From positions 3,286,001 to 3,350,000 of the forward strand of contig NZ_CP087203.1 of assembly GCF_026016325.1 (NCBI RefSeq): a stretch of DNA of 64,000 bases, read 5' to 3'. Source of the DNA: Pseudomonas sp. B21-056 (GTDB taxonomy: Bacteria; Pseudomonadota; Gammaproteobacteria; Pseudomonadales; Pseudomonadaceae). Below the pieces are notes generated by a model that was not told where the DNA came from, made no database searches, and was given only the letters and a program-made list of their open reading frames with translations. Position 1 is the stretch's first letter; every line of letters starts with the position of its first letter. Position numbers and translations under genes: made by a program. This document shows positions 1-64,000 of this stretch, in pieces.

Positions 1-269
1 GAGACCAGGCCACGACTGAAATTCTTGTCGCCCTGCCCCTGGATCGAAGGGTACAGGCCGCCCGCCGTGGAAGCGTTGGTCAGGTTGTCGTCGGCACCTT
101 GCAGGCGCCAGGCCTGGCTGTACTTGATGGTGTTGTCCCAGCGCAGACGCCAGTCGCTGTCGCCCAGGTCTATCTGTGCGGCCTGAACCTGTGAAGCCAG
201 GCCGGCGAGGCACACCGAGAGTGCCAGGGTGGAACGCTTGAAGCCCGGATAGCATCGAGTGTTGTGCAT
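1..269 (-). CDS. DUF1302 family protein, N-terminal part (cut by window edge)
   Basis: The reading frame runs leftwards from an ATG at 267-269, preceded by a GAGGAACACC ribosome site, and leaves the window, so only about 89 residues are visible. It opens with a signal peptide of about 30 residues ending near QVQA, then the DSDWRLRWDNTIKYS stretch that I recognise from the DUF1302 family of large, probably outer-membrane proteins. In pseudomonads these genes usually sit with DUF1329 genes in clusters for hydrophobic aromatic or terpenoid substrates. It lies 93 bp downstream of calA on the same strand, so co-transcription is likely. Its role, perhaps uptake or envelope handling of the substrate, is inferred only from context. 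Confidence 0.75.
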   Translation of the reverse strand, partial: MHNTRCYPGFKRSTLALSVCLAGLASQVQAAQIDLGDSDWRLRWDNTIKYSQAWRLQGADDNLTNASTAGGLYPSIQGQGDKNFSRGLV

Positions 270-362
270 GGTGTTCCTCATTGTTCTTGTTGTTTGGAAG
301 CATGTTGTCTGGAAAGCACACGGCAATGAGCGGCCCGCGAATGCGCAGGCGTGATTCCTCGT

Positions 363-1130
363 TCAGATGTAGGTGGACGCCAGGCCGCCATCGACCGGCA
401 GGTTGACGCCGTTGATCCAGCGGGATTCGTCGGCACTCAGGAAGGCAATGGCAGCCGCCACCTCATCGGCATAGGCCGGACGCTTCATGCGATGAGCATC
501 GGCCTCGACCCGTTCCTGGCCGAGCATGCTGACGAAATCGCCCAGGATGGGCGTGAACACCGGACCCGGTGCCACGCTGTTCATGCGCACCGAGGTCTGC
601 AGGAACCAGGGCTGGGCCTGCACGTAGTTCCAGACGATCAAGGCCTCTTTGAAATACTGGTAGCAGCTCTCTTGGGGCACCGGGTGCTGGGCCAGCCAGG
701 CTTGTCCCTGGAAGAAGCTTTCAGTGCGGGCCAAGGCCTTGTGCAGTTCCAGCCGCTGCGGCCACTGCGCACCGAGGATCGAGGCGACGTTGACGATGCT
801 GCCGCCGGCGCGGATCCGCGGCAGCGCCGCTGCGCACAGGTGACGCAGGCCGAGATAGTTGACCTGGGCCACCAACTGCGGATCGGCAGTCCCTGGCACC
901 CCGGCGATGTTGCACAAACCGTCGATCTGTTCCGGCAACCGGCGCACGGCCGCATCGATGGCCTCGGGATGACTGAGATCAGCCTGGACAAACTCATCCA
1001 GGCTCAGGTTGGGCTCGTTGCGATCCATGCCGATCACAATGGCCCCGTGGGCACGCAGGGTTCGGGCTGTCTCGGCGCCGATGCCCGAGGAGACCCCGGT
1101 CACGACGATCCTTTTGCTGGTCAGCTTCAT
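363..1130 (-). CDS. calA: Coniferyl alcohol dehydrogenase-like SDR (CalA)
   Basis: A 255-residue short-chain dehydrogenase, the length I recall for CalA of the eugenol degrader Pseudomonas sp. HR199. The Rossmann motif TGVSSGIG is at residues 11-18, Ser117 lies in VASILG, and Tyr157-xxx-Lys161 forms the catalytic pair. CalA oxidises coniferyl alcohol to coniferyl aldehyde with NAD; a related annotation for this family is 3-alpha-hydroxysteroid dehydrogenase. I start at MKLTSK rather than at an upstream in-frame ATG at 1181, because the glycine motif normally begins within about 12 residues. A sigma-54-type promoter lies about 100 bp upstream and a XylR-like activator is divergently encoded. 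The calB homologue nearby supports the name; the exact substrate is inferred. Confidence 0.8.
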   Translation of the reverse strand: MKLTSKRIVVTGVSSGIGAETARTLRAHGAIVIGMDRNEPNLSLDEFVQADLSHPEAIDAAVRRLPEQIDGLCNIAGVPGTADPQLVAQVNYLGLRHLCAAALPRIRAGGSIVNVASILGAQWPQRLELHKALARTESFFQGQAWLAQHPVPQESCYQYFKEALIVWNYVQAQPWFLQTSVRMNSVAPGPVFTPILGDFVSMLGQERVEADAHRMKRPAYADEVAAAIAFLSADESRWINGVNLPVDGGLASTYI

Positions 1131-1200
1131 ACGGGTTTCCCGGTTCGTGCTTGTACTGCCTCCCATGAGGGCGGTAGCCAAGTCATGTTGTTATTGCCGA

Positions 1201-1225
1201 ACTAGTTAAGCTCGGTAACTAGTTG
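1201..1225. promoter_or_regulatory. Perfect 9-bp inverted repeat at the calA transcription start
   Basis: AACTAGTTA (1201-1209) and TAACTAGTT (1217-1225) form a perfect inverted repeat with a 7-bp spacer. It lies immediately downstream of the sigma-54 -12 element in the direction of calA, covering the expected start point and early leader. It could be an operator for a repressor or an mRNA hairpin. The geometry is directly visible; the function is inferred. Confidence 0.5.
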
Positions 1226-1227
1226 TA

Positions 1228-1243
1228 GCAAGCGATATGCCAT
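1228..1243 (-). promoter_or_regulatory. Sigma-54 (-24/-12) promoter for calA
   Basis: On the minus strand the bases read TGGCATATCGCTTGCT, against the consensus TGGCACRNNNNTTGCW. The GG and GC dinucleotides have the required 12-bp offset and only one core base differs. It faces calA, and the divergent neighbour is a sigma-54-dependent activator, which makes the assignment strong. Confidence 0.85.
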
Positions 1244-1330
1244 CTCTCAGCAACAACGGGAAAACCGCTCAAGCTCGCGCAATACAGGGATTTTTGGTGA
1301 ATATTGGTCCACGGCAAGGAAAACCGCGGC

Positions 1331-1352
1331 CTGAAAAAAGTGATGATTTCAG
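1331..1352. promoter_or_regulatory. Possible upstream activator site (CTGAAA-N10-TTTCAG)
   Basis: A 6-bp inverted repeat with a 10-bp spacer lies about 100 bp upstream of the sigma-54 promoter, the distance expected for a XylR-type activator site. It also lies upstream of the activator gene itself. The repeat is short, so this is only a candidate. Confidence 0.3.
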
Positions 1353-1404
1353 CAATTTCATGCTGCACTATGCGGATTATGATTACTCATATTAAGGATT
1401 TCCG

Positions 1405-3228
1405 ATGGCAGACAAGCTGATCTCCCTGGCCGAACTCTCCGGCGGAGTCCGAAAGAAACACCCGCGCGGTGCCAGTGAGCAATTGCCTCCGGGCACGGCC
1501 CCCACGCTGCAGGACCTGACCGAATGCCTGATGTTCAGCCCGGGCGACGGGCGCATCTGGCTGAATGGCGCACGGATGCTGCTGATGCACAGCAGCGGCC
1601 TCGGCGCGATGCGGCGGGAGCTGATTGAAAGCATGGGCCTGGCCCGCGCCCGCGGCATCATGCTGCGCACCGGCTACCATTGCGGTGCGCGGGATGCGGC
1701 GCTGATCAAGGAGCGCTTTCCCGAGGCCGACTTCCTCGCGCTGTTCGCCGCCGGCCCGATCATCCATGCCATCGAAGGCGCGGTGAAGGTCGAGCCAGTG
1801 CATTTCGAATTCGATATGAACCTGGGCACCTATTACGGCGAGTTCCTCTGGCATCACTCCAGCGAGGATGACGAACACATCGCCCAGTTCGGCATCGGCA
1901 CCGAACCGGCCTGCTGGATGCAGACCGGCTATGCCACCGGATACACCTCGGCGATGGTCGGCCGATTGATCCTTTACCGGGAGGTCGAGTGTCGCTCCAC
2001 CGGTTCCAGCATCTGCCGGCTGATCGGCAAGCCCGCAGAGGAATGGGACGATGCAGAGGAAGACCTGGCGGCCCTGAAAGCCGAACCGTTCGTCAGCAGC
2101 AGCGGGCGCAGCACGGTACCTCCCAGCCCTGGCGACAAGGGAGTATTGGCGGCCGATCTGCAAGCCGATCCGCAACCGACCCAGGACGGCGACATGGTCG
2201 GTATCTCCTCGGCCTTCAACGCCGCCTGCCACATGCTGCGACGGGTCGCCCCGACCCAGGCGACCGTGCTGTTCACCGGCGAATCCGGCGTCGGCAAAGA
2301 GATGTTCGCCAAAATGCTGCACCGCATCAGCCCGCGCCACGATGCGCCTTTTGTCGCGATCAACTGTGCCGCCATTCCGGAAAACCTGATGGAGTCGGAG
2401 CTGTTTGGCGTCGAGCGCGGAGCCTTCACCGGTGCCACCCAATCCCGCGCCGGGCGTTTCGAGCGCGCCGATGGCGGTACCTTGTTCCTCGATGAAATCG
2501 CCACCCTCAGCCTGGTCGCCCAGGGCAAGCTACTGCGCGCACTGCAGGAAGGCGAGATCGAGCGGGTCGGCGGCAGTCGTACCTTGAAGGTCGATGTGCG
2601 GGTGGTCGCCGCGACCAACGTCGACCTGCGCGCCGCCGCACAGCGCGGCGAGTTTCGCGAAGACTTGTTCTTCCGCCTGAATGTCTTCCCGATCCACCTG
2701 CCGCCGTTGCGCGAGCGCAAGGAAGACATCCCGTTGCTGATGACCCACTTCCTGCGCCGCTTCACCCGCCATCATGGTCGGCAGATCAGTGGCTTCACCC
2801 CGCGCACGGCCGACACCCTGCTCGCCTATGACTTTCCAGGCAACATCCGCGAACTGCAGAACCTGGTGGAGCGCGGCGTGATCAGTGCACCGGATGGCGG
2901 CGCCATCGACCTGGCTCACCTGTTCACCAGCGGCGAACGCCTGGCCCAGCCGATGTTCTCCATTGGCCACCGTGGCCAACTGGCGGCAGCCCCGAATGAC
3001 CCGGCCTCCCCTGCGACTGCCGCACCTGCCCCCACAGGCGATGAAGCGATCCAGGCCTTGTTTGGCGGCAAGGACCTGAGTCGGCTGTCGCTGCAGGAGA
3101 TCGAGGAAACGATGATCGACCATTGCCTGGCCGAGGTGAAAGGCAATGTTTCCGAGGCGGCGCGCCGTCTTGGGCTGACCCGTGCTCAGTTGTCTTATCG
3201 GCTGTCGCGGCGTTCGGGGGGTGAGTAA
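1405..3228 (+). CDS. Sigma-54-dependent XylR/DmpR-type activator
   Basis: A 607-residue enhancer-binding protein. The first ~210 residues match the aromatic-sensing XylR_N plus V4R arrangement. The AAA+ domain follows, with Walker A GESGVGKE at 292-299, the sigma-54-contacting GAFTGA loop at 339-344 and Walker B TLFLDE near 359. A Fis-type helix-turn-helix closes the protein ([20 protein letters not shown] region). In this family an aromatic effector binding the N-terminal domain relieves repression of ATPase activity, which then opens sigma-54 promoters. The gene is divergent from calA, whose upstream region carries a good -24/-12 site, so control of calA by a phenylpropanoid effector is the simple reading. 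An Ala/Pro-rich linker lies between the AAA+ and HTH domains. Confidence 0.92.
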
Positions 3229-3256
3229 GGCAAGCTAAAGACACCACTGAAATCAT

Positions 3257-3377
3257 TGTGGCGAGGGGATTTATCCCCGCTGGCTGCGCAGCAGCCCCAA
3301 GAACAGACAACTCGGTGTGTCATGCTAATCGAGTCGTCAGTTTTGGGGCCGCTGCGGGGATAAATCCCCTCGCCACA
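3257..3377. repeat. REPIN (GAGGGGATTTATCCCC class), copy 1
   Basis: Two inverted REP arms (TGTGGCGAGGGGATTTATCC and its complement) bracket a ~50-bp centre. The centre is homologous, in reverse orientation, to that of the element at 4085-4217. The element ends three bases before the stop codon of the tetR gene and fills the space after the sigma-54 activator gene, where it may also act as a transcript end. Confidence 0.9.
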
Positions 3378-3379
3378 GG

Positions 3380-4048
3380 TTATTGGACTGGCCCACGCTG
3401 GATGAAACAACGCCCAAACATCCCGAGAGCCACGTCGACCCGTTGGCCAATCTGCTCGTCGGACCAACTCTGCTGGACCCCGAGGGTGAACAGCTTGAGC
3501 GGTTGCGAGATCAACAACGCATCGATCAACTCGACCGCCGGCTCGACATCCTCGTGTGCCAGAAGCCCCTTGCCCGCTGCCTTGCCCAACCAGCCACGCA
3601 ACAGCTCCAGACAACGCGCGGCCCCCTCCTGGTACCAGATCCTCGCGATACCCGGCGCAGTCTCGCGTCCCTGCGCTGCCATCAAGTAAAGCCCCAGCGC
3701 CAACGGTGACAGGGTCAGGCGCGCCCATAGCGTCAGGTACATGCGCAATTCGCTGAGCAGGTCCTCGGCGCAGTCGATACCGCTTTCCAACAACAACTCG
3801 AGGGTCGACAGGTCCCGGGCCACCAACTGCGAAAGCAGCGCCTCCTTGCTCGCCACCAGCAGGTACACGGTTTTTTTCGAAATGCCGGCGGCCCGGGCGA
3901 TGGTATCCATGGTGACGCTGGCGAAATTGCCACTGCCGAGAATCTGCGCCGCCGCATCGAGCAACAGGCTCATCTGCTCCTCGCGACTGCGCACAGGAGG
4001 ACGGCCGCGCCTGGCGGCCTGGGGAGTGGTTTCAGGCATGACGGGCAT
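3380..4048 (-). CDS. TetR/AcrR-family transcriptional regulator
   Basis: A 222-residue regulator. A Gly-Arg-Arg rich leader (RRGRPP) precedes an N-terminal TetR helix-turn-helix with the AAQILG...SVTMDTIARAAGISKKTVY pattern around residues 30-65; the rest is an all-helical ligand domain. It is on the same strand as calB and the esterase gene but separated from them by a REPIN, so it may have its own promoter. It is bounded on both sides by inverted copies of one REPIN. The regulated genes and ligand cannot be read; the neighbouring calB-esterase unit is the obvious candidate. A second in-frame ATG three codons in is an equally possible start. Confidence 0.85.
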   Translation of the reverse strand: MPVMPETTPQAARRGRPPVRSREEQMSLLLDAAAQILGSGNFASVTMDTIARAAGISKKTVYLLVASKEALLSQLVARDLSTLELLLESGIDCAEDLLSELRMYLTLWARLTLSPLALGLYLMAAQGRETAPGIARIWYQEGAARCLELLRGWLGKAAGKGLLAHEDVEPAVELIDALLISQPLKLFTLGVQQSWSDEQIGQRVDVALGMFGRCFIQRGPVQ

Positions 4049-4084
4049 CCTGGCTAGCGTTAATCAAACAAGCAACATAGTACC

Positions 4085-4217
4085 TGTGGCGAGGGGATTT
4101 ATCCCCGCTGGGCTGCGAAGCAGACCCAATACAGTCGACTCAATTTGCATGACACACCGAGTTGTCTGTTTTTGGGGCCGCTTCGCAGCCCAGCGGGGAT
4201 GAATCCCCCTCGCCACA
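4085..4217. repeat. REPIN (GAGGGGATTTATCCCC class), copy 2
   Basis: Arms TGTGGCGAGGGGATTTATCC and the complementary GGGGATGAATCCCCCTCGCC flank a centre containing GCATGACACACCGAGTTGTC. That centre is the reverse complement of the middle of the element at 3257-3377, showing that the two are copies of one ~120-bp unit. It lies between the tetR and esterase genes. Confidence 0.9.
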
Positions 4218-4224
4218 AGGGGAT

Positions 4225-5160
4225 TCAGAGACTCTCGAGCAGCACGCGATCGGCCTCCACTCCCACACCCGCAAAAGCCCCGCGCAATGCATCCTCGATA
4301 AACTGCCACGCCTCATCCGCCGAAGCATCCGGGCCCAGGTGAGTGAACATGTGATCGCAGCCCGGGAACATTCTCTCGTTCACCGCAACCCCAGCCTGAC
4401 GCAGTTTCTCCCCATAGGCCTGACCTTCGGCGCGCAGAATATCGTACTCAGCAGTGATCAATGTGGCGGCAGGCAAGCCTTGCAACGCCTCGACCGGCGC
4501 CAGCAACGGCGAAACCAGAGGGTCACGGGCATGGGCCGGATCGCTCAGGTAACACCGGTTGAAAAAGCGCATCAGGCCCACGCCGAGCAGCGGCTTGTCG
4601 ATGGGGGACTGCTTCAGCTCAGGCTCCTGGGACAGATCCAATGCCGCATAGTCGATGACCTGATGCACCACTCGGAGTCGCTGGTGGCCTCGCGCCAGAT
4701 TGGCCAGACCGGCGGCCAGGTTTCCGCCGGCGCTGTGCCCGCCGACAGCGATGCGCTGCGGGTCGATCCCCAGCGCGGTGCCCTGCCCGGCCAGCCACTC
4801 CAGCACCTCGAAACTCTGGCGCAAACCTGCGGGAAAGGGATGCTCGGGCGCCAGGACATAATCCAGATTGACCACCAGGCAACCCAGGTTGTGGGCCAGA
4901 CGACGGCAATAGCTGTCGTCATGTTCCGGCACCCCGGCGACGAACCCACCGCCATGCAGGTTCAGGTATACCGGGAGCGGTTCCCCGGACGGCGTATCGG
5001 GCCAATAGAACAGCGCCCGCGCCGGCCCCCAGGCCGTCGGGATGTGCTGCTCGTCTACCGCACGCAGCGGATAGCGTGCCGCGTCGTAGATGAACTTGGC
5101 CTTCATGCGCTTGGCAAGGGCGCGCAGCAGCTTGGCCTTGAGGGTTTGCAACAGGTTCAT
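4225..5160 (-). CDS. Alpha/beta hydrolase, hormone-sensitive-lipase type esterase
   Basis: A 311-residue carboxylesterase. The oxyanion-hole motif HGGG is at 69-72 and the nucleophile elbow GHSAGG at 141-146 (Ser143), with a C-terminal GCDHMF containing the probable catalytic His. There is no signal peptide, so it should act in the cytoplasm on small acyl or aryl esters. It starts 19 bp after the stop of calB and is almost certainly in the same transcript. In a coniferyl alcohol module, hydrolysis of a phenylpropanoid ester before oxidation is plausible, but the substrate is inferred only from position. Confidence 0.85.
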   Translation of the reverse strand: MNLLQTLKAKLLRALAKRMKAKFIYDAARYPLRAVDEQHIPTAWGPARALFYWPDTPSGEPLPVYLNLHGGGFVAGVPEHDDSYCRRLAHNLGCLVVNLDYVLAPEHPFPAGLRQSFEVLEWLAGQGTALGIDPQRIAVGGHSAGGNLAAGLANLARGHQRLRVVHQVIDYAALDLSQEPELKQSPIDKPLLGVGLMRFFNRCYLSDPAHARDPLVSPLLAPVEALQGLPAATLITAEYDILRAEGQAYGEKLRQAGVAVNERMFPGCDHMFTHLGPDASADEAWQFIEDALRGAFAGVGVEADRVLLESL

Positions 5161-5179
5161 GGTCAGGCTCCCAGGCGGC

Positions 5180-6622
5180 TCAGTTGGCCGTCAGCAAGTG
5201 GTCGAGCAGGCCGTGGATCATCGGGCCGTAGGGTGCGCGCATCGCCAGGTTGGACTCACCGACGGGGCTCTGCACCACCACCGCCTTGGCATGGCTGAAG
5301 GTACGGAAACCATAGACGCCATGATAGGCCCCCATGCCGGAATGACCGACCCCGCCAAAGGGCAGCGCCTCGAACAGCACATGGCTCATCACGTCGTTGA
5401 TCACCACGCCGCCCGAGGTCGTGCGCTCCAGCACCTGCTCGCGCTCACTCGCGTCCTCGCCGAAATAATAGGCGGCCAATGGCCGAGGCTGCCCATTGAC
5501 GTAGTCGATGGCCGTGGCGAAGTCGCGATAGGTCTTGATCGGCAACAACGGGCCGAAGATTTCCTCGCGCAGGACCTGCATCCGCTCATGGGGGTCGAGT
5601 ACCAGGGTCGGGGCAATCTTGCGGATCTCACGGTCGCTCAGGTCTTCCTGCGCAGGGTTGATCTCCACCAGCCGCGCGCCCTTGGCCTCGGCATCGGCGA
5701 GGTAGCTCCGCAAACGGTCGAAATTGCGCGGATTGATGATCGAGGTGTAGTCCGCATTGCTGCGCAAGGTCGGGTACATGCCGCTGACGAAACGGATGGC
5801 CTCGCCGACGAAGTCCTCCAGCAACTCTTCCGGCAGCAGCACATAGTCCGGGGCCAGGCAGATCTGCCCGGCATTGAAGGTCTTCACCGTCAGGACCCGC
5901 TGTACCACGGTCGCCAGGTCGGCGCTACGGGAAACCAGCACCGGTGATTTGCCGCCCAGTTCCAGGGTTACCGGCACCAGGTTCTCCGAGGCGGCACGCA
6001 TGATGTGCCGGGCCACCGACGTACCGCCGGTAAAGATCAGATGGTCGAAAGGTTGCGCGCTGAACAGCGCTCCGATCTGCGCATCGCCCAATACCGTGCA
6101 GAGCTCGCGTTCGTCGAAATAGCGCGCAATCAGTTCGTCGAGCAACGCTGAAGTGCGCGGCGTCAGCTCCGAGGGCTTGAGCATCGCCCGGTTACCGGCA
6201 GCGAGGATGCTTGCCAGCGGCCCGAAGGCCAGCACGATGGGAAAGTTCCACGGGCTGATCACCCCCACTACGCCCAACGGCTGATAGTCGACCCGCGCTT
6301 CGCAACCTGGGAACGGCGCCGGATGGGTATCCGACTGCATCCATTCGGCCAGGTGTTCGCGGCAATGCTTGAGGCTCGCCACCGATCCGGCGATATCGGA
6401 CAGCAGGGTCTGCTCGCGACTGCGGTTGCCAAAGTCCGCGGACACCGCTGCGACGATGGCTTCACGGTTATCCAGCAACAGGGCAATCGCCCGGTCCAGG
6501 CGGTCACGGCGCAACTCCAGGCTCGCGGGCCCTTCGTCCAGATGGGCCTGTTTCATCCGTGCGAGCGCGGTGGCGAGTTGTTCGGCGGGGTTCGCTGTAG
6601 CGGGGTGACCGAGAATACTCAT
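5180..6622 (-). CDS. calB: Coniferyl aldehyde dehydrogenase (CalB)
   Basis: A 480-residue NAD(P)-dependent aldehyde dehydrogenase, about the length I recall for CalB of Pseudomonas sp. HR199. The general base is Glu221 in LELGGKSPV and the nucleophile Cys255 in AGQICLAP. Its compact size and C-terminal membrane-like helix fit the class 3 ALDH branch that includes coniferyl aldehyde dehydrogenase. It would convert coniferyl aldehyde to ferulate, following CalA. It heads a unit with the downstream esterase. I looked for a sigma-54 site upstream; the best candidate has the wrong spacing, so it may be regulated separately from calA. Confidence 0.82.
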   Translation of the reverse strand: MSILGHPATANPAEQLATALARMKQAHLDEGPASLELRRDRLDRAIALLLDNREAIVAAVSADFGNRSREQTLLSDIAGSVASLKHCREHLAEWMQSDTHPAPFPGCEARVDYQPLGVVGVISPWNFPIVLAFGPLASILAAGNRAMLKPSELTPRTSALLDELIARYFDERELCTVLGDAQIGALFSAQPFDHLIFTGGTSVARHIMRAASENLVPVTLELGGKSPVLVSRSADLATVVQRVLTVKTFNAGQICLAPDYVLLPEELLEDFVGEAIRFVSGMYPTLRSNADYTSIINPRNFDRLRSYLADAEAKGARLVEINPAQEDLSDREIRKIAPTLVLDPHERMQVLREEIFGPLLPIKTYRDFATAIDYVNGQPRPLAAYYFGEDASEREQVLERTTSGGVVINDVMSHVLFEALPFGGVGHSGMGAYHGVYGFRTFSHAKAVVVQSPVGESNLAMRAPYGPMIHGLLDHLLTAN

Positions 6623-6725
6623 GGCGTGGGTTCCTGCTGAGGGAATTGTTATTAGCCAGTACTAATACCGGGCAAGCAGGCACCTCTGCCGACTCGCAGG
6701 GTGGAGTATGACAAAAAACAGAACA

Positions 6726-6753
6726 AAGGAAACCCATAGGTTTCCTTATTTTT
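6726..6753. terminator. Bidirectional rho-independent terminator between oprD and calB
   Basis: AAGGAAACC (6726-6734) pairs with GGTTTCCTT (6739-6747) across a 4-base CATA loop. ATTTTT follows on the plus strand; on the minus strand a T-rich TTTGTTCTGTTTTTTG follows. It would stop oprD transcription before calB. Confidence 0.75.
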
Positions 6754-6922
6754 AGCAGGCGGATGAATCGTTTTGTTTACCAGCAAACATTGGCTAAAGT
6801 CATCTATCAGCGGATTGTGTCGCACAAGTGATCAGCCGGAAGCCGCCGTCTTATGAAGGCCTGGACGATCGGTTCAAAATCACCAACCCCGTAAAATTGA
6901 TTATATTTAATAACTTATATCT

Positions 6923-6946
6923 GGCGCCGCTCATCTGAGCAGCGCC
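6923..6946 (-). terminator. GC-rich hairpin after the OprD gene
   Basis: GGCGCcGCTCA and TGAGCaGCGCC form an 11-bp stem with one mismatch just after the oprD stop. It lacks a T tract on the minus strand, so it may be a stabilising 3' hairpin, with the true terminator being the one at 6726-6753. Confidence 0.45.
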
Positions 6947-6960
6947 TTGATGCCCCTTGC

Positions 6961-8202
6961 CTACCAGAGCGCCATCGTATAACTGACAATCAACCGGTTC
7001 TCATCCAGATCATTGCCAAAGTTCGATCGCACCGAGGCGTTGCGCCATTTGAGTCCCAACCCTTTCAACGTGCCGTCCTGCACCACGTAGGCAATGTCGG
7101 TGTTGCGTTCCCACTCCTTGCCCTCTCCCGGTGCTGCGCGTTGCACGTTGTCACCGGAAATGTAGCGGGTCATGAACGTCAACCCCGGCACGCCGAGGGC
7201 GGCAAAATTGTAGTCGTAGCGGGCTTGCCAGGAGCGTTCGTCGATGTTGGCGAAGTCGCCGATCTGGACGAAGTTGACCAGGTAGGGGTCGCTGCGACTG
7301 ATGTACGGGAAAGGATCGTCGCCGCTCATGCGCTGGTAGCCCAGGCCCAGTGCATGACCGCCGAGACTGTAGGTGAACAGCGCGCCAAAGGCCTGGTTGT
7401 CGATATTGCGAAAATTGCCGTCCTCGGTGCTGCGCGAATAGCGCACGTCGCTTTTGAGTGATTGGCCGGCGCCCAGGTCCAGGGTGTGGACGAATCCGAG
7501 GTAGTTCTGCTGGTAGATGTCCTGCAGTTTTCCGTAGCGGTACTGCGCCGTGAGGTTGGGCAGGAACTGATAGTCCGCCCCGGCGAACTGGAACTTGTCA
7601 CTGGTGCCGCCGATGCGGTTGGCGGTCATGTCCTGGTAATCGGTGGAATCGACGACATTGATCTGGGTGAACTGCCCGCCGGTCAGCTTCAATCGATCGA
7701 TTTCCTGCACGTTCAGCAGCCCGCCCTTGAACGTCGCCGGCAACAGCCGCGTATCGTTGGAGCTCACCACCGGGTCCTTGATCTGCAGCGTGCCGGCCTT
7801 GAGGGTGCTGTTGGACACGCGCATCTTGGCGGTCAGGCCCAATTCGCCGTAGCGGTCTTGCGAACCTCCGGACAAATCCGCCGGCAGCAGGTTGGTGCCC
7901 GCCGTACCGCCACCCGAGTCCAGCTTGAAGCCGGCCATGCCCAAGACGTCCAGGCCGAAACCGACGGTGCCGGCGGTGTAGCCCGACTCCATCCGCAGCA
8001 GAAAACCCTGGGCCCATTCCTCGGCCTTGTCCCGTGAACCTTCCTGGCGAAAGTCGCGGTTGAAGTAGAAATTGCGCGCTTCGAGGCTGCCTTTGCTGTC
8101 GGCAATGAAGTCCGCATGGGCGGCCGGCACGCCGATCAGGCTCAGGCCGAGCACTGTCCCTATTGGGGCATATATCCGTTGGGGGGATTTGAACTGTTGC
8201 AT
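6961..8202 (-). CDS. OprD-family outer-membrane porin
   Basis: A 413-residue porin. A signal peptide (about residues 1-30, ending AAHA) precedes a chain that begins FIADSKGSLEARNFYFNRDFR, the characteristic start of mature OprD proteins, and ends in an aromatic residue (MALW), as beta-barrels do. OprD paralogues admit basic amino acids, aromatic acids or other small carboxylates. The gene is divergent from the LysR gene at 8460, a usual arrangement for a substrate-induced porin and its regulator. The substrate cannot be read; proximity to the coniferyl genes makes an aromatic acid possible. Confidence 0.9.
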   Translation of the reverse strand: MQQFKSPQRIYAPIGTVLGLSLIGVPAAHADFIADSKGSLEARNFYFNRDFRQEGSRDKAEEWAQGFLLRMESGYTAGTVGFGLDVLGMAGFKLDSGGGTAGTNLLPADLSGGSQDRYGELGLTAKMRVSNSTLKAGTLQIKDPVVSSNDTRLLPATFKGGLLNVQEIDRLKLTGGQFTQINVVDSTDYQDMTANRIGGTSDKFQFAGADYQFLPNLTAQYRYGKLQDIYQQNYLGFVHTLDLGAGQSLKSDVRYSRSTEDGNFRNIDNQAFGALFTYSLGGHALGLGYQRMSGDDPFPYISRSDPYLVNFVQIGDFANIDERSWQARYDYNFAALGVPGLTFMTRYISGDNVQRAAPGEGKEWERNTDIAYVVQDGTLKGLGLKWRNASVRSNFGNDLDENRLIVSYTMALW

Positions 8203-8459
8203 GCGTGCTCCTTTTATCGGCGCGAGCGAACCCTCTCGGGGGGCTTGGCGGGCGCCTCGTTATTCTTGTGTGAAGACGTTGTCGTGGGGACACAGGCGCA
8301 GTCAGCTGCGTCGTCGGGGTGGATTCTTCGCGCCAGGGTTCGAAAGCGTCAAACGGGAAAAAAGCCCGGTCGGACATAAGAAAATTTGATGCGTTGAATG
8401 GCCCGATCTGGAGTAACAATTGCAACCATAAGAACAACACAAGCGCCAAGAGAGCCGTC

Positions 8460-9407
8460 ATGAACCTCAAGTTCCTCGAAACCTTCGTCTGGGTTGCCCG
8501 CCTGCAAAGCTTCAGCCTGACCGCCGAAAAAATGTTCAGCACCCAGGCGGCGATTTCCAGCCGGATCGCCTCGCTGGAGGATGAGTTGGGTCTGCGCCTG
8601 TTCGTGCGGGATTCTCGTGGCGTGTCGCTGACGCCCGAAGGCTTCAAGGTGCTCAACTACGCCGAGCAGATGCTCGAGGTCCAGCGTGCGCTGAAACAGT
8701 CGCTGGACACCGGCAGCGCCCAGCAAGGCCTGGTGCGCATCGGCGTGATGGATACGGTGATCCACACCTGGTTGAGCCCGTTGATGTCGATGCTGATGCA
8801 GGCCTTTCCGGCGGTGGAAATCGAAATCACCGCCGACGCTGCGCGCAATCTGTGCGACCAGTTGCAGAAGGGTTACCTGGACATCGCCTTCCAGACCGAC
8901 CTGGTCCGTCACGAAAGTGTGCGCAACCTCGAACTGGGGCACTACCCCATGCACTGGATCGCCGCCAGTCACTCGATCTACGCCCGGCCCTATGCGTCGC
9001 TGGCCGAAATGGCGAGTGAACGCATCATCACCTTCGTCAAGCAGTCACGGCCGCATCAGGATGTCCTCAACCTGCTGTACGCCCAAGGGGTCAACGCGCC
9101 GCGGGTCAGTTGTGTCAACTCGGTGTCGGCCATGACCCGGCTGATCCGGGACGGTTTCGGCATCGGTGCCTTGCCCGCCGCGTTGGTGGCCAAGCCCCTG
9201 GCAAGTGGCGAGCTGATCCAGCTCGAACCGGGCACTTCCCTGCCCCAGTTGAACGTCGTCGCCTCCTGGCGCGCGGGCGTGGGGCTGGAACTGATCGAGA
9301 GCATCGTCCAGATGAGCCGCCAGGTGGTGGGCCAATATGCCCTCGATGTCGGGCCCCAACGCATGGTGGCGGCGCCAGGCCTGAACAGCCCACTGTCCCT
9401 CGAATAA
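8460..9407 (+). CDS. LysR-family transcriptional regulator (paralogue 1)
   Basis: A 315-residue LysR protein. The winged helix-turn-helix occupies about residues 1-60 (LKFLETFVWVARLQSFSLTA...), followed by the two-lobe effector domain. I start at the ATG at 8460, which gives the canonical N-terminus; upstream in-frame sequence reads as intergenic. It is strikingly similar to the LysR protein at 11047 (shared FLETFVWVARL, VIHTWLSPL, RPHQD-LNLL and RDGFGIGA-PAALV). It is divergent from the OprD porin gene and precedes the DUF1445 gene, either of which could be its target. Confidence 0.92.
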   Translation: MNLKFLETFVWVARLQSFSLTAEKMFSTQAAISSRIASLEDELGLRLFVRDSRGVSLTPEGFKVLNYAEQMLEVQRALKQSLDTGSAQQGLVRIGVMDTVIHTWLSPLMSMLMQAFPAVEIEITADAARNLCDQLQKGYLDIAFQTDLVRHESVRNLELGHYPMHWIAASHSIYARPYASLAEMASERIITFVKQSRPHQDVLNLLYAQGVNAPRVSCVNSVSAMTRLIRDGFGIGALPAALVAKPLASGELIQLEPGTSLPQLNVVASWRAGVGLELIESIVQMSRQVVGQYALDVGPQRMVAAPGLNSPLSLE

Positions 9408-9497
9408 CTTTTCTTTATCCGGGGGTACCAACATTCCTTGTTGGACGTCATCGCCTGGGTTTTCTAAAAAGGACTGACGAACCCATGGAGAACCTCG

Positions 9498-10301
9498 ATG
9501 ACCCCGTCAGCCCTGTCCTTTGAACAACTGCAGCAGAGCGATCCAATTGCCTTGCGCCAGAGCATCGCCGCCGGCCGCTATCAGGGCCATACCAGCGGCC
9601 TGGGCAAGGGCCGGGTGCAGGCCAATATCGTGATCCTGCCCGGCGATTGGGCCAACGAATTCCTGCGCTACTGCACCCTCAATCGCCAGGCTTGCCCGGT
9701 ATTGGACGTGACCGAACCCGGCGATCCGTACTTTCGCAACCTGGGCAGCGCCATCGATATCCGCCATGAAGTGCCCCGCTACCGGGTTTTCCGTCATGGC
9801 GAGCTGAGCGAAGAACCGCTGGACATCGAACATCTGTGGCAGGAGGACATGGTCGCCTTCGCCCTGGGCTGTTCGTTCTCCTTCGAACAACCGCTGCTGG
9901 AGGCCGGCATTCGGCTGCGGCACATCGATCTGGGGCGCAACATCGCCATGTTCCGCACCAACATCGACACCCGCCCTACCGCCCGGCTCTCCGGCAAAAT
10001 GGTGGTGACCATGCGGCCGATGAAAGCCGCCGCCGCGATCCAGGCGATCCAGATCACCGGTCGCATGCCCAATGTCCATGGCGCCCCGGTCCACATCGGC
10101 GACCCGTCGCTGATCGGCATCCAATCCCTGGACAGGCCGGATTACGGCGACGCCGTGCCGGTCGAAGCGGATGAGATCCCGGTGTTCTGGGCCTGCGGGG
10201 TGACACCACAGTCGGTGGTCCAGGCGTCTCGTCCACCACTGTGCATCACCCACGCGCCGGGCTGCATGCTGGTGACGGATTTGTGGAATAGTGCTTTGTA
10301 G
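9498..10301 (+). CDS. DUF1445 / putative hydro-lyase (D-glutamate cyclase-like family)
   Basis: A 267-residue protein of the UPF0317/DUF1445 'putative hydro-lyase' family, recognised from [18 protein letters not shown], the central [12 protein letters not shown] and the C-terminal [13 protein letters not shown]. Mammalian relatives include mitochondrial D-glutamate cyclase, which converts D-glutamate to 5-oxo-D-proline. Whether bacterial members share that activity is not settled from sequence. It sits 90 bp after LysR paralogue 1 on the same strand, and a second LysR paralogue lies downstream. Full length for the family. Confidence 0.85.
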
Positions 10302-10337
10302 GGAACGAACAAGGCTTATTGGTCAAGCCATCTATCC

Positions 10338-10427
10338 TGTGGGAGCGAGCCTGCTCGCGATAACGGTGTGTCAGGCACAATCAATATTGACCCTGCCGCC
10401 GCCATCGCGAGCAGGCTCGCTCCCACA
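10338..10427. repeat. REP pair (GGGAGCGAGCCTGCTCGCGAT class)
   Basis: Inverted arms TGTGGGAGCGAGCCTGCTCG and CGAGCAGGCTCGCTCCCACA flank about 45 bp. It fills the gap between the DUF1445 gene and the NTF2-like gene. Confidence 0.9.
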
Positions 10428-10467
10428 GGGGTTTTGCGTCGCTCTTTCAACCCGACATGGACACCCG

Positions 10468-11007
10468 ATGAACACCGCCCAACGATCGATCCAACATTAC
10501 ATCAACGCCAAGGACAGCAACCGCCCTCACCTGTTGGCCCAGGCCTTCACGGCCGAGGCCGTGCTGGACATGATCGTGCGCACCGGCTCGATCTCTTTTC
10601 CGGGGCACGTGGAAGGCCGCGAGGCCATTGGCGAAGTCCTGGTCAGGCGCTTTGGCCAGACGTTCGAGAACGTCTATACGTTTTGCCTGGGAGCCCCGCC
10701 GTCCGCCAACACCAAGGCGTTCCAGTGCAAATGGCTGGTGGCGATGTCGGACAAGCACAGCGGCGAGGTGCGAGTCGGTTGTGGTGTATATGACTGGCAG
10801 TTCGAGCCCGGGTCGAATAGGGCCGAACGACTGACCATCACCATCGAGCACATGGCAACCCTGCCGGCCGCCGATCTTGCGCCGGTCATGACCTGGGTCT
10901 CGGCGCTGGACTATCCATGGTGCGCTGTTCATGCGGTCATGAACAACATGCCGGATATAGCCGGGCTTCAAGCGGTGCTCCAGTATGTGGCGGCCGAAAC
11001 GCTGTAA
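10468..11007 (+). CDS. NTF2-like / SnoaL-type protein
   Basis: A 179-residue protein. Residues 1-130 have the pattern of a SnoaL-like NTF2 fold: a helical start, then HLLAQAFTAEAVLDM and a run of beta strands with GREAIGEVLVRRF. About 45 extra C-terminal residues contain DYPWCAVHAVMNNMP. I start at the ATG at 10468 because sequence upstream is a REP element. NTF2-like proteins serve as dehydratases, isomerases or ligand-binding subunits; the specific reaction cannot be read. It lies between the DUF1445 gene and the second LysR paralogue, 39 bp before the latter, so it may be co-transcribed with it. Confidence 0.7.
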   Translation: MNTAQRSIQHYINAKDSNRPHLLAQAFTAEAVLDMIVRTGSISFPGHVEGREAIGEVLVRRFGQTFENVYTFCLGAPPSANTKAFQCKWLVAMSDKHSGEVRVGCGVYDWQFEPGSNRAERLTITIEHMATLPAADLAPVMTWVSALDYPWCAVHAVMNNMPDIAGLQAVLQYVAAETL

Positions 11008-11046
11008 TCGACTCATTGCCAACCTCAGCTCCAAGGAGCCGCCGAC

Positions 11047-11967
11047 GTGAATATCAAGTTTCTGGAAACCTTCGTCTGGGTCGCTCGCCTGAAGAGTTTC
11101 CGGCTCACGGCGGAGAAGCTGTTCACCACCCAGGCGTCCATCTCCAGCCGGATCGCGGCCCTGGAAGACGAAATGGGCGTGCGGCTGTTCGTGCGCGACT
11201 CCAAAGGTGTGTCGCTGACCTCCGAGGGGCAGCGGGTGCTGGAATACGCCGAACGCATCATGGACACCATGCAGAGCATGAAGGCGGTGATCAAGGATCC
11301 GCGCCAGGTGCGTGGCCGGATCCGCATCGGCGCCATGGACACGGTCATCCACACCTGGCTCAGCCCGCTGGTGACACGCCTGATGGAATGCTATCCGGCC
11401 CTGGAAATCGAACTGTCGGCCGACACCGCGAGCAATCTGTGTTCCCAACTGGAGAAAGGCTACCAGGACATCATTTTCCAGACCGATATCCTGCGCCTGG
11501 ACAGCGTGCGCAATGCATTGCTGACCCGTTATCCGATGCACTGGCTGGTACGCACCGGCTCGGTCTATGACCGGCAATACACCTCGCTGGAGGATCTGTC
11601 CCAGGAACGCATCGTGACCTTCTCACGCAACTCGCGGCCCCATCAGGACATCCTCAACCTGCTGCACTCGGCGAACATCGTTTCTCCACGCATCAACTGC
11701 GTGAACTCGGCCTCGGCCATCACCCGCCTGGTTCGCGACGGCTTCGGCATCGGCGCCATGCCGGCGGCACTGGTGCAGGGCGAACTGGCCCAGGGCACCT
11801 TGACGTTGATAAGCGGCGTACCGCTGCCCTCGGTGATGGACATCGTTGCCAGTTGGCGTACCGGCGCGGGCATGGAACGGGTGGAAGACATCGTCAGCCT
11901 GACCCGGGACGTGGTGGGTGAGTTCGTCGCCGCCCTGCCCGTGGGGTACCGGTTGGAGACGGAGTAG
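11047..11967 (+). CDS. LysR-family transcriptional regulator (paralogue 2)
   Basis: A 306-residue LysR protein starting at a GTG preceded by AAGGAG. It has an N-terminal winged helix-turn-helix and an effector domain very similar along its whole length to the LysR protein at 8460 (FLETFVWVARLKSFRLTAEK, MDTVIHTWLSPL, SRPHQDILNLL). The pair encloses the DUF1445 and NTF2-like genes, suggesting an old duplication and related but distinct effectors. Which genes it controls is unknown. Confidence 0.92.
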   Translation: MNIKFLETFVWVARLKSFRLTAEKLFTTQASISSRIAALEDEMGVRLFVRDSKGVSLTSEGQRVLEYAERIMDTMQSMKAVIKDPRQVRGRIRIGAMDTVIHTWLSPLVTRLMECYPALEIELSADTASNLCSQLEKGYQDIIFQTDILRLDSVRNALLTRYPMHWLVRTGSVYDRQYTSLEDLSQERIVTFSRNSRPHQDILNLLHSANIVSPRINCVNSASAITRLVRDGFGIGAMPAALVQGELAQGTLTLISGVPLPSVMDIVASWRTGAGMERVEDIVSLTRDVVGEFVAALPVGYRLETE

Positions 11968-11995
11968 GCTCCTTATTTAGTTGTTAGCTGATACA

Positions 11996-12097
11996 CCGCT
12001 ATCGCGAGCAGGCTCGCTCCCACAGGGGGACTGCGGCGTACACAAACTCCCAGCCTGCCACAATCAATTGTGGGAGCGAGCCTGCTCGCGATAGCGG
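11996..12097. repeat. REP pair (GGGAGCGAGCCTGCTCGCGAT class)
   Basis: Inverted arms CCGCTATCGCGAGCAGGCTC and its complement, about 45 bp apart, lie between the second LysR gene and the GNAT-like gene. Confidence 0.9.
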
Positions 12098-12192
12098 CGT
12101 ATCAATCAACCCCGTCATCATAGCTTCACACCACTGCCCTACCGTGTGCGCCGATTGTTCCAGTCTCCTTCAATCGGTGAGCCGCTTACCTG

Positions 12193-12942
12193 ATGCAAGC
12201 CCTCCTGAAAAAAACTCGAAGTGAAGCCCCAGTACACCTGCAACCGACCCATGACGATGCGATCAGCGTCCGATTCCTGACAAATACCGATATCCCTTCG
12301 TTATTGGCACTCGAACAAAGGAAATGGACCGACGACCAGCGGGCCAACGCGGCCATGCTGGCAAGCCGAATCGCAGCCTTCCCGACCTTGAGTGTCGGTG
12401 CGTTCTGTGCGCATACCGGTGCCGCACTGGCCTCCTTGTTCATGAAACCTACCCGACACGACGTCATTCACCATTGCTCGACCTGGGAGGACTGTGCCAA
12501 GCAACAGCGCGGCGATGAGTCGGCAACAACCGGCACGTTGTTCGGCATCAGCCTGAGCAGCATCGAACCGAAAGCCGCGAATGCGATCTTCGAATTCTTC
12601 TGGCCCTACGCACTCAAGCAGGGATGGTCGGACATCTACCTGGGCTCTCCCGTGCCAGGGCTGCGGGACTGGCGTTCGAAGAACCCTGGCATCACGGTCG
12701 CGCAGTACGTGCGCGGTCAACGCCAGGGGCTGCCGCTGGACCCACAACTGCGCTACTACTTCAAAAAAGGCTTTCGCCAGATCGTCGCCATCAAGGACAA
12801 CTACTTTCCCCACGAGCCATCGCTGGATGTCGGCGTATTGATCCGGGGCAAAGTGCCGCTGTCGGGGCTTTCGTTCATCTGGAAGCGAATGCCGTTGCCC
12901 TGGTTGCAACGCATGAAAAAACTGGTCTTCGTGTGCCTATGA
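12193..12942 (+). CDS. GNAT-fold putative acyltransferase, first gene of a three-gene unit
   Basis: A 249-residue protein. I place it in the GNAT superfamily from DIPSLLALEQRKWTDDQ near the N-terminus, the central TLFGISLSSIEPKA, and the later GSPVPGLRDW...VAQYVRGQ...LDPQLRYYFKKGFRQI pattern. That pattern resembles the GNAT domains found beside carbon-nitrogen hydrolases. The usual acetyl-CoA loop (Q/R-x-x-G-x-G/A) is not clear, so activity is uncertain. Its stop overlaps the start of the desaturase gene (ATGA at 12939-12942), meaning tight translational coupling. A role in transferring an acyl chain that the desaturase then modifies is an inference. No strong ribosome site precedes the chosen ATG. 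Confidence 0.65.
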   Translation: MQALLKKTRSEAPVHLQPTHDDAISVRFLTNTDIPSLLALEQRKWTDDQRANAAMLASRIAAFPTLSVGAFCAHTGAALASLFMKPTRHDVIHHCSTWEDCAKQQRGDESATTGTLFGISLSSIEPKAANAIFEFFWPYALKQGWSDIYLGSPVPGLRDWRSKNPGITVAQYVRGQRQGLPLDPQLRYYFKKGFRQIVAIKDNYFPHEPSLDVGVLIRGKVPLSGLSFIWKRMPLPWLQRMKKLVFVCL

Positions 12943-13805
12943 AGACCCTCTTCCAAGGCCCCGGCAGCAACCTGCCCAGCTATCTGTTCGTGGCGCTGTG
13001 CGTCGTGAACACGGCGGCAATCGTCTGGCTCGCAGGAAACGCGGCATTCGGATGGCTGGGGCTTGTGCCGCTGGTGATGCTTCAGGCGATCCTGATGATC
13101 GGTGTCCAGGAGATCAAGCACCAGGGTGTGCATCGCCAGTTCCTCGTCGGCACGCGCCTCAACGACGCGTTAGGAACGCTCGCGGCAGCGCTGTTCGGCG
13201 CCAATTTCGTCGGCTACCGCTACTTTCATCTGGAGCATCACCGCAAGACCTGCCAGGCCGACGATCCCGAAGGGCTGATGTATGAACAGTCATGGCGAAC
13301 GCGCCTGATCTGCCTGCTGGGTCCCGTCGAGCAACTCTGGACGACCCTTTCCACCAATGCCATTTCCCGGCGCTATGTCCCGCCTCGTGAAGTCTGGCGC
13401 TGGCGCCGGAACAATGCCCTGATCATCGTGCTCATGGCCGCGCTGGCGGTGGGCATCCATGAGCTGCCGCGTCAGGTCATATGCGCCTGGCTGATCCCCT
13501 ACTGCCTGTTTGCCTGGCTGGATTTCTGGCTGACCCAGGCCGAGCACTACGGTGTCGCGATCTCGGCCCAGGGTTCGCGTCGTGCCCCGGCGGACATCAC
13601 CACGGACGTCTACCTGCCAACCTGGGTGTCCTGGCTCATCCTGCATCGCTCGCTCCATCGCACGCACCATGGTGCGCCGGCGACCCGCTGGTTCCATGCA
13701 TACGCCAAATCGAAGGTGCTGGCAGAAACCCGGCCCGGCAGCGCGATGCAGCTGTCCACTTTCCTCGCAACCTGGATGCGTTTCGGTCCCCGACTCTGGA
13801 AGTAA
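12939..13805 (+). CDS. Membrane fatty-acid desaturase
   Basis: A 288-residue integral membrane diiron desaturase/hydroxylase (FA_desaturase fold). The three histidine boxes are HQGVH (61-65), HLEHH (97-101) and HRTHH (240-244, with H236 nearby), and several hydrophobic segments lie between them. Such enzymes use O2 and an electron donor to introduce a double bond or hydroxyl group into an acyl chain in the inner membrane. The ATG overlaps the preceding stop by four bases; a longer frame extends upstream but only as a shadow of the GNAT gene. The next gene begins three bases after the stop. It is shorter than the housekeeping DesA-type desaturases, suggesting a specialised acyl or amide substrate. 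Confidence 0.88.
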   Translation: MKTLFQGPGSNLPSYLFVALCVVNTAAIVWLAGNAAFGWLGLVPLVMLQAILMIGVQEIKHQGVHRQFLVGTRLNDALGTLAAALFGANFVGYRYFHLEHHRKTCQADDPEGLMYEQSWRTRLICLLGPVEQLWTTLSTNAISRRYVPPREVWRWRRNNALIIVLMAALAVGIHELPRQVICAWLIPYCLFAWLDFWLTQAEHYGVAISAQGSRRAPADITTDVYLPTWVSWLILHRSLHRTHHGAPATRWFHAYAKSKVLAETRPGSAMQLSTFLATWMRFGPRLWK

Positions 13806-13808
13806 GCC

Positions 13809-14564
13809 GTGAACAACCAAACCCATGACGGGGCTGTGCCCTTCCAGCCCTTCTGGAACGACACACCGATCAAGACCTATCTGTTCGATGCTTTTTCAGT
13901 GCTGCTGCCCGCGGGGGAACAATTCGTGATTTCGGTGGTGGAGTCAGCCGCGTTGCAACTGCAACAGCGCTCGACGCTGGCCGAGGATTCGCGCCGCTTT
14001 GTGGCCGAGGAACGCGCGCATCAGCGAGCGCACCGGCTCTACAACCAGCAACTGGAAAAGCAAGGATTCGAGGTCAGCAAGTACGAAATCGCAATCGAAA
14101 AAGACCTCGCGAGCGTGCAATCGAAGTTGTCGCTCAAGGCACAACTGGCCCTGGCCGCCGCGTTCGAGCATGTGACCGCGGTGATCTCCAGGGTCGCCTT
14201 GCGCCAGGGCGGCCTGCTCTCGACTGCAGAGTCTACGCAGACCCGCCTGTGGCGATGGCATTGCCGCGAAGAAGTGGCGCACCAGCACGTCACCACGGAT
14301 CTGTTGCGGGCGTTGGGCATTCCTTACCGGCAGCGCATTTTCTGGTTTATGGCAGCGTCGGCACTCCTGGCCTTCGATGTCCTTCGTCATGTGCATGGCT
14401 TTGCCCGCCTCGACATCCAGCGTAGACGGGTCAGCGCCGGACAGGTGCGACGGGCAGCGGGTCGACTGCTGCTGCGCGATGGCATGAACCTGGGCTTGTT
14501 GGCCGTCGGATGGGGCGGCTACTTCTTGCCGTTGAAAGCCGATGCGACCGCGAACTGTCAGTGA
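13809..14564 (+). CDS. Predicted metal-dependent hydrolase family (PF10118), ferritin-like
   Basis: A 251-residue protein starting at GTG three bases after the desaturase stop. The sequence is mostly helical and carries two ExxH motifs, E68-ERAH-71 region and E155-VAH-158, plus E45 and E120-H121. This is the ligand pattern of a ferritin-like diiron four-helix bundle and matches my memory of the 'predicted metal-dependent hydrolase' family PF10118. A hydrophobic segment (residues ~180-195) may associate it with the membrane. With the GNAT-like and desaturase genes it forms a coupled three-gene unit. The reaction is unknown; oxidation of the same acyl substrate as the desaturase is one possibility. 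Confidence 0.75.
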   Translation: MNNQTHDGAVPFQPFWNDTPIKTYLFDAFSVLLPAGEQFVISVVESAALQLQQRSTLAEDSRRFVAEERAHQRAHRLYNQQLEKQGFEVSKYEIAIEKDLASVQSKLSLKAQLALAAAFEHVTAVISRVALRQGGLLSTAESTQTRLWRWHCREEVAHQHVTTDLLRALGIPYRQRIFWFMAASALLAFDVLRHVHGFARLDIQRRRVSAGQVRRAAGRLLLRDGMNLGLLAVGWGGYFLPLKADATANCQ

Positions 14565-14658
14565 ACTGCAACATCTGCGACTTATTCTGGCCCCATACAC
14601 CAGGGTTCAGCATGAATCGCTGGTCACGCATGCCGGGAATGATCCAAGGAACCCACCC

Positions 14659-16038
14659 ATGAAAATAACGGTATTCGGAAGCGGTTACGTAGGGTTGGTG
14701 CAAGCCGCCGTGCTGGCCGAAGTGGGCCACGACGTGATCTGCATGGACATCGATGAGCAGAAAGTCGAAAGCCTGCGTCAGGGTCAGGTCAGCATCTACG
14801 AGCCGGGCCTGGCGCCATTGGTACGTGAAGGGCTTGAAGCTGGAAGACTGCATTTCACCAGCGATGAACGGCTCGCCGTGCAGCATGGGCAAGTGCTGTT
14901 TATTGCAGTCGGCACGCCTTCCAGGGAGGATGGATCGGCTGATCTGTGCCAGGTGATGGCGGTCGGTGAGGCTGTCGCCCGTTATCGCGAGCAACCGGTC
15001 CTGCTGGTGGAAAAATCCACCGTACCGGTGGGCACCGGCGACGCCCTGCGTGCCCACATCGACAAATGCCTGATCAAGGCCGGTCGCTTGCTGCAATTCG
15101 ATATCGCCTCCAACCCGGAGTTTCTCAAGGAAGGCTCGGCGGTCGCCGATTGCCGCCGCCCGGATCGCATCGTGATCGGCTGCGAGCGTGATGAAGTGCG
15201 GGAAACCATGCGCGAGTTGTATGCACCGTTCAATCGCAACCACGACCGGGTCCTGTTCATGGACCTGCGCAGTGCCGAGCTGACCAAATACGCCGCCAAC
15301 GCCATGCTCGCGACCAAGATCAGCTTCATCAACCAGATCGCGGAACTGGCGGAGCACCTGGGGGCCGATGTCGAGTCGGTGCGCCTGGGCATCGGTGCCG
15401 ATTCACGCATTGGCTACCACTTCATCTACCCGGGCTGCGGCTACGGCGGCTCGTGCTTCCCCAAGGACATGCGCGCCCTGATCCACAGCGCGGAGCAGGC
15501 GCATTGTGCAAGCGATCTGTTGCAGGCGGTGGAAGCCATCAACGGGCGTCAGAAACACAAGTTGTTCGAGCGCATCAACGCGTTCTACCACGGCGATCTG
15601 CGCGGCAAAACCTTTGCGTTGTGGGGGCTGGCCTTCAAGCCGAACACCGACGACATGCGCGACGCACCGAGCCGCGTGCTCCTGGAATCGCTGTGGGCCG
15701 CGGGCGCCAGCGTCCGGGCGTTTGATCCGGAGGCGATGCAGCAAACCCAGCAGCTCTACCCTAACGAGTCGAAACTCATGTTGATGGGCACCCCGGAATC
15801 GGTCTTGCCGGGCGCCGACGCGCTGATCATCTGCACCGAGTGGCAGCCATTCAAGGCGCCGGACTTTGCGCTGATCCAGCAGCGGCTCAAGGCCGCGGTG
15901 GTTTTCGATGGCCGCAACCTGTACGACCCGGAACGCATGGCCGACAAAGGCTTTAGCTATTTTCCGATGGGGCGCGGGCTGTCATGTGATTTGCCCGTCG
16001 CACCGCAAGCTCGATTCCAGATGCCCCGAAGCGCTTGA
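14659..16038 (+). CDS. UDP-glucose 6-dehydrogenase
   Basis: A 459-residue nucleotide-sugar dehydrogenase. It begins MKITVFGSGYVGL (NAD-binding Rossmann motif) and has the catalytic Cys266 in CGYGGSCFPKD; the C-terminal NAD-half domain contains the WGLAFKPNTDDMRDAPS signature. It oxidises UDP-glucose twice to UDP-glucuronate, a precursor for exopolysaccharide, capsule or lipid A modification. The ATG at 14659 is chosen over an upstream in-frame start because it places the dinucleotide motif at the N-terminus. It follows the desaturase trio by 94 bp and ends with a terminator. No glycosyltransferase genes lie alongside. Confidence 0.93.
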   Translation: MKITVFGSGYVGLVQAAVLAEVGHDVICMDIDEQKVESLRQGQVSIYEPGLAPLVREGLEAGRLHFTSDERLAVQHGQVLFIAVGTPSREDGSADLCQVMAVGEAVARYREQPVLLVEKSTVPVGTGDALRAHIDKCLIKAGRLLQFDIASNPEFLKEGSAVADCRRPDRIVIGCERDEVRETMRELYAPFNRNHDRVLFMDLRSAELTKYAANAMLATKISFINQIAELAEHLGADVESVRLGIGADSRIGYHFIYPGCGYGGSCFPKDMRALIHSAEQAHCASDLLQAVEAINGRQKHKLFERINAFYHGDLRGKTFALWGLAFKPNTDDMRDAPSRVLLESLWAAGASVRAFDPEAMQQTQQLYPNESKLMLMGTPESVLPGADALIICTEWQPFKAPDFALIQQRLKAAVVFDGRNLYDPERMADKGFSYFPMGRGLSCDLPVAPQARFQMPRSA

Positions 16039-16153
16039 GCACACCTTTACTTCAAAATAAATGATCTCAAGCAGCATTAATATGAATTTGTAAGCGGAGA
16101 TGGCGGGCGTCACACTGTGCATCGTTCCTCCCCCAAATGTTGGAACACTTAAA

Positions 16154-16189
16154 GGGCTTTCAGGGATTCTCCCGTAAGCCCATTTTTTT
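16154..16189 (+). terminator. Rho-independent terminator after the UDP-glucose dehydrogenase gene
   Basis: GGGCTT (16154-16159) pairs with AAGCCC (16176-16181) around an inner GGGA/TCCC stem, followed by ATTTTTTTG. Confidence 0.75.
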
Positions 16190-16213
16190 GCTCGTTTTTT
16201 GGATTTCCGCTCG

Positions 16214-16921
16214 ATGCTTTCTCGCTGGTTCCCCGCTGCCATCAATACCCGTCCCACCGAATGGAGCCGCGCCGCCATCGGCATGGCCCTGGGGGTCATG
16301 TTCAGTGTCTGGCTTTGCGGCCAGGTGTATGGCCTCGAAGTGGCGCAACACCTGATCGGCCCTCTCGGGGCATCGGCGGTGTTGCTGTTCGCGGTCTCTT
16401 CGGGCGCCCTCGCCCAGCCCTGGTCGATTTTCGGCGGTTACCTGTGTGCATCGGTCGTGGGGCTGCTGGTGGCCCACGTACTGGGCCGCACACTGGGCAG
16501 CGCCTGCCTGGCGGCCGGCATGGCGCTGGTGTTGATGTGCTGGCTGCGCTGCATTCATCCGCCGGCCGGTGCCCTGGCGGCGACGTTGGTGCTGGCGGAC
16601 TCGTCCATTGTCGCCCTGGACTGGCAGGCTCTCGGCGCGGCCATGCTGGCAGGGTCCGCCCTGCTCGCCAGTGCGCTGGTCTACAACAACCTGACACGGG
16701 TGCGCTATCCGAAGCGGGCCAGCGAGCCGGTGGCCGTCATTCCCGCCGACCATCCTCCCGTAGACCGTCAGGCCATTACCGCCGAGGACTTGAAACTGGC
16801 ACTTGCGGAAATGGAAGCATTCTTCGACGTAACCCCTGAAGATCTCGAACAATTGATCCATGCCAGCGAGCGAAATGCCAAGCGCCGCAGCATCACGGAG
16901 GTGCTGTCGGGTCGCGGTTGA
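16214..16921 (+). CDS. HPP-family inner-membrane protein
   Basis: A 235-residue membrane protein. Four to five hydrophobic segments fill residues 20-160, with the namesake IHPPAGA motif in the middle. A ~70-residue cytoplasmic tail follows, rich in acidic residues (TAEDLKLALAEMEAFFDVTPEDL). HPP proteins are widespread and poorly characterised; plant and cyanobacterial members have been linked to nitrite transport. I use the ATG at 16214; an in-frame TTG five codons earlier is less likely. Neighbours on both sides are functionally unrelated. Confidence 0.85.
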   Translation: MLSRWFPAAINTRPTEWSRAAIGMALGVMFSVWLCGQVYGLEVAQHLIGPLGASAVLLFAVSSGALAQPWSIFGGYLCASVVGLLVAHVLGRTLGSACLAAGMALVLMCWLRCIHPPAGALAATLVLADSSIVALDWQALGAAMLAGSALLASALVYNNLTRVRYPKRASEPVAVIPADHPPVDRQAITAEDLKLALAEMEAFFDVTPEDLEQLIHASERNAKRRSITEVLSGRG

Positions 16922-17055
16922 TCCTGTGGCTGCTATAAATATGCAGACAGGACCTGCACGTATGCCGGTTGTGCGAGGCAATTTTGCACTGTTACGATCC
17001 CGACCGGATACGCGCGACACAATTCATAAAGAACAATAAAAGCAGGGAGTTAGCG

Positions 17056-18162
17056 ATGACTGCTCAGGTTTCATCCCAAGCCACAGGGATTGTCGAAGTC
17101 GTGGCTTCTGAGGTGTTGGTCGAAGTTCGCAACCACATTGGCCATTTGACCCTGAACCGCCCCGCCGGCCTCAATGCCCTCACCCTGGGCATGGTGCGCA
17201 GCTTGCAGCAACAACTCGATGCCTGGCTTGCCGACCCTCGGATCCACGCGGTGGTGTTGCGCGGTGCCGGGGACAAGGCGTTTTGTGCCGGTGGCGATAT
17301 CCGTTCGCTCTATGACAGCCACAAGCAGGGCGACACGCTGCACGAAGACTTTTTCGTCGAGGAGTACGCCCTCGACCTGACGATTCACCATTACCGCAAA
17401 CCGATTCTCGCTCTCATGGACGGTTTCGTCCTGGGCGGCGGCATGGGGCTGGCCCAGGGCGCGGACCTGCGGGTGGTGACCGAACGCAGCCGCCTGGGCA
17501 TGCCCGAGGTCGGCATCGGTTACTTCCCGGACGTCGGTGGCAGTTACTTCCTGCCACGCATCCCGGGCGAGTTGGGCATCTACCTGGGCGTCAGCGGTGC
17601 CCAGATAAAGGCTGCCGACGCGCTGTACTGCGGTCTGGCCGACTGGTACCTGGAAAGCCGCAAGCTCGCTCAACTCGATGAGCGTCTCGATCGGCTGGAG
17701 TGGAGCGACATGCCGCTCAAGGACCTGCAGAGCCTGCTGGCGAAACTCGCCGTGCAGCGACTGCCGGCCCCACCTCTGGACGATCTGCGCCCGGCCATCG
17801 ATCACTTCTTCGCCCTTCCCGATGTGCCGAGCATGGTCGAGCAACTGCGCCAGGTCACCGTTGCCAACAGCCATGAATGGGCGCTGCAAACCGCTGAGCT
17901 GATGGAAACCCGCTCGCCCCTGGCCATGGCGGTGACCCTGGAGATGCTCCGGCGTGGTCGGCACCTGAGCCTGGAAGACTGTTTTGCCCTGGAGCTGCAC
18001 CTGGACCGGCAGTGGTTCGAACGCGGCGACCTGATCGAAGGCGTGCGCGCCCTGCTGATCGACAAAGACAAGAAGCCACGCTGGAATCCGCCGACCCTGG
18101 ATGCGCTGGACGCGAACCGGGTGGCGGGTTTCTTCGACGGCCTCGACCACCACGGGAACTGA
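17056..18162 (+). CDS. 3-hydroxyisobutyryl-CoA hydrolase (enoyl-CoA hydratase superfamily)
   Basis: A 368-residue crotonase-fold protein. The [10 protein letters not shown] start, the oxyanion region [13 protein letters not shown] and the [16 protein letters not shown] loop are typical. The extended C-terminus and the [19 protein letters not shown] stretch distinguish HIBYL-CoA hydrolases from plain enoyl-CoA hydratases. It releases CoA from 3-hydroxyisobutyryl-CoA in valine catabolism. AGGGAG precedes the ATG at 17056. An acyl-CoA dehydrogenase gene follows after four bases, consistent with a valine-branch operon. Confidence 0.88.
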
Positions 18163-18166
18163 GTCC

Positions 18167-19318
18167 ATGCACGACCTCGAACTGACTGACGAACAAGTGA
18201 TGATCCGCGACATGGCCCGGGATTTTGCCCGTGGCGAAATCGCGCCCCATGCCCAGGCCTGGGAAAAAGCCGGGTGGATCGACGATGGCCTCGTGGCGAA
18301 GATGGGCGAACTGGGCCTGCTGGGCATGGTGGTGCCCGAGGAATGGGGCGGCACCTATGTCGATTACGTCGCCTACGCCCTGGCGGTGGAGGAAATCTCC
18401 GCGGGTGACGGTGCCACCGGGGCGCTGATGAGCATCCACAACTCGGTGGGTTGTGGGCCTGTCCTCAATTTCGGCACCGATGAACAGAAACAGATCTGGC
18501 TGGCCGACCTGGCAAGCGGACAGGCCATAGGCTGCTTCTGCCTGACCGAACCCCAGGCCGGCTCCGAGGCCCACAACCTGCGGACCCGCGCCGAACTGCG
18601 GGACGGCCAGTGGGTGATCAACGGCGCCAAGCAGTTCGTCAGCAACGGCAAGCGGGCGAAACTGGCGATTGTCTTCGCGGTGACGGACCCTGAGCTGGGC
18701 AAGAAAGGGATTTCCGCGTTCCTGGTGCCGACCGATACACCGGGGTTCATCGTCGACCGCACCGAGCACAAGATGGGCATCCGCGCCTCGGACACCTGCG
18801 CCGTCACCTTGAGCAATTGCAGTGTTCCCGAGGCCAGCCTGTTGGGTACCCGTGGCAAGGGCCTGGCGATTGCCCTCTCCAACCTCGAAGGCGGCCGCAT
18901 CGGCATCGCGGCCCAGGCCCTGGGTATCGCCCGGGCGGCATTCGAGGCGGCCCTGACCTACTCGCGGGAGCGGGTGCAGTTCGACAAGCCGATCATCGAG
19001 CACCAGAGCATCGCCAACCTGCTGGCCGACATGCAAACCCACTTGAACGCCGCCCGCCTGCTCATCCTCCACGCCGCCCGCTTGCGCAGCGCTGGCAGAC
19101 CCTGCCTTTCAGAAGCCTCCCAGGCGAAGCTGTTTGCCTCGGAAATGGCCGAAAAGGTCTGCTCCTCGGCGATGCAGATACATGGCGGGTACGGCTACCT
19201 GGAAGACTATCCGGTGGAACGCTACTACCGCGATGCGCGGATTACCCAGATCTATGAAGGCTCGAGCGAGATCCAGCGGATGGTCATCGCCCGGGAATTG
19301 AAGAACTACCTGGTGTAA
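18167..19318 (+). CDS. Acyl-CoA dehydrogenase, probably isobutyryl-CoA dehydrogenase
   Basis: A 383-residue flavoprotein. It has the [16 protein letters not shown]/substrate signature, the [18 protein letters not shown] helix and the C-terminal [18 protein letters not shown]...YEGSSEIQ segment containing the catalytic Glu. It starts four bases after the hydrolase stop, so the two are co-translated. Given that partner, dehydrogenation of isobutyryl-CoA to methacrylyl-CoA in valine degradation is the best assignment; a broader branched-chain substrate range is possible. Electrons would pass to ETF. The tandem REP array begins immediately after its stop codon. Confidence 0.9.
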
Positions 19319-19320
19319 AA

Positions 19321-19681
19321 GCATCGCGAGCAGGCTCGCTCCCACAGGGTCCGATGGTGCACGCAAATGCTGCGTACCCCACAGATCCCATGTGCGAGCC
19401 TGCTCGCGATAGCGGTCTGTCTGTCACAGAAATGCTGAATGTGCCGCCCCCTTCGCGGGCAAGCCCGCTCCCACAGGGTCCGATGGTGCACGCAAATGCT
19501 GCGTACCCCACAGATCCCATGTGGGAGCGAGCCTGCTCGCGATAGCGGTATGTCTGTCACAGAGATACTGAATGTGCCGCCCCCTTCGCGGGCAAGCCCG
19601 CTCCCACAGGGTCCGATGGTGCACGCAAATGCTGCGTACCCCACAGGTCCCATGTGGGAGCGAGCCTGCTCGCGATAGCGG
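19321..19681. repeat. Tandem array of a 133-bp composite REP unit
   Basis: About 2.7 copies of one unit. The block CCCACAGGGTCCGATGGTGC starts at 19341, 19470 and 19603, giving periods of 129 and 133 bp; the first period is short because four bases (GGAG) are missing from TGTGGGAGCGAGCC near 19390. Each unit joins a GCGAGCCTGCTCGCGATAGC REP to a second REP type, TTCGCGGGCAAGCCCGCTCC. It separates two convergent genes. Confidence 0.93.
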
Positions 19682-19701
19682 TCTGTCTGTTGCTCCGGCG
19701 A

Positions 19702-20628
19702 TCAATCGTAGAACGGCTCAACCAAGGTCCGGCTGCCAACGAAGAAACTGTCCGCCACCAGTCGCAGCGGTTGCAGGTCCAGGTCGCTGGCTTTGTCGGC
19801 AATCAGTTGCTGGAAATGCCGATACACCGCCGCATACTCACCCTCTTCCGAAACCGCTTGGGGCACGCCGTCGATGCTCAGCAGGGCGCCGCCGTTGTCC
19901 AGTCGCAAGGTGCCTTCGGCGCAGCGGATCTCGATGCTCCAGAGTTCATCATGGCCGTGGTCGAAATCGAACTCCGCACGGATGTCGAGGTGACGGGCGT
20001 CAGACATCCGGATGCTCGCGGCGATAGGCGACTGGCAGTTCTCGGGAACCCGCAGTTGCGCCGACTCGACAAACAGCGACAGCGGCAACAGATGGGTCGC
20101 GATCGACAAGGCATTGATGCCGGGATCGAACACGCCGAGGCCACCCGGTTGCCAGATCCACGCCTGACCGGGATGCCATTTGCGCACATCTTCCTTCCAG
20201 TCGATCTGCACGCTTTGCAAGGTGCGGGTGGCCAGCCAGTCCCGCGCGGCTTCGATCCCGGGTGCGTAGCGCGAATGCCAGGCGAACAGCGCACTGACGC
20301 CCTGCTCCCCGGCCTGGCTCACCAGCGCCATCGCCTCGCCGAGGGTGGCGCACGGCGGCTTCTCCACCAGCACATGTTTGCCGGCGGCCAGCGCCTGCTC
20401 CACCAGCGCGAATCGACCCTGGGGCGGCGTGCAAAACGCAATCGCATCGACATGGGGACCACTGGCGAGCAGCTCGCCCAGGGACTTGAAGTTCTCTACC
20501 CCGGCGCAGGGCTGCCCTTGCGTGGCCACAGCCACCAGTTGAAACGCGGGGTTGGCCTGGATGGCAGGCACATGTTGATCCTGGGCAATCTTGCCGTAGC
20601 CCACCAGACCGAGACGAATCGGTTGCAT
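19702..20628 (-). CDS. gal: D-galactose 1-dehydrogenase (Gfo/Idh/MocA family)
   Basis: A 308-residue NAD(P)-dependent sugar dehydrogenase. The N-terminus MQPIRLGLVGYGKIAQDQH is the Rossmann motif; HVLVEKPPCATL carries the conserved EKP lysine; and AWHSRYAPGIEAARDWL agrees with the P. fluorescens galactose dehydrogenase sequence as I remember it. It oxidises beta-D-galactose to D-galactono-1,4-lactone, the first step of the oxidative (De Ley-Doudoroff) route. No other galactonate genes lie next to it here, and it is transcribed alone towards the tandem REP array. Confidence 0.88.
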   Translation of the reverse strand: MQPIRLGLVGYGKIAQDQHVPAIQANPAFQLVAVATQGQPCAGVENFKSLGELLASGPHVDAIAFCTPPQGRFALVEQALAAGKHVLVEKPPCATLGEAMALVSQAGEQGVSALFAWHSRYAPGIEAARDWLATRTLQSVQIDWKEDVRKWHPGQAWIWQPGGLGVFDPGINALSIATHLLPLSLFVESAQLRVPENCQSPIAASIRMSDARHLDIRAEFDFDHGHDELWSIEIRCAEGTLRLDNGGALLSIDGVPQAVSEEGEYAAVYRHFQQLIADKASDLDLQPLRLVADSFFVGSRTLVEPFYD

Positions 20629-20830
20629 CTAGGACTCCTGAATTTTTGTACTTGTGATCGGCCAGCAAACTAGACGTAAAACGCCTGGCAGACAATAGTG
20701 ATGCGCGTCACAGATCAAACGGGCGCCTGAGCCGCCGAAGGGGCTTTTTCTCGCATAAACGCTTATAAAGCGGGCAGGAATTCGCGGAAGAAAGCTTTAC
20801 CTCTACATGGACCCCCAGGAGCCGTCAAAA

Positions 20831-21259
20831 ATGAGCACCACCGAGCAAGTACAAGGTACCGGCAAATACAGCGCCAAATGGCAGGAACGCTTTGATTTCT
20901 TCAATACCTACGGCGCGCCGAACGACCCGCGCCACAGGGAAGCCTTCAAGGCGCTGCCGGGTTTCAAGAAAAAGATGCTGATCAACGCCAACGTGATCGC
21001 CTTCTTCTTCGGCCCGATCTACCTGTTCGTCCTGGGGCTCTGGAAGAAGAACCTGGCCATGATCGGCATCATTCTTGGGATCAACATTGCAGTGAGCGTG
21101 ATTCTGGGAATCCTGGGCATGGAGTCGCCGAGGGCGTTGGATACAGGACTGAGCATCGCGTTTTCGATGAGCTACGCGATCATGACCAACTACGCGTACT
21201 ACCTGAAAGAAGTCAAAGGCGAGCAAAGCTGGAACCCGTTCGAAGGCATGCGCTTCTGA
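20831..21259 (+). CDS. DUF2628 small membrane protein
   Basis: A 142-residue protein. A soluble head (WQERFDFFNTYGAPNDPRHREAFKAL) is followed by three hydrophobic helices and NYAYYLKEVKGEQSWNPFEG. It matches the DUF2628 family, whose members have GPIYLFVLGLWKKNL between the first helices. AGGAG at 20817-20821 supports the ATG at 20831 over the upstream ATG at 20807. Function is unknown. A strong terminator follows, so it is monocistronic. Confidence 0.82.
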   Translation: MSTTEQVQGTGKYSAKWQERFDFFNTYGAPNDPRHREAFKALPGFKKKMLINANVIAFFFGPIYLFVLGLWKKNLAMIGIILGINIAVSVILGILGMESPRALDTGLSIAFSMSYAIMTNYAYYLKEVKGEQSWNPFEGMRF

Positions 21260-21281
21260 TCGCAGCTTACGGCCGGTCAAG

Positions 21282-21315
21282 AGCCCGCACCTCGCCATGA
21301 GATGCGGGCTTTTTT
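21282..21315 (+). terminator. Rho-independent terminator after the DUF2628 gene
   Basis: AGCCCGCA (21282-21289) pairs with TGCGGGCT (21303-21310), an inner CTC/GAG pairing tightens the loop, and a run of six Ts ends the site. Confidence 0.9.
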
Positions 21316-21495
21316 GTGATCGGGACGAATATCGGTGTCGAACTTCCTGGACGACCGCTTGTTCAAAAGGAAAGACCGCTGAGGATCCGGCGAGGTCAGC
21401 GCCCTGCTCTTCGATGCTCATACCCCTGATTACTAGGTGGTCTTTGTAAGGCTATGGCATGATGCCCTAGTACTTTCCCTGATGAGAGACTGGTT

Positions 21496-22494
21496 GTGTC
21501 AGAGATTCCCCTAGTGGTGTGTGATGACTCCAACATGGCCCGTAAGCAAGTTTTACGGGCGTTGCCGGCGGATTGGCCGGTTTCCATCACCGAGGCCAGT
21601 AACGGCCGCCAGGCGATGGAGGCCATACGCAAGGGATTGGGCCAAGTGGTGCTGCTCGACCTGACCATGCCGGAGATGGATGGTTACCAGGTGTTGAGCG
21701 CCCTGCGCACCGAAGGATTGAAGGCACAAGTCATCGTGATTTCCGGTGACGTCCAGGAGGAAGCGGTACGCCGCGTCAGTGAACTGGGCGCGCTGGCGTT
21801 CCTGAAAAAGCCTTTCGACGAAAACGAACTGCGCCAGACCCTCAGCCGCCTGGGCCTGCTGACGAAAGCCGGGGCCACCCCGCCGCCGCAGCGTTCGGCA
21901 AGCAACACCGCCATCAATTTTCACGATGCGTTCCGCGAGACAGTCAACGTGGCCATTGGTCGGGCCGCCGCCCTGATCGCCAAGGTCCTGGGCGTCTTCG
22001 TGCAGTTGCCGGTGCCGAATGTGAACGTCCTCGAAGTCGGTGAGCTGCACATGGCGCTCACCGATGCCGGCAGCTCCCAGCAGCTCACCGCCATCTGCCA
22101 GGGCTTTATCGGCAGTGGCATCGCCGGAGAAGCCCTGTTGATGTTCCATGATTCGGAAGTCGCCGATATCGCGCAATTGATGCAGCGCCAGAGCGCCGAT
22201 TATTCGGACCTGGAAATGGTGCTCGACCTCTCCAGCGTGCTGATCGGCGCTTGCCTGAGCAGCATTGCCGAGCAGATCGACGTGGTGTTCTCCCAAGGTC
22301 ACCCGCAGGTGCTCGGTCAGCATGCGGCGATCGACGAACTGATCCGAGTCAATCAGACACGCTGGAAAAAGACCCTCGCCGTGGAAATCAGCTACAGCCT
22401 GGAAGGCCACGACATTCGCTTCGACCTGTTATTGCTGTTCACGGAAGACTCAATCGAGCGGTTGACCCACAAACTCGCCTACTTGATGAGCTGA
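21496..22494 (+). CDS. Response regulator fused to a CheC-like domain
   Basis: A 332-residue protein with a GTG start. Residues 1-125 are a receiver domain with acidic pocket (VVCDDS), phospho-acceptor Asp55 in LLDLTMPEMDG and the KKPF lysine. Residues ~140-330 resemble CheC: the helix FRETVNVAIGRAAALI carries one intact E-x-x-N phosphatase motif. In the second helix the corresponding E-x-x-N reads EMVL, so only one phosphatase site appears usable. CheC proteins dephosphorylate CheY-P. The protein may therefore be a phosphorylation-gated phosphatase that shuts off another regulator. The diguanylate cyclase gene starts three bases after its stop, tying it to c-di-GMP signalling. Confidence 0.85.
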   Translation: MSEIPLVVCDDSNMARKQVLRALPADWPVSITEASNGRQAMEAIRKGLGQVVLLDLTMPEMDGYQVLSALRTEGLKAQVIVISGDVQEEAVRRVSELGALAFLKKPFDENELRQTLSRLGLLTKAGATPPPQRSASNTAINFHDAFRETVNVAIGRAAALIAKVLGVFVQLPVPNVNVLEVGELHMALTDAGSSQQLTAICQGFIGSGIAGEALLMFHDSEVADIAQLMQRQSADYSDLEMVLDLSSVLIGACLSSIAEQIDVVFSQGHPQVLGQHAAIDELIRVNQTRWKKTLAVEISYSLEGHDIRFDLLLLFTEDSIERLTHKLAYLMS

Positions 22495-22497
22495 GCC

Positions 22498-23451
22498 ATG
22501 AACAATACTGTTGATCTGAACGAATTCCACTGGTTGCTGGCGATTGTCCAGAGCATCGACGTCGGCGTGGTGGTATTGGACCGCGACTATCGGGTCCAGG
22601 TCTGGAACACGTTCATGGAGAACCGTTCCGGGGTCCAACCGAAGGACGCCCATAACCAGCATTTCTTCAGCCTGTTTCCCGAAGTCGACCAACAGTGGTT
22701 CAGCCGCAAGGTGGAAAGCGTCGCCGCCCTGGGCACGCCGGCTTTCACCGTCTGGGAGCAGCGCCCCTACCTGGTGCGGTTCAAGAACTACCAGCCGATC
22801 ACCGGCCACGAAGAGTTCATGTTCCAGAACACCACCCTGCTGCCGCTGCGCTCCCCCGACAGCAAGATCAACCATATCTGCCTGGTGATCTATGACGTCA
22901 CCGACGTCGCCACCAACCGCCATCAGCTCCAGGCCGCCAACGCCCAGTTACAGCTGCTGTCCAGCACCGACCGGCTGACGGGCCTGTACAACCGCGGGCA
23001 TTGGGAAGAAAGCCTCAAGGCCACGTATGCCCGGCACCAGCGCTATGGCAATAACTCCAGCCTGGTGATGTTCGACATCGACCACTTCAAGCGGGTCAAT
23101 GACACCTACGGTCACCAGGCAGGCGACAAGGTCATCGAGCAAGTCGCTCGCCTGGTTCGCGAGCACGTGCGCGACTCTGACGTGGCCGGGCGTTATGGCG
23201 GTGAAGAGTTCGGCGTGGTGCTGTCGGACACCGACAAGACCGGGGCACGGATGTTCGCCGAGCGTCTGCGCAAGTCCGTCGAAGAGATGGCGGTGCAGTT
23301 CGGTGACCAGGTCATCCGTTTCACCATCAGCCTGGGGGTGGCCGACTTGAGCCAGCCGTCGCACAGCCACGCCGACCTGATCGCCTGGGCGGACGAGGCG
23401 TTGTATACGTCGAAGAAAACCGGGCGTAATCGGGTGACGGTGCGCGAGTAA
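22498..23451 (+). CDS. PAS-GGDEF diguanylate cyclase
   Basis: A 317-residue cytoplasmic protein. Residues ~10-140 form a PAS sensor domain (DVGVVVLDRDYRVQVWN), followed by a short coiled segment and a GGDEF domain from about residue 160. The active site reads GGEEF, and an RxxD inhibitory site (RDSD) sits five residues upstream, so product inhibition by c-di-GMP is expected. It lies three bases after the receiver-CheC gene and should be co-translated with it. Output is likely control of motility or biofilm by an intracellular signal; the PAS ligand is unknown. Confidence 0.92.
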   Translation: MNNTVDLNEFHWLLAIVQSIDVGVVVLDRDYRVQVWNTFMENRSGVQPKDAHNQHFFSLFPEVDQQWFSRKVESVAALGTPAFTVWEQRPYLVRFKNYQPITGHEEFMFQNTTLLPLRSPDSKINHICLVIYDVTDVATNRHQLQAANAQLQLLSSTDRLTGLYNRGHWEESLKATYARHQRYGNNSSLVMFDIDHFKRVNDTYGHQAGDKVIEQVARLVREHVRDSDVAGRYGGEEFGVVLSDTDKTGARMFAERLRKSVEEMAVQFGDQVIRFTISLGVADLSQPSHSHADLIAWADEALYTSKKTGRNRVTVRE

Positions 23452-23454
23452 CCG

Positions 23455-24330
23455 TCATATCCCCTGCTGGCTTCTCAACGCACCAATGATGAAGGCGTGA
23501 AGGCTGTTCACTGCCTTCGAGCCGCGAGAGGCCCGATTCCGAAGAACCGACACCTCCATCGGCTGTATGCCGCCCAGGTCATGCTCGTTGCCGAGTACTT
23601 GCAGTGAGGCCGGGACACTGCACTGGGTGATAGCGGCAATGGCAATCCCACCCTCCACCGCCGCCACTTGGCCCGCAAGGCTGGAGCTGTTGTAGACCAC
23701 CTTGTAACGACGGCCCTGCAGCGCTAATGAGTCGACGGCATTACGCCGGGCAAGGCTGGCACTTTCGTAGACCGCGATAGGGATGGGATCTCGCCGCCAA
23801 AGCTCGAACTGAGGCGAGCCCACCCACACCATCGGTTCCTTGAACAGAAAGGTGCCCCGCTGGGGTGAATCCCGGGAAACCAGGGCCAGATCCAGCTCGC
23901 CGCTCATCACCCGTGGAATCAGGGTCGTCGACTGTTCGCAATCCAGCTCTATTTCCACGCCCCCGTATCGGGGAGCGAAGCGCTTGAGCACCGGCGTCAG
24001 GTACTTGGCTGCATAGTCCTCGGCAACGCCAAGACGGATACGCCCAGTCAGTTCCTCGCCGTGGAAGGCGGCCTGGGTTTCGGCATGCAGCGCAACCATG
24101 CGCCGCGCATAGCCCAGAAGCGTCTGTCCGTCGAGGGTCAGTTGCAGATGCCTCGGGCCGCGACTCAGCAACTGCCGCCCAAGCGCTGTTTCCAGTTTCT
24201 TCATCTGCATGCTCACGGCGGACTGTGACCTGTGCACCTCAAGGGCCGCGCCGGAAAGCGAACCTGCGTCCACTACTGCAACAAAGCACTTGAGCCAGTC
24301 CATCTGCAAATCGCCGGAAGGCATGTCCAC
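23455..24330 (-). CDS. LysR-family transcriptional regulator
   Basis: A 291-residue LysR protein with an N-terminal winged helix (LDWLKCFVAVVDAGSLSGAALEVHRSQSAVSMQMKKLE region) and effector domain. It is divergent from the LysE exporter gene at 24440 with about 110 bp between starts, a classic LysR-LysE arrangement. The likely role is inducing export of an amino acid or analogue. It converges on the diguanylate cyclase gene with only three bases between the stops. Confidence 0.92.
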   Translation of the reverse strand: MDMPSGDLQMDWLKCFVAVVDAGSLSGAALEVHRSQSAVSMQMKKLETALGRQLLSRGPRHLQLTLDGQTLLGYARRMVALHAETQAAFHGEELTGRIRLGVAEDYAAKYLTPVLKRFAPRYGGVEIELDCEQSTTLIPRVMSGELDLALVSRDSPQRGTFLFKEPMVWVGSPQFELWRRDPIPIAVYESASLARRNAVDSLALQGRRYKVVYNSSSLAGQVAAVEGGIAIAAITQCSVPASLQVLGNEHDLGGIQPMEVSVLRNRASRGSKAVNSLHAFIIGALRSQQGI

Positions 24331-24439
24331 GACCTCTATTCGATAATCGAATCTTTAAGCCGTGAATTATGCGCTTCTGTTGATCGGGTTTCACCACCAG
24401 GATGTGGGGAGCGAACGTTGCCTTTCACTGGAGAACATC

Positions 24440-25048
24440 ATGCCCTTCGAGACCTGGCTGCTTTATCTGCTTACCTGCTGCGGCATCGCGGTGGTGCCCG
24501 GGCCCAACGCGTTGCTGGTTCTGACCCATGGCGCGATTCATGGCAACCGCAAGACGCTTTTCACCATCAGTGGCGGTGTGTTGGGTTTCGCCGTGATGCT
24601 CTCGCTGTGTGCCCTCGGGTTAGGTGCATTGATCCAGGCCTCTGTCACCGGGTTCATGGTGCTGAAGATTGCCGGCGGGCTTTATCTCATCTGGCTGGGC
24701 CTGGGATTGTGGCGGTCGGCGCCTGTTTCCCTGGACGTGGATGCCGTGACAGGATCCGGCCCGTGGTCACTGTTCCGACAGGGCTTGTTGTCGGCAGTCT
24801 CGAATCCCAAGGCGCTGTTGCTGTTCACCGCGTTTATCCCGCCCTTCCTGGACCCACACAGGAACCTGCTCGCGCAGACTGCCGCTATCGCGCTGACCTA
24901 CGCCGTCGTGGAGTTCATCGTCGAGTACATCGTGGCCACGGCGGCATATCGGGTCAGGCCGTGGCTGGCCCGTACCGGGCGTCGGTTCAACAAGGTCTGC
25001 GGCGGTTTTTTCGTGGCGTTTGGCCTGGTGTTGCCCGTCCATTCCTGA
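24440..25048 (+). CDS. LysE/RhtB-family amino-acid exporter
   Basis: A 202-residue inner-membrane protein with about six hydrophobic segments. The conserved VVPGPNALLVLTHG near the N-terminus and LSAVSNPKALLLFTAFIPPF in the middle are family hallmarks. I use the ATG at 24440, preceded by GGAGAA, rather than the in-frame ATG at 24362. It presumably exports an amino acid by proton exchange under the divergent LysR regulator. The C-terminus (FVAFGLVLPVHS) is normal in length. Confidence 0.9.
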   Translation: MPFETWLLYLLTCCGIAVVPGPNALLVLTHGAIHGNRKTLFTISGGVLGFAVMLSLCALGLGALIQASVTGFMVLKIAGGLYLIWLGLGLWRSAPVSLDVDAVTGSGPWSLFRQGLLSAVSNPKALLLFTAFIPPFLDPHRNLLAQTAAIALTYAVVEFIVEYIVATAAYRVRPWLARTGRRFNKVCGGFFVAFGLVLPVHS

Positions 25049-25093
25049 CCGTTTGCACCAGCGCCCCGAGTGACGCTGGGTTGAGCCAATCCT

Positions 25094-25828
25094 TCACGCC
25101 GAAGGCGCTACCGTAACCTCGGCCTGGCCACTGTGGATCAATGCAGCCTTTACAAAACCTTCCGCTTTCTTGCGCTCGACGAAATCCCGGACATACGCCG
25201 CGCCCGCTTCATGCTGGCGTGGCACAGCCATGGCCTGTCGGATGGAAGTGAACCCGCCGTCGATGACGCGATAGGCCGGATTGTCGCTCGCAACCTGTTC
25301 CAGTGGCTGGCGTACGCCCGCTGCGGCGTCCAGCCCATTGTCGACATACAGGTCCACCGCGCCCGCCGATGTCTCTGCACGTTCAAGCTGCGCATGCTTC
25401 AAGGTGCGCGACAGGAACAGGTCGTATGCCGCACCTTTGCCCACGGCCAACCTGAGGCCCGGCTGATCGAGATCCCCAACCGTGCGGTAAGGCGAGTCCG
25501 TCGCCACCAGGTAGGTTCCTTCAATGATCACGTAGGGCGCGCTGAAGGCGATCCGCTCTTCCCGAACAGGTTCGATTGCCAGAAAGGCAACGCGCCAGGC
25601 ACCCTCCTCCAACGCGGCGAAGACCTTGCCGGCGGCATCGAAGGTAACCATCTCCAAGGCCACGCCGAGTTCCTGCGCCAACGCCTTCGCCAGGGCCACC
25701 GAGACACCTTGCGGCGAACCATCCGGCGCCTGTTGGGCCAAGACCGGATTACCGAAGTTGATGGCCGCACGCAACACGCCCTGTGGAGCCAGGTCATCCA
25801 TTACCGCACGATTGATAGCACTCATCAT
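25094..25828 (-). CDS. Solute-binding protein family 3-like protein without a signal peptide
   Basis: A 244-residue protein with the fold pattern of ABC-transporter amino-acid binding proteins (GVSVALAKALAQELG, WRVAFLAIEPVREERIAFSAPYV, LRLAVGKGAAYDLFL). The N-terminus MMSAINRAVMDDLAPQGVLRAAI has no hydrophobic signal sequence or lipobox, so it should stay in the cytoplasm. No permease or ATPase gene is nearby. It could be a cytoplasmic ligand sensor or an enzyme-like derivative, as with cyclohexadienyl dehydratase relatives. The frame upstream (25829-25900) offers no alternative start with a leader. Substrate unknown. Confidence 0.8.
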   Translation of the reverse strand: MMSAINRAVMDDLAPQGVLRAAINFGNPVLAQQAPDGSPQGVSVALAKALAQELGVALEMVTFDAAGKVFAALEEGAWRVAFLAIEPVREERIAFSAPYVIIEGTYLVATDSPYRTVGDLDQPGLRLAVGKGAAYDLFLSRTLKHAQLERAETSAGAVDLYVDNGLDAAAGVRQPLEQVASDNPAYRVIDGGFTSIRQAMAVPRQHEAGAAYVRDFVERKKAEGFVKAALIHSGQAEVTVAPSA

Positions 25829-25910
25829 TGCTCCCGAAATCAGTTAAGCGAAGGACAGTCTTCCTCAGTGAGCGTCACGACTCACAGCGACCGCACCTTG
25901 TGCAGGTTGT

Positions 25911-28589
25911 TTATTGACGGGTCCGTTCGACCACCTTGCGGATCACGAACGGCAGCACACCGCCGTTGACCAGATAACGCAGCTCCTGGACCGAATCGAT
26001 GCGCACCCCGAGTTCCACCTGCTGGCGCTCACCGTTGGCGCGATGCAGCAGCATGTCCACGCGGTTATCACCTACGGCCAGATCGTCCAGGCCGAGGAAG
26101 TCGAAACGCTCGTCCCCCTGCAAGGCCAGGTCGTCGACCGACTGACCGGCCTTGAAGCGCAACGGGATCACGCCCATGCCGATCAGGTTGCTGCGATGGA
26201 TACGCTCGATACTCTGGGCCACGACGGCCTTGACCCCCAGCAGTGCCTGGGCCTTGGCCGCCCAGTCGCGGCTGGAGCCGGCGCCGTAGTTGATCCCGGC
26301 GAAAATCACCATGGGCGTCTGTTGCGCGGCATAACTCTTGGCAGCCTCATACAGTGGCAGGCATTGACTGTGGTCGGCGTTCCAGGCCCAAGCGCCCTGC
26401 CCCGGCTGGCTGTCGCCCAACAGGCGATTCTTCACGGCCCTGTTGGTGAACGCTCCCCGCAGCATCACTTCGTGGTTGCTGCGGCGGGTCGAATATTGGT
26501 TGAGGTCCTTGAGATCCTCGCCGCGCTCCAGCAACCATTGCCCGGCCAGGCTGTCGGCGGGAATGGAATAGGCCGGTGAGATGTGATCGGTCGTGACGTT
26601 GTCACCCAATACCATCAGCGTGCGTGCGCCGCTGATGGCCAGGGTGGCTTTCGGCTCGGCCGAAATGTCGGCCAGGTACTGTGGACGACGCAGGTAGGTG
26701 GAATCAGGATTCCAGGGAAACTGCACGCTGCCCTCGGCCGATAGCGATTGCCAGTGATGGGTACCGTCCCAGACCTTGGCCAGGCGCTGCTGGAAGAACG
26801 CCGGTTTGACCACCTTGGCGACTTGCGCGGCGATCTCTGCATCCGATGGCATCAGGTCACGCAGGTACACCGGTTCGCCGGCATGATCGAAGGCCAGGGC
26901 CTGGGATTCCAGGTCGATATCGATGGTGCCGGCAATGGCATAGGCTACGCACAGGGCCGGCGATGCCAAGTAACCAGCGGGCACCTTGGGATTGACCCGA
27001 CCTTCAAAATTACGGTTGCCCGATAACACCACGACCCCCTTGAGGCCTTCATCGGCAAAGCGCTCGACATGCGTCTCAAGCTGCCCGGAGTTACCAATGC
27101 AGGTCATGCAGCCGAAGCCTGCCAGGTCGAAGCCGAGCGCCGAGAAATCATCCAGCAGATTGGCTTCGGCGAGATAGTCGGCGACCACGCGCGAGCCTGG
27201 CGACAACGATGTCTTGACCCATGGCTTGCGCTTGAGCCCCAGTTGGCGCGCCTTGCGCGCCAGCAACCCGGCCTGGATCATCTGCGCGGGGTTGGCGGTA
27301 TTGGTACAACTGGTAATCGCCGCCATGACCACCGCGCCATGTGTGATGGACTCTCCGAATGCAGGGTCGTAAAAACGCCGGGCGGACAGACCGGCGATCA
27401 GATCTGCGCCGCCCAGGACTTCGTTGCGAAAGGATGCCGCCGCGTTCGACAGTTTCTGGCGCTGGTGGGGCTGATGAGGGCCGGCGACGCTCGTCTCGAT
27501 GCTCGCCAGATCCAGCTCGATCAGTTCGTCGAACTGCGGCTCGCTCGACTCGTCACGCCGCCACAGCGGCTGGGCGTTCATGTAGCCGGCGACCTTGTTG
27601 CACAAGGACTCGCTGCGACCGGTGAGCCTCAGGTATGCAAGGGTTTCATCGTCGAATGGGAAGAGCACCACCGTGGCGCCATACTCCGGCGCCATGTTGG
27701 ACACCGTACCCCGGGCCGCCCAGCTCAAGGAGGAAATACCCGGGCCAGTAAACTCGACGAATTTACCGACCACCGAGCGCTTGCGCAGGATCTGCGCCAC
27801 GTGCAGCGACAGGTCGGTCGCCGTGACCCCAGGGCGCAGGGTATTGGTGACACGAATGCCGATCACCTTGGGAAAACTGATCGGCACCGGTTCGCCGAGC
27901 ATGGCTGCCTGGCCCTCCAGCCCGCCGACTCCCCAACCCAGTACACCGATCGCATTGATCATCGGGGTGTGGCTATCGGTGGCGACCATATCGTCCGGAT
28001 GCAACAAGCGCTGACCGTCTTCGCTGCGACTTTCCCAGACCACTTGCGCCAGGGCTTCCATGTTCATCTGATGAATGATGCCGGTGCCCGGCGGGATCAC
28101 GCCAAAGTTGTCCAGGCTCCGCTGCGCCCATTTGATGAAGCAATAACGCTCGCTGTTCCGGCGAAAGTCGATGTCCAGGTTCTGCTCTACGGCATCGGCC
28201 TCGGCGTAATGCTCGACGATCACTGAATGGTCGACCGTCAAAACGGCGGGAATCAACGGATTCATCGCTTTGGGGTCACCCCCCAGCTCTGCGACCACAT
28301 CACGCATGCCGGCGAAATCGGCCAGTGCCGGCAGGCACGTGGTGTCATGGAACATCAGGCGATTTGGCTGGAACGGCACTTCGCAATCGGGTCCGTCGCC
28401 GATGGCACGGGCCAGTACCGAGGGCAGCGATTCGGGTGAACAGCGCGCCACGTTCTCCAGCAGGATACGAATCGAATAGGGAAGCTTCGCCAGGTGAGAA
28501 GCAGGCAGCATCCTGTTCAGATCGACATAAGCAAACGGCTCGTTATCGACCCGCAGATGATTGAGGAAGTTGGTCTCGGTCATGCTCAT
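25911..28589 (-). CDS. acnA: Aconitate hydratase (AcnA type)
   Basis: An 892-residue aconitase of the AcnA/IRP1 branch, close to full family length. The [4Fe-4S] ligands are the Cys in SCTNTANP and the pair in GFGCMTCIGNSG; the swivelling C-terminal domain has NYGAGSSRDWAAK. It interconverts citrate, cis-aconitate and isocitrate. Its setting is unusual for the housekeeping enzyme: downstream of an isocitrate/isopropylmalate-type dehydrogenase gene and a LysR remnant on the same strand, near a GntR regulator and a CitMHS transporter. It may be a paralogue dedicated to a tricarboxylate, although the symbol follows the family. Confidence 0.88.
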   Translation of the reverse strand: MSMTETNFLNHLRVDNEPFAYVDLNRMLPASHLAKLPYSIRILLENVARCSPESLPSVLARAIGDGPDCEVPFQPNRLMFHDTTCLPALADFAGMRDVVAELGGDPKAMNPLIPAVLTVDHSVIVEHYAEADAVEQNLDIDFRRNSERYCFIKWAQRSLDNFGVIPPGTGIIHQMNMEALAQVVWESRSEDGQRLLHPDDMVATDSHTPMINAIGVLGWGVGGLEGQAAMLGEPVPISFPKVIGIRVTNTLRPGVTATDLSLHVAQILRKRSVVGKFVEFTGPGISSLSWAARGTVSNMAPEYGATVVLFPFDDETLAYLRLTGRSESLCNKVAGYMNAQPLWRRDESSEPQFDELIELDLASIETSVAGPHQPHQRQKLSNAAASFRNEVLGGADLIAGLSARRFYDPAFGESITHGAVVMAAITSCTNTANPAQMIQAGLLARKARQLGLKRKPWVKTSLSPGSRVVADYLAEANLLDDFSALGFDLAGFGCMTCIGNSGQLETHVERFADEGLKGVVVLSGNRNFEGRVNPKVPAGYLASPALCVAYAIAGTIDIDLESQALAFDHAGEPVYLRDLMPSDAEIAAQVAKVVKPAFFQQRLAKVWDGTHHWQSLSAEGSVQFPWNPDSTYLRRPQYLADISAEPKATLAISGARTLMVLGDNVTTDHISPAYSIPADSLAGQWLLERGEDLKDLNQYSTRRSNHEVMLRGAFTNRAVKNRLLGDSQPGQGAWAWNADHSQCLPLYEAAKSYAAQQTPMVIFAGINYGAGSSRDWAAKAQALLGVKAVVAQSIERIHRSNLIGMGVIPLRFKAGQSVDDLALQGDERFDFLGLDDLAVGDNRVDMLLHRANGERQQVELGVRIDSVQELRYLVNGGVLPFVIRKVVERTRQ

Positions 28590-28604
28590 ATTGCCCAGGC
28601 CTTT

Positions 28605-28955
28605 TTAATTCAGGGTTGGCGAAGCGCTGTCGTATTTTTTGAGAACCAGTAGCAGGGCACGCCGGGCCCAGGGTTCGTCCAGCGTCACTGCCTTGAGTTT
28701 GTGGCTTCGAAGGTACTGGTTGATCACGTTACGCGGCAGCACCGCCAGCCCGAGGCCTGTCGAGATCATCCGGCACATGCAGTCGAATCTGCTGATGCGG
28801 ATCCTCAACTTGAGCACCATCCCCGTTTTTTTCGCCTCGTGGGTCAGCAAGGCATGCGTTGAGCTTGCCAGATGCTTGATCCGGGCGGCACGGGTCAGGT
28901 TGCGCTCCTGCGCAATGGCAATGAACAGGTCCAGGCTGGTGATGTCGTATCGCAC
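28605..28955 (-). pseudogene. LysR-family regulator gene with a large in-frame internal deletion
   Basis: The 116-residue frame starts as a normal LysR protein (MRYDITSLDLFIAIAQERNLTRAARIKHLAS). After about residue 31 it jumps straight to a stretch that belongs near residues 205-215 of such proteins (THALLTHEAKKTGMVLKLRIR) and continues through the C-terminal subdomain (SRFDCMCRMISTGLGLAVLP). The recognition helix, linker helix and first effector lobe, about 170 residues, are missing while the frame is kept. It should not bind DNA. It lies 8 bp after the stop of the dehydrogenase gene and 15 bp before acnA, so it was probably a regulator of this operon. Confidence 0.8.
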
Positions 28956-28963
28956 CAGCCCGA

Positions 28964-30034
28964 TCAGCCCGAAATGATCTTGGCGACTGCATCGCCGAAC
29001 GCCTGGGTGCCCAATGAGCCACCCAGATCCGGCGTGCGTTGCCGGGGATCTTTCAGGACGGCGTCGACGGCCTTGTCCATTGCCTGCCCCGCTTCGATCA
29101 ATGCCGGACGGTCATGATGCTCGCCCATCCACTGCAGCAACATGCCGACGGACAGGATCATCGACACCGGGTTGGCCTTGTCCTGCCCGGCAATGTCCGG
29201 CGCCGAACCGTGTTGTGCCTGGGCACAGCAATGGCTGTCGCTGGCCATCATCGAACCGGCAAGCCCCAGGCTGCCCGACAGTTCGCTGGCCAGGTCGCTG
29301 ATGATGTCGCCATAGAAGTTCGTCGCGACCAGCACGTCGAAGCGCTCGGGATTGCGCACCAGGTGGGCCGTCGAGGCATCGACCAGCAGATCGTCGAGAA
29401 CCACCTCGGGGAAGTCCCTGGCGACATTGCGCACACATTCCAGGAACAGGCCATCGGTCATGTGGAAGCTGTTGGCCTTGTGGATGGCGGTGACCTTTTT
29501 TCCGCGTTTCATGGCCAACTCGAATGCCCTGCGCGCAATCCGTTCGCTGCAATGACGAGTGATCTTGCGTGTGGACAGCGCCATGTCCGGCGTCGGCATG
29601 ACCTCGCCCCAACCGCGGCTCATATTGCGGTCCGGGTAAAAGCCTTCAGTGGCTTCGCGCATGATGACCAGATCCATGGTCTTGCCTTCCTTCATGTTCG
29701 AAGTCAGGAACGGACGGGTGCGTGCCGGACGGACATTGGCATACAGGTCCAGGCCGATACGGAAACCGGCCGATACGTTACGGCCGCCCTTTTCCGGAGC
29801 CGGGTAATCGGCGTGGGATTGGGTGCCCAGGATGATCCCGTCATAACCCCTGGCTTTTTCCAGCACCTCGTCACGCAGCGTCGTGCCGTGTTTTTCCAGG
29901 CTGGTGAAACCGACATCGTCGTAGTCGAACGTCAACCCGAGATCGAATTTCATGTTGGCCGCCTTCAGGACCGACATCGACGAGTCAATGATTTCAGGAC
30001 CGATACCGTCACCAGGAAGTACCAAAATACGCAT
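28964..30034 (-). CDS. Isocitrate/isopropylmalate dehydrogenase family protein
   Basis: A 356-residue beta-decarboxylating dehydrogenase. The start MRILVLPGDGIGPEI is the family N-terminus; the substrate arginines lie in LYANVRPARTRPF and the REATEGFY loop; the metal Asp region is NFYGDIISDLASELSGSLGLAGS. Members oxidise and decarboxylate (2R,3S)-2-hydroxy acids such as isocitrate, 3-isopropylmalate, homoisocitrate or tartrate. The EATEGFY loop differs from classical leuB and icd sequences, so the substrate is open. The ATG at 30034 is favoured over one 18 codons upstream. It heads the run towards the LysR remnant and acnA. Confidence 0.85.
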   Translation of the reverse strand: MRILVLPGDGIGPEIIDSSMSVLKAANMKFDLGLTFDYDDVGFTSLEKHGTTLRDEVLEKARGYDGIILGTQSHADYPAPEKGGRNVSAGFRIGLDLYANVRPARTRPFLTSNMKEGKTMDLVIMREATEGFYPDRNMSRGWGEVMPTPDMALSTRKITRHCSERIARRAFELAMKRGKKVTAIHKANSFHMTDGLFLECVRNVARDFPEVVLDDLLVDASTAHLVRNPERFDVLVATNFYGDIISDLASELSGSLGLAGSMMASDSHCCAQAQHGSAPDIAGQDKANPVSMILSVGMLLQWMGEHHDRPALIEAGQAMDKAVDAVLKDPRQRTPDLGGSLGTQAFGDAVAKIISG

Positions 30035-30205
30035 CGCTAACCCCTTGTTCTTATGGATTGAAAAGCCTGTTGGCCGGCCCGATGGCAAGTATGTATATCA
30101 ATATAACGAAATACAATTTTACTCATGAGAAAGTGACTCACCCACGTTCGCGGCCTGTTCGCCAAACCAGGTCGTGTCCTGTCGAGCCCGACAGATTGCA
30201 TTTTA

Positions 30206-30230
30206 TTGCATGAATATACAATTCGTGCAA
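30206..30230. promoter_or_regulatory. 25-bp palindromic candidate operator upstream of the dehydrogenase-acnA genes
   Basis: TTGCATGAAT (30206-30215) and ATTCGTGCAA (30221-30230) are inverted repeats matching at 9 of 10 positions around ATACA. It lies between the GntR gene's stop and the start of the dehydrogenase gene, which reads leftwards from 30034. The ATACAATT within it recurs at 30111-30118 and upstream of the CitMHS gene. A GntR binding site is plausible but inferred. Confidence 0.5.
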
Positions 30231-30265
30231 CCTTGTCATGCCGAATCCATTAAACGATGTATTGG

Positions 30266-31258
30266 CTAGCGGGTAAGCGAGGCTTCGACACTGAGCTGCG
30301 CCTGTAGCTCTTCCCGGGCTTCCTTTTCGGTTTTCTGCCGCCCGACCACGTCAAGGTGATTGCGCAGGAAATCGGCGGCCGCTTCGCGCTCGCCGCTTTC
30401 GATAAGATCCAGGAGTTGGATGTGTTCTTTGCACTGGGTGATCAACCGAGGTCGATCGACGTTGGCCTTGTAGGCCATGAAGCGACGCAACTGGTTTTGC
30501 CGGCGGATGGCTTCGAGAAAAAACGCATTCCCCGAACAGCGCACGATCAGTTCGTGCAATTGCGCACCAATCTGGAAAAGCTGCGATCGCGACAGTTTGA
30601 AGATGTCACCGTCAAGCAATTGCTGCTGCGCCTCCCGGGCCTTGGCAAAGGCCGGTTTGTCGACCACGTAACCCGGCTCGAGTATCGCGGCAGGCTCAAT
30701 CGCCATGCGAAAACGGTAGCTCTGGATATGGGCCTTGGAGTCGTGCAGGAAGCTGTTGATTTCCCAGCCCTGCCCTGGCTTTCGCTCAACCATGGCTTCG
30801 TTGGCCAGGCGACTCAGCACTTTCATGAGTTGCCCGCGGGGCACCTCGTACTTGCGCATCAGCTCCGCTTCAAAAAAAGTCGTGGGGATGTCGCCGCGAA
30901 GCATGTCGTCGACCACGCGCAGGTAAAAGTCCTCGAACGGGTCCACTTCCAGCGGCAGTTTGCGGCTGTCGATACCGCTCGCATCGGCCGTGAGGAAGTA
31001 GCCGCGATTCGGTTCCTTGACCGCCAGCCCAAGCTCGGCCAGCAAGGCGAAACCGCGCCGGATCGGCGACCGGGAAACCCCGAGTTCCTTGGCAAAGGCT
31101 TCCTCGCGCAAGGGATCGCCGGTACGCATCGATCGAGCCCGGGCCATGTCGATGATTCTGGGCGCCAGTTGCTCGGCCAGGTCTTTTTTTATCCTGGGTT
31201 TCGTTTTGCTCGGATCATCCACCAGGGGCGATTCGAGAGTCGGGTCTGCTGAATTCAT
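30266..31258 (-). CDS. GntR-family regulator with two N-terminal winged helices and an FCD-like domain
   Basis: A 330-residue regulator, longer than the usual ~230-250 of FadR-type proteins. The extra length comes from two successive helix-turn-helix-like units: residues ~30-92 (DPLREEAFAKELGVSRSPIRRGFALLAELG...GYFLT) and ~108-170 (FFEAELMRKYEVPRGQLMKVLSRLANEAMV...GWEI). A helical effector domain resembling FCD follows (LHELIVRCSGNAFFLEAIRRQ). It is divergent from the racemase-SDR-CitMHS unit and immediately upstream, on its own strand, of the dehydrogenase-acnA genes. This makes it the probable local regulator of both. Confidence 0.85.
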   Translation of the reverse strand: MNSADPTLESPLVDDPSKTKPRIKKDLAEQLAPRIIDMARARSMRTGDPLREEAFAKELGVSRSPIRRGFALLAELGLAVKEPNRGYFLTADASGIDSRKLPLEVDPFEDFYLRVVDDMLRGDIPTTFFEAELMRKYEVPRGQLMKVLSRLANEAMVERKPGQGWEINSFLHDSKAHIQSYRFRMAIEPAAILEPGYVVDKPAFAKAREAQQQLLDGDIFKLSRSQLFQIGAQLHELIVRCSGNAFFLEAIRRQNQLRRFMAYKANVDRPRLITQCKEHIQLLDLIESGEREAAADFLRNHLDVVGRQKTEKEAREELQAQLSVEASLTR

Positions 31259-31420
31259 GAAAACCAGTCATCAAAAAGAGGATAGAGCCAATGCAATGGT
31301 ATGAGATCGGAGGATGACGCCATAATCCGGACCTCGCAGAAAAATAACACACTCAATGCTCATCAACATGAATAGCGGCGGCGCGCCTGCACCGTCCATT
31401 CTTGCCCCAGGGAAAATCCA

Positions 31421-32080
31421 ATGAAGGCCCCGCTCATCTATCTGATCCACGCCACACCCTTGTCCATAGCTCCGATCAGCGAGGCTTTTGCGCGCTTATG
31501 GCCCGAAGCCAGGTTGGCAAATCTGCTCGAAGACTCGCTTTCCCGCGACCTCGCCGAAGCAGGAGTGCTGACCCCGGAGATGAACCAACGCTTTCTGAAG
31601 CTCGCTTCCTACGCCTGCGAATCCGGCGCGGACGCCATCCTGTTTACCTGCTCGGCCTTTGGCGAGTCCATCGATCAGTGCAAGCGTGCCTTGGACATTC
31701 CAGTGCTCAAGCCAAACGAAGCGATGATCGAAGAAGCCCTCCAGCGCACCGGCAAGTTGGCCCTGTTGGCGACCTTCGACGCGGCAATTGCGTCAATGGT
31801 CGAGGAGTTCAAGCACTATGCGCAGCAGCAAGGCGTCAATCTGGAACTGCAGACCCATGTCTGCGTCGGGGCGTTTGGAGAGCTGCAGAACGGAAACAAG
31901 GATCGCCATGACCGCTTGATTGCAGAATGCGCTCGAACCATCAGCAGCGGCGAATTGCTCTGTTTCGCCCAATTCTCCATGACCAGCGCTGCGCCACAGG
32001 CCAGCCAGGCCTGTGGCCTTGATGTACTCACGACACCGGACAGCGCGGTTCTGAAGCTTCGACGCTTGCTGCAGGCTTGA
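31421..32080 (+). CDS. Asp/Glu racemase superfamily protein
   Basis: A 219-residue member of the Asp/Glu/hydantoin racemase superfamily. Cys77 in LFTCSAFG and Cys181 in ELLCFAQFSM occupy the two catalytic cysteine positions of the pseudo-symmetric fold. Besides amino-acid racemases, this superfamily includes maleate isomerase and arylmalonate decarboxylase. Beside a CitMHS transporter, SDR, aconitase and isocitrate-type dehydrogenase, an isomerase or decarboxylase acting on a di- or tricarboxylate is as likely as an amino-acid racemase. It is the first gene of the unit divergent from the GntR gene. Confidence 0.82.
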   Translation: MKAPLIYLIHATPLSIAPISEAFARLWPEARLANLLEDSLSRDLAEAGVLTPEMNQRFLKLASYACESGADAILFTCSAFGESIDQCKRALDIPVLKPNEAMIEEALQRTGKLALLATFDAAIASMVEEFKHYAQQQGVNLELQTHVCVGAFGELQNGNKDRHDRLIAECARTISSGELLCFAQFSMTSAAPQASQACGLDVLTTPDSAVLKLRRLLQA

Positions 32081-32281
32081 GGTCCTGGTTGCCCTGGATG
32101 GGCAACGCACAACCTGAAAAATGCCGGAGCCCCTACCTGACCGCTTGTAAGAAAGGCATCTGTTTTTCGCAATTATTGTACCGTGTTATCCTGTAAAACA
32201 ATTTCTACTGAGGTTTATTAGGCGCGGCAGCCCAAAGGTTGCTTCGATGCTCCCTACAAAAAACACAACAGGAGTTAGCGC

Positions 32282-33025
32282 ATGAACAACAGAATCGCCT
32301 TCGTCACCGCCGGCATGGGAAGCCTGGGTACCGCCGTCTGCCAACGACTGGCGAGGGACGGTTTTACCGTCGTCGCGGGATGTGGCCCGGATTCCCCCTT
32401 GAAAGACACCTGGTTGAGCCAACAAAAGGCACTTGGCTTTTCCTTCATCGCATCCGAAGGCAATGTCGCGGATTGGGACTCGTGTCGCCGGGCTTTCGAG
32501 GACATCAGGAAAAACATCGGGCCCATCGACGTCCTGATCAACAACGCCGGTACTGCCCGCAACGTCGTGTTCCAGGACATGCAACCCAATGACTGGGCCG
32601 CCGTGATCGACACCAACCTCAACTCCCTGTTCAACGTGACCAAACAAGTCATCGATGGCATGGCCGAGCGCGGCTGGGGCCGGGTCATCAATATTTCCTC
32701 GGTCAATGCCCAGCTCGGCCAGGTGGGACAGGTCAACTACTCCACCGCCAAATCCGCCATCCGCGGTTTCACCCGGGCACTGGCGCGGGAGGTCGGCCCT
32801 CGCGGCGTCACGGTGAACACGGTATCGCCCGGCTACGTCGCCACGGCAAAACTCAAGGCTGTCACCACCGCGGACATCATGGATCGCATCGTCCAGGACA
32901 TCCCCTCCCGTCGCCTTGGCACGCCGCAAGAAATTGCCTCGATGTGCGCCTGGCTTGCCAGTGATGAATCCGGCTACGCCAACGGTGCCGACTTCTCGCT
33001 CAACGGCGGTCTGCACATGAGCTGA
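32282..33025 (+). CDS. Short-chain dehydrogenase/reductase, acetoacetyl-CoA/3-oxoacyl reductase type
   Basis: A 247-residue classical SDR. The cofactor motif reads TAGMGSLG instead of TGxxxGxG; INNAG is intact; Ser is in INISSVN and the catalytic pair in NYSTAKS. Overall it resembles PhaB/FabG proteins (GRVINISSVNAQLGQVGQVNYS). AGGAG lies 10 bases before the ATG. In this cluster it probably oxidises or reduces a hydroxy/keto acid intermediate. A 201-bp gap separates it from the racemase gene and contains CAATTATTGT at 32170-32179, a 10-mer also found inverted before the CitMHS gene. Confidence 0.87.
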   Translation: MNNRIAFVTAGMGSLGTAVCQRLARDGFTVVAGCGPDSPLKDTWLSQQKALGFSFIASEGNVADWDSCRRAFEDIRKNIGPIDVLINNAGTARNVVFQDMQPNDWAAVIDTNLNSLFNVTKQVIDGMAERGWGRVINISSVNAQLGQVGQVNYSTAKSAIRGFTRALAREVGPRGVTVNTVSPGYVATAKLKAVTTADIMDRIVQDIPSRRLGTPQEIASMCAWLASDESGYANGADFSLNGGLHMS

Positions 33026-33140
33026 TGCTCATCCGGGCCCGGCGGTAAACCGCTGCGCCTGACCTGTTTCCTGCGGGAAGCTTGATAGACCTGAGCGCTG
33101 ATCCATAACAATAATTGTATTTTAGGTCAAGGTGATACAA

Positions 33141-34472
33141 ATGCTCTCACTACTCGGCTACGGCATGATCGTAACGTTCATGGCGTTGATCATGACCAAG
33201 CGATTGTCACCCCTGGTTGCCATGACAACAGTTCCAATCATCTTTGCGCTCATCGCAGGATTCGGTCCGGAAATGGGCGGGATGATGATCGAGGGGCTGA
33301 AGAAGGTCGCGCCAACTGCGGTCATGGTCATGTTCGCAATTCTGTATTTCGGCGTCATGTTCGATACCGGGCTGTTCGACCCGATCATTCGAAAGTTCAT
33401 CGCGCTGATCAATGGCGATCCGGTCAAGGCGGTGATGTTCGCGACTCTGCTGGCGGGTATGGTCTCGCTGGACGGCGACGGTTCGACGACCTACATGATC
33501 ACCATCACCGCAATGCTGCCCTTGTTCAAGCGCCTGCGCCTGGACCCGTTGTGCCTCACCTGCCTGGTCATCCTGGCCGCGAGCGTGACCAACCTGCTGC
33601 CATGGGGCGGTCCGTTGGCGCGGGCCGCGGCATCATTGCAAGTCGATACCGCCGACCTCTTCCTGCCGTTGATTCCGGTAATGGTAGTCGCCTTCCTGGG
33701 CGTCCTCGGGTTGGCGTATTTCATCGGCATTCGGGAGCGTCAGCGCCTGGGTACCCTGCGCCTTTCGGTAGGCGCCGCCGCTACCCTCTTCGATGACGAG
33801 AGTGATGAAGGCCTGCCCACGATGTCCGACGAAAACGCCGAGCTGCGTCGTCCCAAGCTGTTCTGGCTGAACGCCACGTTGACAGTGGCCTTGATGGCCG
33901 GCCTGGTGATGGAGTGGTTGCCGCTTTCGATCCTGTTCATGGTCGCGTTTTCCATCGCCTTGCTGATCAACTACCCGCACATGCATGATCAGCGCCGCCG
34001 GATCTCGACCCATGCGCCAACGGCCTTGAATCAGATCGCGATCTTCCTGGCTGCCGGCATTCTCGCAGGGATCCTCTCTGGAACCGGTATGGTCAACGCC
34101 ATGTCCGCCAGTTTCCTGGCAATGCTTCCGCAGACGTGGGGCCCGTACCTGGCACCGATCACTGCGCTGGCAAGCATCCCGGGCACGTTCTTCATGTCCA
34201 ACGATGCCTTCTACTACGGCGTGCTGCCGGTACTGGCCAAGGCCGCCGCGGTATATGGCATTTCCCCGGCGGAAATCGGCCGGGCTTCGCTGGTGGGTCA
34301 ACCTGTTCACTTGCTGAGCCCGCTGGTGGCATCCACTTATCTGCTGTGCGGCCTGGCCGGCGTGGAGTTCAGTGATCACCAGAAATACACCCTCAAATGG
34401 TCGTTTGCGCTGAGCTTCCTGCTGTTGGGTGTGTGCTTGTTGCTGGGCTTGTTCCCCTTCCAGGCGGGCTAG
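33141..34472 (+). CDS. CitMHS-family citrate/proton symporter
   Basis: A 443-residue inner-membrane carrier with about 11-12 hydrophobic segments. The VSLDGDGSTTYMITITAMLPL stretch and NLLPWGGPLARAA are signatures of the CitMHS family, which imports citrate complexed to Mg2+ or other metals with protons. I choose the ATG at 33141, five bases after AGGTGA, over the GTG at 33132. It ends the racemase-SDR-carrier run and is followed by a terminator. Its presence argues that the whole locus handles an imported tricarboxylate. Confidence 0.9.
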   Translation: MLSLLGYGMIVTFMALIMTKRLSPLVAMTTVPIIFALIAGFGPEMGGMMIEGLKKVAPTAVMVMFAILYFGVMFDTGLFDPIIRKFIALINGDPVKAVMFATLLAGMVSLDGDGSTTYMITITAMLPLFKRLRLDPLCLTCLVILAASVTNLLPWGGPLARAAASLQVDTADLFLPLIPVMVVAFLGVLGLAYFIGIRERQRLGTLRLSVGAAATLFDDESDEGLPTMSDENAELRRPKLFWLNATLTVALMAGLVMEWLPLSILFMVAFSIALLINYPHMHDQRRRISTHAPTALNQIAIFLAAGILAGILSGTGMVNAMSASFLAMLPQTWGPYLAPITALASIPGTFFMSNDAFYYGVLPVLAKAAAVYGISPAEIGRASLVGQPVHLLSPLVASTYLLCGLAGVEFSDHQKYTLKWSFALSFLLLGVCLLLGLFPFQAG

Positions 34473-34518
34473 CAGCCAAGGGCAGGACTTCGATTCGATT
34501 GCACTGAGCAGACAAACG

Positions 34519-34552
34519 AAATCCCGGCAACAATCACTGTTCCGGGATTTTT
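34519..34552 (+). terminator. Rho-independent terminator after the CitMHS gene
   Basis: AAATCCCGG (34519-34527) pairs with CCGGGATTT (34542-34550) and runs into a T5 tract. Confidence 0.88.
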
Positions 34553-34663
34553 GTTGCAACATTCTTCGCAGGATCGGGCAATCATCAACCCGGATTGTGC
34601 AATCTGCCAGGGGCATTCATTCCTATAGTGGATGGAGCCAAACCTTGCGGAGCAGGTCCCCCC

Positions 34664-35137
34664 ATGAGCGCCCTCAACATCAATGGCCGTGAATACACGG
34701 TCGACGTCGACCCTGGCACCCCGATTCTCTGGACATTGCGTGACACCCTGGGCATGACCGGCACCAAGTTCGGTTGTGGCGCAGCCTTGTGTGGCGCGTG
34801 CACGGTGCACCTGGATGGCCAGGCCATTCGATCCTGCGTGACGCCGGTCGCGGCCGCCGAAGGCAAGAAGATCACCACCATCGAAGCCGCCACTGACGGC
34901 AGCGACCCGGTCGGCACGGCGGTGCATGAGGCCTGGGTCAAGCATGACGTGGCGCAGTGTGGCTACTGCCAGAGCGGCCAGATCATGAGCGCGACCGCTT
35001 TCCTCAAGGCCCAGCCCAAGGGCGGGCAACCCAGCGCCGCCGAGATTGATTCGGCCATGGCCGGCAACATCTGCCGCTGCGGTACCTACGTCCGTATCCG
35101 TGCTGCCGTGGCCGATGCCGCCAAAGCCCTCGCCTGA
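34664..35137 (+). CDS. Molybdenum hydroxylase small [2Fe-2S] subunit (IorA-like)
   Basis: A 157-residue iron-sulfur subunit of the xanthine dehydrogenase family. The plant-type cluster ligands are Cys38, Cys43, Cys46 and Cys58 (FGCGAALCGAC). The second cluster uses QCGYCQSGQ and NICRCGTY. It passes electrons from the molybdenum site. The ATG at 34664 is used because the preceding in-frame sequence is not family-like. It is 12 bp before the large-subunit gene. The pair resembles isoquinoline 1-oxidoreductase and related periplasmic aldehyde oxidases, which lack a FAD subunit. Confidence 0.92.
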   Translation: MSALNINGREYTVDVDPGTPILWTLRDTLGMTGTKFGCGAALCGACTVHLDGQAIRSCVTPVAAAEGKKITTIEAATDGSDPVGTAVHEAWVKHDVAQCGYCQSGQIMSATAFLKAQPKGGQPSAAEIDSAMAGNICRCGTYVRIRAAVADAAKALA

Positions 35138-35149
35138 CCGGAGTACGCC

Positions 35150-37378
35150 ATGCTGAACGATATTTTCCCGGACGAGTTTCCTCGCCCCCTGCAATCGATC
35201 TTCACTGATGAGATGGACGGCCCCGCCGCATTCCCCCGGCGCAGCTTCCTCAAGATCGTCGGCATCGGCGGGCTGGCCTTGGGCGCATTTCCGCACCTGG
35301 CCCTGGCCCAGCAAGTTGGCGACGGCGCGCAAGGGCTCAAGCCGACCCAGCAACCGTCCGCATTCGTGCAGATCGCGCCCAACGGCGAGGTAACAGTCAC
35401 GATCAACCGCCTGGAGTTCGGCCAGGGCGTGCAGACCGGGCTGCCCATGATCCTTGCCGAAGAGCTCGACGCCGACTGGAACCTGGTGCGCACCCGCAAT
35501 GGCAGCAACGACGCGGCCTATCAGGATCCGAATTTCGGCATGCACCTCACCGGCGGCTCCAACTCGATCAAGAACAGCTACACCCAGTACCGCGAACTGG
35601 GCGCCCGTGCTCGCGCCATGTTGCTCGCCGCGGCGGCCGCGCGCTGGAACGTGGAGGTGGCGAGCCTGAGTACCCAGGCGAGTATGGTGCTCGGCCCGGG
35701 AGGCCGAAAAGCCAGCTACGGCGAACTCGCCGAAGCAGCGATGGCGCAGCCCGTACCGGAGAAAGTCACCCTCAAGGACCCCAAGGACTTTCGCATCATC
35801 GGCCAGGCCACGACGCGCATCGATGCCAAGGCCAAGAGCAGCGGCCGCCAGGATTTCGGCATCGACATGCACCTGCCCGGACAGCTCACTGCCGTGGTGG
35901 CCCGCCCTCCTGTATTCGGCGCCCGCATCGCCTCGCTGGATGACAGCGCGGCGCGAGCCATCAAGGGGGTGAAAGCGGTCTTGCGCGTGCCATTGGATGG
36001 CGGCGCCGAAGGTGTGGCGGTGGTCGCAGACGGCTACTGGCAGGCGAAAACGGGTCGCGATGCACTCAAGCTGCAATGGGATGCGTCCACAGTCGAGAAG
36101 GTCGACAGCGAACAGCAACTGGCTCAATACCGCGACCTGGCCAACCAGCCCGGCCCGCTTCATTTCGAGGCCGACATGACGCCGCTTGCCACGGCCCCGC
36201 ATCAATTGGAAGCCGAGGTCCTGTTCCCCTACCTTGCCCATGCGCCCATGGAGCCGTTGAACTGCACCGTGCAGGTTTCCGAGGATCGCGCCCAGTTGTG
36301 GGTCGGCACGCAGTTCCCCGGCGGCGACGGTATTGCCGCTGCACGGGTGTTGAATCTCAAGCCTGAGCAAGTCCAGGTGAATGTGCAGACGGCAGGCGGT
36401 GGCTTCGGTCGGCGTGGCGTGCCCAGCGGTGACTTCGTTGTCCTGGCGTGCGAGGTCGCCAAGGCTGCGCGCACCGCAGGGCTCGATGCTCCCATCCGTA
36501 CCCTGTGGAGCCGTGAAGACGACATCAAGGGCGGCTACTACCGTCCCATGCATTTGCATCGCGCCCGTATCGGCTTCGATGACGACGGCAACGTACTGGC
36601 CTGGGATCACGTCCTGGTCGGGCAATCGATCCTTGCCGGCACGATGTTCGGCGCTCGGGTGAAAAACGGCATCGACCCCACCGCCACGGAAGGCCTGCGC
36701 AATCCCTATCCACTGCCGATGCGCCTGACCGTGCATCACCCCAAGCTCAATGTACCGGTGTTGTGGTGGCGCAGCGTGGGCTCCACCCACACGGCTTTTG
36801 TCATGGAAACCTTGATCGATGAGATAGCGCGGACAACCCGGCAGGATCCCGTGGCCTATCGGATGAAACTGTTTGCCGATCAAAGCCCGCGCCATCGCGC
36901 CGCGCTGCAACTGGCGGTGGACAAAAGCGGCTATGGCAAGGATCCACTGCCCGACGGCCGGGCCTGGGGCGTGGCGGTGCACGAGTCATTCAGTTCGGTG
37001 GTGGCCTACGTGGTCCAGGCCTCGGTACAGAACGGCCGTCCGGTGCTGCATCAGGTGACCGCGGGCGTCCATTGCAACCTGGTCGTCAACCCGCGCAGCG
37101 TCGAGGCGCAGGTGCAAGGGGCGGCCCTCATGGGTTTATCCATGTGCCTGCCGGGCGGCGCCATCACCTTGAAGGACGGTGTCGTGCAACAAAGCAATTT
37201 CGCCGACTTCAGCGTGCCGCGCATCACCGACACACCGGAGTTTTCCATTCACATCGTACCCAGCGCCGAACCACCCACCGGCATGGGCGAGCCCGGCCTG
37301 CCGGCGTTGGCGCCGGCCTTTGCGAATGCGCTGGCGAGCCTGACGGGCAAGCCAGTGCGTCAGTTGCCGTTCCCATGA
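35150..37378 (+). CDS. Molybdenum hydroxylase large subunit (IorB-like), Tat-exported
   Basis: A 742-residue molybdopterin-binding subunit. A twin-arginine signal is visible: RR at residues 30-31 in FPRRSFLK, then a hydrophobic stretch ending LALAQQ near residue 54. The enzyme should therefore be folded with its cofactor and exported to the periplasm, carrying the small subunit along. Typical motifs include NRLEFGQGVQTGLPM near the start, TAGGGFGRRG in the centre and the C-terminal TGMGEPGLPALAPA. Substrates in the family are N-heterocycles or aldehydes. No cytochrome c subunit or XdhC-type maturation gene is present here. Confidence 0.9.
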   Translation: MLNDIFPDEFPRPLQSIFTDEMDGPAAFPRRSFLKIVGIGGLALGAFPHLALAQQVGDGAQGLKPTQQPSAFVQIAPNGEVTVTINRLEFGQGVQTGLPMILAEELDADWNLVRTRNGSNDAAYQDPNFGMHLTGGSNSIKNSYTQYRELGARARAMLLAAAAARWNVEVASLSTQASMVLGPGGRKASYGELAEAAMAQPVPEKVTLKDPKDFRIIGQATTRIDAKAKSSGRQDFGIDMHLPGQLTAVVARPPVFGARIASLDDSAARAIKGVKAVLRVPLDGGAEGVAVVADGYWQAKTGRDALKLQWDASTVEKVDSEQQLAQYRDLANQPGPLHFEADMTPLATAPHQLEAEVLFPYLAHAPMEPLNCTVQVSEDRAQLWVGTQFPGGDGIAAARVLNLKPEQVQVNVQTAGGGFGRRGVPSGDFVVLACEVAKAARTAGLDAPIRTLWSREDDIKGGYYRPMHLHRARIGFDDDGNVLAWDHVLVGQSILAGTMFGARVKNGIDPTATEGLRNPYPLPMRLTVHHPKLNVPVLWWRSVGSTHTAFVMETLIDEIARTTRQDPVAYRMKLFADQSPRHRAALQLAVDKSGYGKDPLPDGRAWGVAVHESFSSVVAYVVQASVQNGRPVLHQVTAGVHCNLVVNPRSVEAQVQGAALMGLSMCLPGGAITLKDGVVQQSNFADFSVPRITDTPEFSIHIVPSAEPPTGMGEPGLPALAPAFANALASLTGKPVRQLPFP

Positions 37379-37464
37379 TGCGTAGCGGCAGGCGCAGATT
37401 GCTGCACCCGGTGCCAGAATGAACTGCACCGCCCCTGACTGGTGCCCACTGACCTGATCCTTAA

Positions 37465-37495
37465 AACTCCCAGCACAAACAACGTGCCGGGAGTT
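37465..37495 (+). promoter_or_regulatory. Hairpin that masks the Shine-Dalgarno of the quinone oxidoreductase gene
   Basis: AACTCCC-A-GCAC (37465-37476) pairs with GTGC-C-GGGAGTT (37484-37495): 11 base pairs, one mismatch, a 7-base AAACAAC loop. The GGGAG ribosome site at 37489-37493 lies inside the 3' arm, six bases before the ATG at 37500. There is no T tract. Translational control or a non-canonical terminator are both possible. Confidence 0.6.
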
Positions 37496-37499
37496 CCAC

Positions 37500-38474
37500 A
37501 TGGTCAGCATTGTCACCCTTCAACAAACAGGCGGGCCCGAGGTTCTGCGGCTCGGTGAAACCGCCCCGCAGTTACCGGGCCCCGGAGAAGTCTGGCTCGA
37601 ACAGTCGGCCATAGGGGTCAACCCTCTGGACGTGAGCCAGCGTGTCGGCGCAGTGCGGGTGCCCCTGCCCTGCGGACTCGGCCTGGAAGGGGCCGGGACT
37701 GTTGCGGCGGTCGGCCCGGGGGTCGTCGAGGTCGCCGTGGGTGACCGGGTCGCCTACGCCACGGGCCCCCTCGGTGCTTATGCCAGCGGACGCCTCTACC
37801 CGGCAAACCGACTGGTGAAAATTGCCGATGACGTTGGTTTCGATGAGGCGGCCGCCGTGCTGTTCAAAGGCATTACCGCGCACTATCTGCTGAAGACGAC
37901 ATACCCCGTCGGTCCAGGCGTCAGGGTGCTGCTGTACGGTGCTGCCGGGGCGCTGGGACAGATCATGGTGCCATGGGCCAAACACCTTGGCGCCTTCGTG
38001 ATAGGCGTCGTTTCCAAGCCAGAGAGTGTCGAGCGTGCCAGGGCGGCCGGTTGTGACGAGGTGCTGGTGTTCGACGCCGCGACGCTCGCCACCGAGGTGG
38101 CCCGGATCACCGACGGGCAAAAGGTCGATGTCGTGTATGACCCCATCGGACGAGTTTCTTTCGAAGCGTCCCTCGACAGCCTGCGTCCACGAGGACTGAT
38201 GGTATCGTTCGGCATGACCTCCGGCGCACCGACGGCTGTGGAACTGAGCACCCTCAACGCCAAAGGCTCGCTGTTCCTGACCCGACCGTCCCTCGCCGCC
38301 CACACGGCCAACACCCAGGAGTATCAGCAGCGCGCCAACGATGTGCTGCGTGCAGTCACCGACGGTATCATCACGCCTGCGCTCTGGCGTCGCTACCCAT
38401 TGGCGGATGCTGCCCTCGCCCACGCCGATCTGGAAAGCGGGCTGTCACAGGGTGCTATCGTCCTCAATCCATGA
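37500..38474 (+). CDS. Zinc-independent quinone oxidoreductase (MDR superfamily)
   Basis: A 324-residue NADPH:quinone reductase-like enzyme. The GroES-like N-terminal domain (VWLEQSAIGVNPLDVSQRVG) is followed by a Rossmann domain with VLLYGAAGALGQ, in place of the usual AAxGGVG motif. It lacks the catalytic zinc cysteines. It would reduce quinones or enones with NADPH. Its ribosome site is buried in a hairpin. The LysR gene 22 bp downstream is on the same strand and may regulate it. Confidence 0.88.
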   Translation: MVSIVTLQQTGGPEVLRLGETAPQLPGPGEVWLEQSAIGVNPLDVSQRVGAVRVPLPCGLGLEGAGTVAAVGPGVVEVAVGDRVAYATGPLGAYASGRLYPANRLVKIADDVGFDEAAAVLFKGITAHYLLKTTYPVGPGVRVLLYGAAGALGQIMVPWAKHLGAFVIGVVSKPESVERARAAGCDEVLVFDAATLATEVARITDGQKVDVVYDPIGRVSFEASLDSLRPRGLMVSFGMTSGAPTAVELSTLNAKGSLFLTRPSLAAHTANTQEYQQRANDVLRAVTDGIITPALWRRYPLADAALAHADLESGLSQGAIVLNP

Positions 38475-38496
38475 ATCCAGAGAGGTATGCCGTTGC

Positions 38497-39441
38497 ATGG
38501 ACCTGCTCGATAGCCGACAGGCTGACGAACTCGCGACACTCCTCGCGCTCTCCGAGCACGGCTCCTTTGCCGCCGCCGGACGGGTGCTGCAACGGCATCC
38601 GTCGGTGTTGTCAAAACGCCTGGGGGCAATGGAGGCGCGCCTGGGCATCCGCCTGGTGGAACGTACCACGCGGCAGCTGCGTTTTACCGATGAAGGCGAA
38701 CGCCTGGTGGAGCGGCTTCGTCATGCCGTGAGCCTGATTGCCCAAGCGGAGCAGGAGGCGGCATTGGGTGCGGCACAGGTCAGGGGGCGCTTGCGCATCG
38801 CCTTACCGGCGGCAATGGGACGGCTGTGGCTCAGTCCGATGGTCTCGGCCTTTTCCCTGGCCTATCCCGACGTTTCGCTGGAGGTGGAGTATGCGGAGCG
38901 ATTCGTCGATATCGTCGCCGAGGGGTTCGATGCGGCGATTCGGATCGGTGAGCTCCCGGACAGCCGACTGGTCGCCAGGAAGCTGTGCGAACACCTCCGG
39001 ATCCTCTGTGCCGCACCCGCCTACCTCGCTCGTCACGGCGAACCGAAGACCCCCGCAGACCTGGAGCATCACAACAGCCTCGGCTTCACCGGGCTGCATT
39101 CATATCCGGAATGGAAACTGGCAGGCAAGGACGATCAAGTCACCGTCAGGCTGCGCAGCAGCCTGGTCAGCAACGACAACGAGGCCCTGCTGTCCGCTGC
39201 GCGCATGGGGCTGGGCATCATTGCCGGTGGTGAATGGCTGATGACGCGGGACATCCAGTCCGGCAATCTGGTCCGGGTCCTGCCCGACTGGCAGCTCGAC
39301 GCGGACGCCGGCGTTTACCTGGTACGCCCGTCCGCCCGGTACAACGCGGCAGCGACCATGGCGTTCAAGCACTGGATGGAGACGGAGTTTGCGCAAGGGG
39401 CGCCCTGGGATTTGTCTGGATCCGCGGATGTCGCTCACTGA
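38497..39441 (+). CDS. LysR-family transcriptional regulator
   Basis: A 314-residue LysR protein. The winged helix reads LATLLALSEHGSFAAAGRVLQRHPSVLSKRLGAMEARLG; the effector domain (RLRIALPAAMGRLWLSPMV...) follows. I use the ATG at 38497, which gives the standard N-terminus. It follows the quinone oxidoreductase gene and faces the HNH gene; its stop lies about 60 bp from that gene's stop. It marks the left chromosomal border of the ATPase-HNH cassette. Confidence 0.9.
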   Translation: MDLLDSRQADELATLLALSEHGSFAAAGRVLQRHPSVLSKRLGAMEARLGIRLVERTTRQLRFTDEGERLVERLRHAVSLIAQAEQEAALGAAQVRGRLRIALPAAMGRLWLSPMVSAFSLAYPDVSLEVEYAERFVDIVAEGFDAAIRIGELPDSRLVARKLCEHLRILCAAPAYLARHGEPKTPADLEHHNSLGFTGLHSYPEWKLAGKDDQVTVRLRSSLVSNDNEALLSAARMGLGIIAGGEWLMTRDIQSGNLVRVLPDWQLDADAGVYLVRPSARYNAAATMAFKHWMETEFAQGAPWDLSGSADVAH

Positions 39442-39490
39442 TTCAGGATTTCCTCCCGTAGTGCGTCAACGAAACGGTCGAGATTGCTTC

Positions 39491-39512
39491 CAGGCTTAAC
39501 CCCTTAAGCCTG
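39491..39512. terminator. Perfect palindrome at the 3' end of the HNH gene
   Basis: CAGGCTTAA (39491-39499) and TTAAGCCTG (39504-39512) form a 9-bp perfect stem with a 4-base loop that includes the HNH stop codon. There is no clear T tract, so it may be a weak bidirectional terminator or simply a stable 3' end. Confidence 0.5.
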
Positions 39513-40163
39513 TATACGCGGCGCGGCTCCCTGAGCCTCAATTTCCATCGCAAGGAAAGGTGCTCGCCGACGTAAATACTCCAGCGAGATGTCGCCCTCA
39601 GCAAATGCCGTTGCATAGTCTTCGCGAACCTTCAGGCACTCCCGGTCGTTAAGCTTCAGACGCGTGATGGTGGCAATCACGCGAGCACTGACAGCGGGAT
39701 CAAGGTCAATCCCCGGAATAACCTGATAACCAATCAGTTCGAGGCGGAACCATCCTTCTTCGACCTCGAAAGGATCCAGGACATCCTGATAATGATTTTT
39801 TCGAGTGTTCATTAATGTGCAGGCCAGCCGATAGTTGTTCCACTCATAGATATCCTGCCAAGCCCTGGATTTGGGCAGCATATGGTCCACCGAACCACCA
39901 CCGGTGACACGCTCGATATAAATGCAAACATACGCGCAGAGTCGACCGTACGCGTCCATCAAATCTGGTAAGGCCTCTGTCCACAAAGGTGGGAACTTGT
40001 CGGCTGGAATGTCTTCCGGTACGTCGGCCAACTGTTTCCTGGGGCGCCCTCTGCGTTTGGGCAGATTGGGTTCTCCAACCAGTTCGGCAATAGCCCGAAG
40101 CCCCGGCGTTCTTACTAATCCTTCGAAGGTTTCCGGCTCATCTGCGCATTCAACTCTGATCAT
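39504..40163 (-). CDS. HNH endonuclease, partner of the adjacent ATPase (PtuB-like)
   Basis: A 219-residue protein. The nuclease core is D93-H94 in SVDHMLPKS, N109-N110 in EWNNYRLAC and N119/K122 in LMNTRKN, the DH...N...N/K arrangement of HNH enzymes and close to the 'DHxxPKS...NY..AC..CN..K' pattern of PtuB-type proteins. One expected zinc cysteine is Met118; C76 and C80 lie upstream. Residues 36-43 (KRRGRPRK) look like an AT-hook, suggesting minor-groove DNA contact. The start codon overlaps the ATPase stop (40160-40163). A DNA- or RNA-cutting effector controlled by the ATPase is the likely role; the anti-phage function is inferred. Confidence 0.8.
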   Translation of the reverse strand: MIRVECADEPETFEGLVRTPGLRAIAELVGEPNLPKRRGRPRKQLADVPEDIPADKFPPLWTEALPDLMDAYGRLCAYVCIYIERVTGGGSVDHMLPKSRAWQDIYEWNNYRLACTLMNTRKNHYQDVLDPFEVEEGWFRLELIGYQVIPGIDLDPAVSARVIATITRLKLNDRECLKVREDYATAFAEGDISLEYLRRRAPFLAMEIEAQGAAPRIQA

Positions 40164-41467
40164 GCGCCGCCCACCTGCTGCTCGCGGAAATGGCTCCAGC
40201 GTATCCAGAAAGAATCAACATCACTCAGGCTGCCTCGCAGCGCTGAGTCGATTTCTCTCAAAGTGCTCTGCTGACCTGCCGTCAGGGGCTTTTGCTGAGA
40301 AGTCACCTCCCGCAAAAAAGTCCGAGCCCGCTCCAATGCTTCCTCGGCGGCGATAGAACCTGGTTCCTTCAGATTGAATACCTCCGACGATAACCAGGCG
40401 TTGACGTCGCCCTTACGCGAATAAGGATAGAGAGAAGCCTGGACCTCATTCCCAACCAGATCGAAGTCCCAGATACAGTCGCGTTCGTTGTCAAACTCTG
40501 GTTCGACAGAGGCCAATACCAAAGGTGAATGGGTTGCAGCCAACAGTTGAACAGGCACATCACGAGTGCCAGTTAGTGCATTCATGACATTCAGCAAGGC
40601 AGGAACAATACGACGCTGCCATTGCGGGTGCAGATGGCACTCAATTTCGTCGATCAGAAAAATAATCTCTCTTGCCGCTGGTACTCGATACCGTTCATAA
40701 GCGAGTTGATGCTCCCGCCAGGTCCATACCAGCAGATAGGCCAGAGCGGCAATACGACGCATCCCCGCAGAGGCCTGAGTCAACGGTACATCTTGTCCAT
40801 AGGGCATACGCAATGAAGGAATATCCCTGACGCTGTCACCCACGCGCATTGGCTCCCCAGGTCGCATCTTTTCCACTCCGGAGGGCGAAAGTGCATCCAG
40901 CACCTTTACCAGATCGTCAAAAGCGGGTTTAGCACCTTCTTGCCATAAAACCCAATCACTGATCAGTCCATTGCACAGCTGGGTTTTTCCGTCACTGGAA
41001 AGAAGTCCGTTCCAGACGGCGTCAGGTGAAAAATCGAAGCTCCGCGGTCGGTTCGGCGCCGCTGTCTCTCCCTTATCACCCTTCCAATAGTTACGAGCCG
41101 GGTCCCAGACAGAGAAACTTCCGTCAACGCCTGCATAAATCACCACCCCCGGAATCGCTGGGCGGCTCTGCTTGACTGACCATTGCTGGGTACCATGGTC
41201 AAAGTTACTTTTGTAGGAAAAATCACCCGTACTGCCTTTGTAGCAGTAGGCGATGCTCGATTCTCTGGCATTCTTACGGGGAGTGGCGATCCCTTCTCTG
41301 GGCCAGGTGCGGGTAAGTGACCACCAGGCAATATCCAGCACAAAACTCTTGCCCAGGCCATTGTCCCCAGTCAAGAAATTGAGGCGCGACTTGAAGTCTA
41401 TGGCGAGCTTCTCAGCAGGACCAACACCTTCGAACGTCAGGTTTTTAAGCACGGGTAGAGTCTCCAA
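40160..41467 (-). CDS. AAA/ABC-type ATPase of a two-gene ATPase-HNH cassette (PtuA-like)
   Basis: A 435-residue SMC/OLD-type ATPase. Walker A is GDNGLGKS at 34-41, the ABC-like signature is TQASAGMRR near 232, Walker B is FLIDEIECHLHPQWQ near 265, and the histidine switch is AATHSPLVLAS near 308. There is no TOPRIM domain, so nuclease activity must come from the downstream HNH protein, whose gene overlaps by four bases. The combination parallels PtuA-PtuB of Septu and the effector pair of type I-A retrons; no retron reverse transcriptase or ncRNA is nearby. Base composition is lower in G+C than in flanking genes, which suggests horizontal acquisition. It is shorter than the PtuA proteins I recall. 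Confidence 0.82.
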   Translation of the reverse strand: METLPVLKNLTFEGVGPAEKLAIDFKSRLNFLTGDNGLGKSFVLDIAWWSLTRTWPREGIATPRKNARESSIAYCYKGSTGDFSYKSNFDHGTQQWSVKQSRPAIPGVVIYAGVDGSFSVWDPARNYWKGDKGETAAPNRPRSFDFSPDAVWNGLLSSDGKTQLCNGLISDWVLWQEGAKPAFDDLVKVLDALSPSGVEKMRPGEPMRVGDSVRDIPSLRMPYGQDVPLTQASAGMRRIAALAYLLVWTWREHQLAYERYRVPAAREIIFLIDEIECHLHPQWQRRIVPALLNVMNALTGTRDVPVQLLAATHSPLVLASVEPEFDNERDCIWDFDLVGNEVQASLYPYSRKGDVNAWLSSEVFNLKEPGSIAAEEALERARTFLREVTSQQKPLTAGQQSTLREIDSALRGSLSDVDSFWIRWSHFREQQVGGA

Positions 41468-41710
41468 TCATTCGGGCGCCACGAACAGCCGCAGTGATAC
41501 TCCACGGTCTAGCGGGTTTCGGAGAACAATCATACTAGGCAGCTGTGCCTATTCCTAAGCAATCGTTCGCATCCTCTGCGCGGCGCTTCCTACTGATACG
41601 TAGATATGGCTATCCGTTTTGCTGGTGGGCCACAGTGCGGAGCCGATGTTCCCACAGAATCTTTGCTCTATCATGCTCACCATCTCACTTCCCTGACTGA
41701 TGGAACGACC

Positions 41711-42859
41711 ATGACTTTCGATTTCGACTCAGTGTTCGAGCGCCACGGTACCGGCAGCACCAAATGGAGTCGCTACCCGGCCGATATATTGCCCATGTGG
41801 GTGGCCGATATGGACTTCGCTGCCCCGCCCGTGGTCATCGATGCGCTGCGCAAACGCCTCGAGCATCCGATGCTTGGCTACAGCGTGGCCCAGGACAGTC
41901 TGCGTGCGGCCATCGTCGCCGATCTCTGGAACAAGTACGCCTGGCGCGTCGAGCCCCAGCAGATCGTGTTCCTGCCGGGGGTGGAGCCGGGTTTCAACAT
42001 GGCCCTGCATGGGTTGGTGGCGCCGCAGCAGAATGTCGTGGTGCAGGTGCCCAATTACCCGCCGCTGCGCAATGCGCCGGGGCACTGGCAGTTGAACAAG
42101 GTGGAATTGCCGTTCGACCCGGTCAACGGCGGGTTCCGCACGCCCCTTGCAGCGTTGCGCGAGGCCTTGCACGGTGGTGGCGCCCTGCTGCTGAGCAATC
42201 CCCACAACCCGCTGGGCAAGGTGTTCGACCGGGAAGAGCTCAAGGCCGTGGCGGACATCTGCCTGGAGCAGGACGCCTGGATCATCTCCGACGAGATCCA
42301 TGCCGAGCTGTGTTTCGACGGCCGGGTGCACATTCCCACCGCCACCCTCAGCCCGGACATCGCCGAGCGCACCATCACCCTGATGTCCGCCAGCAAGGCC
42401 TACAACATCGCCGGGCTGAAAACCTCGTTCGCCATTATCCAGAACGCCAAGGTGCGTGAGCGGGTCAACAATGCCCGGGCCGGCATGGTCGACAGCGTCA
42501 ATGCCCTGGGTCTGGAGGCGACCCGGGCGGCCTACAGCGAGGGCGGTCCATGGCTCGAAGCGTTGAAGGCGTATCTGCAAGCCAACCGCGATTACCTGGT
42601 CAATGCGGTGCAGAGCCGCTTGCCCGGCATCACCATGAACGTGCCCCAGGGTACCTACCTGGCGTGGCTGGACTGTTCGGGGTTGGGGTTGGCCGACCCG
42701 CAAGCGTTCTTCCTCAATGAGGCCAAGGTGGGGCTCAGCGCCGGCCTGGATTTTGGCGACGATGCCCAACAGTTCGTGCGCCTGAACTTCGGCTGCCCGC
42801 GGGCGCTGCTGGAGGAAGGGATTGCGCGGATGGAAAAAAGCCTGAAGGCACGGCGCTGA
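41711..42859 (+). CDS. PatB/MalY-type PLP aminotransferase, putative C-S lyase
   Basis: A 382-residue fold-type I PLP enzyme. The N-terminal RYPADILPMWVADMDF segment is characteristic of the MalY/PatB branch; Lys229 in SASKAYNIAGLK binds PLP; LSNPHNPLGK and ISDEIHAEL provide the other cofactor contacts. MalY/PatB proteins usually act as cystathionine beta-lyases or cysteine-S-conjugate lyases. The ATG at 41711 gives the standard start. It is monocistronic, flanked by the ATPase gene in the opposite direction and a REP hairpin downstream. Confidence 0.87.
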   Translation: MTFDFDSVFERHGTGSTKWSRYPADILPMWVADMDFAAPPVVIDALRKRLEHPMLGYSVAQDSLRAAIVADLWNKYAWRVEPQQIVFLPGVEPGFNMALHGLVAPQQNVVVQVPNYPPLRNAPGHWQLNKVELPFDPVNGGFRTPLAALREALHGGGALLLSNPHNPLGKVFDREELKAVADICLEQDAWIISDEIHAELCFDGRVHIPTATLSPDIAERTITLMSASKAYNIAGLKTSFAIIQNAKVRERVNNARAGMVDSVNALGLEATRAAYSEGGPWLEALKAYLQANRDYLVNAVQSRLPGITMNVPQGTYLAWLDCSGLGLADPQAFFLNEAKVGLSAGLDFGDDAQQFVRLNFGCPRALLEEGIARMEKSLKARR

Positions 42860-42906
42860 TTATTGAAACAGGCTGTGGCAAGGGATGTATCTGTAGAAGG
42901 ATGTCC

Positions 42907-42936
42907 TGTGGCGAGGGGATAAACCCCCTCGCCACA
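42907..42936. repeat. Single REP hairpin (GAGGGGATAAACCCCCTC)
   Basis: TGTGGCGAGGGG and CCCCTCGCCACA are inverted arms almost touching, a minimal version of the REPIN class seen at 3257. It lies between the convergent PatB-type and VOC genes and could serve as their shared transcript end. Confidence 0.8.
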
Positions 42937-42968
42937 GATGATCCCTCTTGCCACAGTTGGATCAGTGG

Positions 42969-43379
42969 CTACTCATGCATATCCGGCGCATACACAAAAC
43001 ACAGCTTGTTCCCCTCCGGATCCCGGCAATACGCGCCGAAATAGCCTTCCGAGTACTGCGGCCTCGGGCCCGGCGGGCCTTCGTCGAAGCCGCCCATGGC
43101 AATGGCCAGGTCCCAGGCGGCGCGCACGGTTTGCGGTGAGTCGGCCGCGAAGCTGACCTGCATGCCGTTGCCCCACGTCGCGGGCAAGCCGTTGAAGGGT
43201 TGTTGCACGAATACCTGGGGCCAGCGCTTGCCAGGTTGATGCCAGCCTTCTCCGGGCGGGCCGCAATCGTTTTCGCTGTCCATGCGCACCAGGCCCAGGC
43301 AGCCCAGGACTGCATCATAGAAAGCGATCATCTTCGGCAAGTCCCGCGCACCGATCTGTATATGACTGAACAATCCCAT
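42969..43379 (-). CDS. VOC-family (glyoxalase/dioxygenase fold) protein
   Basis: A protein of up to 136 residues with paired beta-alpha-beta-beta-beta units: FSHIQIGARDLPKMIAFYDAVLG at the start and EGYFGAYCRDPEGNKLCFVYAP at the end. The His in SHIQI and Glu/Asp residues near the end could bind a metal. The reaction is unknown. Start choice is notable: the ATG at 43377-43379 directly abuts AAGGAG, too close for initiation. A TTG two codons in (43371-43373) has six-base spacing and would give MFSHIQIG, the N-terminus I expect for this family. Confidence 0.83.
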   Translation of the reverse strand: MGLFSHIQIGARDLPKMIAFYDAVLGCLGLVRMDSENDCGPPGEGWHQPGKRWPQVFVQQPFNGLPATWGNGMQVSFAADSPQTVRAAWDLAIAMGGFDEGPPGPRPQYSEGYFGAYCRDPEGNKLCFVYAPDMHE

Positions 43380-43562
43380 CTCCTTATTGAGTTGCGCATA
43401 GCCATTGGAGAATTCCTGCTCCCCAAACGTTCGCTGCGGTGAACTATTGATCGACGAAACGCCCCGCGCAACGCTCATCGACTGACTGAATGATCCAACC
43501 GAACTCTGCTGAAAAGACCAGGGTCCACCCTCCATCGCATCCACATCAGCCTGGAGAACGAC

Positions 43563-44420
43563 ATGGTCGATTACCCTACCCCGCCTTTCCCGAAACAAAG
43601 CCAACCGGTGCCCGGCACCCAGCGAAAAATGGACCCGTATCCCGATTGCGGCGAACAGAGTTACACCGGTTCCGGGCGCCTGGCGAGCAAAATCGCGCTG
43701 ATCACCGGTGCCGACAGCGGCATTGGTCGCGCCGTGGCGATTGCTTTTGCCCGTGAAGGCGCGGATGTGGCCATCTCTTATCTGGACGAACACGAAGACG
43801 CCCGGGAAACCGCCCGCTGGGTCGAACAGGCCGGCCGCCAGTGCCTGTTGCTGCCGGGCGACCTGGCGGATAAGGCCCAGTGCCGCAAAATCGTCGACGA
43901 GACCGTCGCCCGCTTCGGACGCATCGATGTCCTGGTCAACAATGCCGCGTTCCAGATGACCCACGAGCATCTGGAGGACATTCCGGACGAAGAATGGGTG
44001 CGCACGTTCGATATCAACATCACGTCGATGTTCAGGATCTGCCAGGCTGCCGTGCCGCACATGCAGGTCGGCGGCTCGATCATCAACACCAGCTCGGTCA
44101 ATTCCGACATGCCCAAGCCGACCCTGCTGGCCTATGCCACCACCAAGGGCGCCATCGCCAACTTCACCGGGGGCCTGGCGCAGATGCTCGGGCCCAAGGG
44201 CATCCGGGTGAACAGCGTGGCGCCGGGGCCTATCTGGACACCGCTGATCGTTGCGACCATGCCTGAGGAAGAGGTCCAGAATTTCGGCTCCCAGACACCC
44301 CTGGGCCGTCCGGGCCAACCGGTGGAAGTGGCGCCGATCTATGTGCTGTTGGCGTCGGATGAGTCGAGCTATATCTCGGGCTCAAGGTATGGGATCACGG
44401 GGGGCAAGCCGATCCTCTAA
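43563..44420 (+). CDS. Stress-type SDR oxidoreductase (YghA-like)
   Basis: A 285-residue extended SDR. A ~40-residue proline-rich head (DYPTPPFPKQSQPVPG...) precedes ALITGADSGIGRAVA; VLVNNAA, the Ser in IINTSSVNS and YATTK complete the active site. It ends SGSRYGITGGKPIL. This head-plus-SDR arrangement is found in E. coli YghA and Bacillus general stress proteins; their natural substrates are uncertain. AGGCCTGGAGAACGAC lies before the ATG. It is divergent from the VOC gene. Confidence 0.87.
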   Translation: MVDYPTPPFPKQSQPVPGTQRKMDPYPDCGEQSYTGSGRLASKIALITGADSGIGRAVAIAFAREGADVAISYLDEHEDARETARWVEQAGRQCLLLPGDLADKAQCRKIVDETVARFGRIDVLVNNAAFQMTHEHLEDIPDEEWVRTFDINITSMFRICQAAVPHMQVGGSIINTSSVNSDMPKPTLLAYATTKGAIANFTGGLAQMLGPKGIRVNSVAPGPIWTPLIVATMPEEEVQNFGSQTPLGRPGQPVEVAPIYVLLASDESSYISGSRYGITGGKPIL

Positions 44421-44437
44421 GTTCTGGTGAGTTCCTA

Positions 44438-44546
44438 TGTGGCGAGGGGATTTAGCGAAACGTCGCACCGCCCCGCTGGGGCGCGCAGCGGCCCTAAGAT
44501 TTTGGGGCTGCTGCGCAGCCCAGCGGGGATAAATCCCCTCGCCACA
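44438..44546. repeat. REPIN (GAGGGGATT class), variant left arm
   Basis: Arms TGTGGCGAGGGGATT and GGATAAATCCCCTCGCCACA; the left arm carries the AGCGAAACGTCGCACCGCC replacement. The centre GGCCCTAAGATTTTGGGGC is the same as that of the element at 46867. Confidence 0.88.
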
Positions 44547-44573
44547 AAAAACACTGCACACTATGGTTGCTGC

Positions 44574-45023
44574 TCAGGACGACTCCTTGGCAATCACCGA
44601 AATCTTCCCATTGCGCTCGATAATCGCAAACTTGATCTGCGCCAGGGTCTCGATCCCCTGGCTCGAGCGCGCCGCTTCCATGATGTCTGCTTCCACCAGC
44701 CGGGCAAGGCGCATGCGACCCTGGAGGATCCGGCCGTCCTCAACAATGATGGTCGGGCCGCCATCGACCAACTGCGAAACCCATTGGGAGCGCTGTTTGA
44801 GCAGCGACAGGCCAACGTCGATGGCGATCAGCGTCACGATCACCATCAGCGCATTGGTCAGCGAAAAATCGTCCCCCAGCAGGGCCTGCTGGGTGGCCTC
44901 GCCGATGATCATCAGCAGCACGAAGTCGAAGGTGGTGAGGTCCGCCAGGGAGCGGCGGCCGGCGATCTTGAACAGCACCATCAAAGCCAGGTACATCGCG
45001 GCGGCGCGCAGCACGGAGTCCAT
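44574..45023 (-). CDS. DUF421 / YetF-family membrane protein
   Basis: A 149-residue protein. Two or three N-terminal hydrophobic helices contain the FKIAGRRSLADLTTFDFVLLMIIGE signature of DUF421. A compact cytoplasmic YetF domain follows (VDGGPTIIVEDGRILQGRMRLARLVEADIMEAARSQG region). B. subtilis YetF-like proteins take part in spore or stress physiology, but no general biochemical function is established. It is the last gene of a CinA-membrane protein-DUF421 run, seven bases after the preceding stop. Confidence 0.87.
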   Translation of the reverse strand: MDSVLRAAAMYLALMVLFKIAGRRSLADLTTFDFVLLMIIGEATQQALLGDDFSLTNALMVIVTLIAIDVGLSLLKQRSQWVSQLVDGGPTIIVEDGRILQGRMRLARLVEADIMEAARSSQGIETLAQIKFAIIERNGKISVIAKESS

Positions 45024-45030
45024 AGGTCAC

Positions 45031-45546
45031 CTAAGGGAAAATGAATTGATCGAAACTGACCGCGCTGCCGGGCATGGCAATACGGCTGTGATACGTCCCC
45101 AGCCCGGCACTGACCAACGACAGGTACAGGCTCGCTTTGCCCTCGGCGTCGGCCTGGACCCACACCTTCAGCCCCTGCCCCACACTTGCCGACCGCACGG
45201 GCTGCGGCTGCAGCGCCTGCACGTCGAAGCCCTCCAGCCAGTCACCGCCCAACTCCACCTCCAGTAGCGCGCCGGGCTGGCCCTTGAGATGGAGGATCAT
45301 TGCGTTGGTGGAGCCGTTGCGATGAAACAACTCATACTTGACGCCCAGCCGACCATCACTGCTCTGTACCTCACGGGAGCTCAGCGGGCCGCGGGAAAAC
45401 AGCCCGAGCAAGGTCAGGATCACCAACAGCACCAACACATACCAGCCGACTCGCTCGAAGCGCCAGACCTTGAGCTGATACGCCATGTCTTCGCGTATCG
45501 GAAACTCGCGGCTGTGAAAATCTTCCGGCTCGGTGGGATTGTTCAT
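45031..45546 (-). CDS. Conserved single-pass membrane protein of unknown function
   Basis: A 171-residue protein. A charged N-terminus (NNPTEPEDFHSREFPIREDM) is followed by one clear transmembrane helix at ~35-52 (WYVLVLLVILTLLGLF). The remaining ~115 residues form a beta-rich, probably periplasmic domain (GRLGVKYELFHRNGSTNAMIL...). I do not recognise a named family. It lies between cinA and the DUF421 gene with 7-9 bp gaps, so these three are probably one transcript. Confidence 0.75.
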   Translation of the reverse strand: MNNPTEPEDFHSREFPIREDMAYQLKVWRFERVGWYVLVLLVILTLLGLFSRGPLSSREVQSSDGRLGVKYELFHRNGSTNAMILHLKGQPGALLEVELGGDWLEGFDVQALQPQPVRSASVGQGLKVWVQADAEGKASLYLSLVSAGLGTYHSRIAMPGSAVSFDQFIFP

Positions 45547-45555
45547 CAGGAGGTC

Positions 45556-46056
45556 CTATCGCTGCTCACCCGCCAGGGCACGCTGGTGAAAGTGCCGCAG
45601 TTGCAACAGTGCGTGCTCGGCGGCCCACAACTGCACCTGGCCGCGCGTCCCGAAAAAGCGCTCCTGGCGGCTGAACAGCGCCCGTTTGCCCTTGATCTCG
45701 AAGGCCCAGGCGAAGCACACGGTGCCGGCGGGAATGCCATCCATGTCGTCCGGCCCGAGGATACCGGTGGTGGCCACCGCCACGTTGGCGTTGGCATCGT
45801 GCAAGGCGCCGAGGGCCATTTCTTGCGCCACTTCGCGACTGGTGAGATTGAAGGTGTCGATGGTCCGTGGACTCACGCCCAGCAGCCGTTGTTTCGCCTC
45901 CGGGGAATACACCACGTAACCGCTTTCGATCAGCGAACCGCTGCCCGGCACTTCGGCCAGCAGTGTGACGATCTGGCCGGCGGTACAGGATTCGGCCGTG
46001 GTCAGGCGCAGGTCATGGTCTCGCAGGTAATCAACCAGGGATTGGGCGACGGTCAT
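45556..46056 (-). CDS. CinA-family C-terminal domain protein (nicotinamide-nucleotide amidase type)
   Basis: A 166-residue stand-alone CinA C-terminal domain. The signature LTTAESCTAGQIVTLLAEVPGSG near the N-terminus and VAVATTGILGPD in the centre are diagnostic; the nucleophile is the Ser in AESCTAG. Active members deamidate nicotinamide mononucleotide to nicotinate mononucleotide in the pyridine nucleotide cycle. AAGGACTCCGTACC precedes the ATG at 46056. It may be a paralogue of the housekeeping copy that usually sits beside recA, since the neighbours here are stress-type membrane genes. Confidence 0.87.
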   Translation of the reverse strand: MTVAQSLVDYLRDHDLRLTTAESCTAGQIVTLLAEVPGSGSLIESGYVVYSPEAKQRLLGVSPRTIDTFNLTSREVAQEMALGALHDANANVAVATTGILGPDDMDGIPAGTVCFAWAFEIKGKRALFSRQERFFGTRGQVQLWAAEHALLQLRHFHQRALAGEQR

Positions 46057-46223
46057 GGTACGGAGTCCTTCAGGGATGCTGATGGGTTGACCCCCGTCGC
46101 CTGGATTCATTCCCTCTGATCGCCTCCCGGCACGCCGCGCCAAATAAATGAAACCCCGGCTAAATCCTGCACCTCAAACCCATAAGGGCCTCACGCTGAG
46201 GCTGTCTCGTTCAGGAGGTCGTC

Positions 46224-46835
46224 ATGTCCGCACCTTTCGTCAAACTGTTCACGCACCCCGAGTTCGCCTGGCAGGACATCCGCGAAGAAGAACAGGCCCA
46301 CCCGCGCCACTACCTCGCTCACTTGTTGTTGCTGGCGCTGATCCCGGCGGTGTGCCTGTTCATCGGCACCACCTGGACCGGTTGGAGCCTGGCTGAAAAC
46401 GAAACGGTACGGCTCACGACCGCCAGCGCCCTGCAACTGTGCGTGCTGCTGTACCTGACCATCGTCGCCGGCGTGGCGCTCCTGGGCCTGTTCATTCGCT
46501 GGATGTCACGCACCTTCGACGCACGCCCGACGGTCAACCAGTGCATCGGCTTCGCCGCCTATACCGCCACGCCGTACTTCCTGGCCGGGATTTCCGGGCT
46601 TTACCCCAGCCGCTGGCTGGCGGTGGCCGTGTTGCTGGCCGCTTCGGTCTATTCGACCTACCTGTTGTTTATCGGCTTGCCAAGGTTCATGAGCCTGAAG
46701 AAGGAACAAGGGCTGTTGTACTCGGCGAGTGTCTGGGGGGTTGGGTTGCTGGTATTGGTGACCATGCTGGTGGAGATGATCTTGTTGTGGTTCAACGTTT
46801 TGCAGCCGGAGTACCTGCGGTTTCCTGTAAGTTGA
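46224..46835 (+). CDS. Yip1-family inner-membrane protein
   Basis: A 203-residue protein with five predicted membrane helices and the N-terminal FVKLFTHPEFAWQDIREEE segment typical of bacterial Yip1/DUF1282 proteins. The GFAAYTATPYFLAGISGLYPSRW loop is also familiar. Function is unknown. GGAGG precedes the ATG. It is divergent from cinA with about 165 bp between starts and is followed by a REPIN. Confidence 0.85.
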   Translation: MSAPFVKLFTHPEFAWQDIREEEQAHPRHYLAHLLLLALIPAVCLFIGTTWTGWSLAENETVRLTTASALQLCVLLYLTIVAGVALLGLFIRWMSRTFDARPTVNQCIGFAAYTATPYFLAGISGLYPSRWLAVAVLLAASVYSTYLLFIGLPRFMSLKKEQGLLYSASVWGVGLLVLVTMLVEMILLWFNVLQPEYLRFPVS

Positions 46836-46866
46836 TCAACCGATGGGATCCTGCGCCGGACGCTTC

Positions 46867-46960
46867 TGTGGCGAGGGGATTTATCCCCGCTGGGGCGCGA
46901 AGCGGCCCTAAGATTTTGGGGCCGCTGCGCAGCCCAGCGGGGATAAATCCCCTCGCCACA
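46867..46960. repeat. REPIN (GAGGGGATTTATCCCC class), short-centre variant
   Basis: Arms TGTGGCGAGGGGATTTATCC and its complement around GCGGCCCTAAGATTTTGGGGC. The centre matches the element at 44438. It sits between the Yip1 and ligD stops. Confidence 0.92.
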
Positions 46961-46981
46961 GAAGTCCACTGCAAATCCCTA

Positions 46982-49588
46982 TTATTTATCCGTTTTCTTC
47001 ATCCCAATCCGCCGAAGCATGTCGGCCGTGATGCTCTGGCGGGTTTTCTTCAGGTCGGCCCAAGGCTCGTGCCCCACTTCCGCCAAGCGCTCATGGACGT
47101 TGTGCACATTCCACAGGTTCGCCCCCTTGAGCTGCGCCACTTCCTCTCGATAGATCGGCACCGACACCGGCAGCCCTTCCCGGGTGCGGGCGGCATAGGC
47201 GCAGATGGTGGTGGCACCCAGGCCGTTGCGCAGGTAGTCGATGAAGATCCGTCCTACCCGGTTCTTCGGCCCGGACACCGCAGAGAAACGGTCCGGCAGC
47301 AGCTTCGCCATGTGGCTGACGATGGCGTGGCTGAACCCCTTGACCTCGTCCCAGCCGAGTTTGCGTGTCAGCGGCACCACCACATGGATGCCCTTGCCGC
47401 CACTGGTCTTGAGAAACGCCTTGAGGCCCAGCTCGTCGAGCACCGACAGGGTCAGTTGAGTGGCTTCGACCATGCTCTTCCACGGCAACGCAGGGTCCGG
47501 GTCGAGGTCGAGGACGAAACGGTCCGGCTTGTCCAGATCCACTGAGGTGGCGTTCCAGGTGTGCAGTTCCACCGTACTCATCTGCACCGCACCGATCAGC
47601 GCCTCGGCGTTGTTGATGATCATCACCGGCTGCCCGGTCAGTGCCTTGTCCAGACTGGTAATTCCAGGAATCGCCAAGCGCTCGGCGTTCTTCTGAAAGA
47701 ACAGCTCACCGGCAATGCCGTCCGGTGCCCGCACCAGGGCCACCGGACGCTCGGCCAGTTCCGGCAGAATGAATTCGGCGACGCTGGCGTAATACTCGGC
47801 CAATTGCAGCTTGGTGGTGCCGCTGGTGGCGTCGATGACCCGGTCGGGGTGAGTGATCCGCACCTTGCCCTCCATCGCCGGTGCCTGGGTGGCTTTGCCC
47901 TTGGCTTTTGCTGTGGACTTAGCGGGTGCTTTTTTGGTGTCAGCAGGCTTGTCCACGGTTTTCGGGCGCTCCTGGGTAATCTCCTTGGCCGGTTTATCAC
48001 TGCGTAGGCCATGGAATACCGCGTGGCGCACCGAGCCTTCCTTGGTCATCTCGGCATACGCCACTTCGGCCAGCAACGTCGGCTTGAGCCAATGCACGCC
48101 CTTGGCTTCGTAGCCGGTGGGCGGGTTGACCACGGCGGCCTTCTTCGTTTCCAGGGGCAGCAACTGTTGGTGGATGCTTTTGAGGGTGGTTTCGTTGAAG
48201 CCGGTGCCGACCTTGCCGGCGTAGCGCAATTCACCGCTGTCAGCGTCGTGCAACCCCAGCAGCAAAGCACCGAACGCACTGCGGGCGCCCTTGGGTTCGC
48301 TGAAACCAACCACCACGAACTCCTGGCGATTCTTGCACTTGAGCTTGATCCAGTCACTGCTGCGCCGGGACACGTAGGCACTGCCGGCGCGCTTGCCGAT
48401 CAGCCCTTCCATCTGCATCTGGCAGGCGCTGTTGAGCAAGGCCTCCGGGGTTTCTTCGAAGGCATCGGAGAAATGCAGCAACGGATCCTCATTGCCCTCC
48501 AGCACCGCCGCCAGCGCAGCCCGGCGTTGTTCCACCGGCACTTTGCGCAGGTCCATGCCATTGAGATAAGGCAGGTCGAACAGGTAATAGGCGATCTTGC
48601 CACTGCTGCCGACCTCGAAGGCGTTTTGCAGCGCCTGGAAATCCGGCACGCCCTGCTCGTTGGCCACCACCATTTCCCCGTCAAGCCAGGCCGACTCAAG
48701 CCCCAGCCCGGCCAGGGCCTCGGCTTGCCTGGGCAACTTGTGGGTCCAGTCGTGGCCGTTGCGGGTGATCAGGCGCACATCTCCCTTTTCGATACGGGCC
48801 ATGACCCGATAGCCGTCGAATTTGATTTCATAGAGCCATTCGCCGTCGGGGGCGCTTTCCACCAGGGTCGCCAGTTCCGGCTTGAGCGTCTCGGGAATCG
48901 GCCCGGCGACTGCGCCACTGAGGGTGCTTTTCGAGGTTTTTTTCGATGCCTTGGGTTTGCTGGGTTTATCCGGCTGCTTCACCGCTTTGGTAGCAGCGGC
49001 AGCCTTGCCCCGGCGCTTGGGCACGATGGTGCGATCGCTGAGCACGCTGTCCGGCTCGGCCTGGACCACGTCGTATTCACTTTCAGGACGGGCCGCGTCG
49101 TCCTGGTGCTTGATCAGGAACCACTGTTCCTGCTTGCCCGGCATGTGGGTGCGTACCAGGTTCCACAAGCCGGCCAGCTTCTCGCCTTGCAGCTCGAACT
49201 TGAGCCGGCCCTTCTCGTAGGCTTCGTGGGGATCGCCCTGGGGAATCCACACGCCCCGGTCCCAGACGATGACCTCGCCGGCGCCGTAATGCCCCTCTGG
49301 GATGCTGCCTTCGAACGTTGCGTAATCCAGCGGATGGTCTTCGACATGCACCGCCAGGCGCTTGGACCTGGGGTCCAGGCTCGGCCCCTTGGGCACCGCC
49401 CAGCTCTTCAACGCGCCGTCCAGTTCCAGGCGAAAATCGTAATGCAGCCGCGAGGCATCGTGTTTCTGGATGCAGAACTGCAACGCGTGGGCGCTTTTCT
49501 TCGATGTGCGCGCGCGCTTCGCCGCCGGCTCCGGGGTGGCGGCGAAATCACGCATGCGGTTGTAGTCATCGAGGTTCTTGCTGGTCAT
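46982..49588 (-). CDS. ligD: Multifunctional NHEJ DNA ligase D
   Basis: An 868-residue LigD in the pseudomonad order. Residues ~30-150 are the 3'-phosphoesterase domain (His43, His49, Asp51, and H-V-E-D-H at 81-85). Residues ~230-530 are the ATP-dependent ligase with nucleotidyl Lys256 in YEIKFDGYR. Residues ~570-850 are the primase-polymerase domain with catalytic aspartates in LDLDPDP. Together these trim, extend and seal double-strand breaks with Ku; no ku gene is in this window. The start (ATG at 49588) overlaps the stop of the carboxylate-amine ligase gene by four bases, so it is co-translated with a metabolic-looking operon. Basic linkers (residues ~190-220) join the domains. Confidence 0.95.
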   Translation of the reverse strand: MTSKNLDDYNRMRDFAATPEPAAKRARTSKKSAHALQFCIQKHDASRLHYDFRLELDGALKSWAVPKGPSLDPRSKRLAVHVEDHPLDYATFEGSIPEGHYGAGEVIVWDRGVWIPQGDPHEAYEKGRLKFELQGEKLAGLWNLVRTHMPGKQEQWFLIKHQDDAARPESEYDVVQAEPDSVLSDRTIVPKRRGKAAAATKAVKQPDKPSKPKASKKTSKSTLSGAVAGPIPETLKPELATLVESAPDGEWLYEIKFDGYRVMARIEKGDVRLITRNGHDWTHKLPRQAEALAGLGLESAWLDGEMVVANEQGVPDFQALQNAFEVGSSGKIAYYLFDLPYLNGMDLRKVPVEQRRAALAAVLEGNEDPLLHFSDAFEETPEALLNSACQMQMEGLIGKRAGSAYVSRRSSDWIKLKCKNRQEFVVVGFSEPKGARSAFGALLLGLHDADSGELRYAGKVGTGFNETTLKSIHQQLLPLETKKAAVVNPPTGYEAKGVHWLKPTLLAEVAYAEMTKEGSVRHAVFHGLRSDKPAKEITQERPKTVDKPADTKKAPAKSTAKAKGKATQAPAMEGKVRITHPDRVIDATSGTTKLQLAEYYASVAEFILPELAERPVALVRAPDGIAGELFFQKNAERLAIPGITSLDKALTGQPVMIINNAEALIGAVQMSTVELHTWNATSVDLDKPDRFVLDLDPDPALPWKSMVEATQLTLSVLDELGLKAFLKTSGGKGIHVVVPLTRKLGWDEVKGFSHAIVSHMAKLLPDRFSAVSGPKNRVGRIFIDYLRNGLGATTICAYAARTREGLPVSVPIYREEVAQLKGANLWNVHNVHERLAEVGHEPWADLKKTRQSITADMLRRIGMKKTDK

Positions 49589-50748
49589 CGGCCACCTGCG
49601 ACTTGCTGTAGCGCCGGATCGGCCACGGGCAGCCCGGCGGTTTCCGATACCAGTTGATCGACCACCCGGCCCAGAGCCTGCTCGGGGGAATCCCCCAGCA
49701 GCAACCCTTGTTCGTAGAGGACCACTTGCCGGTCGGCACTGGTGCCTTCCTGCACGATCCGCCGCGCCTGCTTGAACACATCGGAAACGCCCAGGGCCGC
49801 GGCCGTTTCGCCAAAGGTCCGTTCGGCCAGGGTCAGCCATTCACCAATGAGCATGGGTTGCTCCTGCCCCTCGATGATGAATTCCGCCAGGATCCCGTGG
49901 CGTTTGGCCCGCCAGCGGTTTTCCTTGAGGATCCACTGGGAGGTCAGGCTGTAGCGGTCCCCAGGCTGGGGTTGAGCGACGGCGTGGGCCACCATCACGC
50001 GAAACAGCGAGACGAGACACAGGACATCATCGATCCGGGGGCAGGCATCGCAGATGCGCATCTCCAAGGTGGGGAAATGCGATGAAGGCCGGATCACCCA
50101 CCAGCAATCGCTGGCCTGGCGAATCGAACCGGTGCGCGTGAGCAGGTCGACGTACTCGGCAAACGCCGATTCGTTTTCAAAGAACTCCGGCACGCCCATG
50201 CGCGGCCATTCATCGCAGGCGACCTGCCGGTAGCTGTTGAACCCGGTGTACGCGCCATTCCAGAACGGTGACGAAGCGCTCAATGCGAGGAACATCGGCA
50301 GCCAGGGCAGGACCTCGTTCATCACCCGGACACGATCGCGATCCACCGGCACTTCCACGTGCACATGCAGGCCCGAGAGCACGCTGCGCCGGGCCACCCG
50401 CTGGTAATCATCGAACAGTTGCTGGAAGTGCAATTCGTCGGTGGGCTGCAATCCCTGGGCAGCCATCGGGTGAGAGCCGGCGCTGAGCAATCCCAGGCCA
50501 TGGGGGGCCAGACGTCGCGTCAGCCCCGCACGCACCTCGGTCAGGTAATCGGCGGCCTCGGCCAGGCTGCGAAAGATGGGCGACGCCACCTCGACCTGGC
50601 TCTGGAACATCTCATGGGCGAAATGCTTGCCCAGTTCGATCCGGCATTCGGCCACCGCGGCCTCAGACGGTTGACCGGGCATGCAGCGGGTTTGCAGGTC
50701 GGTGATGAAATATTCCTCTTCAATGCCGAACTTCAGACGCCTGTTCAT
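49585..50748 (-). CDS. YbdK-type carboxylate-amine ligase (GCS2 family)
   Basis: A 387-residue glutamate-cysteine ligase family 2 protein. FGIEEEYFITD at the N-terminus and SGLHVHVEVP, FRSLEMRICDACP-like (here FPTLEMRICDACP) in the core are the ATP/metal and substrate motifs. E. coli YbdK has weak glutamate-cysteine ligase activity; relatives in peptide pathways join other amino acids. The gene overlaps the methyltransferase gene by 29 bp and ligD by 4 bp. In that setting it may form an amide or gamma-peptide bond in a small molecule, which is inference. Confidence 0.88.
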   Translation of the reverse strand: MNRRLKFGIEEEYFITDLQTRCMPGQPSEAAVAECRIELGKHFAHEMFQSQVEVASPIFRSLAEAADYLTEVRAGLTRRLAPHGLGLLSAGSHPMAAQGLQPTDELHFQQLFDDYQRVARRSVLSGLHVHVEVPVDRDRVRVMNEVLPWLPMFLALSASSPFWNGAYTGFNSYRQVACDEWPRMGVPEFFENESAFAEYVDLLTRTGSIRQASDCWWVIRPSSHFPTLEMRICDACPRIDDVLCLVSLFRVMVAHAVAQPQPGDRYSLTSQWILKENRWRAKRHGILAEFIIEGQEQPMLIGEWLTLAERTFGETAAALGVSDVFKQARRIVQEGTSADRQVVLYEQGLLLGDSPEQALGRVVDQLVSETAGLPVADPALQQVAGGR

Positions 50749-51721
50749 CGATAATCCCTCCGATTCCCGCGCCGATGCGGGTTACTACCAACGCCACCAC
50801 GGCGATCCTTTCCACGTTCTGGTAACCCGGTGTCAGCAGTTCTTCACCAAAGACGTCAGGGTCCAGTTCCTTGTAGGTCCAGCCAAACTCCGGCGAATCG
50901 CGCCACGTTCCCAGTGCCTCCAGGAACGGATCGCGACCATCGACCATTGCCACTCCGGTGTAGAGCACCAGCGAGCCGCCCGGCGTGAGTCGGGGCAACG
51001 CCTGCTCGACAATGCGCAACGACAGCCCGGCACCGAGGGCTCCACCGCCGTCGCGATAGGCACGCTCCGCCGGGTCCGCCATGTACGGCGGGTTGGCGAC
51101 GATCAGGTCAAATTGGCCGTCCACGTTCTGCAGCAGATCGCTGTAGGCGATCTCGAGGTTACCCACCTCGGCCAACGCGGCATTGACCGCGCTCAGGCGC
51201 AAGGCCAGTGGGTTGATGTCCAGGGCCAGCACCTGGGCCTCACGGCGGGCACGGGCAATCACAATCGCGCCGACACCCGCGCCGCAGCCGATGTCGACGG
51301 CCCGATGCACTGCCGTGAAGTTCTGTTGCAGGTGGCTATGGATCAATTGTGCGAAGCGGTAACTGTCCGGACCGAAAAATACCGAATCGCTGGACTGGGT
51401 GGGGAACGCCGAATGAGCGAACAGCAACCCGTCCAGGCTCGACCAGCGCACCCGGCTGTGAAGCAGGCCGTCGCGCTCCTCCAGCACCTCGGCTTCTTGC
51501 AGTTGACGCTGTTCGTCGGCAGAAATCAGCCCCGGCGCAAATGGCCGCGACCAGCCGAACACGTCGCGCAACGTCCTGGAACGCTCGTTTCCGGGCCGCT
51601 GGTTGACCCGTTCGTGGGTCAGCGGCGTCGGCGTGATGAAGCGATAACCGTCGGCTTGCAGGCGACGGCCCAGCTGCAACAGCGCCAGGTCAGGTTCGGA
51701 CAGGCGTTCTTCCTGATTCAT
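50720..51721 (-). CDS. Class I SAM-dependent methyltransferase (HemK-like NPPY motif)
   Basis: A 333-residue methyltransferase. The SAM motif is DIGCGAGVGAI; an acidic ALDINPLAL strand and the N-P-P-Y tetrad follow, the latter typical of N-methyltransferases acting on amide or amino groups in protein or nucleic acid. A ~140-residue N-terminal region with WSSLDGLLFAHSAFPT is specific to this subgroup. It lies nine bases after the iron-redox enzyme gene and overlaps the YbdK-type gene. The substrate is unknown. Confidence 0.87.
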   Translation of the reverse strand: MNQEERLSEPDLALLQLGRRLQADGYRFITPTPLTHERVNQRPGNERSRTLRDVFGWSRPFAPGLISADEQRQLQEAEVLEERDGLLHSRVRWSSLDGLLFAHSAFPTQSSDSVFFGPDSYRFAQLIHSHLQQNFTAVHRAVDIGCGAGVGAIVIARARREAQVLALDINPLALRLSAVNAALAEVGNLEIAYSDLLQNVDGQFDLIVANPPYMADPAERAYRDGGGALGAGLSLRIVEQALPRLTPGGSLVLYTGVAMVDGRDPFLEALGTWRDSPEFGWTYKELDPDVFGEELLTPGYQNVERIAVVALVVTRIGAGIGGIIDEQASEVRH

Positions 51722-51730
51722 GCAGGGCTC

Positions 51731-53125
51731 CTAGCGCAATACGGATTTGAGTTCGATGAAGCGACGGGTCGCCAGCAACCCGGCCGGATGGCTGTGACAG
51801 CGGGCCGAGAGCCAGGGGATCAGGGTCTGCATCTGCTCATCGGGCGTCTGGCCGCGCAACGCCTGCTGCAGACTTTGCACATCGGGGTCATCCGTCGGCG
51901 CTGGCGGCTCGCTGGCGGCAGCGTGGTTGCGTCGGGGCGCCGAACGAGTGCCCTCTTCCAGCCAGTCGCCGGCAATCCAGTCGTGCAACAGCTGTTTTTC
52001 GTAGGGACTGAACACCCCGAACATCGCCGCGCCGGCCCCTTCGATCAGCGTCCAGAACCGACTGTTCTGCGGGTCTTCATGCCGCCGGATCCAGCCTTTG
52101 CCTTGCATTGCGTCGAGGAAGCCTTCCAGTTGGCCCGGCGCCGCCAGCCACTGGTTGACGGTCTTGCCTTCGAACTTGCAGTAATCGGAATGCATGTGCT
52201 GGCCGAACGGGCGTTTGCGTTCGAGCATCTCCAACACTTCGCGATGCAGGTCGAAGGACTCGATGATCGCCCGGCTGCCCTGCCCCAGGTCATTAAGGCG
52301 ATAACCCAGGGTGACCCGGCGCCAGAAGGCCTCGCGGTCGGCCTCCATCGGCAGCAGTTGCAGCAGCGATTGCACGGCTTTGTGGGCGTGGCCGGTGCTG
52401 GCGTTGTCGATGGTCACGTGGAGGGTGAAGTAATACGGATCGATGTCCAGTTCGCTCAGCTCATAGGCGCTGATCAACAGATGCAAGGGCAATTGCTCGT
52501 AGCCCAGGTTGTAGCCGATGACTTCGGGCAGGTATTCATCGCCGGCATACCCCAGGGCCAGTTGCACCGCGCCTTGCAGGTAGCGCTCATCGTCGATGTC
52601 CGGGGCATCCGCCAGGCCGTGTTCGGCGAGGAGCTTGCGGTAGATCACCACGTGGTTCTGCGCCGGAACGCCGTCGCCCAGCTCCTCCAGGTAGGTGCAC
52701 AGCAATCCTTCGAAGCGATGGTCGTGCCAATGCTTGAGCACGCCATACAGCCAGGCGCCGTCCACCAGCTTGGTCGGCGCAACGGCCTGGAGAAAATACA
52801 AGGCGTGGGCCTTGCTGGTGAAAAACGCCCGCGGCCCGCCGCTTTTGCGTCGTTCCAGGTAGTCGGCATATTGCCGGGCCACACCGGCGCTGTGCTGCTC
52901 GACCCAGGCTTGCAGGGCCATGGGGTCATCGGGCATTTCCTGGGGCAACGCTGCAGCCTGTTCCAGGCATGACTGGAGAAAGGCCTGGGCCACGGCTTGC
53001 CGGTCGGCATCGTCGGGGCCCTGGAGCAGCTGCTCGTAGCATTGGCGCACGTTCCCGGCAGCGGTGAACGGGTCAGTAAACGGTCGCCCGGTGGCGGGCC
53101 GGTGAAGGGATGTCAGCGCAGTCAT
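51731..53125 (-). CDS. Iron-containing redox enzyme family protein (heme-oxygenase-like diiron fold)
   Basis: A 464-residue, mostly helical protein. I assign it to the 'iron-containing redox enzyme' group from the central GYAGDEYLPEVIGYNLGYEQLPLHLL and DPYYFTLHVTIDNASTGHAHKA stretches, where Glu, Asp and His residues could bind iron as in heme-oxygenase-like diiron oxidases. Known members of that fold cleave C-C bonds or hydroxylate N atoms in natural-product pathways. The last ~80 residues are a Pro-rich linker and a small helical tail. It is the first gene of the four-gene run ending in ligD. Confidence 0.75.
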   Translation of the reverse strand: MTALTSLHRPATGRPFTDPFTAAGNVRQCYEQLLQGPDDADRQAVAQAFLQSCLEQAAALPQEMPDDPMALQAWVEQHSAGVARQYADYLERRKSGGPRAFFTSKAHALYFLQAVAPTKLVDGAWLYGVLKHWHDHRFEGLLCTYLEELGDGVPAQNHVVIYRKLLAEHGLADAPDIDDERYLQGAVQLALGYAGDEYLPEVIGYNLGYEQLPLHLLISAYELSELDIDPYYFTLHVTIDNASTGHAHKAVQSLLQLLPMEADREAFWRRVTLGYRLNDLGQGSRAIIESFDLHREVLEMLERKRPFGQHMHSDYCKFEGKTVNQWLAAPGQLEGFLDAMQGKGWIRRHEDPQNSRFWTLIEGAGAAMFGVFSPYEKQLLHDWIAGDWLEEGTRSAPRRNHAAASEPPAPTDDPDVQSLQQALRGQTPDEQMQTLIPWLSARCHSHPAGLLATRRFIELKSVLR

Positions 53126-53355
53126 AAGGGCCTCATGGGTGCTTGGCAGGACGCTGAATCAGCACGTCTCTTCCAGTGCAGAGCCCTGCGCGTGGCGAAA
53201 AATTCCCTTGGGTTGAAACGCAGCCGGATAAACGGGGTATGCCGTTGTGAGGGGAACCCTCGCTTCGTTCGTGCTCTCGAATGAAGGAACCAGGGTATGT
53301 GAGGCGTTGCCCTGCGCCACAGGGTTCTGGTTTATCCGGCCATCAAGGAGCACCA

Positions 53356-54705
53356 ATGATCTTCACAGCGTGGGTTGCGGTGCTCGGTGCCGTATTGCTG
53401 ACCCTGGCCCTGACCTCTTCCTACCTGCGCTGGATGCCGGTCACCACATCGGCGATGTGCCTGGCGCTGGGCGTCGCCATCGGTCCGGCGGGGCTCGGGT
53501 TGTTGAAGCTGGACATCGTGGACTCCACGATCTGGATGGAGCACCTCACTGAAATCGCCGTGGTGTTTTCGCTGTTCGTCAGCGGCCTGAAGTTGCGCCT
53601 GCCCTTCAAGGACCGCACCTGGCGCGTGGCCTATGGGCTGGCCGGGCCGGTGATGATCCTGAGCATCGCCGGCCTGTGCCTGGCGCTGCATTATCTGTTC
53701 GGCCTCGGTTGGGGTGTGTCGCTGCTGATCGGCGCAATGCTCGCCCCGACCGACCCGGTGCTGGCGGCGTTGGTGCAGGTCAACGATGCCCGGGATGACG
53801 ACCGGGTGCGTTTCGGCCTGTCCGGCGAGGCCGGCTTGAACGATGGCACGGCGTTCCCATTCGTGATCCTTGGCCTGTTGATGCTGCGCGACGGCAACAG
53901 TGGCTTCCTGCCTGAGTGGATCTTGCGCAACGTGCTCTGGGCCGTGCCGGCAGGCTTGCTGATCGGCTACGGGATGGGCCGCGGCATTGGTCGCCTGACC
54001 TTGTCGATGCGCATCAGAAATGCCGACAGCACTTTGTCGCCCAACGACTACCTGGCCCTGGCGTTGATCGCCCTGGCCTATGTCGCCGCCGAATCGGTCC
54101 AGGGCTATGGTTTTCTCTCGGTGTTCGCCGCCGGGTTGGGCTTGCGCCAGGCCGAAGTGGCCTCCACCGACAAGGACTCGCCCCCCGCCGAACACCTGGT
54201 GCAGCCGGTGGTGGGGCACGAAACCGCCGCGCCAAGGCAAGCGGTGCTGGGCGACACCGAGGCCCTGGATGACGGCCAGGTGGCCGCCGGCGTGATGATG
54301 GGCGATATGCTCGCGTTTGGCAGCTTGGTGGAGCGCGCCATGGAAGTGTTCCTGGTGACCCTGCTCGGGGTGGTGCTGGCCAGCCATTGGGACTGGCGGG
54401 CCCTGGCCATCGGCGCCCTGCTGTTCGGCGTCATTCGTCCATTGTGTGTGCTGGCGATGCCCTGGGGGCGCTTGCTGGACCGCTCGCAACGGTTGCTTAT
54501 CGGCTGGTTCGGCATACGCGGCATCGGCAGTCTGTTCTACCTGTTCTTCGCCTTGAACCATCACTTGCAACCCGAGGTGGCGAACCTGTGCATCAACCTC
54601 ACCCTGTCGGTGGTGGCCCTGAGTGTCCTGGTCCACGGCTTGAGCACCCAGCCGACCCTGGCGTGGTACGAGCGCCACAAGCGATCAGACCGCACCGACC
54701 GCTAA
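53356..54705 (+). CDS. NhaP-type cation:proton antiporter
   Basis: A 449-residue membrane transporter with about 12 hydrophobic segments. The ion-binding region is GAMLAPTDPVLAALVQV (TDP motif) and GEAGLNDGTAFPFV (ND motif), as in CPA1 Na+(K+)/H+ exchangers; WFGIRGIGSLFYL near the C-terminus carries the conserved Arg. A cytoplasmic loop rich in Glu and Pro (residues ~285-330) interrupts the helices. AAGGAG lies five bases before the ATG at 53356. It is divergent from the iron enzyme gene and overlaps the next gene's stop by four bases in convergence. Confidence 0.9.
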   Translation: MIFTAWVAVLGAVLLTLALTSSYLRWMPVTTSAMCLALGVAIGPAGLGLLKLDIVDSTIWMEHLTEIAVVFSLFVSGLKLRLPFKDRTWRVAYGLAGPVMILSIAGLCLALHYLFGLGWGVSLLIGAMLAPTDPVLAALVQVNDARDDDRVRFGLSGEAGLNDGTAFPFVILGLLMLRDGNSGFLPEWILRNVLWAVPAGLLIGYGMGRGIGRLTLSMRIRNADSTLSPNDYLALALIALAYVAAESVQGYGFLSVFAAGLGLRQAEVASTDKDSPPAEHLVQPVVGHETAAPRQAVLGDTEALDDGQVAAGVMMGDMLAFGSLVERAMEVFLVTLLGVVLASHWDWRALAIGALLFGVIRPLCVLAMPWGRLLDRSQRLLIGWFGIRGIGSLFYLFFALNHHLQPEVANLCINLTLSVVALSVLVHGLSTQPTLAWYERHKRSDRTDR

Positions 54706-55238
54706 CCTCCCGGATCGCTCACCTGGATGTAGACCGAATACACCCCCAGCAGCACCCAGAACGCCGCGAAAATCCACGGCGTGCGCACCGAGAACAGCAG
54801 CGACTTGCGGTAGCCTTTGTGGGTCGATTCCCGCTCGCTGAACAGCGGCGACTCGTCATAGACCAGGCCCATCATCGGCTCGGAGCGCAGCAATTCACTC
54901 TGTTTGAAATGCCAATGATCGATGATCTCGTAGGCCGCACGAATACCCGGCCAGGCGTTGAGGGAGCTCAGGAAGCCCAGCAACGCCAGGAATGGCGGCA
55001 CGATCAGGGTGAACAACTTGCCCCACTCCGGGTTCAGATTCGCCATGCACGAAGCGAAGGCAATCACCAGGAACGATTGGGCGGCCAGGTACGCATCGGT
55101 CCGATTGGCCAGGATGCTGGTTTCGTACTGGATCTCCCGGCGATAGAAGTCCAGCCGCTCCTTGGGAGAGCCGAACAACTTGGCCTGGTGTTCCGTCAGC
55201 TCTTCTTCCGGGGTCTGGGTGGTCAGGATTCGGGGCAT
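54702..55238 (-). CDS. Conserved membrane protein of unknown function
   Basis: A 178-residue protein. A helical, charged N-terminus (TPEEELTEHQAKLFGSPKERLDFYRREIQYETSIL) leads to two closely spaced hydrophobic helices at ~50-90 (YLAAQSFLVIAFAS..., LIVPPFLALLGFLSSL) and a third near the C-terminus (PWIFAAFWVLLGVYSVYIQ). I do not recognise a named family with confidence; the layout is reminiscent of SLATT-like small membrane proteins. It converges on the antiporter gene with a 4-bp stop overlap. Function unknown. Confidence 0.72.
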   Translation of the reverse strand: MPRILTTQTPEEELTEHQAKLFGSPKERLDFYRREIQYETSILANRTDAYLAAQSFLVIAFASCMANLNPEWGKLFTLIVPPFLALLGFLSSLNAWPGIRAAYEIIDHWHFKQSELLRSEPMMGLVYDESPLFSERESTHKGYRKSLLFSVRTPWIFAAFWVLLGVYSVYIQVSDPGG

Positions 55239-55382
55239 TGCGCGGGCTATCCCTCGGCGATGATTCGAATCTGTTAGAAGACAGTGCCGCCAGGCAAGTT
55301 CAAGCCAATGGACCGCAGGTCCAACGAAACACCGGCCGGCCGTGAGGGTCTTTAGATCATCGAGGGCGTTGAGGAAGCGGGT

Positions 55383-55613
55383 GTGGATTATCTTGGATGG
55401 GTGCAGTGGCCAGCGATGGTGGTAACGGTGCTTGCCGCCTGGCTGATCGGCTCACGCCAGCCACGGCGACGGGTGATGGGCTTCAGTTGCTTCATCGCGA
55501 GCAACATTCTGTGGGTGGTCTGGGGGCTGCATTCGGATGCGTATGCGTTGATTGTGTTGCAGTTCTGTTTGTGTGCGATGAACTTGCGGGGGTTCAGGAA
55601 GAACACGGGATAG
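55383..55613 (+). CDS. Small two-helix membrane protein
   Basis: A 76-residue protein with a GTG start preceded by GAGGAAG. Two or three hydrophobic segments (MVVTVLAAWLIGS, FSCFIASNILWVVWGL, YALIVLQFCLCAMNL) are separated by a basic QPRRRVMG turn. The pattern is that of small conserved Pseudomonas membrane proteins of unknown role. It lies between the membrane-protein gene at 55238 and a REP pair and shows no partner. Confidence 0.6.
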   Translation: MDYLGWVQWPAMVVTVLAAWLIGSRQPRRRVMGFSCFIASNILWVVWGLHSDAYALIVLQFCLCAMNLRGFRKNTG

Positions 55614-55625
55614 AGCCCCCCTGTA

Positions 55626-55729
55626 GTAGGAGCTGTCGAGCGCAGCGAGGCTGCGATCTTTTGATCTTTCTCTCGCGACTCAATTGTCTGGGACAAGATC
55701 GCAGCCTCGCTGCGCTCGACAGCTCCTAC
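55626..55729. repeat. Long inverted repeat of a third REP class (GTAGGAGCTGTCGAGCGCAG)
   Basis: GTAGGAGCTGTCGAGCGCAG continuing to CGATCTT and its exact complement form two 35-bp arms around about 34 bp. It differs from the other two REP classes in this window and lies between convergent genes. Confidence 0.85.
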
Positions 55730-55779
55730 GATTGTGGCCTGGCTGGAGATATCACAAGCGGATTATCAACAAGCCATGG

Positions 55780-57708
55780 TTATTTCATCGTCTGCCCGAT
55801 CGCCTGCACCAGGTCTATCTGCTTGAACGGCTTGGTCAGCCGTGGCAGTTGGGTGGCGAAGCCTTCCAGGCGTTCGGCGTAGCCGGTGGCCAGGATGATC
55901 GGCAAGGTGGGCTGTCGGTCTCGCAGCAACTTCGCCAGTTGCGCGCCGTCCATCTGCGGCATGGCCATGTCGGTGATTACCAGGTCGATCTCCGGGTTGC
56001 GCTCGTACAGTTCCAGTGCCTGGACACCTGACGGGGCGCAGAGCACCCGGTGTCCCAGGTCTTCGATCAACAAGCGGGTGCTGGTCAGCACCAGGCTGTC
56101 ATCATCGACCACCAGCACCAGCAACTCCTGGGGCGACAACGGCGCCGACGCCTGGACCGATACCGTCTCCGGCGTCGAGTGGTCAGCCACCGGCAACCAC
56201 AACTCGGCGGTGGTGCCGACGCCCTTCTGGCTCTTGAGTATCAAGCGTCCCCCCAACTGCTCGGCCAGGCCATGCACCATGGACAGGCCAAGGCCAGTGC
56301 CCTTGCCAACCCCCTTGGTGGTGAAGAAAGGGTCTACGGCCGAGGCCAGGGTCGCGTCATCCATCCCCTCGCCTTCATCGGTGATCGACAGGCAGACGTA
56401 CCGTCCAGGCTTCAGGGGCACGTCCGCTGCCTCGGTCTCCCGGCGCTCGTCAGCCGCAATCAGGATGCGACCGCCATGGGGCATGGCATCCCGGGCGTTG
56501 GTCGCCAGGTTGAGGATGGCCAGTTCCAGCTGGTTGACGTCCGCCAGGACCGGCGACAGCGCCTCGGCGAAACCGGTCTGGATGTGGATCGACGGCCCCA
56601 TGGAGCTTTGCAGCAGGCCGCTGATGCCCTGCACCAGCGCCGCCAGTTCGACCGATTCGGACGTCAGTTTCTGCCGGCGGGCAAAGGCCAGCATTCGTTG
56701 GGTCAGCGACACACCGCGCAGCGCGCCCTGGGTCGCGTTGTCCAGCAGTTGGGCGAGTTTCGGATCGCCGGGCATGCGCTTGCGCACGATCTCCAGGTTG
56801 CCGAGGATCACCGTAAGCAGGTTATTGAAGTCATGGGCGATGCCGCCGGTGAGCTGGCCGATGGCTTGCAGTTTCTGGGACTGGAACAGCGCCTCACGGG
56901 CCTGCTCAAGGGCCAGCTGCGCCTGGGTGGCGTCGGTGATGTCGCGGGTGATCTTGGCAAACCCCAACAGCGTGCCGGTGTCGCTGCGGATCGCATCGAT
57001 GACCACGTGGGCCATGAACCGCGTACCGTCCTTGCGCATGCGCCAGCCCTTCTTCTCGAAGCGCCCCTCGCTGGCGGCGATGCTCAGCGCCCGCTGTGGC
57101 TCACCGTTTTCACGGTCTTCGGGGGTGTAGAACATCGAAAAATGCCGGCCAATGGCTTCCGCCGGGAGATAGCCCTTGATCCGCTGCGCCCCCTGGTTCC
57201 AGTTGGTCACCAGTCCGTCGGGATCGATCATGTAGATGGCGTAGTCGGTGACGCTCTGTACCAGCAGGCGAAACTGTTGCTCGCTCTGCTTGAGGGTTTC
57301 CTCGGCCATCTTGCGATCGGTCAGGTCGCGAGTGATCTTGGCAAACCCGAGCAAGGCGCCGCTGTGGCTGTCGATGATCGGGTCGATGACCACGTGGGAC
57401 CAGAACAGCGTACCGTCCTTGCGCACCCGCCAGCCCTCGCCTTCGAAACGCCCCTCGCGCAAAGCCGTGTCCAGCGCCCGTTGCGGCAGGCCGGCGGCGC
57501 GGTCCTGGTCGGTGTAAAAGCGGGAGAAATGCTGGCCGAGGATCTCGGCCTCTTCATAGCCCTTGAAACGCCGGGCGCCGGAGTTCCAACTGGTGATGAT
57601 GCCCGTGGGGTCGGTCATGTAGATGGCATAGTCGACCACGGCGTCGATCAACAGCCGAAAACGCTGTTCCTCGTTGATGCGGGCAGTCTTCTTATTGTTC
57701 TCAAGCAT
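55780..57708 (-). CDS. Hybrid sensor histidine kinase (PAS-PAS-HisKA-HATPase-REC)
   Basis: A 642-residue cytoplasmic hybrid kinase. Two similar PAS domains (residues ~15-135 and ~145-262; both start FRLLxxxVxDYAIYM and end LLGFAKITRD) are followed by the H-box GGIAHDFNNLL with His292. The HATPase domain has NLATNARDAMPHGG and GTGLGLSMVHGLAEQ. A C-terminal receiver carries phospho-acceptor Asp580 in VITDMAMPQMDG. There is no transmembrane helix. The near-duplicate PAS domains suggest internal duplication. No separate response regulator gene is adjacent, so signalling may run through a phosphotransfer protein elsewhere. Confidence 0.93.
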   Translation of the reverse strand: MLENNKKTARINEEQRFRLLIDAVVDYAIYMTDPTGIITSWNSGARRFKGYEEAEILGQHFSRFYTDQDRAAGLPQRALDTALREGRFEGEGWRVRKDGTLFWSHVVIDPIIDSHSGALLGFAKITRDLTDRKMAEETLKQSEQQFRLLVQSVTDYAIYMIDPDGLVTNWNQGAQRIKGYLPAEAIGRHFSMFYTPEDRENGEPQRALSIAASEGRFEKKGWRMRKDGTRFMAHVVIDAIRSDTGTLLGFAKITRDITDATQAQLALEQAREALFQSQKLQAIGQLTGGIAHDFNNLLTVILGNLEIVRKRMPGDPKLAQLLDNATQGALRGVSLTQRMLAFARRQKLTSESVELAALVQGISGLLQSSMGPSIHIQTGFAEALSPVLADVNQLELAILNLATNARDAMPHGGRILIAADERRETEAADVPLKPGRYVCLSITDEGEGMDDATLASAVDPFFTTKGVGKGTGLGLSMVHGLAEQLGGRLILKSQKGVGTTAELWLPVADHSTPETVSVQASAPLSPQELLVLVVDDDSLVLTSTRLLIEDLGHRVLCAPSGVQALELYERNPEIDLVITDMAMPQMDGAQLAKLLRDRQPTLPIILATGYAERLEGFATQLPRLTKPFKQIDLVQAIGQTMK

Positions 57709-57762
57709 TTTTGGCCGGGGCGTCCGTGTAGATTTCTTTGCGAAGTATGGTGCAATTCCCTT

Positions 57763-57851
57763 TGTGGGAGCGAGCCTGCTCGCGATAGCGGTCGTCCAAT
57801 TGGCATCTAAGGGACTGACACACCGCTATCGCAAGCAGGCTCGCTCCCATA
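57763..57851. repeat. REP pair overlapping the 3' end of the helicase gene
   Basis: Arms TGTGGGAGCGAGCCTGCTCG and CAAGCAGGCTCGCTCCCATA are inverted about 35 bp apart. The right arm lies inside the helicase reading frame, whose stop codon is at 57807-57809, so the element encodes the protein's last residues. Confidence 0.92.
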
Positions 57852-60137
57852 AGGTTTCGCAGGGTGTTCTTGATTGACAGACCACCAACCCGGCAATAAG
57901 TGCTGCACTCGGGCTTCACCGAAACGGTCGTCGATCAGCATCACCACCCCTCGGTCCTGTTGGGTGCGGATCACGCGCCCCGCGGCCTGGACGACTTTCT
58001 GCAAGCCGGGATACAGGTAGGTGTAGTCGTAACCGTCGCCGAAAATCGCGCCCATGCGCTGCTTGATCTGTTCGTTGACCGGGTTGAACTGCGCCAGCCC
58101 CAGGGTGGCGATGAATGCGCCGATCAGGCGTGAACCCGGCAAGTCGATGCCCTCGCCGAACGCGCCGCCCAGCACCGCGAAGCCGATACCCTGGCTGTGT
58201 TCCATGAACCGTTCGAGAAAGGCTTGCCGGGGTGCTTCGCCCATGCCCCGGGATTGTGTCCAGATGGCGATGTCCGGGTGCCGTTCGGCGAACAGCGCGG
58301 CCACCTGTTGCAAATAATCGAAGCTGCTGAAAAAGGCCAGGTAGTTGCCGGGACGCTCACCGAACTGGCGCGCCATCAACCCGACAATCGGTTCCAGTGA
58401 AGCCTGGCGGTGGGCAAAACGGGTGGAAATCCGACTGACGACCTGGACGTCCAGTTGCCCGGCATGGAACGGCGATTCCACATCGATCCACACCGTGTCC
58501 GCCGGTGTGCCCAACAGGTCGGCGTAGTAGTGCCGCGGGCTCAGGGTGGCGGAGAACAACACGCTGCTGCGGGCCGCCGTGAGCCTGGGTCGCAGGAAAC
58601 CGGCCGGCACCACGTTGCGCAGGCACAAGGTGGACAGGCTGCGCTGACGGCCGAGTTCACGCTTATGGATGTCGAACAGGAAATGCACGTTGAACGACTC
58701 CGCCACCCGGCCGAACTGCAAGGCCTCGAAGTAGAACGCCTGCAAGTCGCCGTCCAGGCCCTGGGGATGGTCATTGAGGTAATCGCCGATGGCCGTGGTG
58801 CACTGGGCCAGCGCCTGGAGCAGTTGCTCCGGTGGCTTTTCATAGGCCTGGTAGACCGCCACCTGAGGCGCGTGCAAAGCGTTCCACTGGCGATTGACCC
58901 GCTGCAAGGACTTCTTCAGCGGCTCGGGTGCGGTTTTGCGCACGGCGGCCAGTGTGGACTGGTCGAGGGTTGCGCTGTACATCTGCCGGCCCCGCTCCAC
59001 CAGGTTATGGGCCTCATCCACCAGGGTTGCGACCGTCAAGCCATCGGCCTGGGCCAGGGCGAACAGCAAGGCGCTGAAGTCGAAATAATAGTTGTAGTCG
59101 GCGACGACCATGTCGGCCCATCGGGCCATTTCCTGGCTAAGGTAGTACGGACACACCTCATGGGCCAGCGCGATCTCGCGCAGCGCAGCCTGATCGAGCA
59201 AGGTGACCTTGCTGGCAGCCTCGCGGGCGCCCGGCAGGCGATCATAAAACCCCCGGGCCAGCGGACAGGATTCGCCATGGCAGGCCTTGTCCGGATGCTC
59301 ACAGGCCTTGTCCCGGGCGATCATCTCCAGGACCCGCAACGGCATCGACGGTGCGCTGTGGGTGATCACCCGCGCGGCATCCAGCGCCAGTTTGCGCCCC
59401 GGGGTCTTGGCCGTGAGAAAGAACACCTTGTCCAATTGCTGTGGCGCCAAGGCCTTGAGCATCGGGAACAGCGTGCCGACGGTCTTGCCGATGCCGGTGG
59501 GCGCCTGGGCCATCAGGCAACGTCCGGTACTGACAGCCTTGAACACCGACTCGGCCAGGTGCCGTTGTCCCGGCCGAAAGCCTGCGTGCGGAAAAGCCAG
59601 CGCCTGCGCCCCGGCGTTGCGTGCCTGCCGGTGGGTCATTTCCTGTTCGGCCCAGGCCAGGAACAACGCACATTGCTGTTCAAAGAAGGCCTCGAGCTGC
59701 GTCGCCTCGAAGCCTTGGGTCAGGCAGGTTTCCTTTTCACTGACGATGTCGAAATACACCAGCGCCACGTCGATGCGTGGCAGTTGCAGCTTCTGGCACA
59801 TCAGCCAGCCGTAGATCTTCGCCTGGGCCCAATGCAATTGGCGATGATTGGCCGGTTGCCTGGAGAGGTCGCCGCGATAGGTCTTCACCTCCTCGACGCA
59901 GTTGCTGATCGGGTCGTAACCGTCGGCCCGGCCCTTGACCCTCATGCTGCGGTAGCGGCCTTCCAGGCTGACCTCGGCCTGATAAGCCTCGTTGCGCCGT
60001 GACGCCACGGTGCGGTGGCCGACGATGCCCTCCAGTGCCGTGGGTGACGGGGTAAAGCGCAGGTCCAGGTCGCCGGTCTTGGCGGTGAACTCACACAACG
60101 CCCGAACGGCGATGCTGTAGGCCGGTTCCGCAGTCAT
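57807..60137 (-). CDS. XPD/DinG-type DNA helicase with N-terminal PD-(D/E)XK-like domain
   Basis: A 776-residue superfamily 2 helicase. Residues ~1-185 carry GRADGYD (Asp72), EEVKTYR (Glu83-Val-Lys85) and HWAQAKIYG, the core of a Cas4/RecB-like PD-(D/E)XK nuclease. The helicase follows: Walker A APTGIGKT at 212-219; iron-sulfur cysteines C279, C286, C291 and C329; DEAH box 374-377; and the C-terminal QAAGRVIRTQQDRG motif VI. It probably unwinds and processes damaged DNA. The VRR-NUC gene overlaps its start by four bases. The final ~14 residues (YGSEPACDSGVSVP) are encoded by a REP element. The ATG at 60137 is preferred to one 24 codons upstream. Confidence 0.88.
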   Translation of the reverse strand: MTAEPAYSIAVRALCEFTAKTGDLDLRFTPSPTALEGIVGHRTVASRRNEAYQAEVSLEGRYRSMRVKGRADGYDPISNCVEEVKTYRGDLSRQPANHRQLHWAQAKIYGWLMCQKLQLPRIDVALVYFDIVSEKETCLTQGFEATQLEAFFEQQCALFLAWAEQEMTHRQARNAGAQALAFPHAGFRPGQRHLAESVFKAVSTGRCLMAQAPTGIGKTVGTLFPMLKALAPQQLDKVFFLTAKTPGRKLALDAARVITHSAPSMPLRVLEMIARDKACEHPDKACHGESCPLARGFYDRLPGAREAASKVTLLDQAALREIALAHEVCPYYLSQEMARWADMVVADYNYYFDFSALLFALAQADGLTVATLVDEAHNLVERGRQMYSATLDQSTLAAVRKTAPEPLKKSLQRVNRQWNALHAPQVAVYQAYEKPPEQLLQALAQCTTAIGDYLNDHPQGLDGDLQAFYFEALQFGRVAESFNVHFLFDIHKRELGRQRSLSTLCLRNVVPAGFLRPRLTAARSSVLFSATLSPRHYYADLLGTPADTVWIDVESPFHAGQLDVQVVSRISTRFAHRQASLEPIVGLMARQFGERPGNYLAFFSSFDYLQQVAALFAERHPDIAIWTQSRGMGEAPRQAFLERFMEHSQGIGFAVLGGAFGEGIDLPGSRLIGAFIATLGLAQFNPVNEQIKQRMGAIFGDGYDYTYLYPGLQKVVQAAGRVIRTQQDRGVVMLIDDRFGEARVQHLLPGWWSVNQEHPAKPYGSEPACDSGVSVP

Positions 60138-61801
60138 GCGCCCTGCTCCAGCCATTGCACATGGCAGACGGCAACGGGCATCCGGTGTTCGTGGCAGAAC
60201 TCCAACCAACGCACCTGATTGTCTTGCAGGCGATCACCGGGGCCTTTGACTTCGATCATGCGGTAGGTCTTGTGCTGCGGCCAGAACTGGATCAGGTCCG
60301 GCATGCCGGCACGGTTGGCCTTGATGTCCAGCAGCAAGCGGTTGAACCAGTGCCTGAGGTGTTCGGCCGGCAGGCAGTCGAGGGCCTGACTCAACAATTC
60401 TTCGGACACGGCGCCCCAGAACACGAAAGGCGACTGGACGCCCCATTTCTCTGTATAGCGACGGACAATGGTGTCCCGATAGCGCCCGTCGTCGAGCTCG
60501 GCGAAACAGGTCGCGAACAGTTCGGCGCGGCGAGCAGCGAAGTCTTCATTGAGCAGGTCCACCGGACCGCGCTGGAACGGATGGAAGAACGCCCCCGGCA
60601 ACGGCGCGAAAATCGCCGGCCAGCACAACAACCCGAACAGCGAATTGATCAGGCTGTTCTCGACGTAATGCACCGGGGCGGCCTCGTCGTGCAAATGGGC
60701 CTGGACGTGGTATTCCACCGACAAGGCCGGATCGACCCGGGGCAGATGCAGGTCCAGCCGCTCTACCTCCCGGGCCATGGCGCGGGGCACCGGCGGCCCG
60801 CCCAGTTTGCGTCGCAAGCGCGGCATGACCCTGAGCAATGCCTGGCTTTCAGCGGCGTTTTCCGGCGTTCGGGCGGCCATTTCCCCCAGCTCCAGGGCCA
60901 AGGCGTACTCGCCAATGCGCTCCAGCACGCGGATCATCCGCAGCCGTGCGCCGGGGTAGGTGCACTTGCGATAGATGCCCAGGGCCAGGGCAAAATCGCC
61001 AATACGTTCGGCGTGCTGGCCGATCTGGAACAGCAACTTGCCCCGACGCCGCTCCAGCCATGGGTTATCCAGGGCCAGCGCGTCGACTTGGGCAACGATG
61101 TCCTCCAGCGGCTCACCGGCTTCGAAACACTGCTGGCAATCGTGCAGAAACAGGCAGGCATCGACATCCCGGCGGCTGCGCAAGCCCCGGGATTCGGCGC
61201 TGAACGCCACGCTTTCATAAGTAAAGATGCCCAGGTCCGCCAGCACGAACTCCGACCAGTCCTGGTAGAGATTACCGAAGAACATCAACCGCAGCCGGTC
61301 GCAGGTCTCCATGATCGTCAGGCTGTAGAGCCGGTCTTGCAGTTGCGGACACCATGCATTGAATGGCTGTGTTTCGCCTGAACGGTCAGCCAATGCCTGG
61401 AGCCATTCGGTCTTTTTTGCCTTGGGGTGTTCGATCAGGTGGCCCAGGCACAGGAGGATTTCCGGCTTGAGCAGCACCTCGAACAACTCGGCCAGGCTCA
61501 GGGGCAGTTGCGTTTGCACCCAGCCCAGGGCCAACAGCGGTTCGACCGCCGCGCCAATGTCGCCGATTTCCGGGTAATGCAGTTTGCTGTGGCGAAAGCG
61601 CAATCCCTTGCGCATCACCATCCGCACCAGCAACCCCTGGGACGCGCGCGGCAAGGAGGCGAAATCATCGATGAATTGCTGTTCGTCGATACTGAGCACA
61701 TCGGCATAGCGTTGCGTCAGCCAGGCGAGCACCTGCTGAAAATTGTTCAGGTAGTAAAAGGGGTCGTCGAGGGGGTTGGTTGTCACGGGAACAAGCGCCA
61801 C
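60134..61801 (-). CDS. VRR-NUC domain nuclease (FAN1-like)
   Basis: A 555-residue protein. The C-terminal VRR-NUC nuclease has PDLIQFWPQHKTYRMIEVKGPGDRLQDNQ (Asp, Glu-Val-Lys and Gln of a PD-(D/E)XK site). The N-terminal ~480 residues are helical, with the SAP-like/TPR-like arrangement of bacterial FAN1, which acts on 5' flaps and interstrand crosslinks. The start is GTG at 61801; a second GTG five codons in is possible. Its stop overlaps the helicase start (60134-60137), so the two form a repair pair. Confidence 0.88.
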   Translation of the reverse strand: MALVPVTTNPLDDPFYYLNNFQQVLAWLTQRYADVLSIDEQQFIDDFASLPRASQGLLVRMVMRKGLRFRHSKLHYPEIGDIGAAVEPLLALGWVQTQLPLSLAELFEVLLKPEILLCLGHLIEHPKAKKTEWLQALADRSGETQPFNAWCPQLQDRLYSLTIMETCDRLRLMFFGNLYQDWSEFVLADLGIFTYESVAFSAESRGLRSRRDVDACLFLHDCQQCFEAGEPLEDIVAQVDALALDNPWLERRRGKLLFQIGQHAERIGDFALALGIYRKCTYPGARLRMIRVLERIGEYALALELGEMAARTPENAAESQALLRVMPRLRRKLGGPPVPRAMAREVERLDLHLPRVDPALSVEYHVQAHLHDEAAPVHYVENSLINSLFGLLCWPAIFAPLPGAFFHPFQRGPVDLLNEDFAARRAELFATCFAELDDGRYRDTIVRRYTEKWGVQSPFVFWGAVSEELLSQALDCLPAEHLRHWFNRLLLDIKANRAGMPDLIQFWPQHKTYRMIEVKGPGDRLQDNQVRWLEFCHEHRMPVAVCHVQWLEQGA

Positions 61802-61891
61802 GAATACTGGTTATGCGTACAGATACCAGCTACGGACGGCTCGGGCAACTGCAAAGGATGAGCGGTTCCGTCGATTAAAAGGAGAAATCCT

Positions 61892-61999
61892 GTGACCGGC
61901 GATGAACTTTCCTACAGCAAGCGGGACCAATGGCGGTTGATTACAGTGATGGCGCGGCCGGATCAGCCGCGTCCTTTTGATCGAGAGGTATGGATATGA
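61892..61999 (+). CDS. 35-residue small protein, translationally coupled to a lipoprotein gene
   Basis: A GTG preceded at ideal distance by AAAAGGAGAAATCCT opens a 35-codon frame: MTGDELSYSKRDQWRLITVM, then ARPDQPRPFDREVWI. Its stop TGA (61997-61999) overlaps the ATG of the lipoprotein gene (61996-61998). The strong ribosome site and ATGA overlap argue that it is translated. It has no signal sequence or membrane segment and resembles nothing I can name. It may be a real small protein or a leader that sets lipoprotein translation. Confidence 0.55.
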   Translation: MTGDELSYSKRDQWRLITVMARPDQPRPFDREVWI

Positions 62000-62220
62000 A
62001 CATCAGGTTTCCGGGCCTGTTCTTGGCGGGCGCAGTGTTCCTGGCGCTGGCCGGTTGCTCGACGCCGACCGTCGTGACCTTGCAGAACGGTACCCAGTAT
62101 TTGACCAAGGACACCCCCAACACCCGCACCTCCGACGGTTTCTACGAGTTCGAAGACATTGCCGGCAAGAAAGTCCGGGTGCGCGCCGACGACGTGGCGA
62201 CGATTCGCAAGGAAGACTGA
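61996..62220 (+). CDS. YgdI/YgdR-family small lipoprotein
   Basis: A 74-residue lipoprotein. The signal peptide ends in the lipobox LALAGC, followed by a short beta-rich domain (PTVVTLQNGTQYLTKDTPNT...VRADDVATIRKED) of the YgdI/YgdR (DUF903) type. I choose the ATG at 61996 because GAGAGG lies seven bases before it, whereas the ATG at 61990 directly abuts that site. It should be anchored to the inner or outer membrane; function unknown. Its start overlaps the stop of a 35-codon gene. Confidence 0.85.
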   Translation: MNIRFPGLFLAGAVFLALAGCSTPTVVTLQNGTQYLTKDTPNTRTSDGFYEFEDIAGKKVRVRADDVATIRKED

Positions 62221-62280
62221 ATATCTTTGGGCTTGCCCGGGATGACGATGGCATAACCGACAGTACTTGCGACTGCACTA

Positions 62281-62440
62281 CCGCCATCGCGAGCAGGCTC
62301 GCTCCCACAGGGGATCTGCGGTGGTCACGGAATTACTGTCATCCCCGGTCCATGTGGGAGCGAGCCTGCTCGCGATGGTGGCACATTCAGCATCGATGCC
62401 AGCAGACCCACCGCTATCGCGAGCAGGCTCGGCTCCCACA
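62281..62440. repeat. Cluster of three REP elements (GAGCAGGCTCGC class)
   Basis: REPs at about 62281-62310, 62353-62381 and 62411-62440 in alternating orientation. The third has an extra G (CTCGGCTCCC). They fill the gap between the lipoprotein and lipase stops. Confidence 0.88.
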
Positions 62441-62462
62441 GAGGTCAGGGTTCACAGGTGAT

Positions 62463-64000
62463 TCAGGCGAACACAATGTTCTCCCCAACCTGCCCCAACC
62501 CTACCCCCACCAACGTCACGGCGCTGTCGCCAACCGTGAGCACCGTATCAGTGCCCACTTGCGACAGGTGCTCGCCGTAGTCATAACCCGCCCCGGCCCC
62601 CTGCACGCCGAGGAACACCAGCTTGTCTCCCGCGTCGTAACCGCTGATCCGGTCCTGGCCGAACGCGCCGTTGAAGATGAAAGTGTCGCTGCCGCCGCCC
62701 GATTGCATCACGTCATTGCCGGCACCGCCGACGAAGGTATCGTTCCCCGCACCGCCCAGCAGCACGTCATGACCGTCCAGGCCGAACAGCCAGTCCCCCG
62801 TTGCCCGCGCCACCAGGGTGTCCTGAGCCGCGCTGCCATTGACCGATGACGCATACGCCGTCAGGTTGCTCCCGGCCAGCAGGCCGTTGGCGGTGACGCT
62901 GTGGCTCACCTCATCCTTGAGCACTCCCCAGAACAATCCGGGCTCCTTGCTGACCAGCGTACCGATGTCGCGGGTCATGCTGATCCCGCCGTGGGCATCC
63001 CGCACGTACAGCGTGCCGGCCCCGTCATGGGCGAAGCTGAAATCCTTCACCGATTGCTGCAGTTGCAGGCTGTTGCTGCCCTGCCCGCCCAGGATCATGT
63101 TATAGCCACCACCGTCGCGGAAGGTGTCGTTGCCGGCGCGACCTTCCAGGTAATCGTTGCCCTGGCCGCCCTGGATCAGGTCGGCCTGGTCGCTGCCAAT
63201 GATGAAGGTGCTGCCGGTATGGGTTTCGGCATTGCGATTGAGGTCCTGCACCCAGGTATTGCCCCGGGCCGGGTCCGACAGGTTGGCAACGACGATGGTG
63301 GAATCCTTTGCGGTCAGGTCGTAGAACGCAGAATCCATGATCCGCCCCATGCCATCGCCGTAACCGGTGGGCAGGTGGGAAATCCAGGTGGGGATGTTGA
63401 GGATGGAAAACGGCAACAGGTTCCAGGCCGTCGACGCGTAGTGGTCGTTGAAGCTGACGATGTTGTTGGTGGCCGATTCCTGCTGCGCATCGTGCACCCC
63501 TACCGACGCCAGGTTGAACGTCGAGCCGTCCAGCGCCCGGAATACCGGGTCGTTTTCATAGCCGATGTTCAGCACCTTGTCGGTGCCGCTCTGGGTCGGT
63601 GAGGCATAGGCGATGTAGTTGGCGCTGTTGTAGAACCCCGACCACTTGCCGGTGCTCAGGTCGGCCATGCTGTTGACTGCCAGGCCACCCAGGCTGTGGC
63701 CGCTGACCAGTACGTCCTTGCCCGTCAGACCATGGGCCTGGGCGAACCTGGCGACATCCCCAAGCAGGTTGCCGAAGGCTTCACCTGTGTAGTTTTTCGC
63801 ATAATCCTTGGGGCCCAGGGCGGCCATCACGTCATTGATCACATCACCGATGGAGTCACCGATCAGGTTTTCCCGGGGGCCGCTGGTGCCACGAAACGAC
63901 ACGCCGATTTCCTGCAGGTGACCCTCGGCGTCGTACTTGCCAAGGATCTCCACCTGCGCGGTGGTGTAGCCGGTCTTCTCGCCAAAGAACGTTCCGCGAC
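62463..64000 (-). CDS. Family I.3 RTX lipase/polyurethanase, C-terminal part (cut by window edge)
   Basis: About 512 residues of a secreted lipase of the P. fluorescens LipA/PueA group; the frame stays open to the window end (RGTFFGEKTGYTTAQVEI), so the N-terminus lies outside. The nucleophile is in GHSLGGLAVNSM. Glycine-rich RTX nonapeptides bind Ca2+: GGQGNDYLEGRAGNDTF, then GGAGNDTFVGGAGNDVM. The C-terminus ends VGENIVFA, like the uncleaved type I secretion signals of this family. It would be exported directly to the medium by an ABC exporter encoded elsewhere and hydrolyses triacylglycerols and polyesters. Confidence 0.93.
   Translation of the reverse strand, partial: RGTFFGEKTGYTTAQVEILGKYDAEGHLQEIGVSFRGTSGPRENLIGDSIGDVINDVMAALGPKDYAKNYTGEAFGNLLGDVARFAQAHGLTGKDVLVSGHSLGGLAVNSMADLSTGKWSGFYNSANYIAYASPTQSGTDKVLNIGYENDPVFRALDGSTFNLASVGVHDAQQESATNNIVSFNDHYASTAWNLLPFSILNIPTWISHLPTGYGDGMGRIMDSAFYDLTAKDSTIVVANLSDPARGNTWVQDLNRNAETHTGSTFIIGSDQADLIQGGQGNDYLEGRAGNDTFRDGGGYNMILGGQGSNSLQLQQSVKDFSFAHDGAGTLYVRDAHGGISMTRDIGTLVSKEPGLFWGVLKDEVSHSVTANGLLAGSNLTAYASSVNGSAAQDTLVARATGDWLFGLDGHDVLLGGAGNDTFVGGAGNDVMQSGGGSDTFIFNGAFGQDRISGYDAGDKLVFLGVQGAGAGYDYGEHLSQVGTDTVLTVGDSAVTLVGVGLGQVGENIVFA

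Follow-up and report, generated by a model that had tools for sequence, protein, structure and literature searches.

The locus studied here lies in a 64,000-nucleotide stretch of contig NZ_CP087203.1 of Pseudomonas sp. B21-056 (hereafter the window), at about 3.33 Mb on the 6.45-Mb chromosome of the source genome, and comprises two genes on the minus strand. The first gene, ptuA (40160..41467), is an open reading frame of 435 aa with a TTG start that encodes a Septu ATPase of the ABC/SMC type, and the second gene, ptuB (39504..40163), starts with ATG and encodes an HNH nuclease of 219 aa. The two genes share an overlap of 4 bp that reads ATGA on the minus strand (tcat at 40160-40163 of the plus strand). 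Hence, the pair exists as the original prediction had described it, as was confirmed from the list of open reading frames and the strand letters. The cassette is neighbored by adh and lysR on one side, and patB and sdr were used as flanking genes for comparisons of base composition as well. The true start of ptuA is probably the GTG at 41452, because the matching codon is an ATG behind GGAG in the related loci L003, L004, L032, L036 and L039 (L003 and L039 being identical in this comparison), and because a length of exactly 430 aa, as this start would give, is common among homologues (53 of the 120 homologues listed). The 435 aa previously stated for the ATPase are thus correct for the reading frame but probably not for the real protein.

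The ATPase had been described as SMC/OLD-like without TOPRIM, and the Pfam search agreed, with AAA_21 reaching 72.7 bits against a cut-off of 27 and none of the four matches of PtuA belonging to a TOPRIM family; the C-terminal TOPRIM of OLD/Gabija-type ATPases is accordingly absent from this protein. In the 435-aa numbering, Walker A spans G34-S41, the signature region lies around S233, Walker B is found at L271-E274 and the H-loop histidine is H313, and an alignment of 66 PtuA rows shows no variation in the columns of Walker A, Walker B and the H-loop. The HNH-like core and the string KRRGRPRK that had been noticed in the second protein are both present in the ptuB product. The core consists of D93-H94, N110, N119 and K122, and the Pfam HNH family scored 12.4 bits, below its cut-off of 21.4, which indicates a divergent HNH protein. 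H94, N110, N119 and C76 are invariant across 74 aligned PtuBs, and among 240 listed database proteins (the top 120 each from two PtuB searches with 607 and 683 matches, one of these proteins, P0020, being a fragment of the PtuB of the window itself) H94, N119 and K122 were kept in all 240, N110 and C76 in 239 each. Neither protein reached an NCBIfam cut-off (PtuA 66.8 bits versus 500), and the combination of a generic Pfam AAA match, a sub-threshold HNH match and a missing NCBIfam name explains the database labels 'AAA family ATPase' and 'hypothetical protein'. The AT-hook-like string, residues 36-43 of PtuB, was rejected as a defining functional part, because it is not clade-wide: RGRP occurs in 29 of 121 PtuBs of the nearest group and in none of the 120 of a second group, while the looser pattern [KR]GR.[RK] gave 83 of 121 and 0 of 120. 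It is probably a local basic insert.

The family identity of the pair follows from profile searches and predicted folds. In PADLOC-DB (version 2.0.0 of 2023), PtuA matched PtuA1 (PDLC00307) over nearly its full length with 604.8 bits, the next model, also a PtuA1, scoring 414.8, and PtuB matched PtuB1 (PDLC00348), again nearly end to end, with 236.3 bits compared with 39.0 for the next model. The E-values of 2.2e-182 and 5.2e-71 place both matches beyond chance. A profile built from PtuA relatives retrieved solved PtuA chains from the PDB (best E 5.2e-29), and one built from PtuB relatives retrieved the solved PtuB chains 9vh1_F (5.5e-7) and 8ee7_C (7.2e-7), whereas phmmer with the single PtuB sequence found no PtuB in the PDB. 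Among the matches of the AlphaFold models, solved PtuA and PtuB chains outranked all other rows; the top 12 rows for PtuB and, with VIA-align, the top 21 for PtuA were Septu or retron I-A chains, and all of the top 12 Foldseek rows obtained with the PtuB model were PtuB. The identity to solved chains in these structural alignments is low, about 12-18%, also for E. coli Septu PtuAB (PDB 8ee4, 8ee7, 8eea, 8sux), so that the pair may differ from them in particulars of assembly and target. The features of Septu type I are found together at this locus, namely an ABC-type ATPase with Walker A and B and a model match over its length, an HNH partner likewise matched over its length, and the adjacent position of both genes on the same strand with no reverse transcriptase in the operon; the models exclude nothing here. 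Based on sequence profiles, predicted fold, conserved residues, operon structure, the lack of a nearby reverse transcriptase and a patchy distribution, we regard the locus as a horizontally acquired Septu (type I) anti-phage operon ptuA-ptuB, with a probability of roughly 0.92. The original prediction of a Septu-like ATPase-HNH pair is thus upheld by the PADLOC profiles and the fold matches, and an anti-phage role is probable from family membership. The word 'uncatalogued' has to be withdrawn, since existing models already fit both proteins: the pair adds a further copy to a catalogued family and does not represent a new system.

The same prediction had gone further and proposed a separate ATPase-HNH defense type that merely resembles Septu, which in the light of the following comparisons is very improbable. 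The short ATPase does not mark a subtype, because the PtuA1 profiles listed by PADLOC span 348-726 positions and the solved PtuA chain of E. coli Septu has 465 residues, close to the 430 here; length was ruled out as a subtype mark on these grounds. The replacement of one zinc cysteine by methionine, the second argument, reflects a real loss that had been understated, as neither CxxC pair is intact in the PtuB of the window and both are degenerate. In its group of 121 PtuB sequences, cysteine is found at positions 76 and 115 in 120 sequences each and Met occupies the fourth ligand position in all 121, while position 115 is Cys in only 2 of the 120 sequences of the second group. At position 80, 52 of the 121 nearest sequences have Cys, and for these a shifted zinc ligand may be conceivable. 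In favor of a separate type, the tree of 38 PtuA-like proteins set the window clade of 22 rows apart by a long branch (support 99/100) with a length of 2.55 changes per column, although the tree holds several very long branches and the tool itself warned that deeper joins may be false. Moreover, CxxC pairs are absent from all 21 rows of this clade with a typed partner, whereas the HNH partners of other PtuA-like ATPases of the genus have both pairs at 7 of 16 loci and the first pair only at 3 more (at 6 of the 16 screened Pseudomonas loci no HNH-like ORF was caught), and NCBIfam names neither protein. However, the CxxC pairs are also absent from the aligned stretch of the solved PtuB of E. coli Septu, hence their loss is part of the known Septu diversity and was ruled out as a sign of novelty. 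With the nearly end-to-end fit of the PADLOC models and the full-length fold matches to PtuA and PtuB, the arguments for a separate subtype, length and zinc, both fail. The original observation is therefore sound and its interpretation partly right: Septu it is, a new type it is not.

The close structural relation between Septu and retron effectors raises the possibility that the pair derives from a type I-A retron stripped of its reverse transcriptase and non-coding RNA. The best single-sequence PDB matches of PtuA are indeed chains of the retron Ec78 PtuA (E 1.5e-9), and in the fold comparisons retron PtuA/PtuB and Septu are tied. The profile scores separate the two families, with 605 bits for the Septu versus 72 for the retron model (ATPase_I-A) in the case of the ATPase, and 236 versus 17 (HNH_I-A) for the nuclease. 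Septu type II carries a reverse transcriptase and type I does not (PMC8565338). The genome contains three RVT_1 matches, at 5.07, 5.60 and 5.76 Mb, none of them within 1 Mb of the cassette, and Rfam gave no match between 37000 and 44000 at E-values up to 0.5; the reverse transcriptase and msr-msd that stand beside ptuAB in Septu type II or retron I-A were thus not found here. The small upstream ORFs inspected in relatives did not look RT-like, and the upstream similarity among close copies covers only about 114 bp to 0.4 kb. The PtuA chains of the I-A retrons (Ec78/Eco7, Ec83) measure 542-552 aa, and Eco7 PtuB retains the first CxxC in the aligned stretch, unlike PtuB of the window. An origin from a stripped retron thus appears extremely improbable, and the missing reverse transcriptase in the vicinity assigns the operon to Septu type I.

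Horizontal acquisition, which had been proposed from hand counts of base composition, is supported by low GC3, patchy distribution in the genus, differing settings and plasmid copies. The GC and GC3 values are 0.535 and 0.550 for ptuB and 0.537 and 0.555 for ptuA, compared with 0.650 and 0.729 for adh, 0.651 and 0.764 for lysR, 0.641 and 0.841 for patB, and 0.628 and 0.797 for sdr; hence a GC3 of 0.55 in the cassette stands against 0.73-0.84 in the two genes checked per side. The earlier hand counts (42-55% G+C) had the direction right but were too low in value. An outlier test of GC content is partly circular, because 2 of the 621 intervals have lower GC at positions that may coincide with the cassette. 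Rather than occupying the same place in nearly all relatives with normal composition, the cassette was found beside patB in 1 of 30 patB loci fetched from relatives, namely in this genome only. In the nearest relative (G010, patB 92%), 1.1 kb of different DNA stand in place of the region corresponding to about 37375-41626, which comprises the cassette together with adh and lysR. A clean empty site was not obtained from this comparison, and the insertion end on the lysR side is not pinned, as the replacement spans both neighboring genes too. Only short imperfect repeat pairs, likely due to chance, flank the cassette. The region from a gene for a molybdopterin-type oxidoreductase to patB (window 37375-41626; L076, L078, L079) is a variable spot that measures about 4.3 kb in this genome, 2.4 kb in G039, 3.9 kb in G035 and 1.1 kb in G010, where it contains a 201-aa ORF matched by neither Pfam nor PADLOC; the G035 version includes a chemotaxis-receptor-like gene among others. 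Short palindromic repeats of the REP type occur in the window at about 44471-44549 and 46862-46964, and G010 and G039 have more of them in the corresponding regions.

PtuA of this clade was detected in 12 of 298 genomes of the genus (best match per genome at least 274 bits) in differing settings, and the PtuB model matched 8 of 369 gammaproteobacterial genomes, above 46 bits only the source genome itself. The DNA similarity to the copies in G070 and G217 ended at the gene ends in a first comparison (39524-41488 and 39538-41481), a finer one extended it by about 114 bp of leader, and each close copy has flanks of its own. The pair also occurs on two Azotobacter plasmids, with 82% identity in PtuA and 70-71% in PtuB; on the one inspected it lies near genes for zeta toxin, IS630 and MobI, and the partner gene was adjacent in 5 of 5 plasmid records. 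No match to PtuA was obtained by tblastn among 50,697 phage records at E 1e-10, while seven loci on viral contigs encode a relative (36-54% identity in the five longer ones). What we take to be IS66-like transposase genes lie near several cassette copies (L108:706-1143, L032:3838-5370, and about 1,200-445 bp upstream of ptuA in L037), and such elements are a possible vehicle of the cassette. Another member of the clade, from an Armatimonadetes MAG (L043:4974-7031), has about 270 extra residues right after the Walker A region of PtuA, made of repeats of the type LLATGRAWLxGREDRAEW.

Clade loci with a complete ptuA and flanks number 25 (L001-L012 and L032-L044; L013, at a contig end, and L045, a 62-residue match, were excluded), and ptuB adjoins ptuA in 23 of them. 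The two exceptions are a Pseudomonas lini locus (L037:4983-6296), in which an internal deletion removes the end of ptuA and fuses it to a shortened ptuB, a natural derivative that is probably inactive as an ATPase, and an orphan PtuA of the clade in Ectothiorhodospira shaposhnikovii (L041:5001-7008), next to genes that presumably form a VapBC-type toxin-antitoxin pair. Together with one of the 12 genus genomes (G006), in which ptuA is split in two frames, these cases show decay among relatives, and it could be argued that the cassette of the window is likewise degraded or non-functional and just passing through, especially since a small upstream gene of five out of seven close copies is missing here. 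Such a state is unlikely, because both genes of the window are full length with every motif residue present, and the protein identity of 83-92% to the pair in G070 fits purifying selection.

The same chromosome harbors a second PtuA-PtuB pair at G000:C1:5439949-5441780 (L002:1486-3326), which also matches PDLC00307 and PDLC00348 and shares 46% (PtuA) and 32% (PtuB) identity with the pair of the window. Near-identical pairs with the same upstream gene were found in L009 (G124), and near-identical proteins in L010 (G173).

A six-region alignment and blastn of upstream regions defined a leader at 41453..41566 (minus strand) that is common to close copies in other settings. The leader probably carries the promoter, while scans for promoters and terminators gave nothing above chance and no promoter-like site on the minus strand. 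It includes the palindrome TAGGCA-N4-TGCCTA (41536..41551), a candidate operator that is only a lead, because it is perfect in three of the six aligned leaders (window, L032, L037) and imperfect in the other three. At its upstream end, 12 bp (41555..41566, minus strand) may represent the last four codons (T-I-A-stop) of a small gene, a remnant that is itself conjectural given this length. Among the seven distinct close copies (the window and six with PtuA 88-92% identical to it), a small ORF of 72-73 aa is intact upstream of ptuA in five, namely G070, G217, G763, L032 and L036, and ends about 96-120 bp before ptuA; it was located at L032:902-1117 (+), L080:11868-11653 (-), L081:11684-11466 (-), L036:4697-4912 (+) and L108 around 1501-1719 (+). 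In G703 (truncated form at L112) the ORF breaks off after about 40 residues, and in the window it is missing upstream of 41566, except perhaps for the final four codons. More distant copies (L033, L034, L099 and others) do not have it, and to our knowledge it is no part of the PADLOC definition of Septu.

The small ORF is a real gene, since in each of the six pairwise comparisons of four ORFs the third codon position varies most (11-30 differences versus 2-8 at other positions). Its product matched Pfam HTH_33 with 16.5 bits, below the cut-off of 25, and PHROG 3865, of unknown function, with 20.3 bits; the gene is probably regulatory, and its product may be a DNA-binding protein of the HTH type. 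Homologues occur in 16 of 398 genus genomes and stand beside ptuA in four (G070, G217, G763, G703), the source genome has no match, and nine other loci (L110, L111 and L113-L119, the inspected set excluding L120-L122) contained neither ptuA nor ptuB in the fetched stretch. As most of them sit away from ptuAB, the small protein is not tied to Septu. It may tentatively be proposed, with considerable doubt, that Septu of this lineage is a three-part unit, in which the 72-73-aa protein would act as repressor of ptuAB via the leader palindrome, infection by a phage or arrival in a new host would lift the repression, and the copy of the window would have escaped by gene loss, running unrepressed or under host control. 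Our search of the open-access literature found no paper on a Septu-specific regulator.

By analogy to solved Septu complexes and other studied relatives, from which assembly, ATP control, trigger and killing are taken, PtuA would oligomerize as an ABC-type ATPase and restrain the HNH nuclease PtuB. Phage infection would shift the nucleotide state of PtuA and thereby free PtuB, which would cut nucleic acid of the infected cell; this would halt phage production and often kill the cell too. In Septu EcB88, mutants in Walker A and B of PtuA (K43, D316) or in H75 or N91 of PtuB lost immunity, and the system was shown to cut tRNA-Tyr in the variable loop (PMC13096335). The Walker and H/N residues required for that defense have counterparts here. 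tRNA-Tyr is also cut by Retron-Eco7 (PMC11555353), and phage DNA was reported in earlier work as the target of Septu from E. coli ATCC 25922. Judging from these relatives, the target of PtuB may be DNA or tRNA-Tyr.

As a defense system, the operon adds one more Septu to a genus rich in such systems, and its value is comparative. The two PtuAB pairs of one clade in one genome, with PtuAs 46% identical, offer a clean test of whether paired copies target DNA versus tRNA. The clade of CxxC-free PtuBs is large, with 607 and 683 database matches for the two PtuBs of this genome, hence natural Septu systems can do without the metal-binding knuckle. Finally, the three-part unit, if true, would give Septu a transcriptional switch of its own, and a repressor function of the small gene would show how a defense that may harm its host stays silent during transfer.
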